Below are positions 1 through 64,000 of a stretch of 64,000 nt of DNA, one piece after another. The stretch's first letter is position 1, and the number at the start of each line of letters is the position of its first letter. The position numbers and the translations under genes were made by a program. Origin of the DNA: Nitrososphaerota archaeon (GTDB lineage Archaea; Thermoproteota; Nitrososphaeria; Nitrososphaerales; Gagatemarchaeaceae); NCBI GenBank assembly GCA_016200045.1, contig JACQFN010000016.1:62001-126000 (forward strand), in the 5' to 3' direction. The notes beneath the pieces are model-generated. The model had not been told where the DNA came from. It saw nothing but the letters and a program-made list of their open reading frames with translations, and did not search any database.

Positions 1-511
1 TCATCGCCCACGTCCCCCTGATGTCCGAGACCGTCTTCGAAAGCTTCTCGAGCGTCGCCTTCAGGTCGTTTGGGGACCCCGCGTCGTAGCCGACCCTCTC
101 AGGGGTCGTGGACTCCTCGAACTGGAACACAGTGCTTACTGCGGAGTAATCGTATTCGTACAGCTTGTTGAGCTTGTCCTCGTTGACCTGAATCGGAGCG
201 ACCCACCCTGCGTATCCCTGTGCCGCGTGCCTCACCTCCCCGCTCAGACGCTGCACCTGCGATATCAGGGACCCGACCGAGGTCAGGTTGTTCAGGTCGT
301 CGGCCCCGGCGACCTGCTTCCGCAGCTGCTCGAGGTTCCCCTTGGCCCTGTCCAGCCTGTCCGCCACCTGGTTCCGGAGCATCTCGTCCGAGACCCTGAT
401 GTCCTCCTTGGACCTGTAGCCGCGAAGCCCGGGAATCAAAAGCTGGAGCTTCTTCAGCCCTCCCCGGTTCGCCTCGACCTGCTGCCTGATGTCCGGGTTT
501 CCCTGAGACAA
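1..511 (-). CDS. Helical protein of unknown function (C-terminus off the left edge)
   Basis: The frame is open for 170 codons from a TTG at 511 to the window edge, and its composition is protein-like: mostly charged, helix-forming residues with a leucine-rich segment (LKKLQLLIPGLRGYRSKEDI) near residues 15-34. No signal peptide or membrane segment is seen in this part. The longer open frame on the same strand (99-572) has the Gly/Pro/Arg bias of a shadow and is rejected. A TATA-like ttatat on the minus strand at about 541-549 lies some 30 nt upstream of the TTG. I do not recognise the family; a coiled-coil or membrane-associated scaffold role is possible but not shown. Confidence 0.7.
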   Translation of the reverse strand, partial: MSQGNPDIRQQVEANRGGLKKLQLLIPGLRGYRSKEDIRVSDEMLRNQVADRLDRAKGNLEQLRKQVAGADDLNNLTSVGSLISQVQRLSGEVRHAAQGYAGWVAPIQVNEDKLNKLYEYDYSAVSTVFQFEESTTPERVGYDAGSPNDLKATLEKLSKTVSDIRGTWAM

Positions 512-540
512 GGCTGTTCTGAAAACTCGGCGCGCTCGCA

Positions 541-567
541 TCGATATAAGTATTGGGAACGTTTATG
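541..567. promoter_or_regulatory. Divergent promoter region with TATA-like boxes
   Basis: The segment cgatataagta at 541-551 reads as a TATA box in both directions and would serve the leftward gene starting at 511. A second TATA-like tttatggg at 562-569 lies about 26 nt before the rightward ATG at 593. This suggests near-leaderless transcripts in both directions. Assignment is by spacing only. Confidence 0.45.
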
Positions 568-592
568 GGCATTTGGAGCCGATTCGCAATCG

Positions 593-1393
593 ATGGACCT
601 GAAGGACCTCAGGACAGGTTGCAGCGGCTGGTCCTACAAGGACTGGTCGGGGCCGTTCTACCCGAAGGGCCTGCCCGCAAAGGACTACCTGAAGTTCTAC
701 TCGCGGGTGTTCAACTGCGTAGAGATCGATTCCAGCTTCTACCGGATACCGAACGCGTTCATGATCGGCCAGTGGTCCCGCAACACCCCGGAGGGTTTCA
801 CATTTGCCCCCAAGCTCCCGAAGAAGATAACCCACGACAACAAACTGGAAAACTCAGAGTCCACCCTCACCTACTTCTACAGCATGGTCAGCAAGCTGAA
901 GGACCGGCTCGGTCCGGTCGCCATCCAGCTCCCTCCCTCCGTCAAGCTGTCGACCCATCTCAAGGTGATGGAGAAGTTCATCTCCGAGCTGAGGCCCGAA
1001 TTCAGGCACGCGGTCGAGTTCAGGCACAAGTCCTGGTTCACCCCCGAGGTCTACAGGCTCCTCAGAAAGAACAACATCGCTATGGTCTGGTCCCTCAACC
1101 AGTACGTCGAGACGCCTCCGGAGGTGACCGCGGACTTCATCTACGTCCGCATGGTCGGAGACAGGGAGATTGACAAGTTCGACAGGATACAGCGGGACAG
1201 GTCGGAAGACATGAAGCGGTGGGCGGAGGCGGTCAGGGAAAACTCCGGGAAGTTCGAGTCAGGATACGTGTTCTTCAACAACCACTTCGCCGGTTTCAGC
1301 CCTGAGTCGAACAACGAGTTCCGGAGGCTGCTCGGCCTCATGGAGCAAGACTGGAAGCCGGGGGTGTCTGAGCAGCAGACACTCCTCGGGTAG
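593..1393 (+). CDS. DUF72 family protein
   Basis: This 266-residue protein has the TIM-barrel-like DUF72 (YecE) signature: the N-terminal TGCSGWSYKDWSGPFYP, the YSRVFNCVEIDSSFYRIP segment and the later FAPKLPKKITHD and VEFRHKSWF motifs. DUF72 proteins are widespread and their biochemical role is unsettled. The frame is open upstream to 227, but that part looks like a shadow and a TATA-like box sits 26 nt before ATG 593, so the ATG is chosen. The DNA polymerase IV gene starts 7 bp downstream on the same strand, so the two probably form one transcript. Confidence 0.9.
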   Translation: MDLKDLRTGCSGWSYKDWSGPFYPKGLPAKDYLKFYSRVFNCVEIDSSFYRIPNAFMIGQWSRNTPEGFTFAPKLPKKITHDNKLENSESTLTYFYSMVSKLKDRLGPVAIQLPPSVKLSTHLKVMEKFISELRPEFRHAVEFRHKSWFTPEVYRLLRKNNIAMVWSLNQYVETPPEVTADFIYVRMVGDREIDKFDRIQRDRSEDMKRWAEAVRENSGKFESGYVFFNNHFAGFSPESNNEFRRLLGLMEQDWKPGVSEQQTLLG

Positions 1394-1400
1394 TTAGTCC

Positions 1401-2489
1401 ATGCCTGAAGCAAGCCGGGTCATCCTGCACGTGGACCTGGACGCGTTCTACGTTTCCGCCGAAACCCGGGAGCACCCTGAGCTGAAGGGGCTCCCCGTCG
1501 TGGTGGGGGCAGACCCCGAGGGGGGGCGGGCGAGGGGCGTAGTTCTGGCCTGCTCGTACGAGGCCAGGAAATTCGGCCTCCGTTCCGGGATGCCCATCTC
1601 CACAGCGTACCGGCTCTGCCCCCAGGCCAGATACCTCCCGCCCGACTGGTCTCTCTACGAGAGGGTCTCGACCGAGGTGATGTCGACTCTCAGACGATTC
1701 GCCGACAAGTTCGAGCAGGCGAGCATAGACGAAGCCTTCCTCGACGTCTCCACGAGTGCAAAGGACGAGTCCTCGGGAAAGAAGGTGGCCCTGGAAGTGA
1801 AGAGGGCGGTCAGGGAATCGGACGGGCTCACCTGCTCGATAGGGGTGGCCCCCAACAAGTCCGCGGCCAAGATCGCTTCCGACAGGAACAAGCCCGACGG
1901 GCTGACCGTAGTGCCCTTCTCGGACGTCGAAGGGTTCCTCGGACCCCTCCCGGTCTCGGTGATCCCTGGGATAGGTTCGAAGACGCAGGCCTTCCTCAAG
2001 GATAAGGGGATCGAGTCCGTGAGCGAGCTGCAGAAGGTAGACGGGAAGCAGCTCCTGAACTGGTTCGGGAAGAACGGGGTCTGGCTGTGGGGGGTCATTC
2101 ACGGCCAGGAGAACATCGAGGTCAGGCAGCAGGAGACGAAGTCCCTCAGCGTGGAGAGGACCTTCAAGGAGGACCAGGAAGACTTCCGTGCCGTCCGGAG
2201 AGAGGCGGCTGACGCGGCCTCGGAGCTCGCCCGTCGCGTGAAGTCGTCCGGGTTCCACTACCGCGTAGGGGGGATCAAGATCAGGTTCCGGGGGTTCGAG
2301 ACGCACACCAGGGAGAAGACCCTCACCAGCCGCACCGACAGCGAGGAGGCCCTGAAGGAGGTGGTCGACGGGCTGCTCGACGAGTTCGAGTCTGAGCTGA
2401 GGCCGGTCAGGCTCGTCGGGGTCAGGGTGGCTGACCTTCAGCGGGTTTCTTCCGGCCCCTCGAGGCTCGACGATTGGCTCGGGACCTGA
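1401..2489 (+). CDS. dinB: DNA polymerase IV (Y-family translesion polymerase)
   Basis: The 362-residue protein is a Y-family polymerase. It has the N-terminal HVDLDAFYVSAE metal-binding motif, ACSYEARKFGLRSGMP in the fingers, and SIDEAFLDVS with the catalytic acidic pair near residue 106. A helix-hairpin-helix (VIPGIGSKTQAFL) follows, then a little-finger domain. The C-terminal RLDDWLG resembles the end of Dpo4 but lacks the Gln of a canonical PCNA-interacting box. The product should perform translesion synthesis. The last 52 bp overlap the 3' end of the convergent MFS gene. It follows the DUF72 gene closely. Confidence 0.97.
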   Translation: MPEASRVILHVDLDAFYVSAETREHPELKGLPVVVGADPEGGRARGVVLACSYEARKFGLRSGMPISTAYRLCPQARYLPPDWSLYERVSTEVMSTLRRFADKFEQASIDEAFLDVSTSAKDESSGKKVALEVKRAVRESDGLTCSIGVAPNKSAAKIASDRNKPDGLTVVPFSDVEGFLGPLPVSVIPGIGSKTQAFLKDKGIESVSELQKVDGKQLLNWFGKNGVWLWGVIHGQENIEVRQQETKSLSVERTFKEDQEDFRAVRREAADAASELARRVKSSGFHYRVGGIKIRFRGFETHTREKTLTSRTDSEEALKEVVDGLLDEFESELRPVRLVGVRVADLQRVSSGPSRLDDWLGT

Positions 2490-3262
2490 GCCGGTCCGCC
2501 GGATTCTTCGGGAAGCTTTGCGTCCTTGAAGAGGAACCAGTAAAGGCTGATCCCGAAGACGTACAGCACGGTGGCAATGTAGAAGGGGAGGGCGAGAAGC
2601 CCCTCCTTGATCAGGACCCCGCCCGACTTTCGCGGCAGCAGCCCTTTCCTCCGGGTCCCTTCCGCGGAGCGGGTCGACTCTCGGACCTTGAATATCAGCG
2701 GGGTCGTCGACAGGCTGAGCAGCGCCACCGTTGCATAGAGGGCCATGTGCGCTTCTCCCCCGGTCAGCCCGAACCCCTGAAGGAGGGTCACGGATGAAAT
2801 CGCGAACCCCCCGATGGCGCCCGACACCCATCCGAGGAAGGCGAACAGGGAGAACGCGACAGTCCTCTTTTCGTTCCCGGCCTTCTCTGCAAGGAGCGAA
2901 CCGACGGAGACAGCGTACGCCGCCTCCCCGACCCCCTCGAGCGCCGCGACCATTAGGACCAGCGAGACACTCCCGGGAAGAGAGAACCCGATTAGGCTGA
3001 GGCTCGCGCAGACGTTCCCGAGGACGAGCATCCTCCTTCGCCCGTACCTGTCCGCGAGGATTCCTACGGGGAAGCTCGCGACGACAAGGGAAGCCCCCAT
3101 GACCCCGATGGTGGTCCCCGCTGCGGCCGGGTCGAACCCGCGGACGTCGGACAGGAAGAAGGAAAGGTCTGTGTAGAGAAAACCGATGGCGACGTTGGGG
3201 ATCAGGCTGAGGTAGATTAGCAGCTTCGCCTCCCACGGTATCCCCCGGTACTCGGTGAACAA
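2438..3262 (-). CDS. MFS transporter, truncated after about seven membrane segments
   Basis: The 274-residue product has the first half of a major facilitator protein: TM1-TM6, with the motif A loop GILADRYGRRR between TM2 and TM3. A cytoplasmic loop, one more TM (LPFYIATVLYVFGISLYWFLF) and a hydrophilic tail follow, then it stops. MFS proteins normally have about 400 residues and 12 TMs, as the other one in this window does (52654-53901). The missing half would fall inside dinB on the opposite strand. It may be a remnant or a half-size transporter; the substrate is unknown. Confidence 0.75.
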   Translation of the reverse strand: MFTEYRGIPWEAKLLIYLSLIPNVAIGFLYTDLSFFLSDVRGFDPAAAGTTIGVMGASLVVASFPVGILADRYGRRRMLVLGNVCASLSLIGFSLPGSVSLVLMVAALEGVGEAAYAVSVGSLLAEKAGNEKRTVAFSLFAFLGWVSGAIGGFAISSVTLLQGFGLTGGEAHMALYATVALLSLSTTPLIFKVRESTRSAEGTRRKGLLPRKSGGVLIKEGLLALPFYIATVLYVFGISLYWFLFKDAKLPEESGGPAQVPSQSSSLEGPEETR

Positions 3263-3326
3263 CCGCCGTCCTCGACGAGCGACAAGCGGTCACTATAAAG
3301 CAGAAAGGAGCCGCGTTCCTTGCGGC

Positions 3327-5342
3327 TTGCGGCACCTCGGCAAAAGTGACCTCTCGCTCGCCTTCGACATCGGCGGGACGTTCACAGATATCATATCGGT
3401 CGGGAGCCGCGGGGTCAGGGTGCTGAAGCTCCCCACTTCGGCGAACCCTGCCGACTCCTTGATCGAAGGGTCGACCTTCCTTGGCGAAGATGCTCGGGGA
3501 GCCGGCCTTGTTTCCCACGCCACCACGCTGGCGACCAACGCCCTCCTGACCCGCTCGAGCCTGGCCAGAACAGTCCTGATCACGAACCAGGGGTTCAGGG
3601 ACATCCTCGAGGTCGGGAGACAACGCAGGCCCGAGATCTATTCGCTTGAGGTCCGGCGGCCGAAGCCCCTGATACCGAGAAGGGACAGGCTAACGGTCGC
3701 ATGCAGAATCGGGGGGAGCGGCAAGGTCCTCGAACCGCTCGACCGGAGTGGCGCCATGAAGGTCGCGAGGAGGGTGATTCGCGGAGGTTTCGATTCCGTC
3801 GCAGTCTGCTTCCTCAATTCGTACCTGAACCCTATTCACGAGCTCCAGATGCGGGACATTCTGCGCGAGGAGGGGTTCGGCGGGCACGTCAGCGTCTCGA
3901 GCGAGGTTGACAGGGAGTACAGGGAATATGAAAGGACGAGCACGACGGTCGTGAACGCCTGCCTCGTCCCCCTCATGGCCGGATACATGTCGGAACTTTC
4001 AGGCTCGCTTCGAAAGCTGGGGAGCCCGGCCCCTCTGCACGTGATGAACTCCGACGGCACGATGGGAACGGCCCGCGCAGCCGCGACCCGGCCAGTATCG
4101 TCGATAGAATCCGGTCCGGCAGCGGGGGTGGTCGCCGCAAGGAGGCTGGCGAGAGAACTCTCCCTTCGCAGGGTGATTTCATTCGACATGGGAGGGACCA
4201 CTGCGAAGGCCGGGACTGTCATCGACGGCGAGGCGGAGGTGATCGAAGAGTTCGAAGCAGCAGGCCGAACCCACAGCGGGAGGTCGGTAGCGGGGAGCGG
4301 ATATCCTGTCAGGGGGACCTTCATCGACCTCGCCGAGGTCAGCGCGGGAGGAGGGACGGTTGCCTGGCTCGACGAGGATGGGCAGGTCAACGTGGGACCC
4401 GATAGTGCCGGCTCCATCCCTGGGCCCGCCTGCTACGGAAGGGGCGGGACTAAGCCGACCGTCACCGACGCGAACGTGCTGCTTGGCAGATTAAGCCCCA
4501 GACACCTCCTTGGAGGGGCCATGAAGATACAACCTAGGCTGGCGGAGAGGGCCTTCCTTACCATCTCTCGCCAGAGGGATATCAAAAAGACCGCCCTGGC
4601 CGTGGTCAGGATCGTCAACAGTATGATGGCGAGGGCCGTATCGCTCGTCAGCGCGGAGCGTGGGAGGGACCCGAGGGAATTCACCATGGTAGCGTTCGGG
4701 GGCGCGGGTCCTGTACACGCATGCGACCTGGCAGAAGACCTTGGAATCACCGATGTTGTCGCACCCGTGCACGCGGGCCTTTTCTCCGCGTACGGCCTCC
4801 TTTCGGGTGACCTGGCGACCACCTTCACCCTTCCGGTGATGGGAGCGGCTCGGTCTCTCGGGAATAGGTTCAAGCAATTGGAGCAGGCGGCGGCCAGAGA
4901 CATGAAGAAGAACGGATTCAGCGAGTTCTCCTTCGCGAGGTCGGCCAAGGCGAGATACAGTGGGCAGTCGCACGAGCTCCTTCTGCCTTATTCTGACGAC
5001 GGGAGCCTGAAGGCCTCGTTCGATTCGAGGCACAGAGAGCTCTATGGATATTCTTCCGACGACCCCCTCGAGGTCGTCAACATCCGCTCTGTCGCGCTCG
5101 TCAGCAGGGCGAAGGTCTCTCTCTTGTCATCAAGCTCCACGAGGGCCTCGGTGCGCCCCTGGAGGAGACCTGCCTGGGTCGTAGGGACGGAGTCCGCGGT
5201 CCGGGTCTACGACAGGGAGGCCCTCGTGGTGGGGGAGAAAGGGGTCGGCCCCTGTGTCATAGAGGAGTACGACTCGACCCTGGTCGTGAACCCGCACTGG
5301 CGGTGGAGGATCGAAGACTACGGCACGAGGCTTTCCAGATGA
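3327..5342 (+). CDS. Hydantoinase/oxoprolinase subunit A (HyuA family)
   Basis: This 671-residue protein starts with the actin/sugar-kinase-like phosphate motif AFDIGGTFTDIISVG and carries SFDMGGTTAKAG and VAFGGAGPVHACDLAEDLGI, typical of HyuA/5-oxoprolinase A. With HyuB it would perform ATP-dependent hydrolysis of a cyclic amide such as a hydantoin or 5-oxoproline; the substrate cannot be read from sequence. TTG 3327 is chosen because a TATA-like tataaag at about 3294-3300 lies some 28 nt upstream; an upstream in-frame ATG at 3255 would place the promoter inside the gene. Its stop overlaps the HyuB start. Confidence 0.9.
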   Translation: MRHLGKSDLSLAFDIGGTFTDIISVGSRGVRVLKLPTSANPADSLIEGSTFLGEDARGAGLVSHATTLATNALLTRSSLARTVLITNQGFRDILEVGRQRRPEIYSLEVRRPKPLIPRRDRLTVACRIGGSGKVLEPLDRSGAMKVARRVIRGGFDSVAVCFLNSYLNPIHELQMRDILREEGFGGHVSVSSEVDREYREYERTSTTVVNACLVPLMAGYMSELSGSLRKLGSPAPLHVMNSDGTMGTARAAATRPVSSIESGPAAGVVAARRLARELSLRRVISFDMGGTTAKAGTVIDGEAEVIEEFEAAGRTHSGRSVAGSGYPVRGTFIDLAEVSAGGGTVAWLDEDGQVNVGPDSAGSIPGPACYGRGGTKPTVTDANVLLGRLSPRHLLGGAMKIQPRLAERAFLTISRQRDIKKTALAVVRIVNSMMARAVSLVSAERGRDPREFTMVAFGGAGPVHACDLAEDLGITDVVAPVHAGLFSAYGLLSGDLATTFTLPVMGAARSLGNRFKQLEQAAARDMKKNGFSEFSFARSAKARYSGQSHELLLPYSDDGSLKASFDSRHRELYGYSSDDPLEVVNIRSVALVSRAKVSLLSSSSTRASVRPWRRPAWVVGTESAVRVYDREALVVGEKGVGPCVIEEYDSTLVVNPHWRWRIEDYGTRLSR

Positions 5343-6964
5343 AGCCAGATGCCGTCGACATGAGGCTGATCAGCGATTCCCTCCTCTATGCAAGCGAGGA
5401 GATGGGCCTGGCCCTCCGCAACAGCGCATACTCCCCGAACATCAAGGAGCGCATGGATCATTCCGCGGCCGTCTTCGACCCAGACGGGAGACTCCTGGCG
5501 CAGGCGGAGCACATACCCGTCCATCTGGGCTCGCTTCCGTGGGGCCTCAGGAACCTGATCGAAAAGTGCCGGGCCGAGGGCCTCGAACTCAGCGAAGGCA
5601 CCATGGCGGTCTCAAATAACCCATACGTGACCGGGACACATCTCAACGACGTGACCGTGGTCTCTCCCGTCTACCACAAGGGAGAGCTAGTTGGCTATGT
5701 GGCGAACAAGGCCCACCACTCGGATGTCGGCGGGATGGTCCCGGGAAGCATCTCCATGGAATCCCGCACCCTACAGGAGGAGGGGTTCGTCCTCGACCTT
5801 GCCCCGCTGACCGAGCGGGGGGAGTTCGTCAAGAAGACGGTGGACGCATTCGCGGCAGCTTCCAGGACTCCGTCGGAAAGGATCGGGGACCTCAAGGCCC
5901 AGAAGGCCGCGAATTTCACGGGCATACGGCGGGTCCTGCAGACGGTTTCCAAGCACGGGGCCGAAGCCTACAGGCTGGCCGCTTCGGCCTCGTTCCGGCA
6001 CTCGGAGTCTCTGATGAGGAACAGGCTTTCACACCTGAAACAGGGTTCATTCAACGCTTCCGAAGTGCTCGAGGGAGAGGAAGGCAAAGAGCTCAAACTA
6101 CGGGCCAGCGTAACAATCTCGAGCAAGGGCGTCAGCATCGACTACCGGGGAACCGACCGCCAGGTCGACTATCCTCTGAACGCCATCTTTGGGGTGACGA
6201 TTTCAGGGGCCTACTACGTACTGAGGACGCTCACTGGAGACGACATCCCGGCAAATCACGGCGCCTTCTCGCTCGTTAAGGTGGCCGCTCCCGTCGGTTG
6301 CCTCCTGAACCCCACTTTCCCGAGGCCAGTCGGCGGGGGGAACGTGGAGACCAGCCAGAGGAACGCTGACCTGCTCTTCCGTGCACTCTCGAAGGCTGCT
6401 CCCGACCTTGTCCCTTCCGCAGCAGGGGGCTCGATGAACAACGTGATGATGGGGGGATTCAGCCGTGGACGGGGTTGGACGTTCTATGAGACCATAGGGG
6501 TCGGCCTTGGAGGGTCGAAGCGCTTCGACGGAGTCGACGGTATCCAGGCAAACATGACCAACACGATGAACACCCCCATCGAAGAAATCGAGCGGTCGTT
6601 CCCCCTGATGATAACGAAATACGAGTTCAGAGCCGGGAGCTCCGGACGGGGCCAGCGGCGGGGAGGGGCCGGCCTAGTGCGCAGGTTCAGGGCAATGAAC
6701 GGGAAGACGACCCTCACTGTCCTGGCAGACAGGGAATTGCACCGCCCGTGGGGGCTCAACGGCGGAAGCCCAGGGGTTCCCACGAGGGCGTTCATCATCC
6801 GAAGGGGCAAACGATCACGTATTTCCTGCAAGTCGACTCGCAGACTGGAGAAGGGGGACGAATTCGAGATGCGGACCGCAGGCGGGGGAGGATACGGTCC
6901 TTTCGGTTCGAGGTCAAAGCGTGACCTGAGGAATGACAGGCAGGACGGGCTAGTCTGGGCGTGA
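5339..6964 (+). CDS. Hydantoinase/oxoprolinase subunit B (HyuB family)
   Basis: The 541-residue product matches the HyuB family: the N-terminal ISDSLLYASEEMGLALRNSA, ERMDHSAAVFDPDGRLLAQAEHIPVHLGS, and the Gly-rich PVGGGNVETSQRN region. The C-terminal GGGGYG is characteristic. It is the partner subunit of HyuA. ATG 5339 overlaps the HyuA stop (ATGA), which indicates translational coupling, so it is preferred to the in-frame ATG at 5303 inside hyuA. The following membrane-protein gene starts with a GTGA overlap, so three genes form one operon. Confidence 0.92.
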   Translation: MKPDAVDMRLISDSLLYASEEMGLALRNSAYSPNIKERMDHSAAVFDPDGRLLAQAEHIPVHLGSLPWGLRNLIEKCRAEGLELSEGTMAVSNNPYVTGTHLNDVTVVSPVYHKGELVGYVANKAHHSDVGGMVPGSISMESRTLQEEGFVLDLAPLTERGEFVKKTVDAFAAASRTPSERIGDLKAQKAANFTGIRRVLQTVSKHGAEAYRLAASASFRHSESLMRNRLSHLKQGSFNASEVLEGEEGKELKLRASVTISSKGVSIDYRGTDRQVDYPLNAIFGVTISGAYYVLRTLTGDDIPANHGAFSLVKVAAPVGCLLNPTFPRPVGGGNVETSQRNADLLFRALSKAAPDLVPSAAGGSMNNVMMGGFSRGRGWTFYETIGVGLGGSKRFDGVDGIQANMTNTMNTPIEEIERSFPLMITKYEFRAGSSGRGQRRGGAGLVRRFRAMNGKTTLTVLADRELHRPWGLNGGSPGVPTRAFIIRRGKRSRISCKSTRRLEKGDEFEMRTAGGGGYGPFGSRSKRDLRNDRQDGLVWA

Positions 6965-7491
6965 GACCCGCAATCGGGGTCGCGGCTGAACTGTCTGCTC
7001 TTATCCTCTCACTCATCCCCATGGCATTCCTCCCTTCGTCCTCGATCCGCCTCCTGTATTTGCTCGTGGCACAGGGGCTCGCGACCTACCTGATCCATTG
7101 TCCTGCCCACTATGTCACCGGGAGCCTGATGGGAATCAGGTTCAGCGACATGAGGATCGGCAGGACGACCCTCGCAAGGGCTCTACCGTCGAGACTCGCT
7201 CCGCTGGCGAGGTTGGTCCCTATAGTGACCTTGAAGGCGGACAAGGCTTCGCTGCGCGGGTCCTCACCTTCTCGAGGGAGCCTGATGTTTCTCTCCGGGG
7301 TGGTCGCATCGTCGGGCGCGGCGATAATCGTTGCCGCCGTTGTGGCCATCGGGCGTAATCCCATCGAAACAGCGGCCACCGTTGCCTTCGCGATTTTCTA
7401 TCTCTTCTTCGATTTGGCATTCTCTCCAAAGACAGGTGACGTCGCGAGGGCGAGGCGATTCAGGCGAGAGGCTTCCTCGAGAACCGACTGA
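6961..7491 (+). CDS. Membrane protein of unknown function
   Basis: The 176-residue product has about five hydrophobic segments, with a conserved-looking LIHCPAHYVTG between the second and third, and a basic C-terminal tail. The GTG start at 6961 overlaps the HyuB stop, so it is cotranscribed with hyuAB and may act in uptake of their substrate (inference from position only). The last 32 bp overlap the convergent oxidase gene. I do not recognise the family. Confidence 0.7.
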   Translation: MRPAIGVAAELSALILSLIPMAFLPSSSIRLLYLLVAQGLATYLIHCPAHYVTGSLMGIRFSDMRIGRTTLARALPSRLAPLARLVPIVTLKADKASLRGSSPSRGSLMFLSGVVASSGAAIIVAAVVAIGRNPIETAATVAFAIFYLFFDLAFSPKTGDVARARRFRREASSRTD

Positions 7492-8596
7492 TCCCCAGGA
7501 AGGAGATGTCCTGTGTGGTCTTTCCGACCGTGAGCAGGTCCGACACCACCTCGCCCAGCACCGGAGCGAACTTGAAGCCGTGGCCGGAACATGCGCTCAC
7601 TATCATTACGCGCTCGTCGTCAGGATGAAAGTCCACGACGAAGTTGGAGTCGGGGGTGTTGGTGTACAGGCAGGTCGTCGATGAAATCGGCTCAGGGTTC
7701 AGACCCGATAGCTTTCGCGAAATGAATTCCCTGACCGGCCTGACATCGTCCTCGGTCACCTCTCGGTCGACAGTTTCAGGCGCGACCATCTTACCGCCGT
7801 GGTGCATCGCGGCCTTCACCCCCTGCCCGACGTCCGGTATGCCATAGAATGTCCTTGCGTCGGCCTCCTCGGCCACGAAGATGGGCATCCTTTCCGCCCC
7901 AAATCTCGGGTCCCCTTTGGCGTCGAACCACATGGGGACCTGCCTCTCACACTCCAGAGGGACGACGCCCGGAATTAGGGGTCCCGTCCACGCCCCCGAG
8001 CAAAAGACCAGCTTGTTTGCGGAGTAGGTCTCCTTCTCCGTTCGGATTTCGATGCCTTCCTTGCGGCCTCTCCAGCCTGAGACCTGTTCCTCAAACTTGA
8101 AGTCACAACCCAGGAGCTTGGCCTCCCCCACGAAGGTCGACACGCATTCTTCCGGGAAGAGGATTCCTGCCCTCTCCTCGAACACCGCGGTTTCCTCATC
8201 CTCCAGACTGAAAGCCGGAAAGTTCTCGTTGACCTCACGTCCCGACATCACCCTGTGAGGAAGGGCGTACTGCATGGCGCTCGTGAGGGTGTCCCTTACC
8301 AGCCCTCCGTCCCCTGACCCGACCATCAAGCCACCGGTGAGCCTGATCAGAGTCTTCCCTGCTTTTGCCTGGAGTTCCTCCCAGAGCTCGAATGCCCTCC
8401 TGACGAGAGGGACATATCTCGGGTCTTCGGCGTATGCCTGCCGGATTATCCGGGTTCCTCCGTGGGAAGAGCCGAGCTTGTGGTTCAAGCCGAATTGTTC
8501 TACTGTAAGGACCTTCAAGCCCTTCGAGGCGAGGCTGTTGCTCGCGGACGCCCCCATCGCACCGCATCCGATCACGGCGACGTCGTACTGCGTCAC
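7460..8596 (-). CDS. FAD-dependent oxidase of the monomeric sarcosine oxidase type
   Basis: The 378-residue protein begins with the Rossmann dinucleotide motif YDVAVIGCGAMGASASNSLA and continues with SSHGGTRIIRQAYAEDPRYVPL, typical of monomeric sarcosine oxidase and N-methyltryptophan oxidase. The Cys in TTCLYTNTPDSNFVVD aligns with the Cys that binds FAD covalently in that family, and SACSGHGFKFAPVLGE is the C-terminal FAD motif. It should oxidise a secondary amine or similar substrate with O2. GTG 8596 is chosen because it follows a gggag stretch and precedes the fold; TTG 8626 is an alternative. Confidence 0.9.
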   Translation of the reverse strand: MTQYDVAVIGCGAMGASASNSLASKGLKVLTVEQFGLNHKLGSSHGGTRIIRQAYAEDPRYVPLVRRAFELWEELQAKAGKTLIRLTGGLMVGSGDGGLVRDTLTSAMQYALPHRVMSGREVNENFPAFSLEDEETAVFEERAGILFPEECVSTFVGEAKLLGCDFKFEEQVSGWRGRKEGIEIRTEKETYSANKLVFCSGAWTGPLIPGVVPLECERQVPMWFDAKGDPRFGAERMPIFVAEEADARTFYGIPDVGQGVKAAMHHGGKMVAPETVDREVTEDDVRPVREFISRKLSGLNPEPISSTTCLYTNTPDSNFVVDFHPDDERVMIVSACSGHGFKFAPVLGEVVSDLLTVGKTTQDISFLGISRFSRKPLA

Positions 8597-8674
8597 TCTA
8601 ACCCGCTCCCAAAGTGGGCATATCAAGATTGTAGACCCTTCGATTTATCAGACCGTAGCCGGGGAGAGCCCTGC

Positions 8675-9250
8675 ATGGTCAAGGGTCATGCGGAGGGATT
8701 CCTTGTCTTCGTGGTGCATAAGCACAAGGCTACGTCTCTTCACTTCGACTTCAGGCTCGAAATCGACGGGGTCATGCCGTCTTGGTCGGTCCCCAAGGGG
8801 CCCTCACTCGACCCGACTGTGAGGCGGCTGGCAATGCCTACGGGAGACCACGACCTTGAGTACAGGCACTTTGAAGGCGTGATTCCCAAGGGCGTCTACG
8901 GAGCTGGACCAGTGATGATCTGGGACCACGGGACCTGCAACCCCGAAGCCGAGGTCGCAAAGGGGGTGCGGCGCGAGGCAACCTCGAAGGAGGAAGCGGA
9001 GGAACTTGCCAGGAATGGGCTAAAGGAGGGGAACTTGAAATTCCGACTGTACGGGAAGAAACTCCGCGGTTCGTTCGCACTTGTCCGCACCGCCGGGTTC
9101 GGGGGCAAGGAGTCGTGGCTGTTGATCAAACACAGAGACGAAAGCTGCGTAACCGGTCATGACGCGAAGGAGTACGACTATTCCTCAGTCAGCGGCCTGT
9201 CGATCTCCGAGATTGCGTCTTCGGCTCAGGACCCGGGAGCGACTGGGTGA
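8675..9250 (+). CDS. Stand-alone LigD-type 3'-phosphoesterase
   Basis: The 191-residue protein matches the phosphoesterase (PE) domain of bacterial LigD: VVHKHKATSLHFDFRLEIDG holds the histidine cluster and acidic metal ligands, SWSVPKGPS is the next conserved block, and HFEGVIPKGVYGAGPVMIWD follows. In bacteria the domain trims 3' ends during non-homologous end joining; archaea carry it as a separate protein. No ligase, primase or Ku is adjacent. ATG 8675 is preceded by ggggag at an 8-nt spacing. The gene is divergent from the flavin oxidase. Confidence 0.93.
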   Translation: MVKGHAEGFLVFVVHKHKATSLHFDFRLEIDGVMPSWSVPKGPSLDPTVRRLAMPTGDHDLEYRHFEGVIPKGVYGAGPVMIWDHGTCNPEAEVAKGVRREATSKEEAEELARNGLKEGNLKFRLYGKKLRGSFALVRTAGFGGKESWLLIKHRDESCVTGHDAKEYDYSSVSGLSISEIASSAQDPGATG

Positions 9251-9293
9251 TCGTAACTATCGGCACGATATCGCAGATAGTTCAATGCTCAAT

Positions 9294-9827
9294 TCACTCG
9301 GGATTTCCTGTTTTTCCTCGAGAATGGAGCAGAACTAGAATCGAAACTACAGTCACAACCGCCAGCGTCGCGCCAACGAGAATCAGAGGACCGTCCAATA
9401 CGGAAGTTTGGGTGGGCGTTTGGATTGATGAAGGGGGAGAATAGGAGTGAGTGTAGTCACAGAGGTCTGTCTCTAACTGTCCATTGAGCAGACGTGCGTA
9501 GACAGTGTACTGGTGCCCTACTTGGAACGTGTATCCACAAGCCCCTCCGTTGGACGGCGTTAGAACGTCGACCTCGCCGCCCACCGATCCCTTTGTCGAA
9601 GTAATAACATCGAAACTCACCGATTCTGAATCTGAAGCGCCAAACACCTTGATGGAGGAAGGCTTGATGTCGGTTACTGTGCCGTCGAATACAGCGTTGG
9701 CACCTTGGAACGCCTGTTCTTGAGAAATGCTGGCACAGGAACAGGCATAGGCTCGTCGCGGCGTCCCCATGAACACCAAAAGCGTGGCCACCAACAGAAT
9801 CACCAAAAAGAGGGGTACCGATTTCAC
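9294..9827 (-). CDS. Secreted, membrane-anchored protein with an N-terminal CSC motif
   Basis: The 177-residue product has a signal peptide (residues 1-28) that would leave ACSCAS as the mature start. The body contains AVFDGTVTDI and a later GYTFQVGHQYTVYA, and a C-terminal membrane helix lies near residues 148-168, followed by a basic tail. The arrangement recalls NTR/TIMP-like proteins that begin with a CxC after signal cleavage. The GTG start has a TATA-like aaatata about 28 nt upstream, so it is probably leaderless. Function unknown. Confidence 0.75.
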   Translation of the reverse strand: MKSVPLFLVILLVATLLVFMGTPRRAYACSCASISQEQAFQGANAVFDGTVTDIKPSSIKVFGASDSESVSFDVITSTKGSVGGEVDVLTPSNGGACGYTFQVGHQYTVYARLLNGQLETDLCDYTHSYSPPSSIQTPTQTSVLDGPLILVGATLAVVTVVSILVLLHSRGKTGNPE

Positions 9828-10110
9828 TTGACTGGCCTATCACTTCAGGCTATATTTGACTGGTCGCAAGAACAGCATCCGGTCCAGTATAGGAGACGTC
9901 AAGACTCTCAAACAGACGGCATAGGCTTTGGCCAAGCCAGGCGTTCTGCCTTCGATGCGGTCAGTTCACGACCTATTTCCGACTCGTCCCTCACGCCAAC
10001 AAGAACGAGGCTATTCGTATTGTCTAGGTACTAGGTAAACTATATGGGCCGAGTCTCTCAATAGTTTGCGATTATAACTATCGTTAAATAAGCCAAGAGA
10101 GAGCGCGGGC
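9828..10110. other. Intergenic region with divergent promoters
   Basis: This stretch holds a leftward TATA-like box at about 9852-9858 for the secreted protein, and a rightward gttaaataa at about 10083-10091 in front of the GTG at 10111. I see no convincing ORF or structured RNA in the middle; open frames here have shadow composition. Confidence 0.4.
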
Positions 10111-10674
10111 GTGTTGACGGACCGCCGGAAACTGATGACCGCCACTCTTCTGGGGGTGGCGATCGCCTTGATCAAGGGTCCCTTCCAGTGGCCGATAACC
10201 GACTACCTGATCATCGTGGAAGCCCCCATCCTCGGGCTTTCCTTCCTGCTCCTTGGAAGGGGGGGCGCGACCTACACGGGTCTTGTCAACGGGCTCCTGC
10301 AGTCAGCGGTCAAGGTCAACTTCTTTCCGCTCGACCTGGTCTTCGGGGTCTCCTACGGGGTACTCGTCGACCTGTTCGGCACGCTCCTGCGCGCCAGGAC
10401 GGGGGAGACCACGAGCATCAAGAGGATGACGCTCGCCCTCGGTCTCGCCAGTACGATAGCCGGCCTGAGCATCGCCTACGCGGTCATCGCTCTCAACATC
10501 AACCTGGGTCCAGTGACCTCAAGCCTGACCGCAAGCCAGCTCGTCAACCTCGTCTACATCCCGATAATCATCTGGGGGGTTCTCAGCGGAACCCTGGGGG
10601 GTTTCATTGCCGCGAAAGTCTGGGACAAGAACCTGAAGGCGAGGTTCAGGCCAGTGCAATCGCCTGTGAGTTAG
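10111..10674 (+). CDS. Six-helix membrane protein, possibly an ECF S-component
   Basis: The 187-residue protein is almost entirely hydrophobic, with six predicted membrane helices. Features such as VEAPILGLSFLLLGRGG near the middle and GGFIAAKVWD near the end recall substrate-binding S-components of energy-coupling factor transporters. No ATPase or EcfT gene lies nearby, so it would have to share a module encoded elsewhere. The GTG start has a TATA-like box 26 nt upstream (leaderless). The family call is tentative. Confidence 0.6.
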   Translation: MLTDRRKLMTATLLGVAIALIKGPFQWPITDYLIIVEAPILGLSFLLLGRGGATYTGLVNGLLQSAVKVNFFPLDLVFGVSYGVLVDLFGTLLRARTGETTSIKRMTLALGLASTIAGLSIAYAVIALNINLGPVTSSLTASQLVNLVYIPIIIWGVLSGTLGGFIAAKVWDKNLKARFRPVQSPVS

Positions 10675-10675
10675 G

Positions 10676-10888
10676 TCATTCTTCCCCGTCGAGCTCGCGC
10701 GCAATCTTCCTGCCGAATCTGTAAAGCATCTTGTAGAGGAAGAGGCCCAAGAGCACGAACGCGACCCCGGCAACCGTATCGGCGAGGGTCCCGGTCGCCA
10801 GTCCGGCGACGAGAGTCAATACCCCGAGTGCGATGATCAGGATTGCGGCCGTCCGGGAGATTGGGCTGGCCTTCACAGTCGCCGACAC
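10676..10888 (-). CDS. Small two-helix membrane protein
   Basis: The 70-residue product has two hydrophobic helices (AAILIIALGVLTLVAG and VAGVAFVLLGLFLYKMLY) and a charged C-terminus. It starts with GTG at 10888 and ends one base from the convergent neighbour. Composition is protein-like and unlike a shadow. Function unknown. Confidence 0.55.
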   Translation of the reverse strand: MSATVKASPISRTAAILIIALGVLTLVAGLATGTLADTVAGVAFVLLGLFLYKMLYRFGRKIARELDGEE

Positions 10889-10962
10889 GGTCTCGCCTGC
10901 GTCCGACCAAAGTTAAACGATTCCGAACGCCACAACCGCTTTAATCTTCGACGGGATTGGCG

Positions 10963-11621
10963 ATGCCATTGACCCCGCCGACCGACGCCATATCGTGCTG
11001 TTTCGACGAGGAGTCACGCCAGATGCTGCAGGACTACCGTCGCAAGGGACTGGGGAAAGCCACGAAGATGATTCTGGCCCAGCTGAAAGAATTGGGAATA
11101 TCCGGGACGACGAGCCTCGAACTGGGGTGCGGGGGGGCGGTCTGACCGTGGGTCTCCTGAAAGGGGGCGTATCGTCGGCGACTGGGTTCGACCTGTCACC
11201 GAAGATGGTCGAGGCTGCCAGTGCGCTCGCTTCGGAGTCCGGTTTTTCGTCCACCGCCAGTTTTTCAGTGGGGGACGGCGCGACCAGCGCGCTCCCGACC
11301 TCGGACCTCGTGATCCTTGACTCGGTCCTCTGCTGCTACCCAGACGTAAGCGAGCTTGTTGACAACTCCAGCTCTGCCGCCCGTCGAGTCTACGCTATCT
11401 CTCTGCCGGACAGCAGGCGGAGGCTGACGAAGATTCTCAGGCCATTCCTCTTCTTTCAGCCGGCTTTCTTGAGGGGGAAGAAGTTCAGGTTCTTCGTCCC
11501 TTCTGCGGACAAGATAATTTCGCAGCTCAAGGCGAAAGGGTTCACGAAGGTCTATGACTCCGCCGCAGGGTTCACCTGGTCGGTTCTGCTATTCGCCGCG
11601 CCCCGGAAACAGCCAGGGTGA
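10963..11621 (+). pseudogene. SAM-dependent methyltransferase, frameshifted in a G7 run
   Basis: Two overlapping frames together encode one class I methyltransferase. The first runs from ATG 10963 to motif I (LELGCGG) and meets a stop at about 11145. The second continues with LTVGLLKGG, FDLSPKMVEAASALASESG (motif II region), SFSVGDG and LVILDSVLCCYPD, and ends at 11621. One extra G in the run at 11131-11137 would restore a continuous protein of about 219 residues with a perfect glycine-rich SAM motif. A homopolymer error is the simplest cause, but a real mutation or slippage cannot be excluded. A TATA-like ttaat lies some 22-25 nt upstream of ATG 10963. Confidence 0.8.
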
Positions 11622-11626
11622 GTCTC

Positions 11627-11794
11627 TCAGCTCCTCTTTGATTCTTCCCTGAGCAAACGGAAGAGGCGAAACTTGTCCACCTGGCCTGGCGTGAGCTTGT
11701 ACCCACAGGTTTTGCATTCGATACCCTCTCCCGATTCCCGCAGGCCGAACCACCCGCAGTTCGGGCATTTCATCTGGTCGTCTTGCGTCCTCAT
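11627..11794 (-). CDS. Small zinc-ribbon protein
   Basis: The 55-residue product has two CxxC knuckles (CPNCGWFGLRES and CKTCGYKLTPGQ) followed by a basic helix, a typical rubredoxin-like zinc ribbon. A TATA-like cttaaga at about 11820-11827 is 26-30 nt upstream of ATG 11794, so that start is preferred to the longer open frame to 11881. Such proteins often bind nucleic acid or partner proteins; no specific role can be given. Confidence 0.6.
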   Translation of the reverse strand: MRTQDDQMKCPNCGWFGLRESGEGIECKTCGYKLTPGQVDKFRLFRLLREESKRS

Positions 11795-12050
11795 CCAAAG
11801 GGCCGGAGCGGCCAAGATGGTCTTAAGGTTGGCGAACGCGCGGTAACTCGAAACTGGTTTCACCACAGACGGACTATCCATGCCGGAACTCGGGCTGCCT
11901 CGCTGATACCGACGGTTGTTGCCGCATACTTCGACAGAGACGCCTCCGGGAGGACCTGGGGATCAAATCGTCCTTGCGTCAAGATTTTTTGCCCAAACTG
12001 GCACGTCGATTAGAGCCGTCGGGATATAGCGACTGAGCGCGACAGAAGCG

Positions 12051-12707
12051 ATGCCGATGAGCTTCGCGAGTAAGTGGCAGAAGAAAGAGGAAAGCCCCGG
12101 GTTTTTGGACAAGCTGAGGGACAGCGTCAAAACCCAGTCTCCACTCAAGCCCCAGATCGAGCAGGCGAACAGGCAGATCCGCCTCCTCATCTCGCAGCTC
12201 GACGGAACGGTAAATAAAATCAAACAACGCGACTCCACGATTTTCAGGGCGGTCGTCTCTAGCCTTGCCAAGCGGGACATGCAGCATGCCGCAGTCTACG
12301 CGAACGAGCTTTCAGAGGTAAGGAAGATGGGGCAGATGGTAACGTCTGCACAGCTCGCCCTCGAACAAATTTCGCTGCGGCTCGGTACCATCACCGAAAT
12401 GGGCGAGATCGCCACGACCTTGGCACCCGCAGTGTCTATCATCAGGTCCATGAAGGACACCCTCTCGGTCGCCCTGCCTGAAGCCGACAAGGAGATTGGA
12501 GAGATTTCGGGACTCCTCAGCACAGTGCTCATCGACGCCAGCTCGTCGAGCGGGCTCTCCCTCAACTTCGGCGCTGCTAACGAGGACGCGCAGAAGGTGT
12601 TGGAGGAAGCCGCAGCCGTGGCTGAGCAGAGGATGAAGGAAAGCTTCCCGGAGATTCCGGCAGGCGTGCTCGCTCAGGCCGGAGAGGAAGAAGGGCTCTC
12701 CGCGTAG
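12051..12707 (+). CDS. CdvB-like ESCRT-III protein
   Basis: The 218-residue protein matches the Snf7/ESCRT-III core of archaeal CdvB paralogues: a basic first helix region (PLKPQIEQANRQIRLLISQL), the hairpin with AVYANELSEVRKM, and LSVALPEADKEIGEISGLLS. The tail after residue 175 is acidic and Ala-rich, with no winged-helix CdvA-binding segment, so it resembles the short CdvB1/B2 type. Members polymerise on membranes in cell division and vesicle budding. ATG 12051 lies 26 nt after a TATA-like gatatag. No cdvA or cdvC is adjacent. Confidence 0.85.
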   Translation: MPMSFASKWQKKEESPGFLDKLRDSVKTQSPLKPQIEQANRQIRLLISQLDGTVNKIKQRDSTIFRAVVSSLAKRDMQHAAVYANELSEVRKMGQMVTSAQLALEQISLRLGTITEMGEIATTLAPAVSIIRSMKDTLSVALPEADKEIGEISGLLSTVLIDASSSSGLSLNFGAANEDAQKVLEEAAAVAEQRMKESFPEIPAGVLAQAGEEEGLSA

Positions 12708-12846
12708 CTCCAGTTCGCACCGAAGTGTCACGACAGACGGGCTCGCCTCCGTCGTTTCGCTGTGTTCTCGACAGCCGTTCCACCATGTTGAACGACCGCA
12801 CAGGGAAATCTGCTTAATATCCGGAAACGCCGGAACCCTTCAGAAA

Positions 12847-13992
12847 TTGAAGATTCAGAGGGTCAGGAAAGCGCGCGCCGAGGGGCCGGGTTATTCAGAC
12901 GATGACAGGACCGGCTCAGACACTATCGGGACCGGAGCCGGACGCTCAAAGGGTGCCGCCGCGCTCATCGTGGTTGCGCTGATTCTCATGGCTGGCCTCG
13001 TCCTCCTGGTCCCAAACAACCTGTCGATCACGGATGGAATCTCGAGTTTCCTAGCACGGCTCGCATCACACTCTTCTGGCTCCGGCACAAATACCACCTC
13101 GTCGTTCAGCCTCTATTCACCGTTGATTCTGAACGGGTCAGCGAACATAACGTTCCCCTCCGATTATGACGCCCTGTCCTCCTACGCGCTGGGTCTCATC
13201 AACCAGGACCGGGCCGGCTCGAACCTGAGCCCCGTCCAACAGAGCGCGTCGAAGGTATCGCAACAGCACGCCGACTCTATGCTCCGCTACGGATACTTCA
13301 GCCACTGGGACACGCAGGGGTTCAAGCCGTACATGAGATACACCCTCCTGGGTGGGCGCGGAGCGGTCGCAGAGAACATCGCGTATCTTTCCTACTTTCC
13401 AGGGCGCTTCTCCTTTACCGCAGAAGTGGAAAACGCCATCAAGGAGTTGGAATACTCGATGATGCACAACGACAGCGCCTGCTGCGACAACGGGCACAGA
13501 GACAACATCCTGACCCCCCTGCACAACATGGTGTCCATCGGGGTAGCGTACAACTACACCACGGTCTTCTTCGTCGAGGACTTCGAGAACAACTACATCG
13601 CGATGAGCTTCGCGGTCAACTCGTATTCGACGGTTTCGATGTCCGGGACGACCACCCGGTCCGGGTTGGACCCGGGAGAGATCCTCGTCACGTTCGACCC
13701 GACCCCCTCGACCGAGACCCCCCGCCAACTCGACACAGGCCCATCAGAATACGACCCAGGGTTGCTCATAGGGGGAGTCCTCCCGCCTTGCTCCTTGACA
13801 TGCCCAAGGTTCACCCAGGGGATTACCGTGTACGCCGACACCTGGAGCTTTACCGCCACGCGCGCAAGCGTATCGTTTTCGATCTCCAGCTTTGAAAACG
13901 CGCGGGGCGCAGGGGTGTACACCTTCTACCTTCTTCTGGGGTCCAACACCACCACGGCTCTGACTTCGATTTCGGTTTTCGTGAACAAATAG
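12847..13992 (+). CDS. Extracellular CAP (SCP/PR-1) domain protein, membrane-anchored
   Basis: The 381-residue protein has an N-terminal cytoplasmic stretch, one membrane helix at about residues 37-56 and a Ser/Thr-rich linker. The CAP domain follows, with the His-containing QQHADSMLRYGYFSHWDTQG and CCDNGHRDNILTPLHNMVSIGVAY blocks. About 150 residues of beta-rich sequence complete the protein. It should be a type II, extracellularly exposed protein. Archaeal CAP proteins are poorly characterised. TTG 12847 has a TATA-like cttaatat at about 12812-12820, so the transcript is likely leaderless. Confidence 0.85.
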   Translation: MKIQRVRKARAEGPGYSDDDRTGSDTIGTGAGRSKGAAALIVVALILMAGLVLLVPNNLSITDGISSFLARLASHSSGSGTNTTSSFSLYSPLILNGSANITFPSDYDALSSYALGLINQDRAGSNLSPVQQSASKVSQQHADSMLRYGYFSHWDTQGFKPYMRYTLLGGRGAVAENIAYLSYFPGRFSFTAEVENAIKELEYSMMHNDSACCDNGHRDNILTPLHNMVSIGVAYNYTTVFFVEDFENNYIAMSFAVNSYSTVSMSGTTTRSGLDPGEILVTFDPTPSTETPRQLDTGPSEYDPGLLIGGVLPPCSLTCPRFTQGITVYADTWSFTATRASVSFSISSFENARGAGVYTFYLLLGSNTTTALTSISVFVNK

Positions 13993-14000
13993 GAGTCCGC

Positions 14001-14510
14001 TCAAGCAGGGCCCATCGCGTTCCTTATGGAGCCCGCGGTAGCCCGCATTTCCTCTCCGGAGAACCGCTTCCTATCGGCGAACCTTCCCCTGTCTTCCATC
14101 CTCACGGGGATCACATGGACGTGGACGTGAGCGACGACCTGGTTCGCGGCCTCCCCGTTGTTCTGTACAAACCTGAACCCGTCTGCCCCGACCGCGGAGA
14201 CGATCGCCTTCGAGACCCTGGACGCCGTCCTGAACAGTTCCCCGATCTCCCCCTCGTCCATGTCCCAGATGGTCTCGCCGTGCTTCTTGGGGCAAACGAG
14301 GGTGTGCCCCCTTGAAAAGGGGAATGCGTCCAGAAACGCGAAGTACTTTTCATCCTCGTACACTATGTTCGCGGGCTCCTTCCTCGCCGCAATCATACAG
14401 AAGACGCATTCAGACTCGGAGGTGCGCTTCGAGCTGAACACGATCTTCCCTCCTTTGTCCAACAGTATTCGCACCCCGACCAATTCTCTAAAGTCTTGCC
14501 CTTCAGCCAT
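14001..14510 (-). CDS. HIT family nucleotide-binding protein
   Basis: The 169-residue protein has the histidine-triad motif HVHVHVIPV near residue 135 and the upstream CVFC, FLDAFPFSRGHTLVCPKKH and NNGEAANQVVAHVH blocks typical of HINT/HIT hydrolases, which cleave nucleoside phosphoramidates or dinucleotide polyphosphates. The CVFCMI pair may bind zinc with a later His. ATG 14510 is the best start; TTG 14483 is also compatible with a TATA-like box at 14511-14518. It is divergent from a small zinc-ribbon gene. Confidence 0.9.
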   Translation of the reverse strand: MAEGQDFRELVGVRILLDKGGKIVFSSKRTSESECVFCMIAARKEPANIVYEDEKYFAFLDAFPFSRGHTLVCPKKHGETIWDMDEGEIGELFRTASRVSKAIVSAVGADGFRFVQNNGEAANQVVAHVHVHVIPVRMEDRGRFADRKRFSGEEMRATAGSIRNAMGPA

Positions 14511-14542
14511 TCTTATTACCCGAACTCGGGCCGCAGCCTCTC

Positions 14543-14701
14543 GTGATCTGCGACCGGTGCAGGGCGGGACAGATGGTTCAGTATGAGCGCAAGCTGGGCA
14601 CCGGCACGAGCACCGCAACGATAACGGGTTCGAAGTGCGACCGGTGCGGCTACACCGCGCTGGACAACGACGATGATGTCTGGTCAGCCGTGGGGCTCTA
14701 A
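14543..14701 (+). CDS. Small zinc-ribbon protein (52 residues)
   Basis: The frame from GTG 14543 encodes two CxxC knuckles, ICDRCRAG near the start and KCDRCGYTALDNDDD near residue 33, separated by a 25-residue linker: a complete zinc ribbon. A TATA-like cttatta at about 14512-14518 lies 26-28 nt upstream of the GTG, matching the leaderless pattern seen in this window. The stop overlaps the convergent metallopeptidase stop by 4 bp. Function unknown; short length means it is easily missed by gene finders. Confidence 0.65.
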   Translation: MICDRCRAGQMVQYERKLGTGTSTATITGSKCDRCGYTALDNDDDVWSAVGL

Positions 14702-15144
14702 CGGGGTCGAACCGAGGCTGCTTTTCGGTAGGCCCGGAGGAAGCCGATTGCGAACAGATCGGCCTGCCTCTCGGTCCCCCTGTGGCGGCCTCCCTTCGAG
14801 CGCAGATGATGATAGAACTCGTGGATCAGTACGAATGGGTCGTACAGGTACTCCCTACTCGCGGCCAGAATCTCCTTGCGGTTCACAGAGTATACCGCAG
14901 CCACCCCTTTGGTTCTCCCCTCCAACACGCCTATTCCCAGCTTGGGCGTGCTGACCCGGTACTGTTTGCAGAGCATTTCAAGCCCCTCCTCCGGCTTCGA
15001 GTCAAGTATCATCATTACCACCGACGCCTTGAATCCATCGTCAGGCTCCATCCTGGTCGGTCCCGCCCCCCTTTCCGCACTTAAGGCCTCGGCAGGGACT
15101 ATCCGGTCCTTAACCCACTGGTCAGGTTTCTTTGATTTGGGCAT
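14698..15144 (-). CDS. Putative zinc metallopeptidase (HEFYH motif)
   Basis: The 148-residue protein carries an HExxH zincin signature in FVLIHEFYHHLRS near residue 108, followed by GTERQADLFAIGFL whose Glu could be the third zinc ligand. The layout recalls compact ImmA/IrrE-type peptidases, but there is no HTH domain. There is no signal peptide, so it should be cytoplasmic. Substrate unknown. Confidence 0.75.
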   Translation of the reverse strand: MPKSKKPDQWVKDRIVPAEALSAERGAGPTRMEPDDGFKASVVMMILDSKPEEGLEMLCKQYRVSTPKLGIGVLEGRTKGVAAVYSVNRKEILAASREYLYDPFVLIHEFYHHLRSKGGRHRGTERQADLFAIGFLRAYRKAASVRPR

Positions 15145-15284
15145 TCAACTTCGTGGGGCGAACGTGTGAGCTCAATGAGCATAGGCAGACGCAGGCACAT
15201 CAGGCTCGGCGGTCACAGGGTTGCCAAGCTGAGGGGACCACCGACCCTCTTCTCGGTCGGTTAGACCGCCCCGAATGAGCCAAT
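15145..15284. other. Gap with a short basic ORF and a hairpin
   Basis: On the plus strand a 29-codon frame starts at ATG 15176 (or GTG 15167) and is rich in Arg/His; I cannot support it as a gene. Its end overlaps an inverted repeat, ccgacc-ctcttctc-ggtcgg at 15241-15260, that could act as a terminator or processing hairpin for either flank. Confidence 0.3.
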
Positions 15285-15932
15285 TCAGGGATGGCATGTC
15301 GGATTGTACTGTGCATCGTAGCCACATAGCGTCCAGGCCAGCCTCGTTCCGTTGAATACTTCGACCCCGTCGGCCCCCGTCTGGGACGCCGTCCACCCCG
15401 CCTGCCCGTGCTCCCAGAAGAACCATGAAGTCGTTTGAGTCGACTCTACCCCGGCGAGAGAAGTGACGAAGTGCTCTCCGTACTGGGGGTACCAGACCGC
15501 CCCCATCCTTCCGTCAAGCAGGACGAGGGTCGCGAGAAAACCGTTCCATCCTGGCTGGACCGCCGTCCCGTTGAACCAGTGCCTGGTCCCGTTTCCGAAA
15601 TCTATTAGGATGTCCGCCTGGTAGGCCGGGACCCCACTCCCTGATTCTGACGCCAAGGCGTTGTACCTGTGCCACAGAGAGGCCAGGGCTGTGGAAGCGT
15701 CGATGTAAGAAGAGCCGCTCGTGTTCAGGTTCGCCACGGCATCCGAGAGGACCGAAAGCGTCTCATTGTAGCTCCGCAGAGCGGCGATCAGCTCCTGCTT
15801 GTGGCGGGCGTTCGATGAAGCCTCGGCCTGGTAGTCTTCGTAATACAAGACCGCGACGCTCGACGAGATGACCAGCGCTGCGAGAGCAACTGCGAGAATG
15901 CCGTAGGAGCGGCCTTCTTCTGCCAATTTCAA
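15285..15932 (-). CDS. Membrane-anchored DUF4430-like (transcobalamin-like) extracellular protein
   Basis: The 215-residue protein has one N-terminal membrane helix (residues 10-30) and an extracellular helical segment. The C-terminal domain contains ILIDFGNGTRHWFNG, TLVLLDG and a WFFWEHGQAGW block, then GVEVFNGTRLAWTLC near the end. This pattern resembles DUF4430, related to the C-terminal domain of transcobalamin. Its ATG overlaps the stop of the upstream S-component gene (ATGA), so the two are translationally coupled. The likely role is capturing ligand for that transporter; cobalamin or a related corrinoid is an inference. Confidence 0.7.
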   Translation of the reverse strand: MKLAEEGRSYGILAVALAALVISSSVAVLYYEDYQAEASSNARHKQELIAALRSYNETLSVLSDAVANLNTSGSSYIDASTALASLWHRYNALASESGSGVPAYQADILIDFGNGTRHWFNGTAVQPGWNGFLATLVLLDGRMGAVWYPQYGEHFVTSLAGVESTQTTSWFFWEHGQAGWTASQTGADGVEVFNGTRLAWTLCGYDAQYNPTCHP

Positions 15933-16477
15933 AGGCCCCTTCCGCGGAGTCTTGGGATCAGAAGGATTGCCAGAGGGGCGAACACGATTCCAAGAGCGAA
16001 GTCTGCCGCTTCATGCACGATTGCGAACGGGATCCCGATTGCCTCCGTCACCGCCAGGTTCCAAAGCGTGATTGATGGCCAGAAGGCGATCAGTGCTGTC
16101 GCTGCGTTGGTTTCTACATCCCAGGCGAAGGCGCACATGAGCATTGTAGCACCGAGGAAGACTGCGTTTTCCGAAATCAGTTTCGACCTGTCGCCCCATA
16201 CTTTGGAGGCCCACCAGCCCGCGACCGCGAATATCAGCTCGCCGGCCACGAGGAACGGGGCTACCGGTCCTGCGAACCCCCAAGGGCTGACGAAGGCCCA
16301 GACCGTCTCGGAAATGACAGCGACCGTGGCCCCCATCCTGAAACCAAAGACGTACGCGACCACGAACACGACCGGGTCCAGGAGCTTGACGTTCGGAAAG
16401 GGGGCGAGCGCAAAGTCTGAACCGACGATCACGGCGACGAACGCGGCCACCGTCGCGACGTCGGTTGCCCCCTTCAC
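15929..16477 (-). CDS. ECF transporter S-component-like membrane protein
   Basis: The 182-residue protein has six hydrophobic segments with features of energy-coupling factor S-components: AAFVAVIVGSDFALAPFPNV, then YVFGFRMGATVAVISETVWA and SPWGFAGPVAPFLVAGELIF. GTG 16477 is chosen over longer frames because a TATA-like ttatata at about 16500-16507 lies 26 nt upstream and a 21-bp palindrome fills the interval. The ATPase and EcfT partners are not in the window. The coupled DUF4430-like gene suggests vitamin uptake; the cobalamin-dependent ribonucleotide reductase in this window shows a need for B12. Confidence 0.75.
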   Translation of the reverse strand: MKGATDVATVAAFVAVIVGSDFALAPFPNVKLLDPVVFVVAYVFGFRMGATVAVISETVWAFVSPWGFAGPVAPFLVAGELIFAVAGWWASKVWGDRSKLISENAVFLGATMLMCAFAWDVETNAATALIAFWPSITLWNLAVTEAIGIPFAIVHEAADFALGIVFAPLAILLIPRLRGRGL

Positions 16478-16478
16478 G

Positions 16479-16499
16479 CTGGCTGGATAATCCAGCCAG
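16479..16499. promoter_or_regulatory. Perfect palindromic operator over the transporter start site
   Basis: The sequence is CTGGCTGGAT, a central A, then ATCCAGCCAG: a perfect 10-bp inverted repeat. It lies directly between the TATA-like box (16500-16507) and the GTG start (16477) of the leftward S-component operon, so a bound protein would block initiation. A further half-site ATCCAGCC sits at 16514-16521, beyond the TATA box. The divergent DUF4443 winged-helix gene is the obvious candidate regulator. Confidence 0.75.
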
Positions 16500-16571
16500 T
16501 ATATAACATAGGCATCCAGCCCCTTCCGAAGGAGAAAAGGCGTTATACCAACTGCTCCTTCCAAGAGCCTA

Positions 16572-17183
16572 TTGCAAGAAATCGTCAGGCTCTTCGGACC
16601 AAGCCGGGCCCAGGGGCCTTCCCCGACGTTCGACACCACTCACCTGATCCTGGCAGTCCTGACCGTCGGAGAAGAAGGGTCGATCGGGAGAGGAGCTCTG
16701 GCAGAGAAACTGGGCCTGGGTGAAGGCGCGATAAGGACAGTCCTGAAAAAACTCCGAGACAGCGGCTACATCGACGCCAACGCCTCCGGTTGCTACCTCA
16801 CAGCGAAAGGTCGACAGGTCGACAGGGTGCTGGGGCGTTCCCTCTCCCGGCTGGCCGACATCGGGGAGTCCGACCTGACCGTGGGGAAGAACCAGGTCGC
16901 TCTCGCCGTCAGGGGAAAGGGAAAGTCCGTGGGCACGGGAATAGAACAGCGGGATTCAGCGGTCAAGGCGGGAGCTTCAGGGACCACGACCTACGTCGTG
17001 GGAGGGGGGAAGTTCACCGTCCCCGGGGGCTCCAAGGACTGCGAAGCTGACTTTCCCGGCCCCGTCTGGAAGGACCTCAGGAGGGAACTTGAGCCCCGGA
17101 ACGGGGACGCGATAATCCTCTCCGGGTCAGACGATATCAAGAAGGCAAGGCTCGGGGCTCTCGCCGCGGCCCTGACTCTGTAG
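16572..17183 (+). CDS. DUF4443-like winged-helix regulator
   Basis: The 203-residue protein starts with a winged-helix DNA-binding domain (LILAVLTVGEEG, GALAEKLGLGEGAIRTVLKKL, YLTAKG, residues about 18-90). A C-terminal domain contains QVALAVRG, IEQRDSAVKAGASG and GDAIILSGSDD, typical of the archaeal DUF4443 proteins. The C-terminal domain probably senses a ligand. TTG 16572 has a TATA-like gttatac at about 16542-16548. It is divergent from the S-component/DUF4430 operon and separated from it by a palindrome, so it may repress that operon (inference). Confidence 0.8.
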   Translation: MQEIVRLFGPSRAQGPSPTFDTTHLILAVLTVGEEGSIGRGALAEKLGLGEGAIRTVLKKLRDSGYIDANASGCYLTAKGRQVDRVLGRSLSRLADIGESDLTVGKNQVALAVRGKGKSVGTGIEQRDSAVKAGASGTTTYVVGGGKFTVPGGSKDCEADFPGPVWKDLRRELEPRNGDAIILSGSDDIKKARLGALAAALTL

Positions 17184-17525
17184 CTACTTCGTCGCCTGGT
17201 CGGCCGGCGCAGGTGCCGGTTCAGTCGCCGACTTGTTTACCTGCCTGTTGATCGCATCCGCGAAGTAGTGGCCTGTTACCATGACCTTTACCGTCTTCAC
17301 GCCCTTCACCTGCATCAAGCCATCCTTCAGGTCCTGAGATATCTTGAGGGCGAAGACCGGCGGGCAATACTGCGTGGTCGCATGGTATTCGACGTCGACC
17401 GCCCCGTCCTTGACGTCGAGCTTGTCGATCAGGTTCATCTCTACGATGGGCATGCCGATTTCCGGGTCGACCACCTTGGAGACCGTCCTCTGCACCTCTC
17501 TGACATCCACTTGCTCTGTCGACAA
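17184..17525 (-). CDS. MIP18/DUF59 family Fe-S assembly protein
   Basis: The 113-residue protein has the DUF59 (MIP18, PaaD/SufT-like) pattern: VQRTVSKVVDPEIGMPIVEMNLI, DVEYHATTQYCPPVFALKI with the conserved Cys, and VKTVKVMVTGHY. Family members help deliver Fe-S clusters to target proteins. The last 20 residues are a low-complexity Ala/Pro tail. TTG 17525 has a TATA-like tttatag at about 17554-17560. It ends flush against the convergent DUF4443 gene. Confidence 0.9.
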   Translation of the reverse strand: MSTEQVDVREVQRTVSKVVDPEIGMPIVEMNLIDKLDVKDGAVDVEYHATTQYCPPVFALKISQDLKDGLMQVKGVKTVKVMVTGHYFADAINRQVNKSATEPAPAPADQATK

Positions 17526-17627
17526 GACTGTTCTGCGACCATTCTGCAGTTTGTGCTATAAAAGATTGCCCTGGAATCAGTTGGAAAGTCCGACACCTTT
17601 ACAGGTCACTCCATCGCTACGGGAACC

Positions 17628-18239
17628 ATGAGCACGGAGGCAGTCCTGCACGAAATCGAGGAACAGGCCCCCAGGAGGGGACTCCCCATCATCGGAGCGG
17701 AGAGGGGCGCCTTCCTTGACGAAGTCGTGCGAAAATTCAGGCCCAAGAGGATACTCGAGGTGGGAACGCTGGTCGGGTACAGCGCGATCAGGATGGCCCG
17801 CCTGGTTGGGGACGACGGGCGGATCACGTGCATCGAGGTCGACAGATATATTGCAGAAGTCGCCCGCGCCAACATCGAAAGGGCAGGTCTCTCCGAAAGG
17901 GTCGAGATCATCATCGGCGACGCAAAGGACGAAATCTCGAAGCTCAGGGGACGCCTGGACATGGTGTTCCTCGACGCGAGCAAGGACGAGTACCTCACCT
18001 ATCTGAAAGGGTGCGAACGCTTGCTGAAGCCCGGGGGTGTCGTGGTCGCGGACAACGCGAAGGTGTTCGCTTCGCAGATGAGCGCCTACCTAACCTATGT
18101 CAGGAATTCGGGTGGATACAGCAGCTCATACAAAGAGGCCCCCTCCGGAGCCGACGCGGTCGAAATCAGTGTCAGGCGTGAAAGCCGTCGACCAACTGCT
18201 TCCAGACCGGGTCCCCGTCGAAAGGCAGGTAAAGCCTGA
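17628..18239 (+). CDS. O-methyltransferase (class I, COMT-like)
   Basis: The 203-residue protein has the SAM-binding motif RILEVGTLVGYSAIRMA, the acidic ITCIEVDRYIAEVA, and the metal-associated VFLDASKDEYLTYL of the cation-dependent O-methyltransferase family. PGGVVVADN follows. Substrate unknown. The fold is complete at about residue 184 (GADAVEISV). The last 20 residues are basic and lie in a 68-bp overlap with the convergent LLM gene, so the tail may be a read-through extension. A TATA-like box lies about 28 nt before ATG 17628. Confidence 0.88.
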   Translation: MSTEAVLHEIEEQAPRRGLPIIGAERGAFLDEVVRKFRPKRILEVGTLVGYSAIRMARLVGDDGRITCIEVDRYIAEVARANIERAGLSERVEIIIGDAKDEISKLRGRLDMVFLDASKDEYLTYLKGCERLLKPGGVVVADNAKVFASQMSAYLTYVRNSGGYSSSYKEAPSGADAVEISVRRESRRPTASRPGPRRKAGKA

Positions 18240-19179
18240 CCCGGTCTACGAGTCCTGAGTAACGCTTCTCAAGCTCCTTCCCAATGCTCTCCCAGGTCCC
18301 TTCGACCACGAATTCCTCCAGCATGTCCTCCCCCACTTCTGACCCCATCCTTCCCCACTCCCCCCTGAAAGAGAGCTCCCGGAGCCTGTCGGCGACATCC
18401 CCCCAGCCGTGGAGCTCCATCAACGGACGGTAGGCCCTGGTCGACGCATAAAACGCGATCTGTTCCTTGAACGACTCCCTCATCCTTCCGATGTGCCCTT
18501 TGCTCGCCCCCACGGCCGCGAACACCGACGCCGCCACCGACACCTCTTCAGGGTTCCTTCCTACCTCGAAGATCCCCTTCGAAAGCGCCGGCTTCACGAC
18601 CTCCCTGAGGTAGCGGACGGTGTGGAGAGGGTGCACGTGCAACCCGTCGGCCATCTCTCCGGCGAGCCGACACATCCCTCGGTTGACCCCCGCCAGATAG
18701 ACAGGGATCCGCGGGTTTTCGTTCGGAGGGGGGCTGAAGAACGGGGTCATCAGGTTGACCTTGAAGAACTTCCCCTGGAAGTCGAGCGTTTCCCCCGTCT
18801 GCCAGTTCTCCCAGACCTCCCTGAGTAGCTTGACGACCTCTTTCATCTTGGGGGCTGGGCTCTCCCACTTCATCCCGAACCTCCGTTCGATGTGTCCCTT
18901 CACCTGGCTTCCGAGACCCAGAATCATCCTTCCCTTCGAGAGGGATTGGATGTCCCACGCAGAGTAGGCGAGGGTCGTCGGGCTTCGAGTGAACGCGAGG
19001 GCGATCGAGGTCCCCACCTGGATTTTCTGGGTGTTTACCGCGGCCAGGGCGAGCTGTACGAAGGGGTCGTGCTTGGTCTCGTTGAACCAGACACAGTCGA
19101 ACCCGCATCCCTCCGCCTTCCTCGCGAGGCCGGGTATCTCCGCGGGGGAATCGGGGAAGACCTCCGCGTCTATTTTCAA
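18172..19179 (-). CDS. LLM-class F420-dependent oxidoreductase
   Basis: The 335-residue TIM-barrel protein has the luciferase-like pattern: FDCVWFNETKHDPFVQLALAA, VGTSIALAFTRSP, SKGRMILGLGSQVKGHIERRFG and PVYLAGVNRGMCRLAGEMADG. Archaeal members use deazaflavin F420 rather than FMN, so this gene supports F420 use here. Substrate unknown. Its 3' end overlaps the O-methyltransferase gene on the other strand. Confidence 0.9.
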   Translation of the reverse strand: MKIDAEVFPDSPAEIPGLARKAEGCGFDCVWFNETKHDPFVQLALAAVNTQKIQVGTSIALAFTRSPTTLAYSAWDIQSLSKGRMILGLGSQVKGHIERRFGMKWESPAPKMKEVVKLLREVWENWQTGETLDFQGKFFKVNLMTPFFSPPPNENPRIPVYLAGVNRGMCRLAGEMADGLHVHPLHTVRYLREVVKPALSKGIFEVGRNPEEVSVAASVFAAVGASKGHIGRMRESFKEQIAFYASTRAYRPLMELHGWGDVADRLRELSFRGEWGRMGSEVGEDMLEEFVVEGTWESIGKELEKRYSGLVDRVRLYLPFDGDPVWKQLVDGFHA

Positions 19180-19221
19180 CGACGGTCTGTGACTCGGACA
19201 GCTCTTAAGCTAAAGTCCGGG

Positions 19222-20127
19222 ATGCCTGACGACGGTAATTTGGACTACCTTCCGGTCCTACTCGGTCTTGTCACCGCGGTATGCTGGGGCTCAGCCGACT
19301 ACCTGTCGCGGCGCCAATCCGAACTGGTAGGGCATTACAGGACTGTGCTCTACTCACACCTGACGACCCTCATTTTCCTCGTGGCGATAGTCGCCGGGGT
19401 GAGCCCTTCGATCACCATCGTCCCCTTCCCGTTGCTCCTCCTTGCGGGGGTCGGTGCCTTAAACTTCCTCGCCTTCATCTACTTGTACAGGGCCTTCCAC
19501 AGGGGGGTCGTGTCGGTCGTAGCCCCGGTGGCCTACACATACCCTGCCGTGACCACGGTGCTCTCAGTCCTGATACTGGGTTCGACGCTGACCTTCACAA
19601 GGGGGGCTGGGATCTCGGCGGTGATACTCGGCGTCATCCTTCTGTCGACACGCATCTCCGAGCTCAAAGGGTCAGCGGGCGGGGGCTCACGAGTGAGGAT
19701 GACATCCGGTCTGGGCTCCGCAGTCGCGGCTTCGGTGCTTTTCGGGACTGTCTACGTGGGTGTCGGGTATGCGACACCGTTCACCGGGTATGCGCTCCCG
19801 CCGATAGTGCTGAGGGCGGTCGCGGTGGGAGTCGGTCTGCTTGTCCTTCCGGCTCTGGGAGCGAGCATAAGACCGTCGCGGGCAGCGCTGTCCGTGACTG
19901 TGTTCGCGATGGGCGCCTTCGAATCCGTGGGGTTTCTTTCCTTCAACTACGGCGTATTCCTGGGCCCCGACTCGCTCCCGGTCGTCGCCGCCCTTTCAGG
20001 AATGGGAGGCGCAGTCGCGGCTTTCTACGGGATTCTCTTCCTCAAGGAACGACCCGAAAGGAACCAGCTCGTGGGCCTGGCCCTGTCTGGCGCCGGAGTC
20101 TTCATTCTCCTGCACCTTGGAGGGTAG
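19222..20127 (+). CDS. EamA/DMT family transporter
   Basis: The 301-residue protein has ten predicted helices in two repeats. The first contains VTAVCWGSADYLSRR and LNFLAFIYLYRAFHRG; the second ends with FLKERPERNQLVGLALSGAGVFILL, the classic DMT repeat end. It should be a small-metabolite exporter or importer of unknown substrate. The frame extends upstream without good protein character, so ATG 19222 is taken. The next small gene starts 5 bp downstream. Confidence 0.9.
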   Translation: MPDDGNLDYLPVLLGLVTAVCWGSADYLSRRQSELVGHYRTVLYSHLTTLIFLVAIVAGVSPSITIVPFPLLLLAGVGALNFLAFIYLYRAFHRGVVSVVAPVAYTYPAVTTVLSVLILGSTLTFTRGAGISAVILGVILLSTRISELKGSAGGGSRVRMTSGLGSAVAASVLFGTVYVGVGYATPFTGYALPPIVLRAVAVGVGLLVLPALGASIRPSRAALSVTVFAMGAFESVGFLSFNYGVFLGPDSLPVVAALSGMGGAVAAFYGILFLKERPERNQLVGLALSGAGVFILLHLGG

Positions 20128-20132
20128 GCGCC

Positions 20133-20453
20133 GTGGATTATTTCGCAGCCGTCCAGCAAGGTCGGACCAGGGTCCAGAAGGCCGTGGAAGTCCTGCAGGA
20201 GGTCGCGGGCCCGTCGTACCCTCTTCTGTTCCTGAAGATCGGGAACCCCGAATGGACCCCGGTCGGCGAAGAGCTGCTCTGCGCCATCGTGCCGGGAAAG
20301 AATTCGACCGGGTCGGTCGTCCTCTGCGATTCGGAAGGCAACTCGAAGGCCATGTCGACTTGGGTGAAGATGTCCGATGCGGAGTCGTTCCTCCTCTCCC
20401 TGGACTCGAAAGGGATACCGAAATACGAGGGAGAGGTCAAGCTCCCGACATAG
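20133..20453 (+). CDS. Conserved-looking small protein of unknown function
   Basis: The 106-residue product from GTG 20133 is an alpha/beta protein: an N-terminal amphipathic helix (RVQKAVEVLQEVA), then YPLLFLKIGNPEWTPVGEELLCAIVPG and a final SWVKMSDAESFLLSL. It lies 5 bp after the DMT transporter gene and is probably cotranscribed with it. I do not recognise the family. Confidence 0.65.
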   Translation: MDYFAAVQQGRTRVQKAVEVLQEVAGPSYPLLFLKIGNPEWTPVGEELLCAIVPGKNSTGSVVLCDSEGNSKAMSTWVKMSDAESFLLSLDSKGIPKYEGEVKLPT

Positions 20454-20579
20454 GGCTTGTATTTATTAACCCGAGCGACGTCGAAGTCAATCGAGCCAAC
20501 ACCCCACGGTTCGCAGCTCCGACGATCTCGAGAAGCTCGACGAGGCCCGGCCTGTGTCAGTTGGAAGAAATTGGAGTGA

Positions 20580-20762
20580 ATTGAAACGGCAAGATGCTCG
20601 GTCTGTAAAGGACACGCGGTCGCAACGTGCGCCGACTGCGGAATCCAAGTCTGCATGTCCCACTGCACGACTGTCTTCGACGACGTCACCAGGGCTATGA
20701 GGACGTTCTGCGGGAACTGCACCGCGAAGAGGATGCCGGTCTGGGTCGCGCGCCGAAGGTAG
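20580..20762 (+). CDS. Small Cys-rich zinc-finger ORF with no standard start codon
   Basis: An open frame after a TGA at 20577 encodes eight cysteines in a regular pattern: RCSVCKGH, TCADCGIQVCMSHC and FCGNCTAKR, as expected for a double zinc finger. About 60 residues fit before TAG 20760. The frame has no ATG, GTG or TTG before the first Cys; the only position is ATT 20580 directly after the stop. Either ATT is used, or a sequencing error hides a start, or the gene is decayed. Codon use favours G/C third positions as in neighbours. Confidence 0.45.
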   Translation: METARCSVCKGHAVATCADCGIQVCMSHCTTVFDDVTRAMRTFCGNCTAKRMPVWVARRR

Positions 20763-20766
20763 TCTC

Positions 20767-21126
20767 CTAGAGGTCTATTTCAAGCGCCACTTCGGAAGCA
20801 GGATAGTAGCGTCTCACGTCGCCCTCGCCGTACTTCGCGGCAAACCTCGACCTCACACCTTCGACATACGTGACATCGTCGATGACTTTCGGGGCAACAA
20901 CCTCGGTCCTCCCCCTCGCGGCCAGCTCCATCTTCATTGTCTTCAGGAAGGTCTGGAACCACTTTGTCTTCGTGCCGTACATCGGCAGGAGCACGGGCCT
21001 CCGTCCTTCGATTATGAACCAGACAGGCAGGGTCCTTTCCTTTCCTGTCCCGGGGACCGTCAACTTTACTTCGACCTCCGTCTCTTTCGCGAGTACCTCC
21101 GGCAGCTGCCAGTCCGGCTCTGGCAT
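20767..21126 (-). CDS. Small split-barrel-like protein of unknown function
   Basis: The 119-residue product contains a beta-rich core, VKLTVPGTGKERTLPVWFIIEG then PVLLPMYGTKTKWFQTFLKT, resembling PNPOx-like split-barrel flavin or F420 proteins such as DUF2255. The match is by overall look only. The stop of the gene upstream on the same strand (AlaX, ends 21131) is 4 bp away, so it is the last gene of the Nre-AlaX operon. Confidence 0.6.
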   Translation of the reverse strand: MPEPDWQLPEVLAKETEVEVKLTVPGTGKERTLPVWFIIEGRRPVLLPMYGTKTKWFQTFLKTMKMELAARGRTEVVAPKVIDDVTYVEGVRSRFAAKYGEGDVRRYYPASEVALEIDL

Positions 21127-21130
21127 TTCG

Positions 21131-21826
21131 CTATCGCACCGTAAAGTAGAGCCGCCTGTTGTCCTTCCCCTTGTTCTCAGTCTTTACCCCGACCACTGTT
21201 CCGATTTCCTTCGTGTTCCTGACGTGAACCCCTCCGTCCGCCTGAGTGTCCACGTCCCCGATCCTGACTATTCTGAGCTCGTCGAGGGTGGGCGGCGCGG
21301 CGTTTGCGAGCTTAACGAGGCCTGGGGTGGCGAGGGCTTCCTCCCTTTTCATGAAGAACGATTCTACTTCGACCCCCCTGCCTGCGGTCGCGTTGACTCT
21401 CTCGATGTAGTGCGCCATCTTGTCCCTGTCGAATTCTGCAAGGTTGAAATCGACCCGAGACTCGTCCGGCCTGATCTGGTTTCCGGTGATCAGGGCCCCT
21501 GTCTCGCCGTTCACCACGGAGCTCAGGATGTGGGCCGCGGTGTGCATCCTCATCACCCTGTGCCTCCTCTCCCAGTCGAGGACCCCCTCCACCCTGTCCC
21601 CCGGCTTAAGGGTCGGGGGCGTTTCCATCTGATGAAACACCTCTTCTCCCTCCTTCGTCACCTCGACCACAAGAGCTCCTCCGATTGTACCGACGTCCGA
21701 CACGAGCCCCCCTCCCCTAGGGTAGAACGCCGTCCGGTCCAGCACCACCCGCATCCCTTCGACCTTCTCGACGTTGGCCTCGAACCGCGAGGCGTACATG
21801 TCCTCCCAGTACAGTTTCCTCGTCAT
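21131..21826 (-). CDS. alaX: Alanyl-tRNA editing protein AlaX
   Basis: The 231-residue protein has the editing-domain pattern of AlaRS: DRTAFYPRGGGLVSDVGTI, then the zinc ligands HTAAH in RVMRMHTAAHILSS, and the C-terminal DTQADGGVHVRNTKEIG. AlaX hydrolyses Ser (or Gly) mischarged on tRNA-Ala. In most homologues the last motif is CGGTH; here an Asp stands at the Cys position, so zinc binding may differ. ATG 21826 overlaps the Nre stop (ATGA); the frame upstream of it is inside nre. Confidence 0.9.
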   Translation of the reverse strand: MTRKLYWEDMYASRFEANVEKVEGMRVVLDRTAFYPRGGGLVSDVGTIGGALVVEVTKEGEEVFHQMETPPTLKPGDRVEGVLDWERRHRVMRMHTAAHILSSVVNGETGALITGNQIRPDESRVDFNLAEFDRDKMAHYIERVNATAGRGVEVESFFMKREEALATPGLVKLANAAPPTLDELRIVRIGDVDTQADGGVHVRNTKEIGTVVGVKTENKGKDNRRLYFTVR

Positions 21827-23142
21827 CTGTAGCCCGTTATCTTCGTCTGGGTCAGCTCCCTCGAAATAAGAACGCTTTCCCTCATCCACTTCGTCTTCCG
21901 TATCCTGAGCTTGGACAGGGCGGAACCCATCGCAGTGAGGAAGGTTCCATGCCTCTCATAGGGCATTTTCATCAGCGCCCGGATGCTCTCCCTGATGTTC
22001 CATACCCCGAGGGGCATCAGGTACCCAGGGTAGGTCTCCCGCAGGACGATTGCCGCCGCCTGCCTCTTCTCCGACTCGAGCGCCTCTGCGACCGCGAGCC
22101 TCGTGGAGTAGTAGCAGCCTCCCACCCTGGCGTAGGTCTTCCTCCCGAAGTATCCTTCGAAGTCCCCGATCATGTACGGGGTGCTCTGATACTGGTTCCA
22201 TGTGGTGTTCGGGAACCAGGCCTCGACCCATTCGAACCTCCAGGGCTCGGGGAGCAAGATGGCGACGTACTTGTTGTCGTACACGCCGAACTCGTAGACC
22301 CGGTACTCGTCGATGGTAGGAAAGTGCTTTACCCTCTCGAGCAGGCTGAGGCTTATCGAGCTGTCGACGGCCGTGATGCTCCACCGGGTCGGGACGATCC
22401 TCCGTCTCGCGCGTTCCCCGAACATCCCTAGGCTGAAGGCCTTCTGGATTCTCGTGACGAGGACCCCCTTTGAGTACAGAGTCTCTACCGCGTCGGCGGC
22501 CTTCAGGTCCCTGTCGTAGAATGCCGCGTCTATCCTTCCGTCGGCCGTCGCCGCCCCGAGCTTGAAACTGTCCAGAGGACCCGAGGGCCCGTACGGCTGT
22601 GTGTCTTCGCTCAGGGCGAGGATTCTTCGGGGAGGCTTGGTCAGCGTCAGTTCGGCGTCTACCGGCCTCCCAGCCATGGCGAGCTCCTGCAGCGTGGAAA
22701 GGAAGCGTCCGGGGTCGCTGGCTTCCTCCACGCTGGCCCTCGTGTTTCCCCTGACCAGGGAGTACCTGTAGTCGACTATCTGCTCGACTGGAACTCCCAG
22801 CCACTCCTCCGGGGTGTCAAGGACCGAGGTGTCCCCGTACTGCGGCGGGACCATCGGGCCGATCGAGACCTTAGGATACCCGAGTCTCCCGACGAAGACC
22901 CCGGGGGGCGACGAGCCGTTCACTTCGCGCGATGCCAGGAGGGGACCGAGTTTCGCCATCGACTGCGCCTTCACTATGATCGGGCATCTCGGTTTGCCGC
23001 AGAGCAGCTTGGCTCCCCTGCAGGCAAGGCACATCCAGGCAGGAGGGTCCTCGACGACCTCGATCGACCTGGCTGCGTCCTCCTCCAGGCCGGTCACAGA
23101 AGAGGGCATTACGTTCGAGAGCCAAGTGATCCGGCGGGGCAA
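21823..23142 (-). CDS. Nre family DNA repair protein
   Basis: The 439-residue protein matches archaeal Nre: the N-terminal zinc-finger-like WMCLACRGAKLLCGKPRCPI, the GVFVGRLGYPKVSIGPMVPP block, and PRRILALSEDTQPYGPSGPL. The C-terminal domain has YFGRKTYARVGGCYYSTRLAVAEAL. Nre proteins interact with PCNA and are linked to repair of DNA damage in haloarchaea. I do not see a clear C-terminal PCNA box. TTG 23142 has a TATA-like tttaag about 33 nt upstream; ATG 23109 is an alternative. It is coupled to alaX. Confidence 0.9.
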   Translation of the reverse strand: MPRRITWLSNVMPSSVTGLEEDAARSIEVVEDPPAWMCLACRGAKLLCGKPRCPIIVKAQSMAKLGPLLASREVNGSSPPGVFVGRLGYPKVSIGPMVPPQYGDTSVLDTPEEWLGVPVEQIVDYRYSLVRGNTRASVEEASDPGRFLSTLQELAMAGRPVDAELTLTKPPRRILALSEDTQPYGPSGPLDSFKLGAATADGRIDAAFYDRDLKAADAVETLYSKGVLVTRIQKAFSLGMFGERARRRIVPTRWSITAVDSSISLSLLERVKHFPTIDEYRVYEFGVYDNKYVAILLPEPWRFEWVEAWFPNTTWNQYQSTPYMIGDFEGYFGRKTYARVGGCYYSTRLAVAEALESEKRQAAAIVLRETYPGYLMPLGVWNIRESIRALMKMPYERHGTFLTAMGSALSKLRIRKTKWMRESVLISRELTQTKITGYR

Positions 23143-23213
23143 CTTGGCGGTCTCAAGCGCGCCTTTTCGCTCTTAAACAGCGTGGTGGGTCTCCGGGGCA
23201 AGCTTATCTCGCC

Positions 23214-23894
23214 TTGAGGTTCGTTCTCGGGAGCGTGGTCGACCTTGCGGCCGTTCTGACAGAACTCTCCCTCAAGTACGGCTACTCAGGGGTCTTTGTG
23301 GCCTCAATCCTCGGGAGCGTCATTCCCTTTCTGCCTGTCCCATACCTGATCATCGTTGTCCTTCTCAGTGGGAGCCTCGACCCTGTCGCGCTCGGGGTCG
23401 CTGCCGGGGTCGGGGGCGCGATCGGCAAGTCGACCTCCTACCTGCTGGGCAGGTCAGGGTACCTGATCTCCAAACCCGAGACACAGCACAACCTCGCGTT
23501 CCTCGGCCGGTTCCTGAAGAAGTACGGGGACCTGGGGGTCTTCGTCTTCGCAGTCACCCCGCTCCCAGACGACATCTACATGATCCCGATGGGGATGGTG
23601 AAGTTCCCCTTCTGGCGGTTCATGCTCGCAAACACCGCGGGGAAGGTGATCCTCTCTACTGCGGTCGCGTTCTTCGGGAGGGCCTACTTCGGGTTCGCGG
23701 GCCTCCTCGGCGAGGGACAGGTCTGGACGGTGGCGGTATTGATCCTCGCCACGGTCGGGATGACGGTCCTCCTTGCCCGCGCGGACTGGGAGAAGGCGTA
23801 CAGGAAGTACAAGGCCGGGGGAGCGGGGTCCGTCGTCCTCGGCCTCCCGGAGATATTGAAGCTCACGAAGCCGGAACGGCGCGAGGAGTCCTAG
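23214..23894 (+). CDS. VTT-domain (DedA/YqaA-like) membrane protein
   Basis: The 226-residue protein has an N-terminal helix, then the VTT core: FVASILGSVIPFLPVPYLIIVVLL, GVGGAIGKSTSYLLGRSG and VFVFAVTPLPDDIYMIPMGMVKFPFWRFM, typical of VTT proteins linked to lipid scrambling or envelope maintenance. A final membrane helix and a basic tail follow. TTG 23214 is the first start; GTG 23235 is possible. The 3' end overlaps rad50 by 4 bp. Confidence 0.88.
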   Translation: MRFVLGSVVDLAAVLTELSLKYGYSGVFVASILGSVIPFLPVPYLIIVVLLSGSLDPVALGVAAGVGGAIGKSTSYLLGRSGYLISKPETQHNLAFLGRFLKKYGDLGVFVFAVTPLPDDIYMIPMGMVKFPFWRFMLANTAGKVILSTAVAFFGRAYFGFAGLLGEGQVWTVAVLILATVGMTVLLARADWEKAYRKYKAGGAGSVVLGLPEILKLTKPERREES

Positions 23895-25911
23895 GCCCCC
23901 GGAACGATCTTCGACTCCCCCCGCGCCTTGCTTACTCTGAATATCTGGTCCGCGAAGCTCTCGAGCTCCTTCTCGTGCGACACGACGATAATCTGCGGGG
24001 AGGCTATCTCGTCCAGTATCTCCCTGACGCTTCCGAGCTGTTCCTTGCTGAACCCGTCGGTCGGCTCGTCAAGTATCACCAGGTTGGATTTCATCCCCGT
24101 TGACACCCGTTGCACGAGAGTGTTCAGCGCAAGCCTGTAAGCGAGGGCGACGCTCGTCCTCTCTCCCCCGCTGAGGTACGCGGTCTCCTGCTCGTAACCT
24201 CCCTCGGAGACAACCGGGGTGAAACTGTCGTCAATCCAGGCCTCTTTCTCTTCGTCCCCTACCAGCATCGAGAACCACTTCCTGAAGTTGGTGTCGAACT
24301 CCTCCTTGATGTTCGCCATGACCGTCCTCTCTATCTCACCCACCGTGGGGGCGAAGTAGTCTTCCACCCAGAGCTGATATTCGCTGAGCCTGCTGATCTC
24401 GGCTTCGGCTGACTCCGCCTTGGCCAGCCGGCTCCTGTCCTCGGCAAGGGCCTTTTCTTTTTCTTCGACCCTGGCCTTCGTCGCGGAGGAGCCCCTCCTC
24501 AAACTGTCCAAGACCTTCTCCTTCCTTGAAATTGATTCGTCAAGGCGTTCGAGCCTTTCGGAGAGTCCCCGGAGCTTCTCGAATTCCTTGTTCTTGTCGT
24601 CGAGGACGGCCCGCGCATCCCCGACGTCTTTCGCGAGCTTCGCCCTCCTCTCCTGCGTCCTTCCTGCAAGGTTCCTTCCCTCCTCGACCTCCTCCTGTTG
24701 CGCCATCCGCCTCTGAACGGCTGCGTCGTGAGACCTCCTGGCCTCGAGGGACTTCTTGGCTGTCGCCAGCTCAGCTTCGCACGCCGAAGCCTCCGCGGCA
24801 AGATGCGTCATCTCCGCCTTCTTTGCCGTCTCACGGGTGGAGTATTCGTGGGCCTCGACGGGTTTTTCGCACACGGGACAGACGCCGTCCTCGATCAAGG
24901 TCCGGTACTCCCCGACCTTCTGTTCGGCCCTGTCCTTGAGTATGGCAAGACGCCTCGATCTGTCTTCGAGCTCGGCCACCTTGGCTCCGACTTCTTCCGC
25001 GGACTCTGCCGGTGCCTCGGAGCCAGCGGCAGAGATCTCTTCCTCCAGGTGCCGCAACCGTCCGGCCACCCGCTCTTCTTCGTCAGCCAGCGCCTCTCCC
25101 TCGTCCTGCATCCGTCTGATCATTCTCTGCTGCGACGAGATCTCCCTTGTCAGGGAAAGCGACGTCATTTCGTCGGTCTGCAGCTTCCCCCTTTCGGCCT
25201 TCAGCTCGCCGAGCTCCTGGGCTGCCTTCGCTTCTGCCTGCTCCGACCTCTTCAGGTCTTCCCGCTGTGCGCCGATGTCCTCCGACTCCACCTCGATTCT
25301 GGTCCGCAGCTCTCCAGCTTCCGAAGCCGCTGCTTTCGACTCCCTGATGCGCGCCTTGATTTCCCTGGCCACAGTCTCCGAGTTGTTGACCGCGGTCCTG
25401 TAGTCTTCGATTCCAAAGGCGCGTCTAAGTATCTGGAGCCTGTCCTCCTGGGGCATCGCGAGGACGCTCTTCATTTCCTCCTGCGGTGTGTACACTGCAT
25501 AACGGTAGATCCGACTCTGCGCCTTCGGGTCCGGAGCCTCGTTGAACCTGAGTATCTCAAGGATCTTCTCCTTCAGCTCCGATGGGGAGAGGTCGACTTC
25601 TCCTTCGGGAGTCCGGATGCTCCCCTCGGTCTGCTGGACCTTGTCGCCCTTCCTGACCAGTCCTCGGGATACCCGGAACTCCTTCCCGTCGACCTCGAAG
25701 ACCATCCGCACTGAAGCCTCCCTCTCCCCCACCTTGAGGAGGGACCCGCCCGTTTCGGAACCGAGTCCGAAGAAGGCAAACTCGATGGCCATCAGGATGG
25801 TCGACTTGCCGTCCCGATGTCGCCCTCGAACATCGTCTTCCCCATCGGGAGGTCGAACGCCGCCGCGGAGTAGCTCCTTATGTTGGTGAACTCGACCCTT
25901 TTGATTATCAC
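23891..25911 (-). CDS. rad50: Rad50 ATPase, frameshifted inside Walker A
   Basis: The frame 23891-25792 encodes most of Rad50: the N-lobe, two coiled-coil arms, the zinc hook CPVCEKP near the middle, the signature YLSGGERTSVALAYRLAL and the Walker B VILDEPTDGFS. The first 40 residues (VIIKRVEFTNIRSYS then FEGDIG) lie in another frame starting at GTG 25911. Adding one base at about 25811-25814 joins them through GDIG(T/S)GKSTILMAIEF, a perfect P-loop. The product would be about 673 residues, short for Rad50. GTG 25911 overlaps the mre11 stop, so the genes are coupled. Error versus true mutation is open. Confidence 0.88.
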
Positions 25912-27164
25912 TTCTTCTCCTCCTCCAGCTGGAGGGTCACCAGCCCTTCCCTCACCATCCTGCTCTCGTAGGCCTTCTTCTGCTCCTCCAACTTCAGCCC
26001 TTTTCGCAGCACCGCGAGCAGTTCGGAGGCCATCCTCGCCCCTTCCTTTCCCTCCAGCCTCTTCTGCGAGACCTTCACCCTCCTCGCCTGCTGCTCGAAC
26101 AGCCTGTTTTCTATCTCGGCGGGGTCCTGGGAGGCAGGGGTTGACACCGCGGTCTCGGCTGATGAAACCCCGGCACGGTTGACGTAGACGTGGGCGGCCC
26201 CTCTTCGCATCAGGCTGTCCCTGAGCTCCCCTATCGCGAGGTCCGAAGGGCGCCCCCCGGCGAGCGTTCCGCTGACCCGAAAGGCAACCAGCGTCCCCTT
26301 CACCTCGGTCCCGTCGAACGCCCTCGACACCCTAGCGTTGGCCGACGCGACGTTCATTCCTCCGACGTCGACCTCCCTGAAGACCCCGCCGAAGGTGCGC
26401 AGAGGGACGAACTCAACGCTGGCGACCTTATCGTCGAACTCGACGAGATAGAACCCGCGTTTCTCCCCGCGGGCGGTCAGCTCGACGTCCTTCCCGTACC
26501 CCGTGAAGAGCGGCCCAGGATAGACTATCCTCTGATACCCAGGCGCCTTGTACTCTCCCCGCTGATGAATGTGCCCTCCTGCGTAGTAATCGAACCCCTT
26601 CGGGAACACCGAGATGTCGACCGTCTCCATCTCCGCCAAGGAAGGCGGTTTGAACTGGGTGATCCCGCTGTGAAACGCGAAGACCTTGAACCCCCCCAGT
26701 CTCTCGAGCTCTTCCCTGTCGAGGATTTCGTAGTACTTTCTCTCCAGTCCTATCTTTCTCGCTGAAATGCCAGCCAGCTTTGCGCCTGTTCGTTCGTCCT
26801 CCGTCACGCCCAGCCTGAGCTTCCCTTCTTCCACACTCCACTTCGAGATGTTCGTCAGAACCCGGGCCGTGCTCAGTATGTCAATGATTGAAGTACTCGT
26901 CGGGGTGTAGTCGTGGCTCCCGTAGATTGCGTAGATGGGAATCCCGGCCCTTCGCACCTCCATCATCTTCGATACAGATGCGTTGACCACCCCGAGGTCG
27001 GGGATGCCTACGTGGAACAGGTCGCCGCTGATGAGGATGAAGTCCGCTCCCCTTTCGACAGACGCATCCATGGCAGAGGCAAAGGCCTGTATCTCCATCT
27101 GCTGCAGAGACGGCTCCCTGTGGGCACCGAGGTGGACATCCGCCATGTGGGCGAACCTGTGCAA
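25908..27164 (-). CDS. mre11: Mre11 nuclease
   Basis: The 418-residue protein has the Mre11 phosphodiesterase motifs in order: HMADVHLG, LISGDLFH, YAIYGSHDYTP, FHSGITQF and YYAGGHIHQRG. The C-terminal part has a long helical segment for Rad50 binding. The third motif reads GSHD rather than the usual GNHD. TTG 27164 is chosen because a TATA-like gttaaa at about 27188-27195 lies 26-28 nt upstream; the frame extends to 27266 with Arg/Pro-rich shadow sequence. It processes DNA ends with Rad50 encoded next in the operon. No herA or nurA is nearby. Confidence 0.95.
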   Translation of the reverse strand: MHRFAHMADVHLGAHREPSLQQMEIQAFASAMDASVERGADFILISGDLFHVGIPDLGVVNASVSKMMEVRRAGIPIYAIYGSHDYTPTSTSIIDILSTARVLTNISKWSVEEGKLRLGVTEDERTGAKLAGISARKIGLERKYYEILDREELERLGGFKVFAFHSGITQFKPPSLAEMETVDISVFPKGFDYYAGGHIHQRGEYKAPGYQRIVYPGPLFTGYGKDVELTARGEKRGFYLVEFDDKVASVEFVPLRTFGGVFREVDVGGMNVASANARVSRAFDGTEVKGTLVAFRVSGTLAGGRPSDLAIGELRDSLMRRGAAHVYVNRAGVSSAETAVSTPASQDPAEIENRLFEQQARRVKVSQKRLEGKEGARMASELLAVLRKGLKLEEQKKAYESRMVREGLVTLQLEEEKK

Positions 27165-27311
27165 CTTGGCGATGGCGCGACCCGCACGCGGGTTTAACGT
27201 TATGCCAGCCGCCCCCTCCCGGGTCCGCCGGCGGCCGGGGCCAGCCTCCGGCCCTTCTCCGTTCAAGACCGATGACTGATATATGTGACAGGAGGTTCAG
27301 GGTCCCCGCGA

Positions 27312-27836
27312 ATGCAGTCCGGATCTGACGTCATTTGGACGGGGAGGCCCTGGGTGAGCCCGGGGATCGTATTGCGAACGATCGGTTTCGTCATCGTCGC
27401 CGTCTTAGCGACGGTCCTTCTCTCGTTCGCAGGGCTGATGTCTCAGATGGTCCTCGCGCAGCCCCTCTTCGTATGGGTGTACGCCGTGTTGGCCTTGGCC
27501 TGGCTGGTATCCCTTCTCGGACTCTTCACCATGCGAGCTTCGTACAGGTACGTGCTGCGTTCAAACTCCCTCGAGCTGGAACAGGGTATTGCGAGGAAGA
27601 AGTCCCTGATAGTGTCCCCCTCCGGGTTCTCCGAGCTGGAACTTGACCAGGGACTCGTTGGGCGCATGCTGAACTACGGTTCCCTGGAGATCAGGTCTCA
27701 GGGAGGCCAGCAGCTCAACCTCATGATGATCAAGAGTCCGAAGGACGTCTCTGCCAAGATAAGGGAAGTCATGACCACCCCGACTGTGAGAATCGCCAGG
27801 GACACCCCGCCCCCTGCGGCAGCCACGAGCAAGTAA
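27312..27836 (+). CDS. Membrane protein with a PH-like domain
   Basis: The 174-residue protein has two membrane helices (residues about 19-45 and 54-73) followed by a beta-rich cytoplasmic domain (YRYVLRSNSLELEQGIARKK, LIVSPSGFSELELDQGLVGRMLNYGSLEI), the pattern of bacterial PH domain (bPH2/YdbT-like) proteins. The tail is Ala/Pro-rich. ATG 27312 follows a TATA-like gatatatg at about 27275-27282. Function unknown. Confidence 0.75.
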   Translation: MQSGSDVIWTGRPWVSPGIVLRTIGFVIVAVLATVLLSFAGLMSQMVLAQPLFVWVYAVLALAWLVSLLGLFTMRASYRYVLRSNSLELEQGIARKKSLIVSPSGFSELELDQGLVGRMLNYGSLEIRSQGGQQLNLMMIKSPKDVSAKIREVMTTPTVRIARDTPPPAAATSK

Positions 27837-27866
27837 CCTTCCCTGCGCGTTCATCCCGCTGCCTGC

Positions 27867-28697
27867 CTAGCATTCGGCGTAGGCCGCTACGCTCTGGGTC
27901 TTCGGCCAGAACGAGTAAAGCCGCTGCCTCTTCCTGTCGAAGGCAAGGGTGTGCGCCCCTTCCTCGGTGGTAACCCTCTGAACGACGCCGAAGCTCTGAG
28001 TGTCGATGACTTCGATGACCCCGGGATTCCCGATTGCGCAGTAGACACGGTCCTTCAGGGGGTTATGCCAGATCGCGTCGGGCTCTCCTGCGAGTTCCAC
28101 CTGCGCCGACTCCTGGGCCTTGCGCAGGTCGACGGAGACAAGCCTTTTCCCGTCGCAAGCGACGTATGCCGTCCCAGTCCCCTCCGCTAGGTCCAGGCCG
28201 TGGGGACCCGGTACCGAAACCGGGATGAAACTCAGCTCCGACATAGACTCCGGGGAAACTACCGAAACCCCCGGCGGGTTCCGGATGTTCACGAAGAAGG
28301 CGTCTAGCTTGCAGTCGTACGAACACCACCTCGGTCTGCCTCTTAGCTCGAGGGAGCCCATCGATTCGGCCGACCCGTGGTCGAAGAACCTCGCCCGATT
28401 GTCTCCGATGTCGGCGACCAGCAACCGGCGTCTTGACGGATCCCAACCCAGTCCGTTCGGCTTGGAACCGGCTGAGAACTCCGTCGCCTTCCTGTCGCCC
28501 TCGGTGCCTATCACGAGTATCTTACCGGCCCAACGGGCGGCAGCGAACACGACCCCCTCTTCCTGAGCGCAGAGAATCCCACTTGCTTCGCTACACCCGG
28601 GGATAGTGACGATCGGGCGAAGCGAAACGCCGTCGAGCACCTCAACACTGTCAACCCCGGTGTGTGCGACGTACACCTTCCCGCTCGATAGGTGCAC
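27867..28697 (-). CDS. YVTN/NHL-type beta-propeller protein
   Basis: The 276-residue product is built of beta-propeller repeats: GKVYVAHTGVDSVEVLDG, LLVADIGDNRARFFDHG, GTAYVACDGKRLVSVDL and DRVYCAIGNPGVIEVIDTQ, as in YncE/lactonase-like proteins. No signal peptide is seen, so a cytoplasmic role is likely. Family-like sequence (RGGFDHGDVH) continues in frame upstream of GTG 28697 but without a usable start codon for about 30 codons, so the 5' end may be wrong or shifted by an error. Confidence 0.75.
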   Translation of the reverse strand: MHLSSGKVYVAHTGVDSVEVLDGVSLRPIVTIPGCSEASGILCAQEEGVVFAAARWAGKILVIGTEGDRKATEFSAGSKPNGLGWDPSRRRLLVADIGDNRARFFDHGSAESMGSLELRGRPRWCSYDCKLDAFFVNIRNPPGVSVVSPESMSELSFIPVSVPGPHGLDLAEGTGTAYVACDGKRLVSVDLRKAQESAQVELAGEPDAIWHNPLKDRVYCAIGNPGVIEVIDTQSFGVVQRVTTEEGAHTLAFDRKRQRLYSFWPKTQSVAAYAEC

Positions 28698-28770
28698 ATC
28701 CCCATGGTCGAACCCGCCCCGCGCCTTCGTTCCGAATGAAAGCCGTCCCGCGGGTGTTCCAGCATCTTGA

Positions 28771-29187
28771 CTATGACTCTGCGGGCCCCGCGGTGCGCAT
28801 GGCCTCTTTCATCGCGTTGACCTTGTCCTTCATCAGCGCGATTGCAGCCTCAAGGCTCTTGCACGACTCCAACTCCTGGTTCAGGGCAACCTCAAGGTCG
28901 GCAATCTTGCTCGGTGCGCTGCTCAAATCACCGGTAATTTGCCCGAGCGGGGAGTAGTCAAGCCTGCGCGGCATCCCGGAAAAGAGTTCGCGTTGCACTT
29001 GGTTGATCTCGCTGAGCTTCTTCTCATCGGTGGCAGCGAGCCATGAGACCTCTCTCCCAGCACGAAGCCCCTCGTAAAGCAGGTCCTGCAGCCTAACGTA
29101 GGACTCCCAGTAGGTCAGCCAAGCTTCGTTGAACGAAGAGAAGATCTCTTTGAGTCTCCGTTCGCTGTTGTTTTTACTCGTATCCAA
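28771..29187 (-). CDS. Helical protein of unknown function
   Basis: The 138-residue product is predicted to be nearly all helical, with heptad-like spacing in IADLEVALNQELESCKSLEAAIALMKD and an N-terminal FNEAWLTYWESYVRLQDLLYEGL. No membrane segment is seen. TTG 29187 lies about 28 nt after a TATA-like tattta at about 29214-29220. It is upstream of the beta-propeller gene and probably cotranscribed with it. Confidence 0.6.
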   Translation of the reverse strand: MDTSKNNSERRLKEIFSSFNEAWLTYWESYVRLQDLLYEGLRAGREVSWLAATDEKKLSEINQVQRELFSGMPRRLDYSPLGQITGDLSSAPSKIADLEVALNQELESCKSLEAAIALMKDKVNAMKEAMRTAGPAES

Positions 29188-29288
29188 TTTCGCCCTGAGC
29201 CGTGAAGCCTAACTAAATAGGGTTTGGACCAGTCAAATGAGGCACTTCCTCAAAGTGTGGGATGCAAGCGGGAAAGTAATGCTATGGA

Positions 29289-29320
29289 CCCCCGCCCTGC
29301 CCTTGCGGCCCGAGCGGGGG
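29289..29320 (-). terminator. GC-rich hairpin downstream of RNase P RNA
   Basis: CCCCCGC at 29289-29295 pairs with GCGGGGG at 29314-29320, just beyond the P1 helix of the RNase P RNA. There is no clean T-run, so it may be a processing or termination structure. Confidence 0.4.
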
Positions 29321-29322
29321 GC

Positions 29323-29624
29323 GTTCGACGCGTCCCGGTCATAGTCCTCCTTTTGTTCTAGACGGGATTCAGCTCAGCGGCCTACCCTGGTCTTCTGCAG
29401 GCGTTTCATCGACCACGTTTGGCCTTGCTCCGCACGGGTCAGCCGTTTCATCCCGCTTCCCACCGAACTCAAGGTCTCCCTATCATCGCGCTTGGTGGGC
29501 CGGGTCTCGTTTCTGTTCTGGAGCCGACCCTCTCGGATCGCGTCTCTTGACGCCGTGCGTCCTGCTGCGAGGGAGGAACTTCCCCAGGAGATCCCCGTGG
29601 CCCGTCCACCGGCTCGCGTCGAGA
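29323..29624 (-). ncRNA. rnpB: RNase P RNA (archaeal type A)
   Basis: On the minus strand the RNA shows the hallmarks of RNase P. The P1 strand TCGACGCG (29622-29615) pairs perfectly with CGCGTCGA (29332-29325). P4 is formed by AGTTCCTCC in the 5' part and GGAGGACT near the 3' end, leaving the universally conserved bulged U. In between lie AACAGAAACGAGAC, GAGCAAGGCC and GGTAGGCCGCTGAG. The RNA removes 5' leaders of pre-tRNAs. A TATA-like ttatc lies about 26 nt upstream of the 5' end. Ends are set by P1 and are accurate to a few nucleotides. Confidence 0.95.
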
Positions 29625-29656
29625 GCTCCCTGAACCCGTGTGAAGATAACCGTTTC

Positions 29657-30166
29657 CTATTCTGCGAACAGGTGCGGGAAGAACTCCCTTTCCCTGTCGA
29701 TGACCTTCCCTTCGGTCTTGCTCTTCCTGTATGCCTCCAGAGGGTCGTTGTTCAGCGTGAGGAAGTTGGGCCCCCACTTGTAGATGTTGAGATACCTTGC
29801 AGCCTCTTCGACCTCACCGAGGATGTACAGAGCCGCCGCCAGGGCCTCAAGCGAACTCAGCATCCCGGGCCTCGCGTAGTTCGTCGGGTTCGCGGCCAGC
29901 AGGATTGGGAGCTTCCTGTGTTTCCCCCCGAGCCGCCTGAAGAAAGTCTCCTGGGCCTGGTTCCAGGAGCAGTCAACGACCAAGATGCCTTTCGAACCGA
30001 CGTCTGGAGGAGAAATAACCCTGTGCCCGTACGGGTTCAACACCAGGATCTTGTCCGACGCGTGGAACTTTCTCGAAACCCCCTTCGCCAGGTCCATCTG
30101 AATCATCTTGCGGGCAGTGCACTTTATCGGGTCATCCTGCCCCATCTCCAGGGCGAATATGTTCAA
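29657..30166 (-). CDS. tsr3: Tsr3-like 16S rRNA aminocarboxypropyltransferase
   Basis: The 169-residue protein has the Tsr3 pattern: an N-terminal strand then QDDPIKCTARKMIQMDLAKGV, ILVLNPYGHRVISPPD, GILVVDCSWNQAQETFF and LPILLAANPTNYARPGMLSSLEALAAAL. The enzyme transfers the 3-amino-3-carboxypropyl group of SAM to a conserved pseudouridine of small-subunit rRNA. TTG 30166 is chosen because a TATA-like attaata at about 30192-30198 lies 26 nt upstream. The longer frame to 30361 is inconsistent with the family start. Confidence 0.92.
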   Translation of the reverse strand: MNIFALEMGQDDPIKCTARKMIQMDLAKGVSRKFHASDKILVLNPYGHRVISPPDVGSKGILVVDCSWNQAQETFFRRLGGKHRKLPILLAANPTNYARPGMLSSLEALAAALYILGEVEEAARYLNIYKWGPNFLTLNNDPLEAYRKSKTEGKVIDREREFFPHLFAE

Positions 30167-30275
30167 CCTCTTCGACTTTTCGCCTTCGGTATTAATTGTT
30201 TGAAGATTGGGGCAAAGATTTGACAAACATTTAATACCGCAAGGACGCATTCCGAAAGGAGAGGTAACCAAACCA

Positions 30276-30509
30276 GTGCCAAAGGCGTTCGTCCTGATCA
30301 ACGCTGACCTCGGAGGAGAGGAGGAGATCGTCAGCAAGCTGAAGGCCATTCCGAACGTCAAGGAAGTGTTCGTGGTCTACGGGGTCTACGACATCGTGGC
30401 CCAGGTGGAGGCCGACACAATGGAGAAGGTCAAGGAAACCATCACATGGAACGTCAGGCGCCTCGAGAAAGTGAGGAGCACCCTCACCATGATCGTCGTT
30501 GAAGGCTGA
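30276..30509 (+). CDS. Lrp/AsnC ligand-binding (RAM) domain protein
   Basis: The 77-residue product is a lone RAM domain: KAFVLINADLGGEEEIVSKL, then VKEVFVVYGVYDIVAQVEA and STLTMIVVEG, without the HTH of full Lrp/AsnC regulators. Such proteins form octamers that bind amino acids and may modulate full-length Lrp proteins. GTG 30276 is preceded by ggagaggt at about 30258-30265, a plausible ribosome-binding site. A TATA-like tttaata lies at about 30227-30233. Confidence 0.88.
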   Translation: MPKAFVLINADLGGEEEIVSKLKAIPNVKEVFVVYGVYDIVAQVEADTMEKVKETITWNVRRLEKVRSTLTMIVVEG

Positions 30510-30557
30510 CACAACCGAATCCCATCCTAAAATATCCCGAGGGCATCCGTCCCGCGT

Positions 30558-31808
30558 TTGAACTATCTCGTCGGCCTGGACGACACCGACTCATCCCTCG
30601 GCGGCTGCACGACCTACCTCGCATACCGCCTGGCGACGGACCTCGGGGACTGTCTCACCGTGCTCCCTCATCCTAGGCTCGTCAGGCTTAACCCGAACAT
30701 CCCATTCAAGACCAGAGGGAACGCGGCGGTGTGCCTCCCCATCGAGACAGACGACCCAGATGTCGCTTTCGAAAGAATCTGCGCCAAGGTGTCAGAGCTC
30801 TCGCAGTCCGATGACGGCGCCAACTCGGGGGTCGTCTTCCTGCCATCGGGAAACGGAGGCGTGCTCCTCGAACGTCTCTACCGGTCGGCCCTTTCTGGTG
30901 TCGTCAACGTTCACAGGGTCAGGGGGCTGCTGAAGGAACTGGGTGCCAAGACGATGACGACCGGTAACGGAATGGGCCTCGTAGGCGCGGCAAGCTCGCT
31001 GGCCTTCGACGAGCGCTACGACCATACATTCGAGCTGATCAGCTACAGGGTGCGCGAGATGTGGGGGTCGAGGCGGACGATCGACGCCTCCTCGGTCAGA
31101 CGGATGGACCTGAAGACCTTCCCCTCGACCTTCAACAACTACGACTATCAGAAACGGAAGGTACTCGTCGCTCCGCACGGGCCTGACCCGGTGTTCGCGG
31201 GGGTCAGGGGGGAGTCCCCGTCGGCGGTCGCCGAAGGCTTCGAGTCCCTCGTCTTCGAAGAGGACCTTGACGGGTACATGGTCTACCTGACGAACCAGTA
31301 CACGGACGCCCACATCGCTGGGGAGGTCTCGTGGAAGACCTTCTCGTCCGGATGGGTAGACGGCAGAGTCAGCAGCGTGGGGACGGGCGCGGGCGGCCAC
31401 GTGTACGTGCTCCTCGAAACCCCGAGCGGCAGACGACCCTGCGCCTTCTATGAGCCCACAGGAGACCTTCGCCGGGCAGCGGCAATGCTGGAGACCGGGG
31501 ATTCGGTCAGGGTATCAGGAGGGGTGAGGAAGCCTTCGAAGTCCCATCCGAGCATCCTGAACGCAGAAAAGCTGGAAGTCCTTTCTCTCTCCGGAGCGGG
31601 TAGGAGACTCGTCAAGGGGACCTACGCGTCATCACCGAGGTCGAACAGGCACTTGACGAAGCCTCTGATAAGATACGGCCGCGAGAACCCGGGCATGCCT
31701 GCCGATTCGAGAGCGGGGTGGCTGAGGACTTTTCCTACGCCGAGTCAAGTGCCCGTCCGAAGTCCTTCAAGAGATCCTCCTCGTCTTCGATACCGACGGA
31801 CACCCTGA
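30558..31808 (+). CDS. tiaS: tRNA-Ile2 agmatinylcytidine synthetase, apparently lacking the zinc ribbon
   Basis: The 416-residue protein has the TiaS N-terminus (YLVGLDDTDSSLGGCTTYLAYRL), the kinase-like middle (TTGNGMGLVGAASSLAF) and an OB-fold with IAGEVSWKTF near residues 255-335. It makes agmatidine at C34 of tRNA-Ile(CAT). In TiaS a zinc ribbon normally follows the OB fold; here the region (EVLSLSGAGRRLVKGTYASS) has no cysteines and runs straight into NRHLTKPLIRYGREN. The last 74 bp overlap the convergent PLP-enzyme gene. TTG 30558 is the start. Confidence 0.9.
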   Translation: MNYLVGLDDTDSSLGGCTTYLAYRLATDLGDCLTVLPHPRLVRLNPNIPFKTRGNAAVCLPIETDDPDVAFERICAKVSELSQSDDGANSGVVFLPSGNGGVLLERLYRSALSGVVNVHRVRGLLKELGAKTMTTGNGMGLVGAASSLAFDERYDHTFELISYRVREMWGSRRTIDASSVRRMDLKTFPSTFNNYDYQKRKVLVAPHGPDPVFAGVRGESPSAVAEGFESLVFEEDLDGYMVYLTNQYTDAHIAGEVSWKTFSSGWVDGRVSSVGTGAGGHVYVLLETPSGRRPCAFYEPTGDLRRAAAMLETGDSVRVSGGVRKPSKSHPSILNAEKLEVLSLSGAGRRLVKGTYASSPRSNRHLTKPLIRYGRENPGMPADSRAGWLRTFPTPSQVPVRSPSRDPPRLRYRRTP

Positions 31809-32919
31809 CAAGCGTATCCGGGATCTCGGTGTCTGCCCTCTCCTTGGCAGTCATCTGGGTGTGAGTCATGTTGCTCGGCTGAGACACCAGGGTCTCGACT
31901 CCGCCGAGGCTCGCCGCGAGGCTCCCGACTTTCAGTGACTCCGTGAACCTCATCGCCGTTTTCATCGTCCCTTTGACCTCGAAACTCAGCATTCCTCCGA
32001 AGCCCTTCATCTGCCTCTTCGCAAGGGAATGCTGCGGGTGGCTCTTCAGACCCGGATAGTTCACCCTTGCTACCTTCCTGTGACCCGACAGGAACTCGGC
32101 TATCGCCTGCGCGTTTTTCGTCTGCTGCCTCACTCTGATTGCCATCGTCTTCATACCCCTGAGGACGAGCCAGGCGGGGAGCGGGTCAAGCGTCCCTCCA
32201 AATTCGCGTCTCGTGAGTTTGATTCTGTGGGCCCGTTCCTTTGAAGAGACCGCCACCCCCGCGATCAGGTCGGCGTGCCCGTTGAGGAACTTCGTCGCAC
32301 TGTGAAGCACTACGTCCGCCCCCAATTCAATCGGATTCTGGTTTATGGGGGAAGCGAACGTGTTGTCGATGAGCAGCAGCGCGCCATTGTCGTGGGCGAG
32401 CCTCGTGGATTTTCTGATGTCCACGAGCTTGAGGGTCGGGTTGGTCGGGCTCTCTATGTAGACTATCTTGGTGTTCTTTTTCACTGCGTCGGACATCGCA
32501 TCGGGGTCGGTCGTGTCGACGAGGACCGTTTCGATGCCTATCCCGGGGAGCACGCTGTGCAGCATCGAGAAGGTCCCTCCGTACAAGTCCTTTATCCCGA
32601 CGACGTGGTCCCCTTTCTTCAAGAACGAAAAGAGCGAGGTCGATATTGCGGCCATGCCGGAGGAAAATGCAGCTCCGTCCTCGCCCTTCTCGAAAGCGGC
32701 AACCTTCCTCTCCAGCCTGACAACTGTCGGGTTGTCCCATCGGGAGTAGACCCAGCCTCTCTTTCCAGCGATAGCCGCCGGCACCTCCTCCGCCTTTGTG
32801 AATCCGAAGGTCGCCGTCTCGTAGATCGGCGCGATTATGGAGCCTGTCTCCTCGTCGTAGGGCTCCTCCTCGTGCACCGACCTGGTGGAGTCGCCGGTCA
32901 AGATGGCTTTGGTGCCCAT
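31735..32919 (-). CDS. Cys/Met metabolism PLP-dependent enzyme (gamma-synthase/lyase family)
   Basis: The 394-residue enzyme has the family motifs: PIYETATFGF, YSRWDNPTVVRLERKVAAFE, SGMAAISTSLFSFLK and IVYIESPTNPTLKLVDI. The PLP lysine lies in LHSATKFLNGHADLIAGV, followed by SLGGVETLVSQPSNMTH. It could be cystathionine gamma-synthase, gamma-lyase or methionine gamma-lyase; sequence alone does not separate these. It overlaps the 3' end of tiaS. Confidence 0.92.
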   Translation of the reverse strand: MGTKAILTGDSTRSVHEEEPYDEETGSIIAPIYETATFGFTKAEEVPAAIAGKRGWVYSRWDNPTVVRLERKVAAFEKGEDGAAFSSGMAAISTSLFSFLKKGDHVVGIKDLYGGTFSMLHSVLPGIGIETVLVDTTDPDAMSDAVKKNTKIVYIESPTNPTLKLVDIRKSTRLAHDNGALLLIDNTFASPINQNPIELGADVVLHSATKFLNGHADLIAGVAVSSKERAHRIKLTRREFGGTLDPLPAWLVLRGMKTMAIRVRQQTKNAQAIAEFLSGHRKVARVNYPGLKSHPQHSLAKRQMKGFGGMLSFEVKGTMKTAMRFTESLKVGSLAASLGGVETLVSQPSNMTHTQMTAKERADTEIPDTLVRVSVGIEDEEDLLKDFGRALDSA

Positions 32920-33025
32920 CTGGCTATTGTAAATACGTTCTCAGCACGGCACCAATCGGTAATTTCGGGGCCCTCCGAGACAAAAGCTGCGCCGGTTGAA
33001 TGTTGAGAAATACTGTTGAATTGAG

Positions 33026-33146
33026 TAGCGAGGGGTGGATTTGAACCTGCGGCCGAGAGCACTTTCGCGCCCCCGATCACCGCTCTGTGGGTCTCTCAGA
33101 CGAGCATATGAGCCCGCCGGGATGATCCTGGCTTCCCCACCTCGCT
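33026..33146 (-). tRNA. Initiator tRNA-Met (CAT) with two introns
   Basis: Exons are 33146-33107, 33092-33078 and 33046-33026 (76 nt joined). A1-T72, three G-C pairs (29-31/39-41) and the GGTGG/CCACC T-stem identify an archaeal initiator; no CCA is encoded. Intron 1 (14 nt, 33106-33093) sits at 37/38: central helix CTCA/TGAG with bulges TAT and AGA, a perfect BHB. Intron 2 (31 nt, 33077-33047) interrupts the T-stem between 52 and 53: central helix GCGG/CCGC, bulges TGA and AGG, and a long inner stem capped by a GAAA loop. A C28-A42 mismatch remains. A TATA-like box lies at 33173-33178. Confidence 0.93.
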
Positions 33147-33156
33147 TTTTTGAGGT

Positions 33157-33170
33157 GCCGAGGCCTCGGC
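33157..33170. promoter_or_regulatory. Palindrome between TATA box and initiator tRNA start
   Basis: GCCGAGGCCTCGGC is a perfect 14-bp palindrome located between the TATA-like atttaag (33173-33178) and the first base of the leftward initiator tRNA (33146). It could be a repressor site or a chance GC-rich palindrome. Confidence 0.35.
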
Positions 33171-33179
33171 CTTAAATCC

Positions 33180-33326
33180 TTCGAGGAGGGCGAAGCCTTG
33201 TCGGAGGGGGGCAACCGGCGAAGAACTCGAACGATGGAGTGCGATCTTTCATGCAACCTGAATCTCCAAAGATGAGGGAACTCTAACGTGAACCATCATG
33301 CGCGAACACCACCTAACCTACCAGGA
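33180..33326. other. Intergenic stretch without a recognisable feature
   Basis: Between the initiator tRNA promoter and the Cys-rich small gene I see no ORF with protein-like composition and no clear RNA. The gap between larger genes here (32920-33459) is otherwise filled by the tRNA and the small gene. Confidence 0.4.
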
Positions 33327-33446
33327 TTAGTAACCCTGAGAGACCACAATCGGCATGCACGCGGCCCGCCGGTAGGCGCAGCACGTGCACTTCCCGCAGC
33401 TTTCGAGGTCCTTGTGCTTGCACACCCTGCAGATGCAAGAGGCCAT
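33327..33446 (-). CDS. Small Cys-rich protein (39 residues)
   Basis: ATG 33446 opens a 39-residue frame with eight cysteines: SCICRVCKHKD, SCGKCTCCAYRRAAC, consistent with a zinc-binding mini-protein. A TATA-like gttaaa at about 33472-33478 lies 26-30 nt upstream, inside the end of the HD-domain gene, so it has its own leaderless promoter. The pattern of spacing and the cysteine density argue against chance. Function unknown. Confidence 0.6.
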   Translation of the reverse strand: MASCICRVCKHKDLESCGKCTCCAYRRAACMPIVVSQGY

Positions 33447-33459
33447 CGAGGCCGCGCCT

Positions 33460-34011
33460 CTATTGAGATTCTTTAACCTTGTCGAGGATCAGAGCCTCCG
33501 GGTCCTCCCCGAGGTCGGCTTCGATCCTCGCCCTGAGTGCCCTCAGCCTCTCGACGTCGTGCCCCTTCCTCTGGAATCGCTTCACCTCCTCCTCGAACGG
33601 CCTGACCGAGTCAGCGTCGACCATCTTGTCGGCGAAGCAGACGATGACCTCCTCGGCGCTCTTCGGCACGCAGTCGAGGTCCGGAAACCCCAGGGCCTTC
33701 GCCTCCTGGTCCGAGATCCCCGCCCCCACGTGCTTCCTCACGATTTCAACCACTGTGGGGCCCATCCCCTCCGACCTGAGAAGCTCGGCCCCTTCCACCC
33801 CGTGCCTCACGGTCTGGGTGACGTTCCTCCCGATGTCGTGAAGTAGCGCCGCGGAGTACGCCGAGTCCAGGTCCAGCCGCACCCCCCTGAGCAAGTACTC
33901 CTCTCCGAGGACCATAGTCACCACGGCCACGGTCTTGCAATGCCTGATGACTCGGTCGCTGCTCCCGTACTTCCGGTGAATCCGCAGGGCCTCCTCGTAG
34001 GAGGTCTTCAC
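33460..34011 (-). CDS. HD-domain (HDIG) hydrolase
   Basis: The 183-residue protein has an HD metal site: the first His in VIRHCKTVAVV, the HD pair in AALLHDIGRNVTQTVRHGVEGAELL, and the distal Asp in FADKMVDADSV. Archaeal HDIG proteins of this size are phosphohydrolases of unknown substrate. GTG 34011 overlaps the TFE stop (GTGA), so the frame upstream of it is rejected. It is the third gene of the Trm56-TFE-HD operon. Confidence 0.9.
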   Translation of the reverse strand: MKTSYEEALRIHRKYGSSDRVIRHCKTVAVVTMVLGEEYLLRGVRLDLDSAYSAALLHDIGRNVTQTVRHGVEGAELLRSEGMGPTVVEIVRKHVGAGISDQEAKALGFPDLDCVPKSAEEVIVCFADKMVDADSVRPFEEEVKRFQRKGHDVERLRALRARIEADLGEDPEALILDKVKESQ

Positions 34012-34517
34012 TTGACCAGTTCCTCTTCCAGCTGACCTATCTTCCAGCGAAGGGCGCTCTTGAGCTCGTCGTTGTCGAGCCTGTTTAGGGGGCGGCCGCA
34101 CGTCGGGCACTTGAAGAAATTCTCCATCGCGTCCTCGAACGTCCTCGTCAGACAGGTTGTGGTCCCGCAGTGGTAGAACTCATGCAGGTCCTCGTAGTCG
34201 AGCCTCTGCTTCAGCCTGTTGAGGACCTTCCTCCTCTGGGTCTGGATGAACCCGTCCGTCTGATCCCTCTGCGCCTTCCACCTGTAGACGAACCATCCGC
34301 GCTTAGGGTCCCTTACCCTTACGCCCGTGATCAGGCTCCGACCGAACAGGTCGTACAGAGACTTCCTTACCGTCTTGATCTTGAGCCCGGTAGCCGATGC
34401 GATCTCCTCGTCGGTCGCGTTCTCGTTGTTGAGGAGCGCCCTCGCCACCCTCACGTAGTCTGGGCCTCCTATCAGCCCGGCTACCTTCACAAACGTGTCT
34501 TCGTACTCTATTTTCAA
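34008..34517 (-). CDS. tfe: Transcription factor E (TFE alpha)
   Basis: The 169-residue protein has an N-terminal winged helix (VARALLNNENATDEEIASATGLKIKTVRKSLYDL), a linker, and a zinc ribbon with HCGTTTCLTR and KCPTCGRPL. TFE aids promoter melting by archaeal RNA polymerase. The first Cys pair is spaced by four residues instead of the usual two. It overlaps trm56 and the HD gene by 4 bp on each side, giving a tightly coupled operon. Confidence 0.95.
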   Translation of the reverse strand: MKIEYEDTFVKVAGLIGGPDYVRVARALLNNENATDEEIASATGLKIKTVRKSLYDLFGRSLITGVRVRDPKRGWFVYRWKAQRDQTDGFIQTQRRKVLNRLKQRLDYEDLHEFYHCGTTTCLTRTFEDAMENFFKCPTCGRPLNRLDNDELKSALRWKIGQLEEELVK

Positions 34518-35044
34518 GATTCGATTACCCTCTTGCCCTTCGGGGCGGGGACGACCTTCAGTTTACTTTTTCCAAAGTTCTTCTTAAGCTCTTCCCCGGC
34601 CTGAATCTCGTGCAAGGCGATCGCCAAGGCCGCGATCTCCGAGTGCGGTTGAGAGGTGACGGCAACGTTGTGGTCCGCCTCATGGTAGACCTCTCCGGGG
34701 ACCTTCGGCCCCCCCACGATCACCAGGATGTTGTCGAGCGCCCTCAGTTCGGGGATCTTGTCCTGAAGGGGCATCCCGTACATCGTCAGGTGTACCGTCC
34801 GTCTCCCCTCTGCCTTCGCTTCCTTCATCACCTTCCTCCACGGCTCGCCCAGCACCACGCGGAACTCCCCTCCCCAGGTCCTGTTCACTTCCTCGACCGT
34901 GCTCAGCAGGTCGTTCTCCGCGTCTTCGAGGAAAATCGACTCGGCCCCCAGCGCCCTGGAGACGAGGCACAGATGCGTGAACGTCCTGTCGTCCCTCACA
35001 TAGCGCTGGCCCACCCTGAGGACCCTGATGCTCTTCGGAGGCAA
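34514..35044 (-). CDS. trm56: tRNA (cytidine-56) 2'-O-methyltransferase
   Basis: The 176-residue SPOUT-class protein matches archaeal Trm56: RVLRVGQRYVRDDRTFTHLCLVSRALGA at the start, VHLTMYGMPLQD and ILVIVGGPKVPGEVYHEADHNVAVTSQPHSEIAALA for the knotted SAM site. It methylates C56 in the T-loop of tRNA. TTG 35044 follows a TATA-like cttattc at about 35070-35077. Confidence 0.95.
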   Translation of the reverse strand: MPPKSIRVLRVGQRYVRDDRTFTHLCLVSRALGAESIFLEDAENDLLSTVEEVNRTWGGEFRVVLGEPWRKVMKEAKAEGRRTVHLTMYGMPLQDKIPELRALDNILVIVGGPKVPGEVYHEADHNVAVTSQPHSEIAALAIALHEIQAGEELKKNFGKSKLKVVPAPKGKRVIES

Positions 35045-35092
35045 ACCTGCGCAGGCCTGCCGTCGGGATAGAATAAGTGTGTGGGACGGCTG

Positions 35093-35602
35093 CTAGTATC
35101 CTGTCGCCGCGAGGACCATGAAGACCAGGACCAGAAGCAGCATGGACACTGCCACCGTCGAGCCTATCCTGGCCCGCCTGCTGTACTTCATCATCTCCGG
35201 GGGAGGCGGCCCTTGACCGCCCGAGGCCATCCTTTCGTTGGCCAACTTTATGACCTTCCTGAAAGATGGGATCGTGACAGAGAACACGACGGCTGCGGTC
35301 GCGAGGGCGACGACGACCCCCGCATAGACTGCAGTGGCGGTCGAAGTGCCGTCCTGGATTCCGAGATAGTAGTACAACAGTATCCCAAACAGGAAGGTGC
35401 TCCCGATCGCCGCCTGGATGAAACGGAGTATCCGGGGCATCACCTTGGCCATGAACTCGGTCCCTGAAGGGGGGGACAGGCCCCTGACCCCGGGCCCTAC
35501 GACGAAGGTGGTCAGGATCCCTCCGCCGAGCCAGGATACCGCGGAGAGGATGTGCCCGTAGAACAACACGACAAGGGTGTAGTCTGCCAACCCATCCCTC
35601 AT
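35093..35602 (-). CDS. Four-helix membrane protein, CopD-like
   Basis: The 169-residue protein has four membrane helices. The first holds FYGHILSAVSWLGGGILTTFV, resembling the His/Trp motif of CopD and DUF2269 proteins that may bind heme or copper. A loop with SGTEFMAKVMPRILRF follows. The leftward gene sits 48 bp upstream of trm56. Substrate or cofactor cannot be assigned with confidence. Confidence 0.7.
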   Translation of the reverse strand: MRDGLADYTLVVLFYGHILSAVSWLGGGILTTFVVGPGVRGLSPPSGTEFMAKVMPRILRFIQAAIGSTFLFGILLYYYLGIQDGTSTATAVYAGVVVALATAAVVFSVTIPSFRKVIKLANERMASGGQGPPPPEMMKYSRRARIGSTVAVSMLLLVLVFMVLAATGY

Positions 35603-35672
35603 CGGACCGGTCGTTACTTAAGCGATGCCTGGTCGGCATTTCCGCTTTTATGACGCCGTTTCCCGGCCGCGG

Positions 35673-36143
35673 TTGTTGCAGGACCGCGAGGTGCAGAGAA
35701 GGATATCCATCATGGTCGACTACCTCTTCGGCAAAGGAGTCAGCAGGGCCATCCCGAATGAGGGCGTCCGGGTGAAGTACTCCCGCAGGTCGGGGCGCGT
35801 GAAGCTCGTGTTCATCTCTGACGACCTTTTCGCCACTGTGAAACCCAACGGGGCCATGGCCCTGACGATGCTCGGGGCCAAAACGCTCGCGAAGGGTCCT
35901 CGCTTCCGCGACAACTGCGTCGTGGTCGGCGACGATGCGGCTGAGTTCGTCAGGGGCGGGAAGTCGGTCTTCTGCAAGTTCGTGCTGAGTGCCGGGAAGA
36001 ACGTCCTTCCGAAGGGAGAGGTCGCGGTGACCGACTCGAAGGGAAGGGTCCTCGGGGTCGGGAGCGCGGTGATCAATGGGAAGTTCATGACACAGTTTAA
36101 GTCTGGGGTGGCGGTAAAGGTCAGAGAAGGCCTCGGAAGATGA
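35673..36143 (+). CDS. PUA-domain RNA-binding protein
   Basis: The 156-residue protein has a short N-terminal domain and a C-terminal PUA domain: LAKGPRFRDNCVVVGDDAAEFVRGGKSVF, NVLPKGEVAVTDSKGRVLGVGSAVIN. PUA proteins of this size bind RNA, often rRNA or tRNA. TTG 35673 has a TATA-like ttttatg 26 nt upstream; the extra 48 bp upstream in frame is rejected. The stop overlaps the NAC start (ATGA), an arrangement common in archaea. Confidence 0.88.
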   Translation: MLQDREVQRRISIMVDYLFGKGVSRAIPNEGVRVKYSRRSGRVKLVFISDDLFATVKPNGAMALTMLGAKTLAKGPRFRDNCVVVGDDAAEFVRGGKSVFCKFVLSAGKNVLPKGEVAVTDSKGRVLGVGSAVINGKFMTQFKSGVAVKVREGLGR

Positions 36144-36472
36144 AGATGGACAACAGGCAGGCGAGGAGGGCCATGGAACGGATGGGGATCAACATGAAGG
36201 AAATATCCGGCGTCCAGGAAGTCGTAATCAGGACCTCGGACAGGGAACTACACATAACGAACGCCTCGGTGTCCGAGGTCACGGCGCAGGGGAACAGGGT
36301 CTTCCAGGTGGCGGGAGATGTCGAGGAGGTAGAAGTGGAGAAGAAGACCTTCAGCGACGAGGACGTGCTGCTCGTTCAGCAGCAGGCGAACGTGACGAAG
36401 GAGCGGGCCCTCGCCGCCCTCGAGGCTTCCGACGGCGAAGTGGCGCGGGCTATCCTGAAACTGACGTCATAG
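36140..36472 (+). CDS. nac: Nascent polypeptide-associated complex protein (NAC alpha)
   Basis: The 110-residue protein has the NAC domain (MGINMKEISGVQEVVIRTSDRELHI, VFQVAGDVEEV) and a C-terminal UBA domain (EDVLLVQQQANVTKERALAALEASDGEVARAILKL). Archaeal NAC homodimers bind ribosomes and shield emerging chains. It is translationally coupled to the PUA gene. Confidence 0.97.
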   Translation: MKMDNRQARRAMERMGINMKEISGVQEVVIRTSDRELHITNASVSEVTAQGNRVFQVAGDVEEVEVEKKTFSDEDVLLVQQQANVTKERALAALEASDGEVARAILKLTS

Positions 36473-36509
36473 ACGGACCAGGCCGTTCCTTCCGTGACAC
36501 AGGACCCCT

Positions 36510-37463
36510 TCAGAGTCGGACTGGACTCTTCCTGCCGAGTCCACGCCTCGCCAACACGTACAAGGAGACTACTGCGAGTGCGGCAAGCAGGCTGAAGCCG
36601 AGCTGGAACGGGAATTCAGGGATTCCGGAGCTCCCCCCGGATGTGCTGGAGGTCCCATGAGTCAGGGCGGACGTGTACACCGTCGTCGTGGTGGGGACGA
36701 TAGTCGTCAGCGTCGAGGTCTCAGTCTCCGTGGTCGTAACAAGAGACGGCTCAACAACGGTCGTCGTAGTCGTCTCCAGGCCGCCAGGCACGGTGACAGT
36801 CGTGACAGCAGAGCTGGTTACGGTGGCGGTCGACGTGGAGGCGTGAGAGGCCGTCGTGGTGGACACCGAACTCACCGTAGTGGTCGCCGTCGATGTGGTC
36901 GTGGCTGCTGCGGAAGAAGTGAGGATTACGGACTGGATCGCGGCCACCGTGGTCCCGTCGTAGACTTTGATGAACTTGTAAGCGGAAGAAACGAACACAG
37001 GCGTGGGTCCGACCACGATGGGAATGCCTCCGTACTCTCCAATGTAGAACGTCCCGTTGACGTTGGAGACAGCCTTCAGAGTTCCAACGTTCGCCGCAAA
37101 GTCAGACACTGTGAACAGCGGCGAGTATCTGACGTCCCCTGCGCTGGCCGCCGAAAGACCATCTTTGCTCATGGAGAGGTAGAACTGGGCGCCCGAAAAG
37201 GTGACTCCGCCGAATTCTATCGTAAGGAGGTGCGTTGCCGGGGCCACCGGAACGCCGTCGATCGCCGTAACCTGCCAGCTGCCCGGTGGAACGGTAACGG
37301 AGGTCGACGCGAGGGTCAGGGTCCCTCCCGACGGGACAGCTGTGACCGTCCCCAGGTTGGGAGCTCCACTTGCGATTGCCCAGGCCGAGGGCGCTCCTGA
37401 CAGTAGGGCCGTTCCAAGAATCAAGAGGCAAAACACCACGACGTCTTCGACAGGGCGCGCCAA
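36510..37463 (-). CDS. Secreted Thr/Ser-rich surface protein with PEF-type C-terminal anchor
   Basis: The 317-residue protein has a signal peptide (residues 8-30), a beta-rich domain of about 150 residues (GTVTAVPSGGTLTLASTSV, GSWQVTAIDGVPV), and a long Thr/Ser/Val low-complexity stalk, probably glycosylated. It ends in GIPEFPFQLGFSLLAALAVV and a basic tail, an archaeal PEF-like anchor. Likely a cell-surface protein. TTG 37463 has a TATA-like attaata about 26-30 nt upstream. Confidence 0.85.
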   Translation of the reverse strand: MARPVEDVVVFCLLILGTALLSGAPSAWAIASGAPNLGTVTAVPSGGTLTLASTSVTVPPGSWQVTAIDGVPVAPATHLLTIEFGGVTFSGAQFYLSMSKDGLSAASAGDVRYSPLFTVSDFAANVGTLKAVSNVNGTFYIGEYGGIPIVVGPTPVFVSSAYKFIKVYDGTTVAAIQSVILTSSAAATTTSTATTTVSSVSTTTASHASTSTATVTSSAVTTVTVPGGLETTTTTVVEPSLVTTTETETSTLTTIVPTTTTVYTSALTHGTSSTSGGSSGIPEFPFQLGFSLLAALAVVSLYVLARRGLGRKSPVRL

Positions 37464-37599
37464 CTCTTGACGCAGCCCAGGCTCCTGCTATTAATCTTGG
37501 CCAGAGCAGGATTGGACTGGTGTGACGTCAGCCATTTTGCAGAAAAGCACGCCGAACGTTTAATTACGCAAATCAGGGGCTGAGCGCAAAGCGCTTCAC

Positions 37600-37929
37600 A
37601 TGAGCAAGGCGATCGAAGAGACGGTCAAGGCACTCACTGACTTCGAGTCCCAACTCGACGCAGCGATGTCAGAGGCGACAGACGCAAAGAAACGCATGTT
37701 GAAAGACGCAGTGGAATGGGCCGCTTCGGCCAAGGCGGCCGCCGTCGACAAGGCGCATGCGATGGCCAGGGAGACACTTGAGAGCGCCAGGGGAGAGGCT
37801 GAGAAGGAGGCTTCTGAAATCAGGAAGAAAGGCCAGTCGGGCTTGAAGAAGTACGAGGACTCGATGAGCAGGCACAAGGGAGACGCGGTAGAACTTGTCG
37901 AAAAGCGGCTCTTGGGTGAACCGAGTTGA
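37600..37929 (+). CDS. atpH: V/A-type ATPase subunit H
   Basis: The 109-residue, helical, Ala/Lys/Glu-rich protein (IEETVKALTDFESQLDAAMS, MARETLESARGEAEKEASEI) is the peripheral-stalk subunit H that pairs with E. It starts the ATPase operon. A TATA-like tttaatta at 37559-37566 drives a short leader with a small inverted repeat (agcgc-aaa-gcgct, 37583-37595) just before ATG 37600. Its stop overlaps atpF (TTGA). Confidence 0.85.
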   Translation: MSKAIEETVKALTDFESQLDAAMSEATDAKKRMLKDAVEWAASAKAAAVDKAHAMARETLESARGEAEKEASEIRKKGQSGLKKYEDSMSRHKGDAVELVEKRLLGEPS

Positions 37930-38222
37930 AGGTGGTCGCGGTCGGGGGGAGGGCGTTCGTCACCGGGTTCGTCCTCTCGGGGGCGACCGGGGCTTACGTC
38001 AACACCCCTGGTGCGGCACTCGAACGAATCGAGAAGTTCGTCAAAGACCCGGAGGTGGGTCTCATCATGGTAAGCGACGATGTCGCCGGGCCGATAAGGG
38101 ATCAGCTGACGGCAGTCCGGTCGAAGAGGGCCATCCCTCTGATTTACGAAGTCCCCGGTCCGGGGAGCAAACAGGAGAAGGTCGAATATCGCGCGATGCT
38201 CAGGGCAATACTAGGAGTATGA
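37926..38222 (+). CDS. atpF: V/A-type ATPase subunit F
   Basis: The 98-residue protein has the subunit F fold: KVVAVGGRAFVTGFVLSGATGAYV, VGLIMVSDDVAGPIRDQLTAV and IPLIYEVPGPGS. It sits on the central stalk. TTG 37926 overlaps the atpH stop and the TGA at 38220 overlaps the next ATG, showing coupling. Confidence 0.93.
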   Translation: MKVVAVGGRAFVTGFVLSGATGAYVNTPGAALERIEKFVKDPEVGLIMVSDDVAGPIRDQLTAVRSKRAIPLIYEVPGPGSKQEKVEYRAMLRAILGV

Positions 38223-38227
38223 CCCCA

Positions 38228-38824
38228 ATGAGCAAGGCTGCCACAGACAACCTTGAAAAGGTCTCGGGAGAATTCGAGGGAGAGGTCCTCGGACTGCTGC
38301 AGGAGGGGAGGAAGGAGGCAATCGCAGCCATACAGGCCGCCCGCAAGGAGGCCTCGGAGACGGTTACGAAGGTTCTCGAGAACGCGGCGAAGCAGGCGGA
38401 GTCCCTGAAGAAGCAGATAGTCGGAGCGGCGGAGCTCGACGCGAGGAACTCCCAGCTCAGGTCGCTCGAGGCCGCGGTGACAGAAGTCTTCGCAGAGGCG
38501 GCTGGGAAGGTCTCCAAGGCCTCGGGCCAGCGGTACGAGAAGGCGATAACGAGGCTGACTCAGGAGGGAGTCGACGTGATTGGCCCGAAGGCGAAGGTCT
38601 GGGGGAACGAAAAGGACAGGAGGATTATCGCCTCAGCGGTCAGGAGGGTCAGCGGGGGACAGGTCAGGCTCAAAGCCGGGGAGACGGATATCGAAACTAC
38701 AGGAGGGGTTGTCATGACGTCCGCGGACGGCTCCGTCCGTTTCGACAACACCTTCGAGTCTAGGCTCGAGAGGATGCGACCTGCACTCAGGAAGGAGGTC
38801 GCCGGCATCCTGGGCGGAACCTAG
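38228..38824 (+). CDS. atpE: V/A-type ATPase subunit E
   Basis: The 198-residue protein has a long N-terminal helix (SGEFEGEVLGLLQEGRKEAI) and a globular C-terminal domain with GGVVMTSADGSVRFDNTFESRLERM, typical of subunit E, the second half of the peripheral stalk. ATG 38228 follows ggag at a 10-nt spacing; ATG 38219 overlapping the atpF stop is an alternative that adds three residues. Confidence 0.93.
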   Translation: MSKAATDNLEKVSGEFEGEVLGLLQEGRKEAIAAIQAARKEASETVTKVLENAAKQAESLKKQIVGAAELDARNSQLRSLEAAVTEVFAEAAGKVSKASGQRYEKAITRLTQEGVDVIGPKAKVWGNEKDRRIIASAVRRVSGGQVRLKAGETDIETTGGVVMTSADGSVRFDNTFESRLERMRPALRKEVAGILGGT

Positions 38825-38887
38825 CCCGACGAAAACCGTCTAAACGTTAAAAGCCCCACAATTTCGACGCACCAAGAAGAACCGATC

Positions 38888-41800
38888 TTGGCGTCCAAAG
38901 GAAAGATCGAGTGGATTTCCGGACCGGCGGTGAAGGCGTCGGGGATGGCCTCGGCCAAGATGTACGAAGTCACCCAGGTCGGGGAAGAGAAACTCATCGG
39001 GGAAGTCATCAAGCTAACAGGGGATATCGCGTTCGTCCAGGTCTACGAATCCACCTCAGGCCTCAGGCCTGGGGAGCCGGTGGTCGGGACCGGGCAGCCG
39101 CTGTCCACCACGCTGGGACCGGGCATGATAGGGACGATCTACGACGGGCTCCAGAGGCCCCTGGACGCAATCGCAAAGAAAGCAGGGTCTTTCATCACAA
39201 GGGGGGTCACGGCCAACTCTATCTCTTTCGAAAAGGAATGGGAGTTCGTCCCGTCCCTGAAGAAGGGGGACGATGCGGAAGGGGGAAGTATCCTAGGGAC
39301 GGTGAAGGAGTCGCCCCTGGTCGAGCACAGGATCCTTGTCCCGCCTTTGGTGCCGAAGTCGAAGTTAAAGGACCTCGAGAAGGCAGGGACCTTCAAGGTC
39401 GACGAGACGATAGCGGTCGCAGAAGACAAATCGGGCAAGAAGTACCAGCTGATGCTTCACCACAAGTGGCCTGTGAGGACACCTAGGCCCATCAGGGAGA
39501 GGCTCGACCCGGAGATACCGCTCATGACGGGGCAGAGGGTCCTGGACTCTTTCTTTCCAATGGCCAAGGGAGGGACCGGGGCGATCCCAGGCGCGTTCGG
39601 GACGGGCAAATGCGTCCCCGCGGGGACGCCTGTTCTTCTTTCCGATGGGACGCTTATCCCCGTGGAAGAGCTTTACCAGAAGTTCGCCGCCGCGTCAGGA
39701 GTCCCCGATCAGGCCGATGAGGCATTCATCCCTGCCAAAGGAGTATCAGTGCTTGCGTTCGACGGGAAGGCCCTGGTTCCGATGGAAATCTCCCATGTCT
39801 ACAAGGGCAGGACTGACAATCTTCTCAGAATCAGGACGGCGAGTGGAAGGACGGCCGTCGTGACCCCTGCCCACAAGCTCATCTACTTCAGGCCCGACGC
39901 AAGATTCGAGGAGCGCCCGTCAATAGATTTGAGAACCGGGGATTACATCGCCCTCCCTCGAAGAATCCCGATCGAAGGCCCGCTCCAAGTCATCGACCCC
40001 TACTCAATCGACGCCCGGGTAGTGGAAGTCAGCGTCGTCAACGCCGTGAGAGAGACAATAAGGCACCTCGTAACGCTCTACGGATCAGTAGAATCAGTAG
40101 CTCAAAAGCTCGGGTATTCGGGAGCAACCGTCAGAGGGTTCGTCAGGGGCCCGAACAGGCTGTCCACTCCCTTCGTTGCGAAGCTCTACGACCTGGCCGG
40201 GCTCGAAAGACCTGAACTTTCCCTATTGACACTCGAGCGAAGGGCATCGACCGCAAGGATCCCGAAGGGCATGACGGAAGATTTCGCCGAATTCCTCGGA
40301 ATACTGCTTTCCGACGGGATGATCGCGGGTAATGAGATCCGTTTTTTCAACAACGACGTCGCGCTTCTGAGGAGGTTCGCAACGCAAGCAGAAGCACTGT
40401 TCGGCGTCAAGACAGCCACGAAGCGCTTCAACACGGTCGATGGCGTGACGATTCACAGTGCAGTCCTTATCAGGCTAGTGCGGAGCCTCGGTTTCCCCTT
40501 ACGACGCAAGTCAAGGAACGCGACTGTTCCTCCTATGATTCTGAAGTCTCCCGCCGCAGTTGTCGGGGCGTTCGTAAGAGGCTACTACCTCGGAGACGGC
40601 TCGTTCAGCGAAGGCACGCTCGAGCTTTCGTCAGAATCCAGGGACTTGGTTGACGGCATGAGCTACGCACTGAGCCGCCTCGGCGTGTTGTATTCAATCA
40701 TGCAAGGGAAACGCGCAGGGCGGAGGATCATCGTGAGCAGTATCAAGGAGCTGCGAAACTTCTATCGCGAGACAGGCCTCGAGGCCGTCCGAGAGGTAGC
40801 AAAGGTCCGGAAGATACGCGAGCATGCTCCCAAGGAGTGGTCGAGCCAGACTAGGGACGTCGTCCCCATTGACGCCAGCCTACTCAGGTCAGGGTTCGCC
40901 CCGAACGTGGTAGAGAACTACGTGAGAGGGGGCGAAAGACTGGGAATCGCGAAATTCCAGGAACTAGTCATGGATGTGAGCGCTTCCGAGTCCATTTCCA
41001 GGAGGCTGGGGAGTCTGGCAAAGGCCATGGAATCGGTGTTCGTCGACCGAATCGACGCAATCGACGTCATCGAAGGAGACCAGGTCGTCTACGACATCAC
41101 CGTCCCTGACTTTCACAATTTCGTCGGTGGGCACCAGCCCATGCTGCTTCACAATACCGTTACCCTCCACTCAGTCGCCAAGTGGTCTGACGCCAAGGTA
41201 GTGTTCCACATCGGGTGCGGGGAGCGGGGGAACGAGATGACCGAGGTGCTCGTCGAATTCCCCGAGCTCATCGACCCTCAGAGCGGAAGGCCGCTAATGG
41301 AGAGGACGATCCTGGTGGCCAACGTCAGCAATATGCCAGTGGCCGCTAGAGAGGCAAGCATCTACACCGGCGTGACGATGGCTGAGTATTACAGGGACAT
41401 GGGATACGACACGGTCTTGGTGGCGGACTCCACGAGCAGATGGGCCGAGGCGCTCAGGGAGATCAGCGGGAGGCTGGAGGAGATGCCTGCGGAGGAAGGC
41501 TACCCGTCCTATCTCGCCTCGAGGCTCGCAGAGTTCTACGAGAGGGCAGGGAGGGTCGACGTCCTCGGAAACCCGCAGAGGACTGGCTCGATCACTCTTA
41601 TCGGCGCAGTCTCCCCGGCGGGCGGGGACTTCACGGAGCCGGTCACCTCCCAGACAATCAGGTTCGTCAAGAACTTCTGGGCCCTCGACGCGCGCCTCGC
41701 CTACTCCAGGCACTATCCTTCGATCAACTGGATGACGTCCTACTCGGGCTACATCGAGTCGGTGAGCAAGTGGTGGAACGAAAGGGTCGACAAGGAATGG

Positions 41801-42220
41801 CTTTCCGTCAGGGCCGAAGCATACGGAATCCTGCAGCGCGAGGACGCCCTCAAGGAAATCGTCCGCCTGCTCGGCCCCGAGGCCCTCCCGGACGAGGAGA
41901 AGCTGATCCTCGACGTGGCCAGGATGGTGCAGATCGGTTTCCTCCAACAGAACGCGTACGACGACACGGACGCATACTGCAGCCCGCAGAAGCAGTTCAG
42001 GATGATGAAGATGTTCGTCCAGTTCCACCAGGAGGCCCTGAAGTCGCTTCGGAACGGCGTCCCGCTCTCGAAGGTCAGGGCGATGCAGGTGATAGCCCCG
42101 ATGCTCAGGGCGAAGTTCGCGATAAAAAGCGAGGAGATGGGCAAACTCGAATCCCTCGTCAAACAGATGTTCGACGAGTTCGCGTCGCTCTCCGGGGTCC
42201 AGGAGGTCAGGGCCGCATGA
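38888..42220 (+). CDS. atpA: V/A-type ATPase catalytic subunit A, interrupted by an intein
   Basis: The 1110-residue precursor contains about 595 residues of subunit A. The first extein has [15 protein letters not shown] and the P-loop [11 protein letters not shown]; the second resumes with [10 protein letters not shown], then [30 protein letters not shown] and [12 protein letters not shown]. It is the ATP-hydrolysing/synthesising subunit. The intein (39611-41155) splits the P-loop between Lys and Thr, so activity needs splicing. Start TTG 38888. The stop overlaps atpB (ATGA). Confidence 0.97.
39611..41155 (+). other. Intein in ATPase subunit A (515 residues)
   Basis: The element begins with Cys ([17 protein letters not shown], block A), has block B in [13 protein letters not shown], and ends [16 protein letters not shown] ... 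PMLLHN before extein Thr, so all splicing residues are canonical. Between them lies a LAGLIDADG homing endonuclease with [13 protein letters not shown] and [15 protein letters not shown]. It sits between Lys and Thr of the P-loop, a known archaeal VMA insertion point. Both endonuclease acidic residues are present, so it may still be mobile. Confidence 0.95.
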
Positions 42221-43626
42221 GCAAGCCTTCGTCGGGCCTGGAATACAGCAAGGTCGCGGAGATTAGGGGGCCGCTCCTCGTCGTCGATGGGGTCGACAAG
42301 GCTGCCTTCGACGAGCTGGTCGAAATCGACGACGGCACTGGCGGCAGGAGGCTGGCGAGGGTCCTCGAGACCGGGTTCGGCAAGGCGGTCGTCCAAGTCT
42401 TCGAAGGGACCTCGGGGCTCTCCGTCAGCGGCACGAAAGCGAAGTTCCTCGGGCGGACGATGGAGCTCCCGGTGTCGGACCAGCTCCTCGGAAGGGTGTT
42501 CGACGGCCTAGGAAAGCCCCTCGACGGGCTCCCCGAGCCAGTGGCTAAGAAGTTCCTCGACGTGAACGGGGCGCCGATAAATCCCGAAAGGCGGGACTAC
42601 CCCACAGACCTCATACAGACAGGGGTCTCGGTGATCGACGGGATGCTTACCCTTGTCCGGGGGCAGAAGCTCCCGATATTCTCGGGCGCGGGTATGCCGC
42701 ACAACAACCTGGCGGCCCAGGTCGCAAGGCAGGCGACGGTGGTCGGGGAGGGGGAGGAGTTCGCCGTCGTCTTCGCGGCCGTGGGAGTGTCGCACAGCGA
42801 AGCGACCTTCTTCCAGAGGACCCTGGCTGAGTCGGGGGCGATCCGCCGGAGCATCCTGTACCTGAACCTGGCGGACGACCCGGCTATCGAGAGGATTATA
42901 ACGCCGAGGGTCGCGCTGACCGCCGCAGAATACCTGGCATTCGAGCTGGGGATGCATGTCCTCGTGATAATCACCGACATCACGAACTACGCCGAGGCCC
43001 TCAGGGAGATTTCGGCAGCCAGGGAAGAAGTTCCTGGAAGGAAGGGTTTCCCTGGTTACCTGTACACAGACCTCGCGACCCTCTACGAGCGGGCAGGGAG
43101 GATCAAGGGCCAGAAGGGGAGCATCACCCAAATGCCCATCCTCTCGATGCCCAGCGACGACGTGACTCATCCGATCCCCGACCTGACCGGGTACATCACC
43201 GAGGGGCAGGTCTTCCTGGGGAGGGAGCTGTTCAGAAAGGGGATCTACCCCCCTGTCTACGTCCTGTCCAGCCTGAGCAGGCTCATGGGGCCGGCGCTCG
43301 GCTACGTCATCAAGCAGGGAAAGGCGAGGCCCGACCACCACCAGGTCGGGAACCAGCTCTACAACGCATACGCGAGGTCGGTCGAGCTCAGGGCACTGGC
43401 GGAGATCGTCGGCAAGTCCGGGCTCACGGGGTCGGACCTGAAGTATCTCACGTTCGGGGACGCGTTCGAGCAGAACTACCTCAACCAGGGGTACGACGAT
43501 AACAGGACGTTCGACGACACGATCAGAATCGCCTGGGAGACCCTGTCGATCCTCCCCAAGAACGAGCTGACCAACATCAAAGAAGAGTTCATCCAGAAGT
43601 ACTACGTCGACGAGAAGTCCGGGTAG
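42217..43626 (+). CDS. atpB: V/A-type ATPase regulatory subunit B
   Basis: The 469-residue protein has the subunit B pattern: [41 protein letters not shown] in place of a true P-loop, [26 protein letters not shown] and a C-terminal helical domain. ATG 42217 overlaps the atpA stop and is preceded by aggaggt, a strong ribosome-binding site. The longer upstream frame is a shadow within atpA. Confidence 0.97.
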
Positions 43627-43632
43627 TCTCAC

Positions 43633-44274
43633 ATGTCCGTAGCATCAGGGTCGAGCGTTCTCCCGACCAAGATAGAGCTCATCGGAACAAGGAGACGCCT
43701 CGCGACGGCGCGGAGGGTCAAGAAGGTCCTCGATGACAAGAGGGACGTTCTCCTCAAGAGGCTCGACGAAATAATCCAGCAGGCCAGCCAGGCCAGGGAC
43801 GAGATCTCCCAGCCCCTGGCTGACGCCTACCTCGCGCTGTACGACGCGTACCTGACGCTGGGCCCGATGAGGCTGGAGGGGATTGCCGCGAACACCCCGC
43901 CTCTGGTCGACGCAGAAGTGATGGTCAGGAGGATAGTCGACGTCGACGTGCCCTCGATCAAACTTTCCGAGAAGGAAATGGGGATGACGTACGGCTTCGC
44001 CGACACCAACGTGGCCGTAGACAGAGCCTCCCGTCAGATGAGGAAGGTCTTACCCTCGATATTCCGGGCCGCCGAGTTCGAGAACGCTATTTTCAGGCTC
44101 GCCAAGGAGCTCGAGAAGACGCAGCGACTGCTCAACGCGCTCGAGTACATGATCATACCGCGCTACGAGGGCTCCATCCGATACATCCAGCAGACCCTGG
44201 AGGAGAGGGAAAGAGAGGAGTTCACCAGGCTCAAACACGTAAAAAAGGTGCTCGAGAGGAAGGCGGGAGCATGA
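43633..44274 (+). CDS. atpD: V/A-type ATPase subunit D
   Basis: The 213-residue helical protein matches subunit D, the central shaft: LPTKIELIGTRRRLATARRVKKVLDDKRDVLLKRL at the N-terminus and QRLLNALEYMIIPRYEGSIRYIQQTLEEREREEFTRLKHVKKVLE at the C-terminus, a long antiparallel coiled coil. It starts 6 bp after atpB and overlaps the following small ORF. Confidence 0.97.
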   Translation: MSVASGSSVLPTKIELIGTRRRLATARRVKKVLDDKRDVLLKRLDEIIQQASQARDEISQPLADAYLALYDAYLTLGPMRLEGIAANTPPLVDAEVMVRRIVDVDVPSIKLSEKEMGMTYGFADTNVAVDRASRQMRKVLPSIFRAAEFENAIFRLAKELEKTQRLLNALEYMIIPRYEGSIRYIQQTLEEREREEFTRLKHVKKVLERKAGA

Positions 44275-44408
44275 GCGGGGACATCGTCGACAAGCCGTTC
44301 AGGGAGGCGGAGGACCAAGTCGAATCGGCCCACAAGCAGGCGGTGGCGGAGCTGAAGGCTAAGGTCCGGAAGGCGAAGGAAGAGGCTCTGAAGAAGGTCG
44401 GCTCCTAG
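44271..44408 (+). CDS. Small coiled-coil ORF at the end of the ATPase operon (45 residues)
   Basis: ATG 44271 overlaps the atpD stop (ATGA). The 45-residue product is highly charged and helical: FREAEDQVESAHKQAVAELKAKVRKAKEEALKK. It has the same Ala/Lys/Glu style as the stalk subunit H, so it could be an accessory stalk peptide, but no homologue is known to me. The last 50 bp overlap the convergent membrane-protein gene. Confidence 0.55.
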   Translation: MSGDIVDKPFREAEDQVESAHKQAVAELKAKVRKAKEEALKKVGS

Positions 44409-44634
44409 CCCCCGCGCCGCGCGCAACCAATCGTCGAATCACTTTCACAAGTATCGCTATCGAGAGCAGGAATCCCGCGGTCGAGAAAGCTATGGCAAGA
44501 ATCGTCTTCGAGTACCCCACCTGTTCGCCTACGAAGTACCCAAGGTATACCCCCGCTATAACGAGCGGCGCGATTACGGCCGGAGTCACGACCATGACGG
44601 TGACGAGAAGCCGATTGCCTTTGGACTCGGACAC
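44359..44634 (-). CDS. Two-helix membrane protein, possibly AtpI/AtpZ-like
   Basis: The 91-residue product has two membrane helices (VTPAVIAPLVIAGVYLGYFVGEQVG and ILAIAFSTAGFLLSIAILVKVIRRL) with a hairpin layout like AtpZ/AtpI accessory proteins of ATP synthases. It is convergent with the ATPase operon rather than in it, so the link is weak. GTG 44634 has a TATA-like tttaac at about 44662-44668. The C-terminus is Ser/Pro-rich. Confidence 0.55.
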   Translation of the reverse strand: MSESKGNRLLVTVMVVTPAVIAPLVIAGVYLGYFVGEQVGYSKTILAIAFSTAGFLLSIAILVKVIRRLVARGAGARSRPSSEPLPSPSGP

Positions 44635-44704
44635 GGCAGAGACGCGCGGATTTCGGCGACGTTAAATCATTTGTGAAGTCCGGCGCTCCCCCGACGCTCG
44701 GCCC

Positions 44705-47700
44705 CTACTCACACTTGCTGTAGCCGCAGTTGCCGCACTTGTAACATCCGTTCTCAAAGATGAGCGCATTCTCGTGACAGTCGGGACAGGTCCCTCCCAT
44801 GGATGTGCGCCTCGTCTGAGATTGCTCCATAATGTTGTCCGACTGCTTTACCACCTGGTTCATTGTCAGGAGCTCGAGCGCCTTCGCGACAGCGTCGGGG
44901 ATCGACATCAGCTGTATCCCCTCGTCCCATGAGACGTACTTCCCCTTGATCCCCTTGAGAGTGGATATCGCGCTCTTCACGTCCCCGCCGTGCTGAAGGT
45001 ATAGGCTGATGAGCCTCCCGAGCGCCTCTGCGTCTGCTTTCTCGTCCCCACCGGACTTGCCGAGGGTGACGAACACCTCCTTCAGCTCCCCGTTGACCAG
45101 GTTCCCCGTGAGGTAGAGCCCCCCCTGCGGCAGCTTGAGCTTCAGGGTCCTCCCCTCCATCATCTTGGGCCTTTCGAAGGGGGCCTTCGCCGCCTGCGTC
45201 TTCTTTACGACCTTCTCCGTCTCGAGGATACCTTCTCTGCTCCCCTCCCGGTAGACGGTTATCCCCTTGCACCCCATCTTCCACGCGAGCATGTAGATCC
45301 GCTCGACCTCTTCGGTGGTAATCTCCTGGGGGAGGTTGACCGTGCTCGAGATGGCGGTGTCGATGTGCTTCTGAATCGTCGCCTGCATCTTGACCCTCAT
45401 CTCCGGCTTGATCTGGTGGGACGTAACGAAATAATTCGGGAGCTGCCCCTCGTCCCTCACACCCGTGACCCCCATGAAGTCCTTCACCAGCGGGTGGAAG
45501 ACCTTGAACTCCCCCTCGCTGAGGGACTTGCTCCGCCTTGTGTATGACAGAGCGAAGACCGGTTCCACCCCGCTCGAGCATCCAGCGAGGATCGACCCGG
45601 AACCCACCGGCGGGACCGTCGTCACGGCCGCATTCCTGATCCCCTGAGCCCTTATCTTGTCCTTTACCCTCTCGTCGAGCCTCGAGATGAACGGCTGGGC
45701 GAGATGCTTCTCAGCGTCGAAAGCGGGGAAGCTCCCCTTCTCCTTCCCGAGTTCGCTCGAGTAGTCATAAATCACATTCTTGACCCTCTCGAACAGGTGG
45801 TCCACGAACCCGATTGTGGAGTCTTCGTCGTACTTCAGGCCCAGCTTGATTAGCATGTCTCCCAGGCCCGTTATCCCGACCCCGATTCTCCTGCTCCAGA
45901 GGGACGCTTCCTTCTGCTGCGGGAGGGGGTGCCTGTCCGCGTTGTAGTCCAGGACGTTGTCCAGGAACCTGACCGCGTACTGCGTCGCCTTCGTGAGCGA
46001 TTCCCAGTCTATGCTCGCGCGCTCAGTGAACGGCTCCTTCACGAAAGCGCTGAGGTTGACAGACCCAAGGCAGCAGCACCCGTAGCTTTCCAGAGTTTGT
46101 TCCGAACAGCCCCTGCTGACATAGCCGTTTGTAATCCACGTGTCTGTCGCCTCTTCGAAGAGATCGTAGACCGTCTCCTTCCCTAGATACGAGATGCTCT
46201 TGATTCTTGTCGAATCGGAGTCAGACCCGAAGGTCATGTCTCTGACCCTCTCCAACCTCGCCTGCTTGGCGGGATGCGACAACCGGAACATCTCGGAGAA
46301 CTTCTTCAGGTCGCTTCCATAGAGAGTCAGGTGATAGGCATCGTGTTTGAGGACTACCTCTCTACCTAGAATCTTGGTCGCTTTGCCCTTGCGGGCACTC
46401 CTGTATATCTTAGGGCTCATACCGTAGAACTGCAAGACCAGCCTTGTTTGCTCGAGCAGCCTTTTGCTTGTGGACGAGAGTCTCATACATGGATTCGATG
46501 GGTTCAGATCCACGTCCCCATCGGTCGAAAAGAGACCATCCATCAGCCCTGCGTGAAACTCAATGTTGCTGTTGATGTATTCCATCGGCATCTCCTTCTG
46601 TGAAGCCTTTGCCGGCCGCAGAAGAGTGCGCTGCGTGACGAAGTCCGTCCCATCCTTGTAGAGATAGACGTAAGCCGAGTTGCTCCTTGTGTCGGGAGAG
46701 ACTGCTATCCTGGGTGCTATCACCGAGAACTTCTCGACCAGGCAAGTGTTCCACTCTGTCTCCCTCTTGTCGGACGCCACCTTCGCCTGCCCGTTTCTGA
46801 CCACAGCCTCAGAGATGCTCCCGTCCCCCAGCAGGGCTCCGATCATGAACCCGAAGTCCCTGTCCTGAATCCCGTGAGTTTCGACCTCTTCTGTGGGAGG
46901 CGCATTTACCTTTCCCACCCTGACGAGGTCTCCGACCCGGAGCTCGCCGACCCTCCGTTCCTTACCCCAGAACTTGTCGAACTTCTGGGCGTCCCTCGAC
47001 TGGATAGGCCTGGTGTGGAAGACATGACCGGGCGTTACATCTATCGATCCCCCGTCCGTGAATTCCACGTGATACACGTCGACCCCTTCAGTCCTTTCCA
47101 CTTTGGTTATCGGCCTGACTGAGCCGTATGCTGTGACAATCTGGTCTCCTTCTGCAAGGGAATCAGTCCGTCGCCAGCCGCTTGGGGTGCGGGTCAGTGT
47201 CTCCCCCGTCACACACGGGTTGACCCCCTGGACCTCCATCCCGTTGTACTCCGTGGTCGACTCCCTCTTCATGGCGTCCCAGAATATCACCCCCGGCTCT
47301 GCCGACTCCCACGCCCCGCGTATCAGGGACTTCCAGACCTCCCTGGCCCTCACAGTCCTGACCAGCTCGGCTTTCTCGTTCTTGAACCTGAGGAGGAAGT
47401 CTCCGTCCGACTCCACAGCTCTCATGAAGTCATCGGTGATCTTCACCGAGATGTTGGCGTAGTTCACTCTCTTCAGGTCGCGCTTGACGTTGATGAAGTC
47501 CATGACATCCGGGTGGTCCACCCTGATGGTGATCATCAGTGCTCCGCGCCTGCCCGCCTGTCCGATGGTCCCGGTCGTCGTGGAAAGGAGTTCCATGAAT
47601 GAGACCGAGCCCGAGCTGTAGATGGCAGAGTTGTTCACCGGCGCCCCCCTGGGCCTCAGGACGGAGATGTCTGTCCCGACCCCTCCCCCGAAGCTGTATG

Positions 47701-49216
47701 TCCGCGCCGCCTCCTTGCACCAGTCGAATATCGCCTCGATCGAGTCTTCTCTTATCTTGAAGAAGTAACAGTTCCCTGTGAGGATTCCGTTACCTATGGT
47801 GAACGTGTGTGTCTCTGGTTCGGTGCAACAGTAGACTTCTCTTTCCTCGTTCAGAGGGATGACTTCCTTGACCCTCACATGGTTTCCGACCTTCACAGTG
47901 ATTCTTCTCTTGGAGAATCTCTCTCTGTGGTCGCCTCTCAACAGGTCTGCCTCATTGATTGAGAATTTCGAGATGTTGAAGCGATAGAGGGGTGCTTCCC
48001 TTCCATCATACGGGTCCCTTTCTCTCGACCTGAAGATCTTGTTGGGAAACATCCCTACCCTCACAAGTTGTTCCCGAATCACTTTCAGGTCAGCTAGATT
48101 GGCCTGGTCTACCCCGACCTGGCCATTGGACGAGCAGTGGCCCTCGGTCGCGATGAGGCCCGCTATGAACCCATACCAGTATGAAGCAGAGACCTCGGTT
48201 GGCGGAATCTCCTTGAGATTGAACTTGGACCTGATGCCGCCAACGTGTATTGCTCCTTTGAGCGCCGGGTTCTTCCCTGAATACTCCACAAAGTGCCCGT
48301 ACCCTCTCAGGTGGGCGACCAGATCCCTGTCTCCACCGAAGAGGTAAACTCCGTAGGTGGTAGCCGCGGAATTCCTGGAGCCATCTCCATAGATTACTCC
48401 ATGGACGACGCCATCTCTGAATTCTTGGTTGGTCTCTGGCCTATCAGGCAGGGAGACGAAGAGACTCTTTCCCTCCAGAGAGACTGTCGTGACCTTCGAT
48501 GGCCTCTGCTTGCTGTGGTAGAATATCGGCCACTCATGATTGGCGGTCGCGACGAACTCGTCCCCTGTCCTGAGGACGACTCTGTAGATTGGCTGTCTTC
48601 CGTACGAGCTGAACTTTACCAGCCTCCAACCGCTCTTGGTCAGGATTTCTACCTCCTTGCCCACTATTTCTCTTATCCTGGCTTTGCTCACCGTGGTTGC
48701 CACCTGCTTGGATTCGGAAATCAACGAGTTGTTGCGGCCCAGCAGCTGTCTTGTGGTCTCAACATTTTCTCTCACGATGACCTCAGTGTCTCCGTCGAGG
48801 CAGTTGAGCAGCGTAGATTTTCTCGGCTGCCCCGCACCGAAGAGTATCCTCCCTCCTGGAACGAACCGGTAGTCCTGAAGCAGCCAGTAGAACTTCGCCG
48901 TCCACTCCTTCCTCTTCTCATCATCTTTCTCAGGGATAGCGAGCTCCTTCGCGACCCTTCGCCAAAGGTCGTCGGGGACCTTCTCCACCTGCAGGCCGTG
49001 CTGGTCTCTCAGGGCGTACTTTTCGTAGAAGACTCTTGCGCGCAGTTCATCTCCTCCGAACGCGGCAAGGGTCTCTGACGGGAGCTTGACCTCTCCCTTC
49101 GGTCCTCCGACATTCGGAGAGTCGCGTGGTTGTTCAACTATTGACGTCATAACGTTAGTCTGGACCCCATCGTCCGCAATATATATTTCACCCTTGGCTG
49201 ATTCAAAGTTCACCAT
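44705..49216 (-). CDS. nrdJ: Adenosylcobalamin-dependent (class II) ribonucleotide reductase with two inteins
   Basis: The 1503-residue precursor carries about 790 residues of class II reductase: LLQDYRFVPGGRILFGAG, NCYFFKIREDSIEAIFDW, SFGGGVGTDISVLRPRGAPV, the active-site NPCSEQ, GCCCLGSVNLSAF, and ILAGCSSGVEPVFALSYTRR. The zinc-ribbon tail is CPDCHENALIFENGCYKCGNCGYSKC. It reduces ribonucleotides using B12. Inteins split it exactly before two redox cysteines: the N-terminal one (NCYF) and the thiyl-radical Cys (NPC). The regulator-like NrdD homologue lies 87 bp upstream on the same strand. Confidence 0.96.
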   Translation of the reverse strand: MVNFESAKGEIYIADDGVQTNVMTSIVEQPRDSPNVGGPKGEVKLPSETLAAFGGDELRARVFYEKYALRDQHGLQVEKVPDDLWRRVAKELAIPEKDDEKRKEWTAKFYWLLQDYRFVPGGRILFGAGQPRKSTLLNCLDGDTEVIVRENVETTRQLLGRNNSLISESKQVATTVSKARIREIVGKEVEILTKSGWRLVKFSSYGRQPIYRVVLRTGDEFVATANHEWPIFYHSKQRPSKVTTVSLEGKSLFVSLPDRPETNQEFRDGVVHGVIYGDGSRNSAATTYGVYLFGGDRDLVAHLRGYGHFVEYSGKNPALKGAIHVGGIRSKFNLKEIPPTEVSASYWYGFIAGLIATEGHCSSNGQVGVDQANLADLKVIREQLVRVGMFPNKIFRSRERDPYDGREAPLYRFNISKFSINEADLLRGDHRERFSKRRITVKVGNHVRVKEVIPLNEEREVYCCTEPETHTFTIGNGILTGNCYFFKIREDSIEAIFDWCKEAARTYSFGGGVGTDISVLRPRGAPVNNSAIYSSGSVSFMELLSTTTGTIGQAGRRGALMITIRVDHPDVMDFINVKRDLKRVNYANISVKITDDFMRAVESDGDFLLRFKNEKAELVRTVRAREVWKSLIRGAWESAEPGVIFWDAMKRESTTEYNGMEVQGVNPCVTGETLTRTPSGWRRTDSLAEGDQIVTAYGSVRPITKVERTEGVDVYHVEFTDGGSIDVTPGHVFHTRPIQSRDAQKFDKFWGKERRVGELRVGDLVRVGKVNAPPTEEVETHGIQDRDFGFMIGALLGDGSISEAVVRNGQAKVASDKRETEWNTCLVEKFSVIAPRIAVSPDTRSNSAYVYLYKDGTDFVTQRTLLRPAKASQKEMPMEYINSNIEFHAGLMDGLFSTDGDVDLNPSNPCMRLSSTSKRLLEQTRLVLQFYGMSPKIYRSARKGKATKILGREVVLKHDAYHLTLYGSDLKKFSEMFRLSHPAKQARLERVRDMTFGSDSDSTRIKSISYLGKETVYDLFEEATDTWITNGYVSRGCSEQTLESYGCCCLGSVNLSAFVKEPFTERASIDWESLTKATQYAVRFLDNVLDYNADRHPLPQQKEASLWSRRIGVGITGLGDMLIKLGLKYDEDSTIGFVDHLFERVKNVIYDYSSELGKEKGSFPAFDAEKHLAQPFISRLDERVKDKIRAQGIRNAAVTTVPPVGSGSILAGCSSGVEPVFALSYTRRSKSLSEGEFKVFHPLVKDFMGVTGVRDEGQLPNYFVTSHQIKPEMRVKMQATIQKHIDTAISSTVNLPQEITTEEVERIYMLAWKMGCKGITVYREGSREGILETEKVVKKTQAAKAPFERPKMMEGRTLKLKLPQGGLYLTGNLVNGELKEVFVTLGKSGGDEKADAEALGRLISLYLQHGGDVKSAISTLKGIKGKYVSWDEGIQLMSIPDAVAKALELLTMNQVVKQSDNIMEQSQTRRTSMGGTCPDCHENALIFENGCYKCGNCGYSKCE
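46109..47215 (-). other. Intein 2 of NrdJ (369 residues), non-canonical C-terminus
   Basis: It starts with Cys (CVTGETLTRTPSGW, block A), has block B SIDVTPGHVFHTRP, and LAGLIDADG motifs FMIGALLGDGSIS and LMDGLFSTDGDVD. It is inserted at NP|C, so the +1 residue is the thiyl-radical Cys of CSEQ. The C-terminal end reads DTWITNGYVSRG before CSEQ: the usual final Asn is Gly, the penultimate residue is Arg, and the block F His is Asp. Asn cyclisation is therefore impossible by the standard mechanism. Confidence 0.88.
47771..48802 (-). other. Intein 1 of NrdJ (344 residues)
   Basis: It starts with Cys (CLDGDTEVIVREN), has block B EFVATANHEWPIFY, LAGLIDADG motifs VHGVIYGDGSRNS and FIAGLIATEGHCSS, and ends HTFTIGNGILTGN before extein CYFF. 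The final Asn and the +1 Cys are present; the penultimate residue is Gly instead of His, which is tolerated in some inteins. It is inserted before the N-terminal redox-active Cys of the reductase. Confidence 0.93.
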
Positions 49217-49303
49217 CCAGCAGCGTTTAGAATGAGCACCCCTGCGACATGAGACATGCCCCTGTGAACTCTTTTTGACAGGAACTCTATGCGATTAGCC
49301 CTG

Positions 49304-51391
49304 TCAGACGGCCGTCGAATATTGGACGCTGGCCACTGATTTGCAGCGTCTGCACCTGGTCGCGTTCTGCGGGAGCTTGGCGCCGCAGTTCTTGCAGACG
49401 GAAATGAGCCTGTCCACCTTGAAGTAAGGAATCTTGGACGTCGCGTTCAGGATCAGGTTGTATATCCCCCTAACCTCCTCGGCCGAGCCCTCCAGGGTCA
49501 CCGACAGTCCTCCGTGCAGTCCGGCCGAAAGCTTGGTGATGTAGTCTGTCTTTTCCAGGTTCTCGAGGTCGGCGAGCGTGAGCCTCGGAGCCTGCGTGTA
49601 GGCCCCCTTCTGCAAGGGCTGTAGGTTCGCCTTCCCATACTTCTCCGAGTCGAGCGTGGCCAGCCTCTGCGCTCCGTCCAGGTCCAGCATGGCCACCCCG
49701 AGCCTGTCGATCTTCGTGGATTTCTCGGTCGCTTTCTCCGTCGCCGTCTCAATGATCTTCAGGGCCAGCTCGTTCCTCGACCCAGTGGTCGGGTCCCGTA
49801 TCAGGCTCGCCAAGGTTTCGTCGAGGCCCACTAGGTTCATCATGAGCGGCATGGTGTCCGAGGTGACGGCGTCCGACCCCGCTGCGAGGGCCGGCAGAAG
49901 TCCTCTTTTCAGGGTCCTTTCGATGAGCCTCCTCCGGGTCGAGAGGGCGTCGGCGGCGGTCCCGATGAGAAGGGCGAGCTTCGCCCTGAAGTACGTCTCG
50001 TCCTGGTTGGAGTCGTAGGCGAGCCGCGGAAGGTTCAGGCTCAGCCCGTGAAGCACGTTGACGTTGTCCGCCTGCGACTCCTGGGTCAAGATGTTGGCGT
50101 TGAGGCCCAGGAAGCTCCTTCTCTGGTCCGACGAGAAGAAGGCTATCCTCCCGCCGTTGAATATTATCGACGCGGCGTCCTTGAGCGTCTTCGTCTCATC
50201 GACACGGTTAGGCTTCGCCAGAAGCAGTCTCACGTCGGGCCTCGGGGTCTCCTCGACGAAGCTCCTGTAGGCGCCTAGGGCAGCGTCAAGGGTCTTGTCC
50301 ATGACCTCTCTTCCGACCTCGTCGTGCCTGTACGGGTTGAGTTCTAGACTGATGGACGGGAGGGTCGAACCTGCGATGGGCGAAGTCAGCGTCTCTAGGA
50401 ATCGGAGGAGGACTGATTCGAGTTCCCTCTTCCCCCTGGACTTGCAGAACGGAGCGAGGTACTGCAGGAAATTCTTGAACGTAACCTCGTCGGACGCCTC
50501 CCGCGACAGCATCGACGAAAGGTCCAGGACGATGTTCAGCGCCCTCTCCGCGTTCTCCGGGCTCGGGATCATGGAAGCGTTGACAATCCTCCCCCGCGGG
50601 TTCAGCCCCGCGCTCCTGACCGAGAGCAGGTCTACGAAGACCGTGTCCGGTGTGAGCCCCCACGAACCAGCGTTTGTTATGTGGATGTCCCCCGACAGGT
50701 GCGCGTCCGCGACGTCCCGAGGGAGCTGCTCCAGCAGGAGGTACTCTGAGAACACCTGCCTCCCGGTCTGGCGGACCAGGGACTCCACGTTCCCTCCGTC
50801 GTCCCCGGCCTTCCCGAGGAGCGCCGTGACGTCGTAGATTGGCATCCCGAGCCTGGTCAGCTTGTGCCTGTACTCCTCCATGCTGTGCTCGACGAGAAGC
50901 GCGTTCACTATCTCCCTGATCAGAGGGGCGGTCAGGTACTGCGTCTGGAACTTGTACAGCCTCGACTCTGTCTCGCTCGTGATTTTCTGTGCAAGCTCTA
51001 CCGGCATTCCTGCCTCTTTCACCAGCGACTGGAGGATCTTGTTTGCGTTGAACTCCTCCATCGTCTGATGAGACGTCCTGACGTAGAGCTTACCGCTCTC
51101 GACCAGGGACTGTTCCTCGATCTGCCTGGTCAGGTTGAGGACGAGCCGCCCCAGGTTGGTCACCGTGTACTTCCTCTCCTGCCTGTTCAGCTGTATCAGC
51201 AACTGCTTGACGAGCTTTCTCAGGTGGTAGGCGAATTTCCCCGATTCTTTCTTTGACTTGAACCCCGCGAGGGTCTTCAGCGCGCTGTAGGTCAGGGGGC
51301 CCTTGATGTTCAGTATGCGGAGAATCTCCAAGCGCTGAGGGGAAGCAATGACCGAATAGATCGTCTTGACCCTTCTAGGAGCTGCCTGCAA
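49304..51391 (-). CDS. HTH + ATP-cone + inactive NrdD-like protein, putative nucleotide-sensing regulator
   Basis: The 695-residue protein has an ArsR-like helix-turn-helix (SPQRLEILRILNIKGPLTYSALKTL, about residues 15-90) and an ATP-cone (TMEEFNANKILQSLVKEAG to YRHKLTRLGMPIYDV). A long NrdD-like domain follows, with HLSGDIHITNAGSWGLTPDTVF, GLSLNLPRLAYDS and NLVGLDETLASLI. It ends in a zinc ribbon, CKNCGAKL...CRRC. The NrdD catalytic Cys pair (CCRL) is absent and there is no C-terminal glycyl-radical motif. TTG 51391 follows a TATA-like gttaaata at about 51417-51424; GTG 51427 is possible. It sits just upstream of nrdJ. Confidence 0.85.
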   Translation of the reverse strand: MQAAPRRVKTIYSVIASPQRLEILRILNIKGPLTYSALKTLAGFKSKKESGKFAYHLRKLVKQLLIQLNRQERKYTVTNLGRLVLNLTRQIEEQSLVESGKLYVRTSHQTMEEFNANKILQSLVKEAGMPVELAQKITSETESRLYKFQTQYLTAPLIREIVNALLVEHSMEEYRHKLTRLGMPIYDVTALLGKAGDDGGNVESLVRQTGRQVFSEYLLLEQLPRDVADAHLSGDIHITNAGSWGLTPDTVFVDLLSVRSAGLNPRGRIVNASMIPSPENAERALNIVLDLSSMLSREASDEVTFKNFLQYLAPFCKSRGKRELESVLLRFLETLTSPIAGSTLPSISLELNPYRHDEVGREVMDKTLDAALGAYRSFVEETPRPDVRLLLAKPNRVDETKTLKDAASIIFNGGRIAFFSSDQRRSFLGLNANILTQESQADNVNVLHGLSLNLPRLAYDSNQDETYFRAKLALLIGTAADALSTRRRLIERTLKRGLLPALAAGSDAVTSDTMPLMMNLVGLDETLASLIRDPTTGSRNELALKIIETATEKATEKSTKIDRLGVAMLDLDGAQRLATLDSEKYGKANLQPLQKGAYTQAPRLTLADLENLEKTDYITKLSAGLHGGLSVTLEGSAEEVRGIYNLILNATSKIPYFKVDRLISVCKNCGAKLPQNATRCRRCKSVASVQYSTAV

Positions 51392-51463
51392 GATGGCCGA
51401 CGCGTCGGGGTCAATTGTATTTAACACTATGATAACAGAAGTTAATCAGGAGTCATGCAAGGA

Positions 51464-51585
51464 TGGGGTCGCCCGGATTTGAACCGGGGGTCTTCAGCGC
51501 TCTTGCGCAGGGTCCCAAGGCTGAAAGCCTAGACCAGACTAGCCCCTCGAAGGCACGCGCCCTGCAAGGCCTAGCCGACGACCCA
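51464..51585 (-). tRNA. tRNA-Pro (TGG) with two introns
   Basis: Exons are 51585-51571, 51538-51514 and 51499-51464 (76 nt joined); anticodon stem TCAGC/GCTGA, anticodon TGG, T-arm CCCGG/CCGGG. Intron 2 (14 nt, 51513-51500, at 37/38) has central helix CTTG/CAAG with bulges GGA and AGC. Intron 1 (32 nt, 51570-51539) lies in the D-loop after position 15: inner stem CCTTG/CGAGG, central helix GGCT/GGCT with two G-T pairs, bulges AGG and AGT. The first acceptor pair is T1-C72, a mismatch. No CCA is encoded. Confidence 0.9.
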
Positions 51586-51613
51586 ACAAAGTCCGCTTCT
51601 TCGTCTGACGTAG

Positions 51614-52213
51614 TTATGGGTTCTGTAATCTCTGTCGCATCTCCATCGAGACGTGGGAGCTTTCCGCGTCGAAGAATCTCCATTTGAACCGTTTCCCCCT
51701 CTTCACTCCGACTCTCGAGCTTACTCCAGCTCGTTCGACCTTCCTCCCTCTTTCCAAGAAGAGCCTCTCCGAGGTTACAACGTCCTCCCCGTTGAGCGCC
51801 CGGTCGATGGAAAGCGCCTGCGTGAGCTTCCCAGGGCCGCTGGAGATGTCTGCCGTCGCAATTGCCTTCCTGTTCTTCATCATCGTTTCGACACCTTCCG
51901 ACGGTTCTAGCGCACGAATCAGGACGGCCCCGGGAACCCCCTCAGGCTCTGTGGTGAGATTGAGACAATTATGAAAACCGTAGATGAAGTAGACATAGGC
52001 ATGTCCGGGCCTACCAAACATGACCCGACTCCTCTCGGTAATCCCCCGGTAAGCATGACTCGCCGGGTCGCGCCAGCCTCTGTAAGCCTCCGTTTCCACT
52101 ATGATTCCTGAGAGCCTTGCCTTTCCCAGAACCCTGACGAGTTTCACTCCGAGGAGCCCTCTCGCCACCTCAGGGGTGTATCTCTGAAAGAATCGACGAC
52201 CCAAGCGAGACAA
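51614..52213 (-). CDS. 3-methyladenine DNA glycosylase (Mpg/AAG family)
   Basis: The 199-residue protein has the AAG signature: ARGLLGVKLVRV, SGIIVETEAYRGWRDPASHAYRGITERSRVMFG, HAYVYFIYGFHNCLNLTTEPEGVPGAVLIRALEP and SGPGKLTQALSI. It excises alkylated or deaminated purines. TTG 52213 lies 27 nt after a TATA-like ctatataaa (52240-52248); the ATG at 52237 would begin inside the promoter spacing and is less likely. Confidence 0.93.
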   Translation of the reverse strand: MSRLGRRFFQRYTPEVARGLLGVKLVRVLGKARLSGIIVETEAYRGWRDPASHAYRGITERSRVMFGRPGHAYVYFIYGFHNCLNLTTEPEGVPGAVLIRALEPSEGVETMMKNRKAIATADISSGPGKLTQALSIDRALNGEDVVTSERLFLERGRKVERAGVSSRVGVKRGKRFKWRFFDAESSHVSMEMRQRLQNP

Positions 52214-52339
52214 ACGCTTCTTCTTTCTCAAAGACATTTTATATAGGGAGTTTCAAGTGAATTTCCAGACGGTTCGGTTCTGCGAAGGCCGCCGGAACGT
52301 GAAAAATCTTGGAAATGAAAATCAGGGGGGTAAAGTGAA

Positions 52340-52648
52340 ATGGGGAAGCGCAAGGTACTGAGTGAGTCCAACCTGAAAGAGTTGGTCCTCCCTCAACAGG
52401 GGGAACTCCTCGGGAGGGTGAACAAGATCTCCAGCGGGGACCACGTGATGGTGAAGTGCACCGACGGGAAGGTGCGGCTCTGCAGGATTCGCGGGAAGAT
52501 GAAGCGGAGGGTTTGGATCCGCGAGCACGACATCGTTCTTGTGGCTCCCTGGGACTTTGACGACGACAGGGCCGACGTCCTGTGGCGGTACATCAAGGCC
52601 CACGAGGAGTGGCTATTGAACAACAGCTACCTCCCTCCGGGCTTCTGA
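52340..52648 (+). CDS. Translation initiation factor aIF1A
   Basis: The 102-residue protein has the S1-like OB fold of IF1A: LPQQGELLGRVNKISSGDHVMVKCTDGKVRLCRIRGKMKRRVWIREHDIVLVAPWDF, and a YIKAHEEWL tail. It helps scanning and start selection on the small subunit. The ATG follows ggggggt about 10 nt upstream. Confidence 0.97.
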   Translation: MGKRKVLSESNLKELVLPQQGELLGRVNKISSGDHVMVKCTDGKVRLCRIRGKMKRRVWIREHDIVLVAPWDFDDDRADVLWRYIKAHEEWLLNNSYLPPGF

Positions 52649-52653
52649 AGCCC

Positions 52654-53901
52654 CTACATCGTGGGCTTTATCTTTCTGAAATTCGTGTAGAGCAGCCCGA
52701 TGCCCAGGGCATAGAGCCCTGCCGCAAGGACCCACGGCAGGTCGAGATGCGACAACCCCAGGGCTGGGACGTCGAATGTTCCCGAAGCGAGAACGATACC
52801 TCCGATGAAGGTGCTCCCGGTGTTCGGGATTCTCCAGATTATGGCGTTCAGTGTGCTGGCGAGGCCTCTCCTCTGCGGCGATGTGATTCCCATGAGGAAA
52901 GAATCCATCAGGGGCGCGTTCATGTTCATCAGCCCTGCCCTGACTAGATACAGGCCTCCGGCCAGGAACACGTTCGGGACGAAGGCAAGGCTCAGCATGA
53001 AGAGCGTGGAACTCCCTGCGGTCGCCACTATTGCAGGGAAGAGGCCGATGCTCTTCGATATCCTCGGACTGGCCACAGCCGAGAAAGCTATGGTAAGCCC
53101 AGCCAGCGCGAGGTAGGGTCCGCTGTACGCGTCGGGGACGCTGAATTTCAGCCAGAGCCATGTCCCGATCAGGGGAATGATCAAGCCTGCCCCGAACCCG
53201 ATTATGCTGTTGATCAGGGAGAACCTGAGGGTCTGACCCATCCCCCCGAGCTTCAGTCCCTGGGTCTTCTGCGAGTGGACCTTCTCCTTGTAATCTCTGA
53301 GCAGGAACCAAAGAGCCACAGGAGACCCGAAGCTCGCCGCCCCGATCACCAGGAACGCCCAGCTGTGGACGGCGACCGTGTCCAGACCCGTCATCGCGGC
53401 GATCCAGCCGAACGAAAGCGGGAGCGCCGACCCTATGGAGAACGACGCAGTCCCCACGACGAATGAGAGTGAGAACGCAGAGTCTCTGTTGGTGAGGTCC
53501 GTTTCGTCCGCTATCAAGGCATTCCAGGACGAGAGACCCATCGCCTCCCCAACCCCGCCAATCGCCGCGGCGACATACAGGACGTTGATGTCCCTTGAAA
53601 GTCCGAACGCGATTATCGTGGGAGCGAATATCAGGTTCCCAGCGATTACGAACCACTTCCTTCCCTTCAGGTCCGAGAGCATCGCGAACGGGATGCCGGC
53701 CAGGATCAGAGCCAAGCCTTCGACTCCGAATATGGCTCCTACCACTGCCGGACTGACTCCCACCTCCGGAAGGAATGCCATGACATAGATCAGAAGATAA
53801 CCGAAGGCGAGACCGTTCAGGACCGTCGCGAGTATCAACAGCCTGACCTTTGGGGGGACCGGCGACCAGATGCCGTGCTTTGGCTTCGGCTCTTCAGTCA
53901 C
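52654..53901 (-). CDS. MFS transporter (12 membrane segments)
   Basis: The 415-residue protein is a complete MFS carrier with 12 helices and motif A as AMLSDLKGRKWFV between TM2 and TM3. The central loop (LRDYKEKVHSQKTQGLKLGG) and TM11-12 are intact. It is about the same family type as the truncated gene at 2438-3262. The GTG start lies 28 nt from the centre of a palindromic TATA element shared with the divergent endoQ gene. Substrate unknown. Confidence 0.92.
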   Translation of the reverse strand: MTEEPKPKHGIWSPVPPKVRLLILATVLNGLAFGYLLIYVMAFLPEVGVSPAVVGAIFGVEGLALILAGIPFAMLSDLKGRKWFVIAGNLIFAPTIIAFGLSRDINVLYVAAAIGGVGEAMGLSSWNALIADETDLTNRDSAFSLSFVVGTASFSIGSALPLSFGWIAAMTGLDTVAVHSWAFLVIGAASFGSPVALWFLLRDYKEKVHSQKTQGLKLGGMGQTLRFSLINSIIGFGAGLIIPLIGTWLWLKFSVPDAYSGPYLALAGLTIAFSAVASPRISKSIGLFPAIVATAGSSTLFMLSLAFVPNVFLAGGLYLVRAGLMNMNAPLMDSFLMGITSPQRRGLASTLNAIIWRIPNTGSTFIGGIVLASGTFDVPALGLSHLDLPWVLAAGLYALGIGLLYTNFRKIKPTM

Positions 53902-53922
53902 AATTCGCGCCCTCGCGTGCCT

Positions 53923-53934
53923 GGTTAATTAACC
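53923..53934. promoter_or_regulatory. Palindromic bidirectional TATA element
   Basis: GGTTAATTAACC is a perfect 12-bp palindrome. Its centre is about 26 nt from the TTG of endoQ (53955) on one side and 28 nt from the GTG of the MFS gene (53901) on the other, so one TATA box could start two leaderless transcripts. Confidence 0.6.
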
Positions 53935-53954
53935 ACGGAGCGCTTCCGAAACCG

Positions 53955-55169
53955 TTGCGCGTAGTCGCGGACCTGCAGCTCCATTCGAGGCACGCCCTGG
54001 CAACGAGCAAGGACATGGACCTGGAGCACATGGCTGCGGGGGCCAAGGCCAAGGGCCTTCAGCTTCTGGGGACCGGGGATTTCACACATCCTCTGTGGTT
54101 TGCAGAGCTCAAGGAGAAGCTGAAACCCGCGGAAGGAGAGGGTCTCTTCTCCTACCAGGGAATCACCTGGATGCTGACCGGCGAAGTAAGCACAGTCTAC
54201 GAGCAGGAAGGGCGGAAGAGGAAGGTACACCATCTCCTCTATTCGCCCGACCTTGAGTCGGTCTCGCAGATGAACTCTCTCCTCCAAAGGCACGGGGAGT
54301 TGTCCTCTGACGGCCGCCCAATACTGACGGGAATCGACTCCGCCGAGCTCGTTGAACTGGTCACCTCGGTCTCCGGTTCCGTGGTCGTCATCCCGGCTCA
54401 CGCCTGGACTCCTTGGTTCTCCGTGTTCGGGAGCAAGTCAGGTTTCGATTCGCTCTCGGAATGCTACAAGGACCAGACACAGAAGATCTTCGCGATCGAG
54501 ACGGGACTAAGTTCCAATCCTGCGATGAACTGGAGGATCTCCGCTCTCGATGAGGTTTCCCAGGTCTCCAACTCCGACGCTCACTCGCCGAATCCTTGGC
54601 GGCTCGGGAGGGAGGCGAACGTATTCGACCTTGGCCGCATTACGTACCGGGAGGTGTTCGATTCGATAAGGCTGAGGGACAAGAGCAGGTTCCTGTACAC
54701 GATCGAAGTCGACCCCGCCTATGGAAAGTACCACTTCACCGGGCACAAGAAGTGCGGCACGTCCTTCTCACCCGGGGATGCCGAGAAGCTTGGGAACAAG
54801 TGCCCGAACTGCGGAAGGAAACTCACGATCGGGGTCCTTCAGAGGGTCGAGGAGCTCGCGGACAGGGAGGAAGGGGCCGTCCCCCAAGGCTCGATACCGT
54901 TCAGAACGCTCCTACCGCTCTACGAGATAATATCATTCGCGACGGGGGTGAACAGGCTATACGCAAAGGCGGTCTTGGAGGAGCAGGACAAGCTGATTCG
55001 GGACTTCGGGAACGAGTTTGCTGTCCTGCTCGACGCCCCGGAGTCTGAGCTTTCAGGTCATACGAAAGCACCGGTCGCAAGGGCGATAGTCACCGCCAGG
55101 GAAGGCGGGCTTTCATTCACGCCAGGTTACGACGGGGTCTACGGAGTTCCGAAGATGTTTCCTGGATAG
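53955..55169 (+). CDS. Endonuclease Q-like PHP-domain repair nuclease
   Basis: The 404-residue protein matches EndoQ: a PHP metal site (VVADLQLHSRHALATSKDMDLEHMAAGAK, GTGDFTHPLWF, VVIPAHAWTPWFSVFGSKSGFDSL, VSNSDAHSPNPWRLGREANVF). The zinc finger has KKCGTSFSPG and KCPNCGRKL, and the C-terminal domain has LLPLYEIISFATG. EndoQ cleaves DNA 5' of deaminated bases and some other lesions. TTG 53955 fits the shared palindromic TATA; the frame upstream is a shadow. Confidence 0.92.
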   Translation: MRVVADLQLHSRHALATSKDMDLEHMAAGAKAKGLQLLGTGDFTHPLWFAELKEKLKPAEGEGLFSYQGITWMLTGEVSTVYEQEGRKRKVHHLLYSPDLESVSQMNSLLQRHGELSSDGRPILTGIDSAELVELVTSVSGSVVVIPAHAWTPWFSVFGSKSGFDSLSECYKDQTQKIFAIETGLSSNPAMNWRISALDEVSQVSNSDAHSPNPWRLGREANVFDLGRITYREVFDSIRLRDKSRFLYTIEVDPAYGKYHFTGHKKCGTSFSPGDAEKLGNKCPNCGRKLTIGVLQRVEELADREEGAVPQGSIPFRTLLPLYEIISFATGVNRLYAKAVLEEQDKLIRDFGNEFAVLLDAPESELSGHTKAPVARAIVTAREGGLSFTPGYDGVYGVPKMFPG

Positions 55170-55205
55170 GGGAGGGCGCCTACGCTGATTGACCCATCGG
55201 CCGGA

Positions 55206-55568
55206 TCATTTCAATAGAGCGCGGACCTTCCGGAAAAGCAGCTCGGCCATGGCCGACCTCGATATCTTGGCCGCAAGGTAGATCTTCCGGCGCTTGCTGT
55301 ACATCAGCAGGATCTTTGTCCTTCCGTAGGCAAGTAGAATGAACTCCATGGCTCCGTACCACTTCTCCGCCTGCGAGAATGACTGCAGGAAGATAGCGTC
55401 CAGTGCCCCCAATCTTTCCTTGGTCTTCTCCCGGATTTTCACCCCCCCGCCCTTGTATTGGGAGTAGACATGTGCGAGCGCCTCGCCCCTTTCGTCCAGG
55501 ACCATGACCCAAGCGAATGCATCGTCGCTCTCCATCACCGCTTTTGCAAGAGCTTCGGGCTTCAGCAA
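55206..55568 (-). CDS. Small alpha/beta protein of unknown function
   Basis: The 120-residue product has a roadblock/profilin-like layout: a first helix (EALAKAVMESDDAFAWVMVLDERGEALAHVYSQ), a middle helix (LDAIFLQSFSQAEKWYG), then paired strands (MEFILLAYGRTKILLMYSKRRKIYLAAKI). Similar small proteins occur in Nitrososphaeria as stand-alone genes. Start TTG 55568. Function not known. Confidence 0.65.
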   Translation of the reverse strand: MLKPEALAKAVMESDDAFAWVMVLDERGEALAHVYSQYKGGGVKIREKTKERLGALDAIFLQSFSQAEKWYGAMEFILLAYGRTKILLMYSKRRKIYLAAKISRSAMAELLFRKVRALLK

Positions 55569-55673
55569 GGTCTAGCCGTACGCAACTCTCAGTTAGAAAA
55601 ACCTAGTGATGCGCAGCAGGATTCGATTGCTCGCCGTTACTGGAAAATACAGCAGAAAGAGGTCGTGAAGGGA

Positions 55674-55812
55674 TGGGGGCGGACGGATTTGAACCGTCGG
55701 TCTACAGGTTTCCCCTTGCAGCTCCAATGCCCAATCATCCACGCTGCCGTGTCATCAAACATGTAGTTTGACCACTGGAGCCTGTCGCCCTGCCTGGCTG
55801 GGCTACGCCCCC
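55674..55812 (-). tRNA. tRNA-Trp (CCA) with a 65-nt intron
   Basis: Exons are 55812-55775 and 55709-55674 (74 nt joined): acceptor GGGGGCG/CGCCCCC, anticodon stem ACAGG/CCTGT, anticodon CCA, T-arm GACGG/CCGTC; no CCA end encoded. The intron (55774-55710) is at 37/38 with central helix CTCC/GGGG and bulges AGT and AAA. It folds into two hairpins (TCAAAC/GTTTGA and GCAGC/GCTGC) and contains TGATGA (55757-55752), a box C-like element, and TTGGAGC, complementary to the anticodon loop. Confidence 0.95.
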
Positions 55813-55871
55813 GATTGGAGGAGTTCGACCAATCGGCTCTACCGCCCAGCAAAGCTCAGGGGTCGTCCCTG
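55804..55871 (-). other. Structured leader upstream of tRNA-Trp
   Basis: Reading leftward, CTCAGGG-acgac-CCCTGAG forms a 7-bp hairpin (about 55871-55853). CCGATTGG and CCAATCGG form an 8-bp stem whose 3' arm runs into the tRNA acceptor, and GCTGGGC (55850-55844) is complementary to GCCCAGC in the tRNA D-arm (55803-55797). The leader could compete with tRNA folding or mark a processing site. Confidence 0.4.
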
Positions 55872-55948
55872 AGAGACCTAGTAGGACCGAAACCTTTCGT
55901 CTCCCCCAAAGTCGGCTTCCAAAGCCGCCGCTTAAGAGTGTTGAGAGC

Positions 55949-57313
55949 CTACTTGGAGCGTCCGATTCTCAGCCGGTCTAGTTCCGAATGAACGATTTCG
56001 TCGAAAGACGGGCGGCCATACCGGGCGGCTTCGAACCCGACTCTCGCGACCGGCTTTCTGATCCTGATCATCTTCGTCAGGTCTGAAGGCGTTCCTAGTA
56101 CGACCGCGTCGCACTTCACCCTTTCTATGCTGGATTCGAGGTCCTTCAGCTGCCGCCCGCTGTATCCAAGTGCGGGGAGGACCTTCCCGAGGTTCGGGAA
56201 CTTCTTGTATGCCGCCTTGATCGATCCCACCGCCCTCCCTTTGGGGTCGACCAGCGTGGCCCCGACAGCCTTGGCGGCTACTGCACCCGCGCCGATCGAC
56301 AGTCCTCCATGAGTTACTGAGGGCCCATCCTCCACAGCCAGGATTTTCTTGCCCCTGACGAGTTCCGGCTTGTCGAGGACCGCCTCCGAACGGGTCTTCG
56401 CGATTTTCACTCTCGAGTTCAGGGCCCTGCAGTTCCTGACCACCTGGTCCGCCGCCTTCTTTCGGACGATGTTCACCTTGTTCACGACGAGGATGTCGGC
56501 CATCCTGACGTTGGTCTTGCCGGGATAGTATGACCCCTCATCCCCCACTCGGACCGGGTCGGCGACCACGATGTTCAGGTCCGGGGCGTAGAAGCTGAAG
56601 TCGTTGTTGCCTCCGTCCCAGAGGATGACGTCCCCCTCCTTTTCCGCCTGGTCTAGGATCAGCTTGTAGTCGACGCCGGCAAACACCACGATGCCTTTGT
56701 CGATGTGCCCCTCGTACTCCTCCCTCTCCTCGATTGTGGTGTGATACCTGTCAAGGTCATCGTGGTTTTCGAACCTCTGGACGAGGACCGATAGGTCGCC
56801 GTACGGCATCGGATGCCTGACCACCACGGGCCTCAGGCCTCTTTCCAAAAGCAGGTCTGCGACTTTGCGGCTGATGGTGCTCTTCCCCGCCCCCGTCCTG
56901 ACGGCGACGACGGCGACCAACGGCTTCGTCGACCTGATCATCGTGTCGGCCGGGCCAAGGAGGTGGAAGCTTGCCCCTTCAGCCTGCGCAATTGAAGCCA
57001 GGTTCATGACGTAGCCTTCCGACACGTCGCTGTAGGAGAAGTAGACGTCGGTGACTGAGTGCTTCCGGATCAGTGACGGCAGCTCCTCCTCAGGCCTGAT
57101 CGGAATCCCCTGGGGGTAGAGTCTTCCGGCTGCGTTGGGAGGATAGGTCCTCCTCGAAATGTAAGGAATCTGAGTCGCCGTGAACGCGACGACCTTGAAC
57201 GAATCATCTTCCCTGAAGCGCACGTTGAAATTATGGAAATCACGGCCGGCAGCTCCGAGGATAATCGCGTTCCTGCGGCCTTTCGCCGAGGGAGCCTGAG
57301 CGCCTTGCTTCAA
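55949..57313 (-). CDS. Cyclic 2,3-diphosphoglycerate synthetase-like protein
   Basis: The 454-residue protein matches the CpgS family (COG2403): NAIILGAAGRDFHNFNVRFR, VVAVVAVRTGAGKSTISRKVADLL with the P-loop, ILWDGGNNDFSFYAPDLNIVVADPVR and EDGPSVTHGGLSIGAG. In Methanothermus and relatives the enzyme makes cyclic 2,3-diphosphoglycerate; homologues occur widely in archaea without that solute, so the substrate here is uncertain. Start TTG 57313. Confidence 0.88.
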   Translation of the reverse strand: MKQGAQAPSAKGRRNAIILGAAGRDFHNFNVRFREDDSFKVVAFTATQIPYISRRTYPPNAAGRLYPQGIPIRPEEELPSLIRKHSVTDVYFSYSDVSEGYVMNLASIAQAEGASFHLLGPADTMIRSTKPLVAVVAVRTGAGKSTISRKVADLLLERGLRPVVVRHPMPYGDLSVLVQRFENHDDLDRYHTTIEEREEYEGHIDKGIVVFAGVDYKLILDQAEKEGDVILWDGGNNDFSFYAPDLNIVVADPVRVGDEGSYYPGKTNVRMADILVVNKVNIVRKKAADQVVRNCRALNSRVKIAKTRSEAVLDKPELVRGKKILAVEDGPSVTHGGLSIGAGAVAAKAVGATLVDPKGRAVGSIKAAYKKFPNLGKVLPALGYSGRQLKDLESSIERVKCDAVVLGTPSDLTKMIRIRKPVARVGFEAARYGRPSFDEIVHSELDRLRIGRSK

Positions 57314-57334
57314 TTCCGGTTCCCCTAGGCGAAG

Positions 57335-57604
57335 CTAAAGGCTCCAGGGCTTTCCGCCGTGGACCACGCCGTCGGGAAGCTTTGACTTCCACTTCTCCAG
57401 GAAGGCGAGGTCTTCTTTCTTCGTCCGGAGGCTGTCGGGGAGCATCACGGGAATCTCCTCCATTATCGGGTAGTACCGGCCGCACTGAGAGCAAAGCAGG
57501 ACACCGTCGACGATCACCTCGTCTCGAAGGCTGAATTCTAACAACTCCAGCGGGTAGTGCTTGTCGATGGGGCACGCGAGTATGTCGAGAAGCTTCCGCT
57601 GCAT
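57335..57604 (-). CDS. Trm112-like zinc protein
   Basis: The 89-residue protein has the Trm112 pattern: MQRKLLDILACPIDKHYPLELLEF and VLLCSQCGRYYPIMEEIPVMLPD. The first zinc site reads CPID, with only one Cys, so metal binding may be weak. Trm112 proteins activate several methyltransferases for tRNA, rRNA and release factors. It lies 21 bp upstream of the CpgS-like gene in the same direction. Confidence 0.88.
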   Translation of the reverse strand: MQRKLLDILACPIDKHYPLELLEFSLRDEVIVDGVLLCSQCGRYYPIMEEIPVMLPDSLRTKKEDLAFLEKWKSKLPDGVVHGGKPWSL

Positions 57605-57652
57605 GGCCTCTCATCCGACGGCGAGGCGTAATAAAAGATTGGCGGCCCAGAA

Positions 57653-57661
57653 ACATTAATC
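57653..57661 (+). promoter_or_regulatory. TATA box of the 5S rRNA gene
   Basis: cattaatct lies about 27-30 nt before the first base of the 5S rRNA (57688), the spacing expected for an archaeal TATA box and start site. It supports 5S transcription as a separate unit, away from any 16S/23S genes in the window. Confidence 0.6.
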
Positions 57662-57687
57662 TACCTTCTCCTGGGTCAGTGAGTCCA

Positions 57688-57818
57688 GCCGGCCATAGCG
57701 CGCGGGTCCGACCTGGACTCGTTCCGACCCCAGACTCGCAAGAGGGGGAGAAGTCAAACCGCGTGTCGTCGGGGTGTTAGTGAGGTGCGAGAGCCCTCGC
57801 GAAGCTTCCGATGCCGGC
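57688..57818 (+). rRNA. 5S ribosomal RNA containing a 17-nt insert
   Basis: The RNA begins GCCGGCCATAGCG, the conserved archaeal 5S start, and ends GATGCCGGC, so helix I is GCCGGC/GCCGGC. Helix II pairs CGCGG with CCGCG; helix III carries CCTGGACTCGTTCCGACC; GTGTTAGTGAGG and CCTCGCGAAGC form the helix IV/V arm. After CCCCAG, 17 nt interrupt the conserved CCCAGAAGTCAAACC block (57734-57750). Without them the RNA is 114 nt. A T-run (57821-57824) follows the gene. Confidence 0.95.
57734..57750 (+). other. Putative BHB intron within 5S rRNA
   Basis: ACTCGCAAGAGGGGGAG interrupts the conserved helix III/loop C sequence. It is framed by a textbook bulge-helix-bulge: CCCC (57728-57731) pairs with GGGG (57745-57748), with 3-nt bulges AGA (57732-57734) and AGA (57749-57751) and an inner CTC-GCAA-GAG hairpin. 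Cutting each bulge after its second base, as the archaeal splicing endonuclease does, joins CCCCAG to AAGTC and restores the consensus exactly. Confidence 0.8.
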
Positions 57819-57896
57819 GCCTTTTCCAAAGTCCTTGCCCGCAATATGCACCACTTTTGGTAGGAATGTTTAAGTCCGAGCAGAGGGGTGAAATTT

Positions 57897-59036
57897 TTGG
57901 AGGACGGTTTGTTCTCAATAACCAGCGTCCAGCTTCAGGTGCCCGCAGACGTCAACACGATCCTCTACGTCGTGTTCTTCATGGGGCTGATAGTGTTCCA
58001 GTTCGCGTTCGGGACGAGGATTCAGGTCTACTTCGCTCTCAACGACATCGGAAGGGGGCTGACGAAGCTCAAGATAATGAAGGACAAGTCCAGGAAGGAG
58101 GCGATCGACTATCTGGTCAACGTAGGGAAGTCTCCGAACGACCCGACGCAGCGAGTGGACCAGTTCCTCGACTACGTCACCATCATGCCGGTCGGCATCG
58201 ACCCGCAGGGGCTCGTCAACAAGATCGACCACGTGGTCACGACCAACAACGAAAGGGTGAGGTCTGAGGTTACCGCCCTCGTAGGCCAGGGACAGAACAA
58301 CCCGGTCACGGTCTCAATCTCGGAGAACCTCCTCGAGGTCGCCACTTCGCTCAACATCATCCACAAGGTGGTCCGGCACTACTATCTGCTCGGTAAAAAG
58401 ACCAATTCCTACTTCACGCTCATCCAGCTGCAGATGCTCATGCCGATGATAATCCAGGAGTCCGACGCCCTCCTCAACGCGGTCGACTCGTTCAAGGTGG
58501 GCCAGCCAGTAGGGGACGGAATCGGACCCGTGGTAGTCTCGAAGTTGATGGTAGGGAAAGAGAAGCGCGTCATCGCGAAGGACACGGTGATAGCGACCAC
58601 CGAATACAAGGGCAGGACTCTCCACGTCCTCAAGGCTGATGGCCCGATGGCGTATGTCGGGCAGCCCGGCGTGGCGATCAAGAAGGTGATAGAGGAGATG
58701 GGGGTCAAGCCTTCGGCAATCATCATGATCGATGCGGCCCTGAAGCTGGAGGGCGAAAAGACTGGGGAGATCGCGGAGGGAGTCGGAGCCGCGATTGGCG
58801 GAATAGGGGTGGAGAAGTTCCAGATAGAGGACGTCGCGACGAAGAACAAGGTCCCCCTCTACGCAATCCTGGTCAAGCAGAGCATCCTAGAGGCGATTAC
58901 GGTTATGCGGAAGGAAATCGCCGAAGCCTCCGAAAAGGTCACCCAGGTCCTCCAGAGGGTCATCGAAGAGAAGACGAAGGAAGGGGACGAGGTCGTAGTG
59001 GCAGGGATCGGCAACACGCTGGGCGTCGCACAATGA
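57897..59036 (+). CDS. DUF1512 family membrane-anchored protein
   Basis: The 379-residue protein has one N-terminal membrane helix (ILYVVFFMGLIVFQFAFGTRIQ) followed by a conserved cytoplasmic domain typical of archaeal DUF1512: RVDQFLDYVTIMPVGIDPQGLVNKIDHV, KTNSYFTLIQLQMLMPMIIQESDALLNAVDSF and IGPVVVSKLM. Function unknown. TTG 57897 lies 26 nt after a TATA-like gtttaag; GTG 57888 is closer. The next zinc-ribbon gene starts within its stop (ATGATG). Confidence 0.88.
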   Translation: MEDGLFSITSVQLQVPADVNTILYVVFFMGLIVFQFAFGTRIQVYFALNDIGRGLTKLKIMKDKSRKEAIDYLVNVGKSPNDPTQRVDQFLDYVTIMPVGIDPQGLVNKIDHVVTTNNERVRSEVTALVGQGQNNPVTVSISENLLEVATSLNIIHKVVRHYYLLGKKTNSYFTLIQLQMLMPMIIQESDALLNAVDSFKVGQPVGDGIGPVVVSKLMVGKEKRVIAKDTVIATTEYKGRTLHVLKADGPMAYVGQPGVAIKKVIEEMGVKPSAIIMIDAALKLEGEKTGEIAEGVGAAIGGIGVEKFQIEDVATKNKVPLYAILVKQSILEAITVMRKEIAEASEKVTQVLQRVIEEKTKEGDEVVVAGIGNTLGVAQ

Positions 59037-59236
59037 TGAGCTCGGTCCCGGCGTCAGACAAGAAGATGAAGCTCCTCGTCTACTCAATCGAGGAATGCCC
59101 TGTCTGCGGACAGAAGACCAAGCGCGCCTTCCAGGTCGGGGACTACATTACCAAGGACGGGGGGAAGTGCACGAAGTGCAGGAACACGACGAGGGTAAGC
59201 CTCGTCTATGCCGAGAGCTCGAAGCCTTCAGGTTAG
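59033..59236 (+). CDS. Small zinc-ribbon protein
   Basis: The 67-residue product has two knuckles, ECPVCGQKTKRAF and KCTKCRNTTRVSL, forming a zinc ribbon. It is translationally coupled to the DUF1512 gene (ATG 59033 inside the stop), so the two proteins may act together. Its end overlaps the convergent map gene by 9 bp. Confidence 0.75.
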   Translation: MMSSVPASDKKMKLLVYSIEECPVCGQKTKRAFQVGDYITKDGGKCTKCRNTTRVSLVYAESSKPSG

Positions 59237-60118
59237 AACGACGATACCGCCGTCTTCCAGTGCCAACGTGTGCTCGAACTGCGCCACCGGACGCCCCGAT
59301 GCCTCTACCAGAGTCGGGTAGCCATGAACGACCTTTCGCTTCACGAGCTCCTTTAGCATCGGGCCTACCTTCCCCCTACCCCACCTCTCCGAATACCACC
59401 TTGGAGTGAACGGGAGGGTCTTCCTCTCGCCCCAGACCTCATCCACGAACCCGTCGAGTTCCTTCTTCCCCGTCTTCTTCCTGGAAGCGACGGCGAATAT
59501 CGTGGTCATCGGAGAATCTACAACGTACCCGGCCGCAGATGAGGGGGTCACGAACGGCTCGATGGCGAAGACGTCCCCCGTCCTGAGTGACGGAAGGCCG
59601 GGGACGTACAGGTTGGGGATGCTCTTTCCAGCGTGAACGGCGTAGCGGTCTACCGTGTGTCCCGTGAGGTTCTGGATCGTCCTGAACCCGAACCTGCTCG
59701 CTTCCTGTCCGACGCTCCTCCCTATCTCGCCAACGCGCAGGTCCCTCCCGGCGGCCTCGATCGCGACCTGCAGGCACTTCTTCGCCACGTCCAGAAGGAG
59801 AGCATGTCCCTCGTCGAAGGTTAGCGTCGTCGCTGTGTCTGTCACGTAGCCTTCGACGTGAACGCCGAAGTCGACCTTGATCACGTCCGAGGCGCCGAGC
59901 TTCGAGGCATCGCCCTCCTCGGGGGCGTAGTGGGCGGTGACCTGGTTCACTCCGATTCCTGTCGGGAAAGCGGGCAGCCCTCCCCTCCGGCGGATCTCCG
60001 ATTCCACGAGCTCGCACACTTCGACGAACCCCATCCCGGGCCTCACGGTCCCGACGACCGTGTTTCGGACCGCCTTCGTAATCTCGCCCGACTTTCGGTA
60101 CTGCTCAGGGATCTTCAA
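59228..60118 (-). CDS. map: Methionine aminopeptidase, type II
   Basis: The 296-residue protein has the archaeal MetAP2-like pattern: AFPTGIGVNQVTAHYAPEEGD, IKVDFGVHVEGYVTDTATTLTF, NLTGHTVDRYAVHAGKSIPN, FAIEPFVT and QFEHTLALEDGGIVVLT, giving the five metal ligands (two Asp, His, two Glu). It removes initiator Met. ATG 60118. Confidence 0.97.
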   Translation of the reverse strand: MKIPEQYRKSGEITKAVRNTVVGTVRPGMGFVEVCELVESEIRRRGGLPAFPTGIGVNQVTAHYAPEEGDASKLGASDVIKVDFGVHVEGYVTDTATTLTFDEGHALLLDVAKKCLQVAIEAAGRDLRVGEIGRSVGQEASRFGFRTIQNLTGHTVDRYAVHAGKSIPNLYVPGLPSLRTGDVFAIEPFVTPSSAAGYVVDSPMTTIFAVASRKKTGKKELDGFVDEVWGERKTLPFTPRWYSERWGRGKVGPMLKELVKRKVVHGYPTLVEASGRPVAQFEHTLALEDGGIVVLT

Positions 60119-60204
60119 TTCGAGTTCACAAATCCTTTATTGCGTTAGGAGACCGCCCGAGACGACTGTGGTATTTCAACTGATGCTGCAGAGGCCGTGA
60201 AAGA

Positions 60205-60708
60205 TTGCGGTACAGGACTGTCGCGACAGGCGGGACGTTCGACCACTTCCACAAAGGGCACCTCGCCCTCCTCTCCAGGAGCTTTGAGGCCGGGGACAAG
60301 GTGGTCATAGGGGTGACGTCTGACGCGTTCGCGGCGAGGGAGGGCAAGTCTCCCAACCAGCCCTACGATGAGCGTGTGTCCGAGCTCGAGTCGGCCATTA
60401 GGTCCTACTTCCCCGGACGGGAATACCTGATCGCGAAGCTGGACGACTACTTCGGGCCGGGGATAGCGTCCCCGGAGGTCCAGGCGATAGTGGTCACCCG
60501 CGAAACGGCTTCGCGGGTCCCAATCGCCAACTCGCTACGCGAGAAGAAGGGGTACTCCCCGCTCGAGGTGATCGTCGTCGACTACGTCCTGGCTGAAGAC
60601 CAGAAACCAATCTCATCCACCCGCATCCGTCGGGGGGAGATCGACAAAGAAGGCCGTTTGTTGAGCAAGAGAGGGGCCAAACCGCCGATGAACCCCGAAA
60701 GGGATTAA
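60205..60708 (+). CDS. coaD: Phosphopantetheine adenylyltransferase (archaeal type)
   Basis: The 167-residue protein has the nucleotidyltransferase motif TVATGGTFDHFHKGHLALLSRSF and the ISSTRIRRGEID motif, with the archaeal/eukaryal PPAT spacing. It catalyses the penultimate step of coenzyme A synthesis. Start TTG 60205. It is 25 bp upstream of trpS. Confidence 0.95.
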   Translation: MRYRTVATGGTFDHFHKGHLALLSRSFEAGDKVVIGVTSDAFAAREGKSPNQPYDERVSELESAIRSYFPGREYLIAKLDDYFGPGIASPEVQAIVVTRETASRVPIANSLREKKGYSPLEVIVVDYVLAEDQKPISSTRIRRGEIDKEGRLLSKRGAKPPMNPERD

Positions 60709-60733
60709 ACGCGAAGCATACAGGCAACGGCAC

Positions 60734-61858
60734 GTGGACAGGCAGACGCTCGACCCATGGGGCACGAGCCTGATCAAGGACTACTCCAGGCTGCAGGCGG
60801 AGTTCGGAATCGAGCCTGTCTCGCCTCTTCTCAAACGCTTCAAGAATCCAAGTCACCACCTGAGCAGGGGGATCGACTTCGGGCACAGGGACCTGGGCCG
60901 CATCCTCGACGCAGTCGACAACAACAATCGCTTCGCTGTCATGAGCGGGATCAAGCCGACCGGGGAATTCCACCTCGGGACAAAAATGACGGCGGACGAC
61001 ATGGTATACTTCCAGTCGCTTTCGAAAAAGGCCACCGTCTTCTACGCGATTGCCGACGTTGAGGCCTACTGCGACAACGGCCTTTCCTTCGCCGAGACTT
61101 CCAAGATGGCCGTCAAGAACGTGGCAGACATCCTTGCGCTCGGGCTCGACCCCGACAGGGCCGTCGTCTACCTGCAGAGCGAGGAGATGAGGGTGATGAA
61201 GCTCGCCACGATATTTTCCAGGGGGGTCACGAACAACATGCTGAAGGCCATCTACGGCGAGAGGCAGGTCGGCCTTTACTGGTCCGCCCTGATACAGGCG
61301 GGGGACATCCTCATGCCTCAGCTTCCGGACTTCGGAGGGCCCAAGCCAGTCCTGGTCCCGGTCGGGGCCGACCAGGACCCCCACATCCGTCTGACCAGGG
61401 ACCTAGCGGCGAAATACTCGGGGGAATTCGGTTTCTTTGCTCCCTCCGCCATCTACCACAGGCTGATGCTGAGCTTGAGCGGGGACACGAAGATGTCGAA
61501 ACGCACCATCGAATCGTCCTTCACCCTCGACGACCCCCCAGCTGCAGCCGCAAAGAAGGTGCTGAGCGCCTTCACCGGGGGTAGAGCGACTGTCGAGGAG
61601 CAGCGCAGGCTGGGCGGACGCGCAGACATCTGCCCAGTCTACGACCTCTATAGGTTCCATTTCGCGGAGGACGACGAGCACACAGAACGAGTCTACAACG
61701 AGTGCGTGAAGGGAATCAGGATGTGCGGCGAGTGCAAACAGGAGGCCGCCGGGCTCGTCAAGGGCTTCCTCGCTAGGCAACAGAAGAAGAGGGACGGGCT
61801 GTTGGGAGAAGCGAGGGAGCTCATCGCGAAAAGCAGGAAGGCGCCGTCGAGAAGATGA
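60734..61858 (+). CDS. trpS: Tryptophan--tRNA ligase
   Basis: The 374-residue class I synthetase has the HIGH-like PTGEFHLGT, the archaeal/eukaryal N-terminal extension (MDRQTLDPWGTSLIKDYSRLQ), VPVGADQDPHIRLTRDLA and the KMSKS motif as TKMSKR. GTG 60734 lies 26 nt after a TATA-like gattaaac. The stop overlaps pheS (ATGA). Confidence 0.97.
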   Translation: MDRQTLDPWGTSLIKDYSRLQAEFGIEPVSPLLKRFKNPSHHLSRGIDFGHRDLGRILDAVDNNNRFAVMSGIKPTGEFHLGTKMTADDMVYFQSLSKKATVFYAIADVEAYCDNGLSFAETSKMAVKNVADILALGLDPDRAVVYLQSEEMRVMKLATIFSRGVTNNMLKAIYGERQVGLYWSALIQAGDILMPQLPDFGGPKPVLVPVGADQDPHIRLTRDLAAKYSGEFGFFAPSAIYHRLMLSLSGDTKMSKRTIESSFTLDDPPAAAAKKVLSAFTGGRATVEEQRRLGGRADICPVYDLYRFHFAEDDEHTERVYNECVKGIRMCGECKQEAAGLVKGFLARQQKKRDGLLGEARELIAKSRKAPSRR

Positions 61859-63345
61859 GCGGAACGGCTTCAGCTCTGCACCCTCTGGAACGCCGGTTGC
61901 TTTCGACCCTTTCCGCCCCCGGGTCCCTCGACTTCGATTCTCTGGTGAGAGAAGCAGGCCTCCAGGTCGACCAGGTGAGGCGGGCACTCTCGTGGCTGTC
62001 CTCAAAGGGGCTCGTCGAAACCAACGAGGCCAAGACCACCAGTGTTGAGATGGGAGCGAAGGTCCCCCCCGAACTCCTTCTGTTCGAGAAGGTCCAGTCC
62101 TCGTCCGGGGCGGTCACCCTGGAGTCCCTGAGGGGTTCGTTCGAGTCCGCCGACGAGTTCTCCGCAGCCCTGGGGAGGGCGAGGGGACACGGATGGATCA
62201 AGATCGACCAGAAGAGCTCCCCCCCTGCCGTATCGGTGGAGGACTCACGAGGACCCAAAGCGATGGAGGCGGTGATAGAAGCTGTTCGCAACGGCGAGGA
62301 TCAGTCTCTTTCCGACGACCAGAGCCGCATACTCGTTGACCTCCTAAGGAGGGGGCTGGTCAGGCAGGATGAGAAGACGGTGCTGTCCGTCAGCATCACT
62401 TCAGCGGGGAGGATTGCCGCCCCTCCCCAAACTGAAGAGTACCTCGACAGGCTCACCCCGGCGGTCTTGGCCACCGGCGCGTGGAGGGGTAAGTCGCTCC
62501 GCCCGATTGACGTGGAAGCGAAGGCGCCGGTCTTCTACCCCGGCCGGAGGCACCCGGTCCGGGACTTCATCAGGGAAGTGAAGGAGGCATACATCTCGAT
62601 GGGGTTCACTGAACTGGAGGGAGAGAGCGTCCATCCGGCCTTCTGGAACTTCGACGCCCTCTTCATCCCTCAGGACCATCCGGGACGCGAGATGCAGGAC
62701 ACGTTCTACATCGAAGGGATGTCGGACAAGAAGCTCGCAAGGTCCGGGGTGGTCGACAGGGTCGCGGCTACGCACGAGAACGGCTGGCGGACTGGGAGCC
62801 GCGGATGGGGGGGCATCTGGAGGGTCGAAGAAGCGAGGCGCCTAGTCCTCCGCACGCACAATACGGTCCTTACCGTGAAGGCCTTGTCCGAGTCGAAGGA
62901 TAAGGAGACCCGCGTGTTCGCGGTCAGCAAAGTCTACAGGAATGAGAACCTGGACTACAAGCACCTTCACGAGTTTTACCAGATGGACGGGATCATGGTG
63001 GGGGAGGGCCTCAACGTCAGGCACCTGATGGGATTCCTGAAAGAGTTCTACAAGAAGCTAGGAATGAAGGACGTGAAACTCTGGCCCTCTTACTTCCCGT
63101 ACACAGAGCCGTCGCTGCAGGTCATGGGCTATTCTGATGTCGCCAAGGACTGGGTGGAGCTCGGGGGGTCGGGGGTATTCCGGCCGGAAGTCACCCTTCC
63201 GCTGGGGGTCAAGGTCCCCGTCCTCGCCTGGGGTCCCGGGATAGAGCGCCTGATGCTTCTCAGATTCGGGATGAGCGACCTGAGGGAACTGTACGGCAAC
63301 GACCTGTCGTGGCTAAGGAGCAGACCGGAGATTGCCGGTAGTTAG
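61855..63345 (+). CDS. pheS: Phenylalanine--tRNA ligase alpha subunit
   Basis: The 496-residue protein has the archaeal N-terminal winged-helix region (LHPLERRLLSTLSAPGSLDFDSLVREAGL) and the class II catalytic core: HPVRDFIREVKEAYISMGFTELEGESVHPAFWNFDALFIPQDHPGREMQDTFY (motif 1 region), RVFAVSKVYRNENLDYKHLHEFYQMDG (motif 2) and VLAWGPGIERLMLLRFG (motif 3). ATG 61855 overlaps trpS. Confidence 0.97.
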   Translation: MSGTASALHPLERRLLSTLSAPGSLDFDSLVREAGLQVDQVRRALSWLSSKGLVETNEAKTTSVEMGAKVPPELLLFEKVQSSSGAVTLESLRGSFESADEFSAALGRARGHGWIKIDQKSSPPAVSVEDSRGPKAMEAVIEAVRNGEDQSLSDDQSRILVDLLRRGLVRQDEKTVLSVSITSAGRIAAPPQTEEYLDRLTPAVLATGAWRGKSLRPIDVEAKAPVFYPGRRHPVRDFIREVKEAYISMGFTELEGESVHPAFWNFDALFIPQDHPGREMQDTFYIEGMSDKKLARSGVVDRVAATHENGWRTGSRGWGGIWRVEEARRLVLRTHNTVLTVKALSESKDKETRVFAVSKVYRNENLDYKHLHEFYQMDGIMVGEGLNVRHLMGFLKEFYKKLGMKDVKLWPSYFPYTEPSLQVMGYSDVAKDWVELGGSGVFRPEVTLPLGVKVPVLAWGPGIERLMLLRFGMSDLRELYGNDLSWLRSRPEIAGS

Positions 63346-64000
63346 GCTGGACACGGCCCGCCTGACGAGGATGGTCGGCGCGGGCAAGAAGCTTGTCGTG
63401 GAGAGGCTCCCTTACCTCGGCCTGGACATCGAGAGCGTCGAGAAAGGATCCATCAGGGTCGAGTACAGTCCCAACAGGCCTGACTTCGGGAGCGATTTCG
63501 GCATCGCCCGGGCGCTGAGGGGGATCCTTGGCAAAGAGGTGGGGCTCCCTTCATACTCCACGAGGCCGTCGGGGCTATCTGTCGAGGTCGACGGGCGACT
63601 CTCGAGGGTCAGACCTTACATCGCCTGCGCGACAGCGACGGGGCTCCGCCTGTCGGACGAGGACATCCGCCAGATCATCGCCCTTCAGGAGGACCTTCAC
63701 AACGGGCTAGGAAGGCGCAGACGAAAGGTGGCCGTTGGGCTTCACGACCTCGACAAAGTTAGGCCCCCCCTTTCATATCATGGTATGAAATCTTCGTTCA
63801 AGTTCCGCCCCCTCGGCCAAAAGAGAGAATTCACGATTCGAAGCATTCTGGATTCGACGGAGGAGGGGAGGACCTACGGCGGGGCCCTCGGGGGGACCCG
63901 ACTCTACCCTGTCATTTCCGACTCGAACGGGACGGTTCTTTCCTTTCCGCCCATAATAAACGGAGATGCGACAAAGGTTTCCGGCAAGACGAAGCGCATG
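63332..64000 (+). CDS. pheT: Phenylalanine--tRNA ligase beta subunit (C-terminus off the right edge)
   Basis: From TTG 63332, overlapping the pheS stop by 14 bp in another frame, 223 codons stay open to the window end. The sequence (VVRLDTARLTRMVGAG, RVEYSPNRPDFGSDFGIARALRG, LSDEDIRQIIALQEDLHNGLGRRRRKVAVGLHDLD) is archaeal PheT. With pheS it forms the (alpha-beta)2 enzyme. Confidence 0.95.
   Translation, partial: MPVVRLDTARLTRMVGAGKKLVVERLPYLGLDIESVEKGSIRVEYSPNRPDFGSDFGIARALRGILGKEVGLPSYSTRPSGLSVEVDGRLSRVRPYIACATATGLRLSDEDIRQIIALQEDLHNGLGRRRRKVAVGLHDLDKVRPPLSYHGMKSSFKFRPLGQKREFTIRSILDSTEEGRTYGGALGGTRLYPVISDSNGTVLSFPPIINGDATKVSGKTKRM

Follow-up and report, generated by a model that had tools for sequence, protein, structure and literature searches.

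A catalytically dead class III ribonucleotide reductase fused to a winged helix and an ATP-cone: a candidate regulator of ribonucleotide reductase genes in Nitrososphaerales

Archaea of the order Nitrososphaerales encode a protein in which an ArsR-type winged helix-turn-helix (HTH) and an ATP-cone are fused to a catalytically dead class III ribonucleotide reductase (RNR), NrdD. We propose that this protein, here called the regulator, is an ATP/dATP-responsive, autoregulated transcription factor dedicated to RNR genes, and we give this reading a probability of roughly 0.8, with DNA binding and the ligand both inferred. Its gene was studied in a Nitrososphaerota archaeon (GCA_016200045.1, contig JACQFN010000016.1), within a stretch of 64,000 nt that is referred to as the window. 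The coding sequence (49304..51391, minus strand, as for all features given below) comprises 695 residues and precedes nrdJ, a class II RNR gene. A further new element is the palindrome GTCAA-N6-TTNAC, which overlies the regulator's own TATA box and recurs in the interval between its gene and nrdJ. With predicted sites at two promoters, the regulator is a testable candidate for how archaea without NrdR adjust their dNTP supply. The ammonia oxidisers, in which it is also found, are one of the most abundant archaeal groups. If our reading holds, the protein is moreover a clear case of an enzyme that has come to regulate the very enzyme by which it was functionally replaced.

Domain architecture and loss of catalysis

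The domains that the earlier note had called from the sequence, an ArsR-like HTH, an ATP-cone and a full NrdD-like domain, were confirmed by Pfam and by the folds of AlphaFold2 models compared with the PDB. The winged helix (51098..51376) gives a DUF7347/HTH_20 match in the full-length protein and passes the HTH_20 cut-off once the N-domain is scanned by itself; HTH matches were obtained for 18/18 family members scanned. Failure of structure prediction to yield an HTH would have counted against the proposal, but a winged helix is predicted, and the N-domain model (pLDDT 89.4 in isolation, 80.6 for the full-length regulator) matches ArsR/MarR repressors in the PDB with a probability of 1.00, although with E values of only 1e-3 to 1e-2. 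The recognition helix, KKESGKFAYHLRKLVK (51206..51253), corresponds to helix 59-74 of the AlphaFold2 model. The ATP-cone (50870..51085, residues 115-186) scores 31.3 bits against a cut-off of 25.8 (PF03477). It is followed by the dead NrdD-type barrel (49412..50788), which is covered by an NRDD match over residues 214-701 (PF13597, 102.8 bits against a cut-off of 26.2), and by a C-terminal zinc ribbon of the form CxxC...CxxC (49337..49402, residues 676-697), after which there is no glycyl-radical loop. Class III RNRs are the first PDB matches of the whole model (best E 2e-20), while the score against TIGR02487, 93.5, stays far below the cut-off of 326. The Pfam residue numbers count from a GTG at 51427, the start chosen by the ORF finder. 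This codon falls in the promoter of the regulator gene, and the TTG at 51391, the start taken in the earlier note, fits the family as the true one. Several ammonia-oxidiser copies (L089, L092, L093, L101-L105) carry a long Asp-rich N-terminal extension ahead of the winged helix. Directly upstream of the regulator gene lies a tRNA-like sequence, GGGTCG...CCGGTTCAAATCCGGGCGACCC (51460-51590), which is probably intron-split and is detected neither by ARAGORN nor, at the gathering threshold, by Rfam; its 3' end is also present upstream of the regulator gene in relatives.

Catalytic residues were compared in an alignment of 33 regulators and seven true NrdDs (E. coli, Methanomethylovorans and five Thermoproteota). 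At the positions equivalent to T4 C79, C290 and G580, the catalytic residues are present in 7/7 true NrdDs and in 0/33 regulators; all four zinc cysteines and the NLPR asparagine (N311 equivalent) are kept in all regulators. The claim that both catalytic cysteines and the glycyl-radical site had been lost from the window protein thus extends to all 33, and an intact cysteine pair, which would have refuted it, is seen in no homologue, none having a cysteine at either site. The earlier description of a lost CCRL motif needs a correction, in that the motif around C290 reads QCCRL or GCRSF in true NrdDs and QRRSFLG in the window's regulator. The radical loop is wholly missing from the Nitrososphaeria copies. 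Many copies from other classes retain a relic of the radical domain after the ribbon, with another residue at the glycine position. The stages that remain visible are catalytic loss, the relic in distant copies and full removal in Nitrososphaerales.

A glycyl-radical domain encoded separately would likewise have spoken against a dead enzyme. The source organism's own genome yielded no second NRDD protein and seven Nitrososphaerales genomes searched yielded no Gly_radical domain, and NrdG2 (TIGR02495) came over the cut-off in no genome lacking a true NrdD, the bacterial type (TIGR02491) being outside the search. Where the regulator stands alone, neither NrdR nor NrdG was found. A class III reductase that still works or died recently, with its glycyl radical provided in trans, would account for NrdD homology over the full length and for the kept zinc site. 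However, the lost cysteine pair and the missing Gly_radical and NrdG2 rule out an active enzyme complemented in this way, and copies are dead throughout a phylum while the winged helix is strongly conserved, so that this explanation has virtually no chance of being correct. Because of this uniform loss and the conserved winged helix, the regulator is neither active nor a decaying pseudogene. Its reductase activity is excluded on sequence grounds.

Conservation, descent and neighbouring reductase genes

Across the order, mean identity amounts to 0.76 in the winged helix, 0.70 in the ATP-cone and 0.34 in the barrel, and the finger-loop region (0.22) is among the least conserved parts. In the recognition helix, 16 of 17 columns (residues 56-72) are invariant. 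The cone residues E124, N127 and T166 are conserved, and by inspection of the sequence alone we take them to correspond to E. coli NrdA E15, N18 and T55. Owing to this pattern, we favour DNA binding together with sensing by the ATP-cone, the barrel acting as scaffold. The earlier note had inferred a regulator of nrdJ that reads dNTP levels, perhaps through the substrate and effector sites of the dead NrdD. Control of nrdJ is supported by linkage, winged helix and operator candidate, while sensing through the dead sites, situated in the least conserved part of the protein, is the weakest element of that idea, conservation pointing to the cone. It is nevertheless conceivable that the protein is a transcription factor in which the old substrate and specificity sites of the barrel read particular NTPs or dNTPs, as the fold is kept and conservation extends to some motifs of the barrel (GDIH..W..PD, 0.63; NLPR, 0.65, with the N311 equivalent invariant; DETYFR, 0.56). 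These motifs may be structural, however, and in view of the low identity of barrel and finger-loop region compared with cone and winged helix we regard this variant as unlikely. With sensing by the cone as the preferred reading, residual nucleotide binding by the barrel remains possible.

The regulator is near-universal in Nitrososphaerales and present across the Thermoproteota. The protein was matched in 56 of the 61 nearest genomes, in a few weakly, and an NRDD match is present in 136 of the 151 genomes of the order. Only one strong match to a true NrdD was obtained in the order, a fragment in G050 whose contig is short and may represent contamination. Because the regulators match NRDD models, an oxygen-sensitive class III enzyme can be wrongly attributed to aerobes that do not possess one. 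A profile search of the phylum Thermoproteota showed that many further genomes encode homologues over the full length, with the winged helix. Searches of phages, plasmids and viral contigs yielded nothing apart from one plasmid-borne methanogen protein, which is a true NrdD. In the tree, the true NrdDs lie on one side of a branch with support 100/98, and the Nitrososphaeria regulators form one clade (100/100) among other regulators. A single origin of the regulator is compatible with this tree and is its simplest reading. An active NrdD already fused to a winged helix was considered as an intermediate and discarded, as none of the true NrdDs fetched and examined carries a winged helix.

The presumed target, nrdJ (44705..49150), was identified by Pfam and profile matches as a class II, B12-dependent RNR. 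Its Hint/LAGLIDADG matches represent two inteins; many close relatives have none, and inteins thus come and go within the genus. The start of nrdJ is most likely the ATG at 49150, because the N-terminus MTSIVEQPRDSP and a TATA box about 27 bp upstream of this codon (AAATATATATTG, 49177..49188) are conserved, which would widen the gap between the two genes from the 87 bp given before to about 153 bp. Wherever a Nitrososphaerales locus extends far enough to be informative, a class II reductase lies directly downstream of the regulator gene and in the same orientation, and lack of a conserved nrdJ linkage, a further ground for refutation, can be set aside. These reductases are of two types, one sharing about 60-90% and the other about 33% identity with the window's NrdJ. 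Among 20 distant loci, a true nrdD follows the regulator gene on the same strand in five and nrdJ adjoins it in two; 13 have no RNR gene within about 4.5 kb. The partner is class II or class III by lineage and therefore changes class while the regulator stays. In several distant Thermoproteota (L109, L112, L113, L115, L116, L117) the gene of the homologue frequently converges on pyrB or is located beside pyrI, genes of aspartate carbamoyltransferase and thus another link to a nucleotide pathway.

Such constant pairing with reductases, and the absence of an ATP-cone match from the window's NrdJ itself, could also reflect regulation at the protein level, in which the protein would adjust the activity of the class II reductase by binding to it, while the winged helix serves for protein contact or autoregulation only. 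We consider this very improbable, since the switch between class II and class III neighbours is hard to reconcile with a maintained protein contact, the ammonia-oxidiser NrdJ carries a cone-like KRDGR motif of its own, and the near-invariant recognition helix and the palindromes at both promoters point to DNA. Transcriptional control can be extended to a wider proposal. The regulators may constitute a phylum-wide archaeal family of dead class III RNRs, in which cone and barrel jointly sense dNTPs and which control nrdD in anaerobes or nrdJ after the move to oxygen, having outlived the replacement of their target as an archaeal counterpart of NrdR. This remains tentative, and we would put it somewhat below an even chance.

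Relation to known regulators and enzymes

NrdR senses nucleotides via its cone and is rare in archaea (PMC9110341). Our search of 61 Nitrososphaerales genomes, in which no NrdR (TIGR00244) came over the cut-off, agrees with this rarity. NrdR and the regulator both fuse an ATP-cone to a DNA-binding module and are tied to RNR genes, in the case of NrdR of any class; NrdR often controls its own gene, and we propose the same for the regulator. However, NrdR is a small protein with a zinc ribbon ahead of the cone, while the regulator combines an ArsR-type winged helix with a dead NrdD in about 700 residues. The cone is the only common part, the DNA-binding domains are unrelated, and the regulator fails the test for NrdR, as no zinc ribbon directly precedes its cone and TIGR00244 does not come over cut-off. 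Repression of RNR transcription by NrdR relies on its binding to paired NrdR boxes; the operator candidate of the regulator, inferred from sequence alone, is GTCAA-N6-TTGAC. With NrdD (PF13597, TIGR02487) the regulator shares the ATP-cone, the barrel fold, the NLPR motif and the zinc ribbon, but it lacks the catalytic cysteine pair, the glycyl radical and an NrdG partner and has the winged helix in addition. It descends from the NrdD family yet fails the catalytic definition of NrdD. ArsR/MarR winged-helix regulators (PF12840, PF24038) have the N-domain fold and the family match in common with it; the regulator differs by its fusion to an ATP-cone and a metabolic pseudoenzyme and by a recognition helix sequence particular to the family.

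Transcription factors derived from enzymes exist, such as GabR, PutA and BirA, and they resemble the regulator in principle, as they too join an enzyme fold to a domain that binds DNA. To our knowledge, none is built on a ribonucleotide reductase. The earlier note knew of no described system of this form, and our search of the open literature found no description of the regulator or of an RNR-based transcription factor either; subscription papers lay outside this search and priority is not certain.

Palindromic sites and the proposed mechanism

The palindrome GTCAA-N6-TTNAC was first noticed when intergenic regions between regulator and nrdJ were compared side by side. In the window, one copy, GTTAAATACAATTGAC (51410..51425), spans the regulator's own TATA box (TTAAATAC, 51417-51424) in a promoter that is probably leaderless, and a second, GTCAAAAAGAGTTCAC (49264..49279), is located between the two genes, with the nrdJ TATA box about 76 bp further downstream; there are no binding data for either. 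Of 32 intergenic regions, 14 contain the exact palindrome, as do 11 of the 33 upstream regions, compared with 0.1 and 0.05 expected from first-order shuffles; the counts are not fully independent because some of the loci are closely related. When every 5-mer dyad with a gap of 3-9 bases was ranked de novo in a less redundant set, GTCAA-N6 came first. Genome-wide the palindrome is rare. Our tally for 20 family genomes gives 91 distinct sites, 31 of them at the regulator locus, which accounts for 2/2 sites in each of the genomes G026 and G014 and for 2/3 in the closed genome G005. As a conserved operator candidate it lends independent support to the regulator reading, with DNA binding inferred. 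In ammonia oxidisers, a palindrome with a 5-base gap (N5) occurs upstream of the nrdJ TATA box in 15 of 33 cases against 0.7 expected, when at least 9 of 10 matches are required. The exact operator is absent from G003 and G012 of the genus and from the ammonia oxidisers' own regulator promoter, and no operator of the GTCAA-N6 type was seen in distant anaerobes.

A wider regulon was considered and rejected. The other sites in related genomes lie in a dispersed repeat of about 100 bp, inside ORFs and at unrelated places, and no target gene common to them was found. The repeat, which contains a perfect GTCAA-N6-TTGAC in several family genomes (L145, L161, L162, L163, L164), may be a miniature mobile element.

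The palindrome could also belong to a different factor, the regulator protein then controlling something else. Lineages that keep the protein without the sites would fit such an arrangement, as would the further genomic copies, several of them in the dispersed repeat. It is improbable, however, given that the sites lie at either end of the regulator gene and are scarce elsewhere, and that a site placed over a gene's own TATA box usually indicates autoregulation. In the mechanism that we prefer, the regulator itself would bind as a dimer, inferred from the dimeric nature of the NrdD fold family, and would put its two winged helices on GTCAA-N6-TTGAC. Because the first site covers the regulator's TATA box, occupancy would repress the regulator gene, and the second site would provide control over the cell's only reductase. 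The sign of this control can only be inferred, as the distance of the second site from the nrdJ TATA box is no less compatible with activation or looping than with repression. The ATP-cone would read ATP versus dATP, as it does in NrdR and RNRs, and the nucleotide at the cone would change the oligomeric state or the DNA affinity of the protein, so that reductase output is matched to dNTP supply. The barrel would serve as dimer scaffold and as link between cone and DNA-binding domain, without performing reduction. Against this explanation it must be said that there is no experiment, that the exact operator is missing from some lineages, and that most of the distant loci mentioned above (13/20) are without a nearby RNR gene. 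Ammonia oxidisers (L082-L106) share the sequence AGTCAYAAGTCTTATTTAC over a TATA-like box upstream of the regulator gene, a possible alternative operator with a different half-site spacing.
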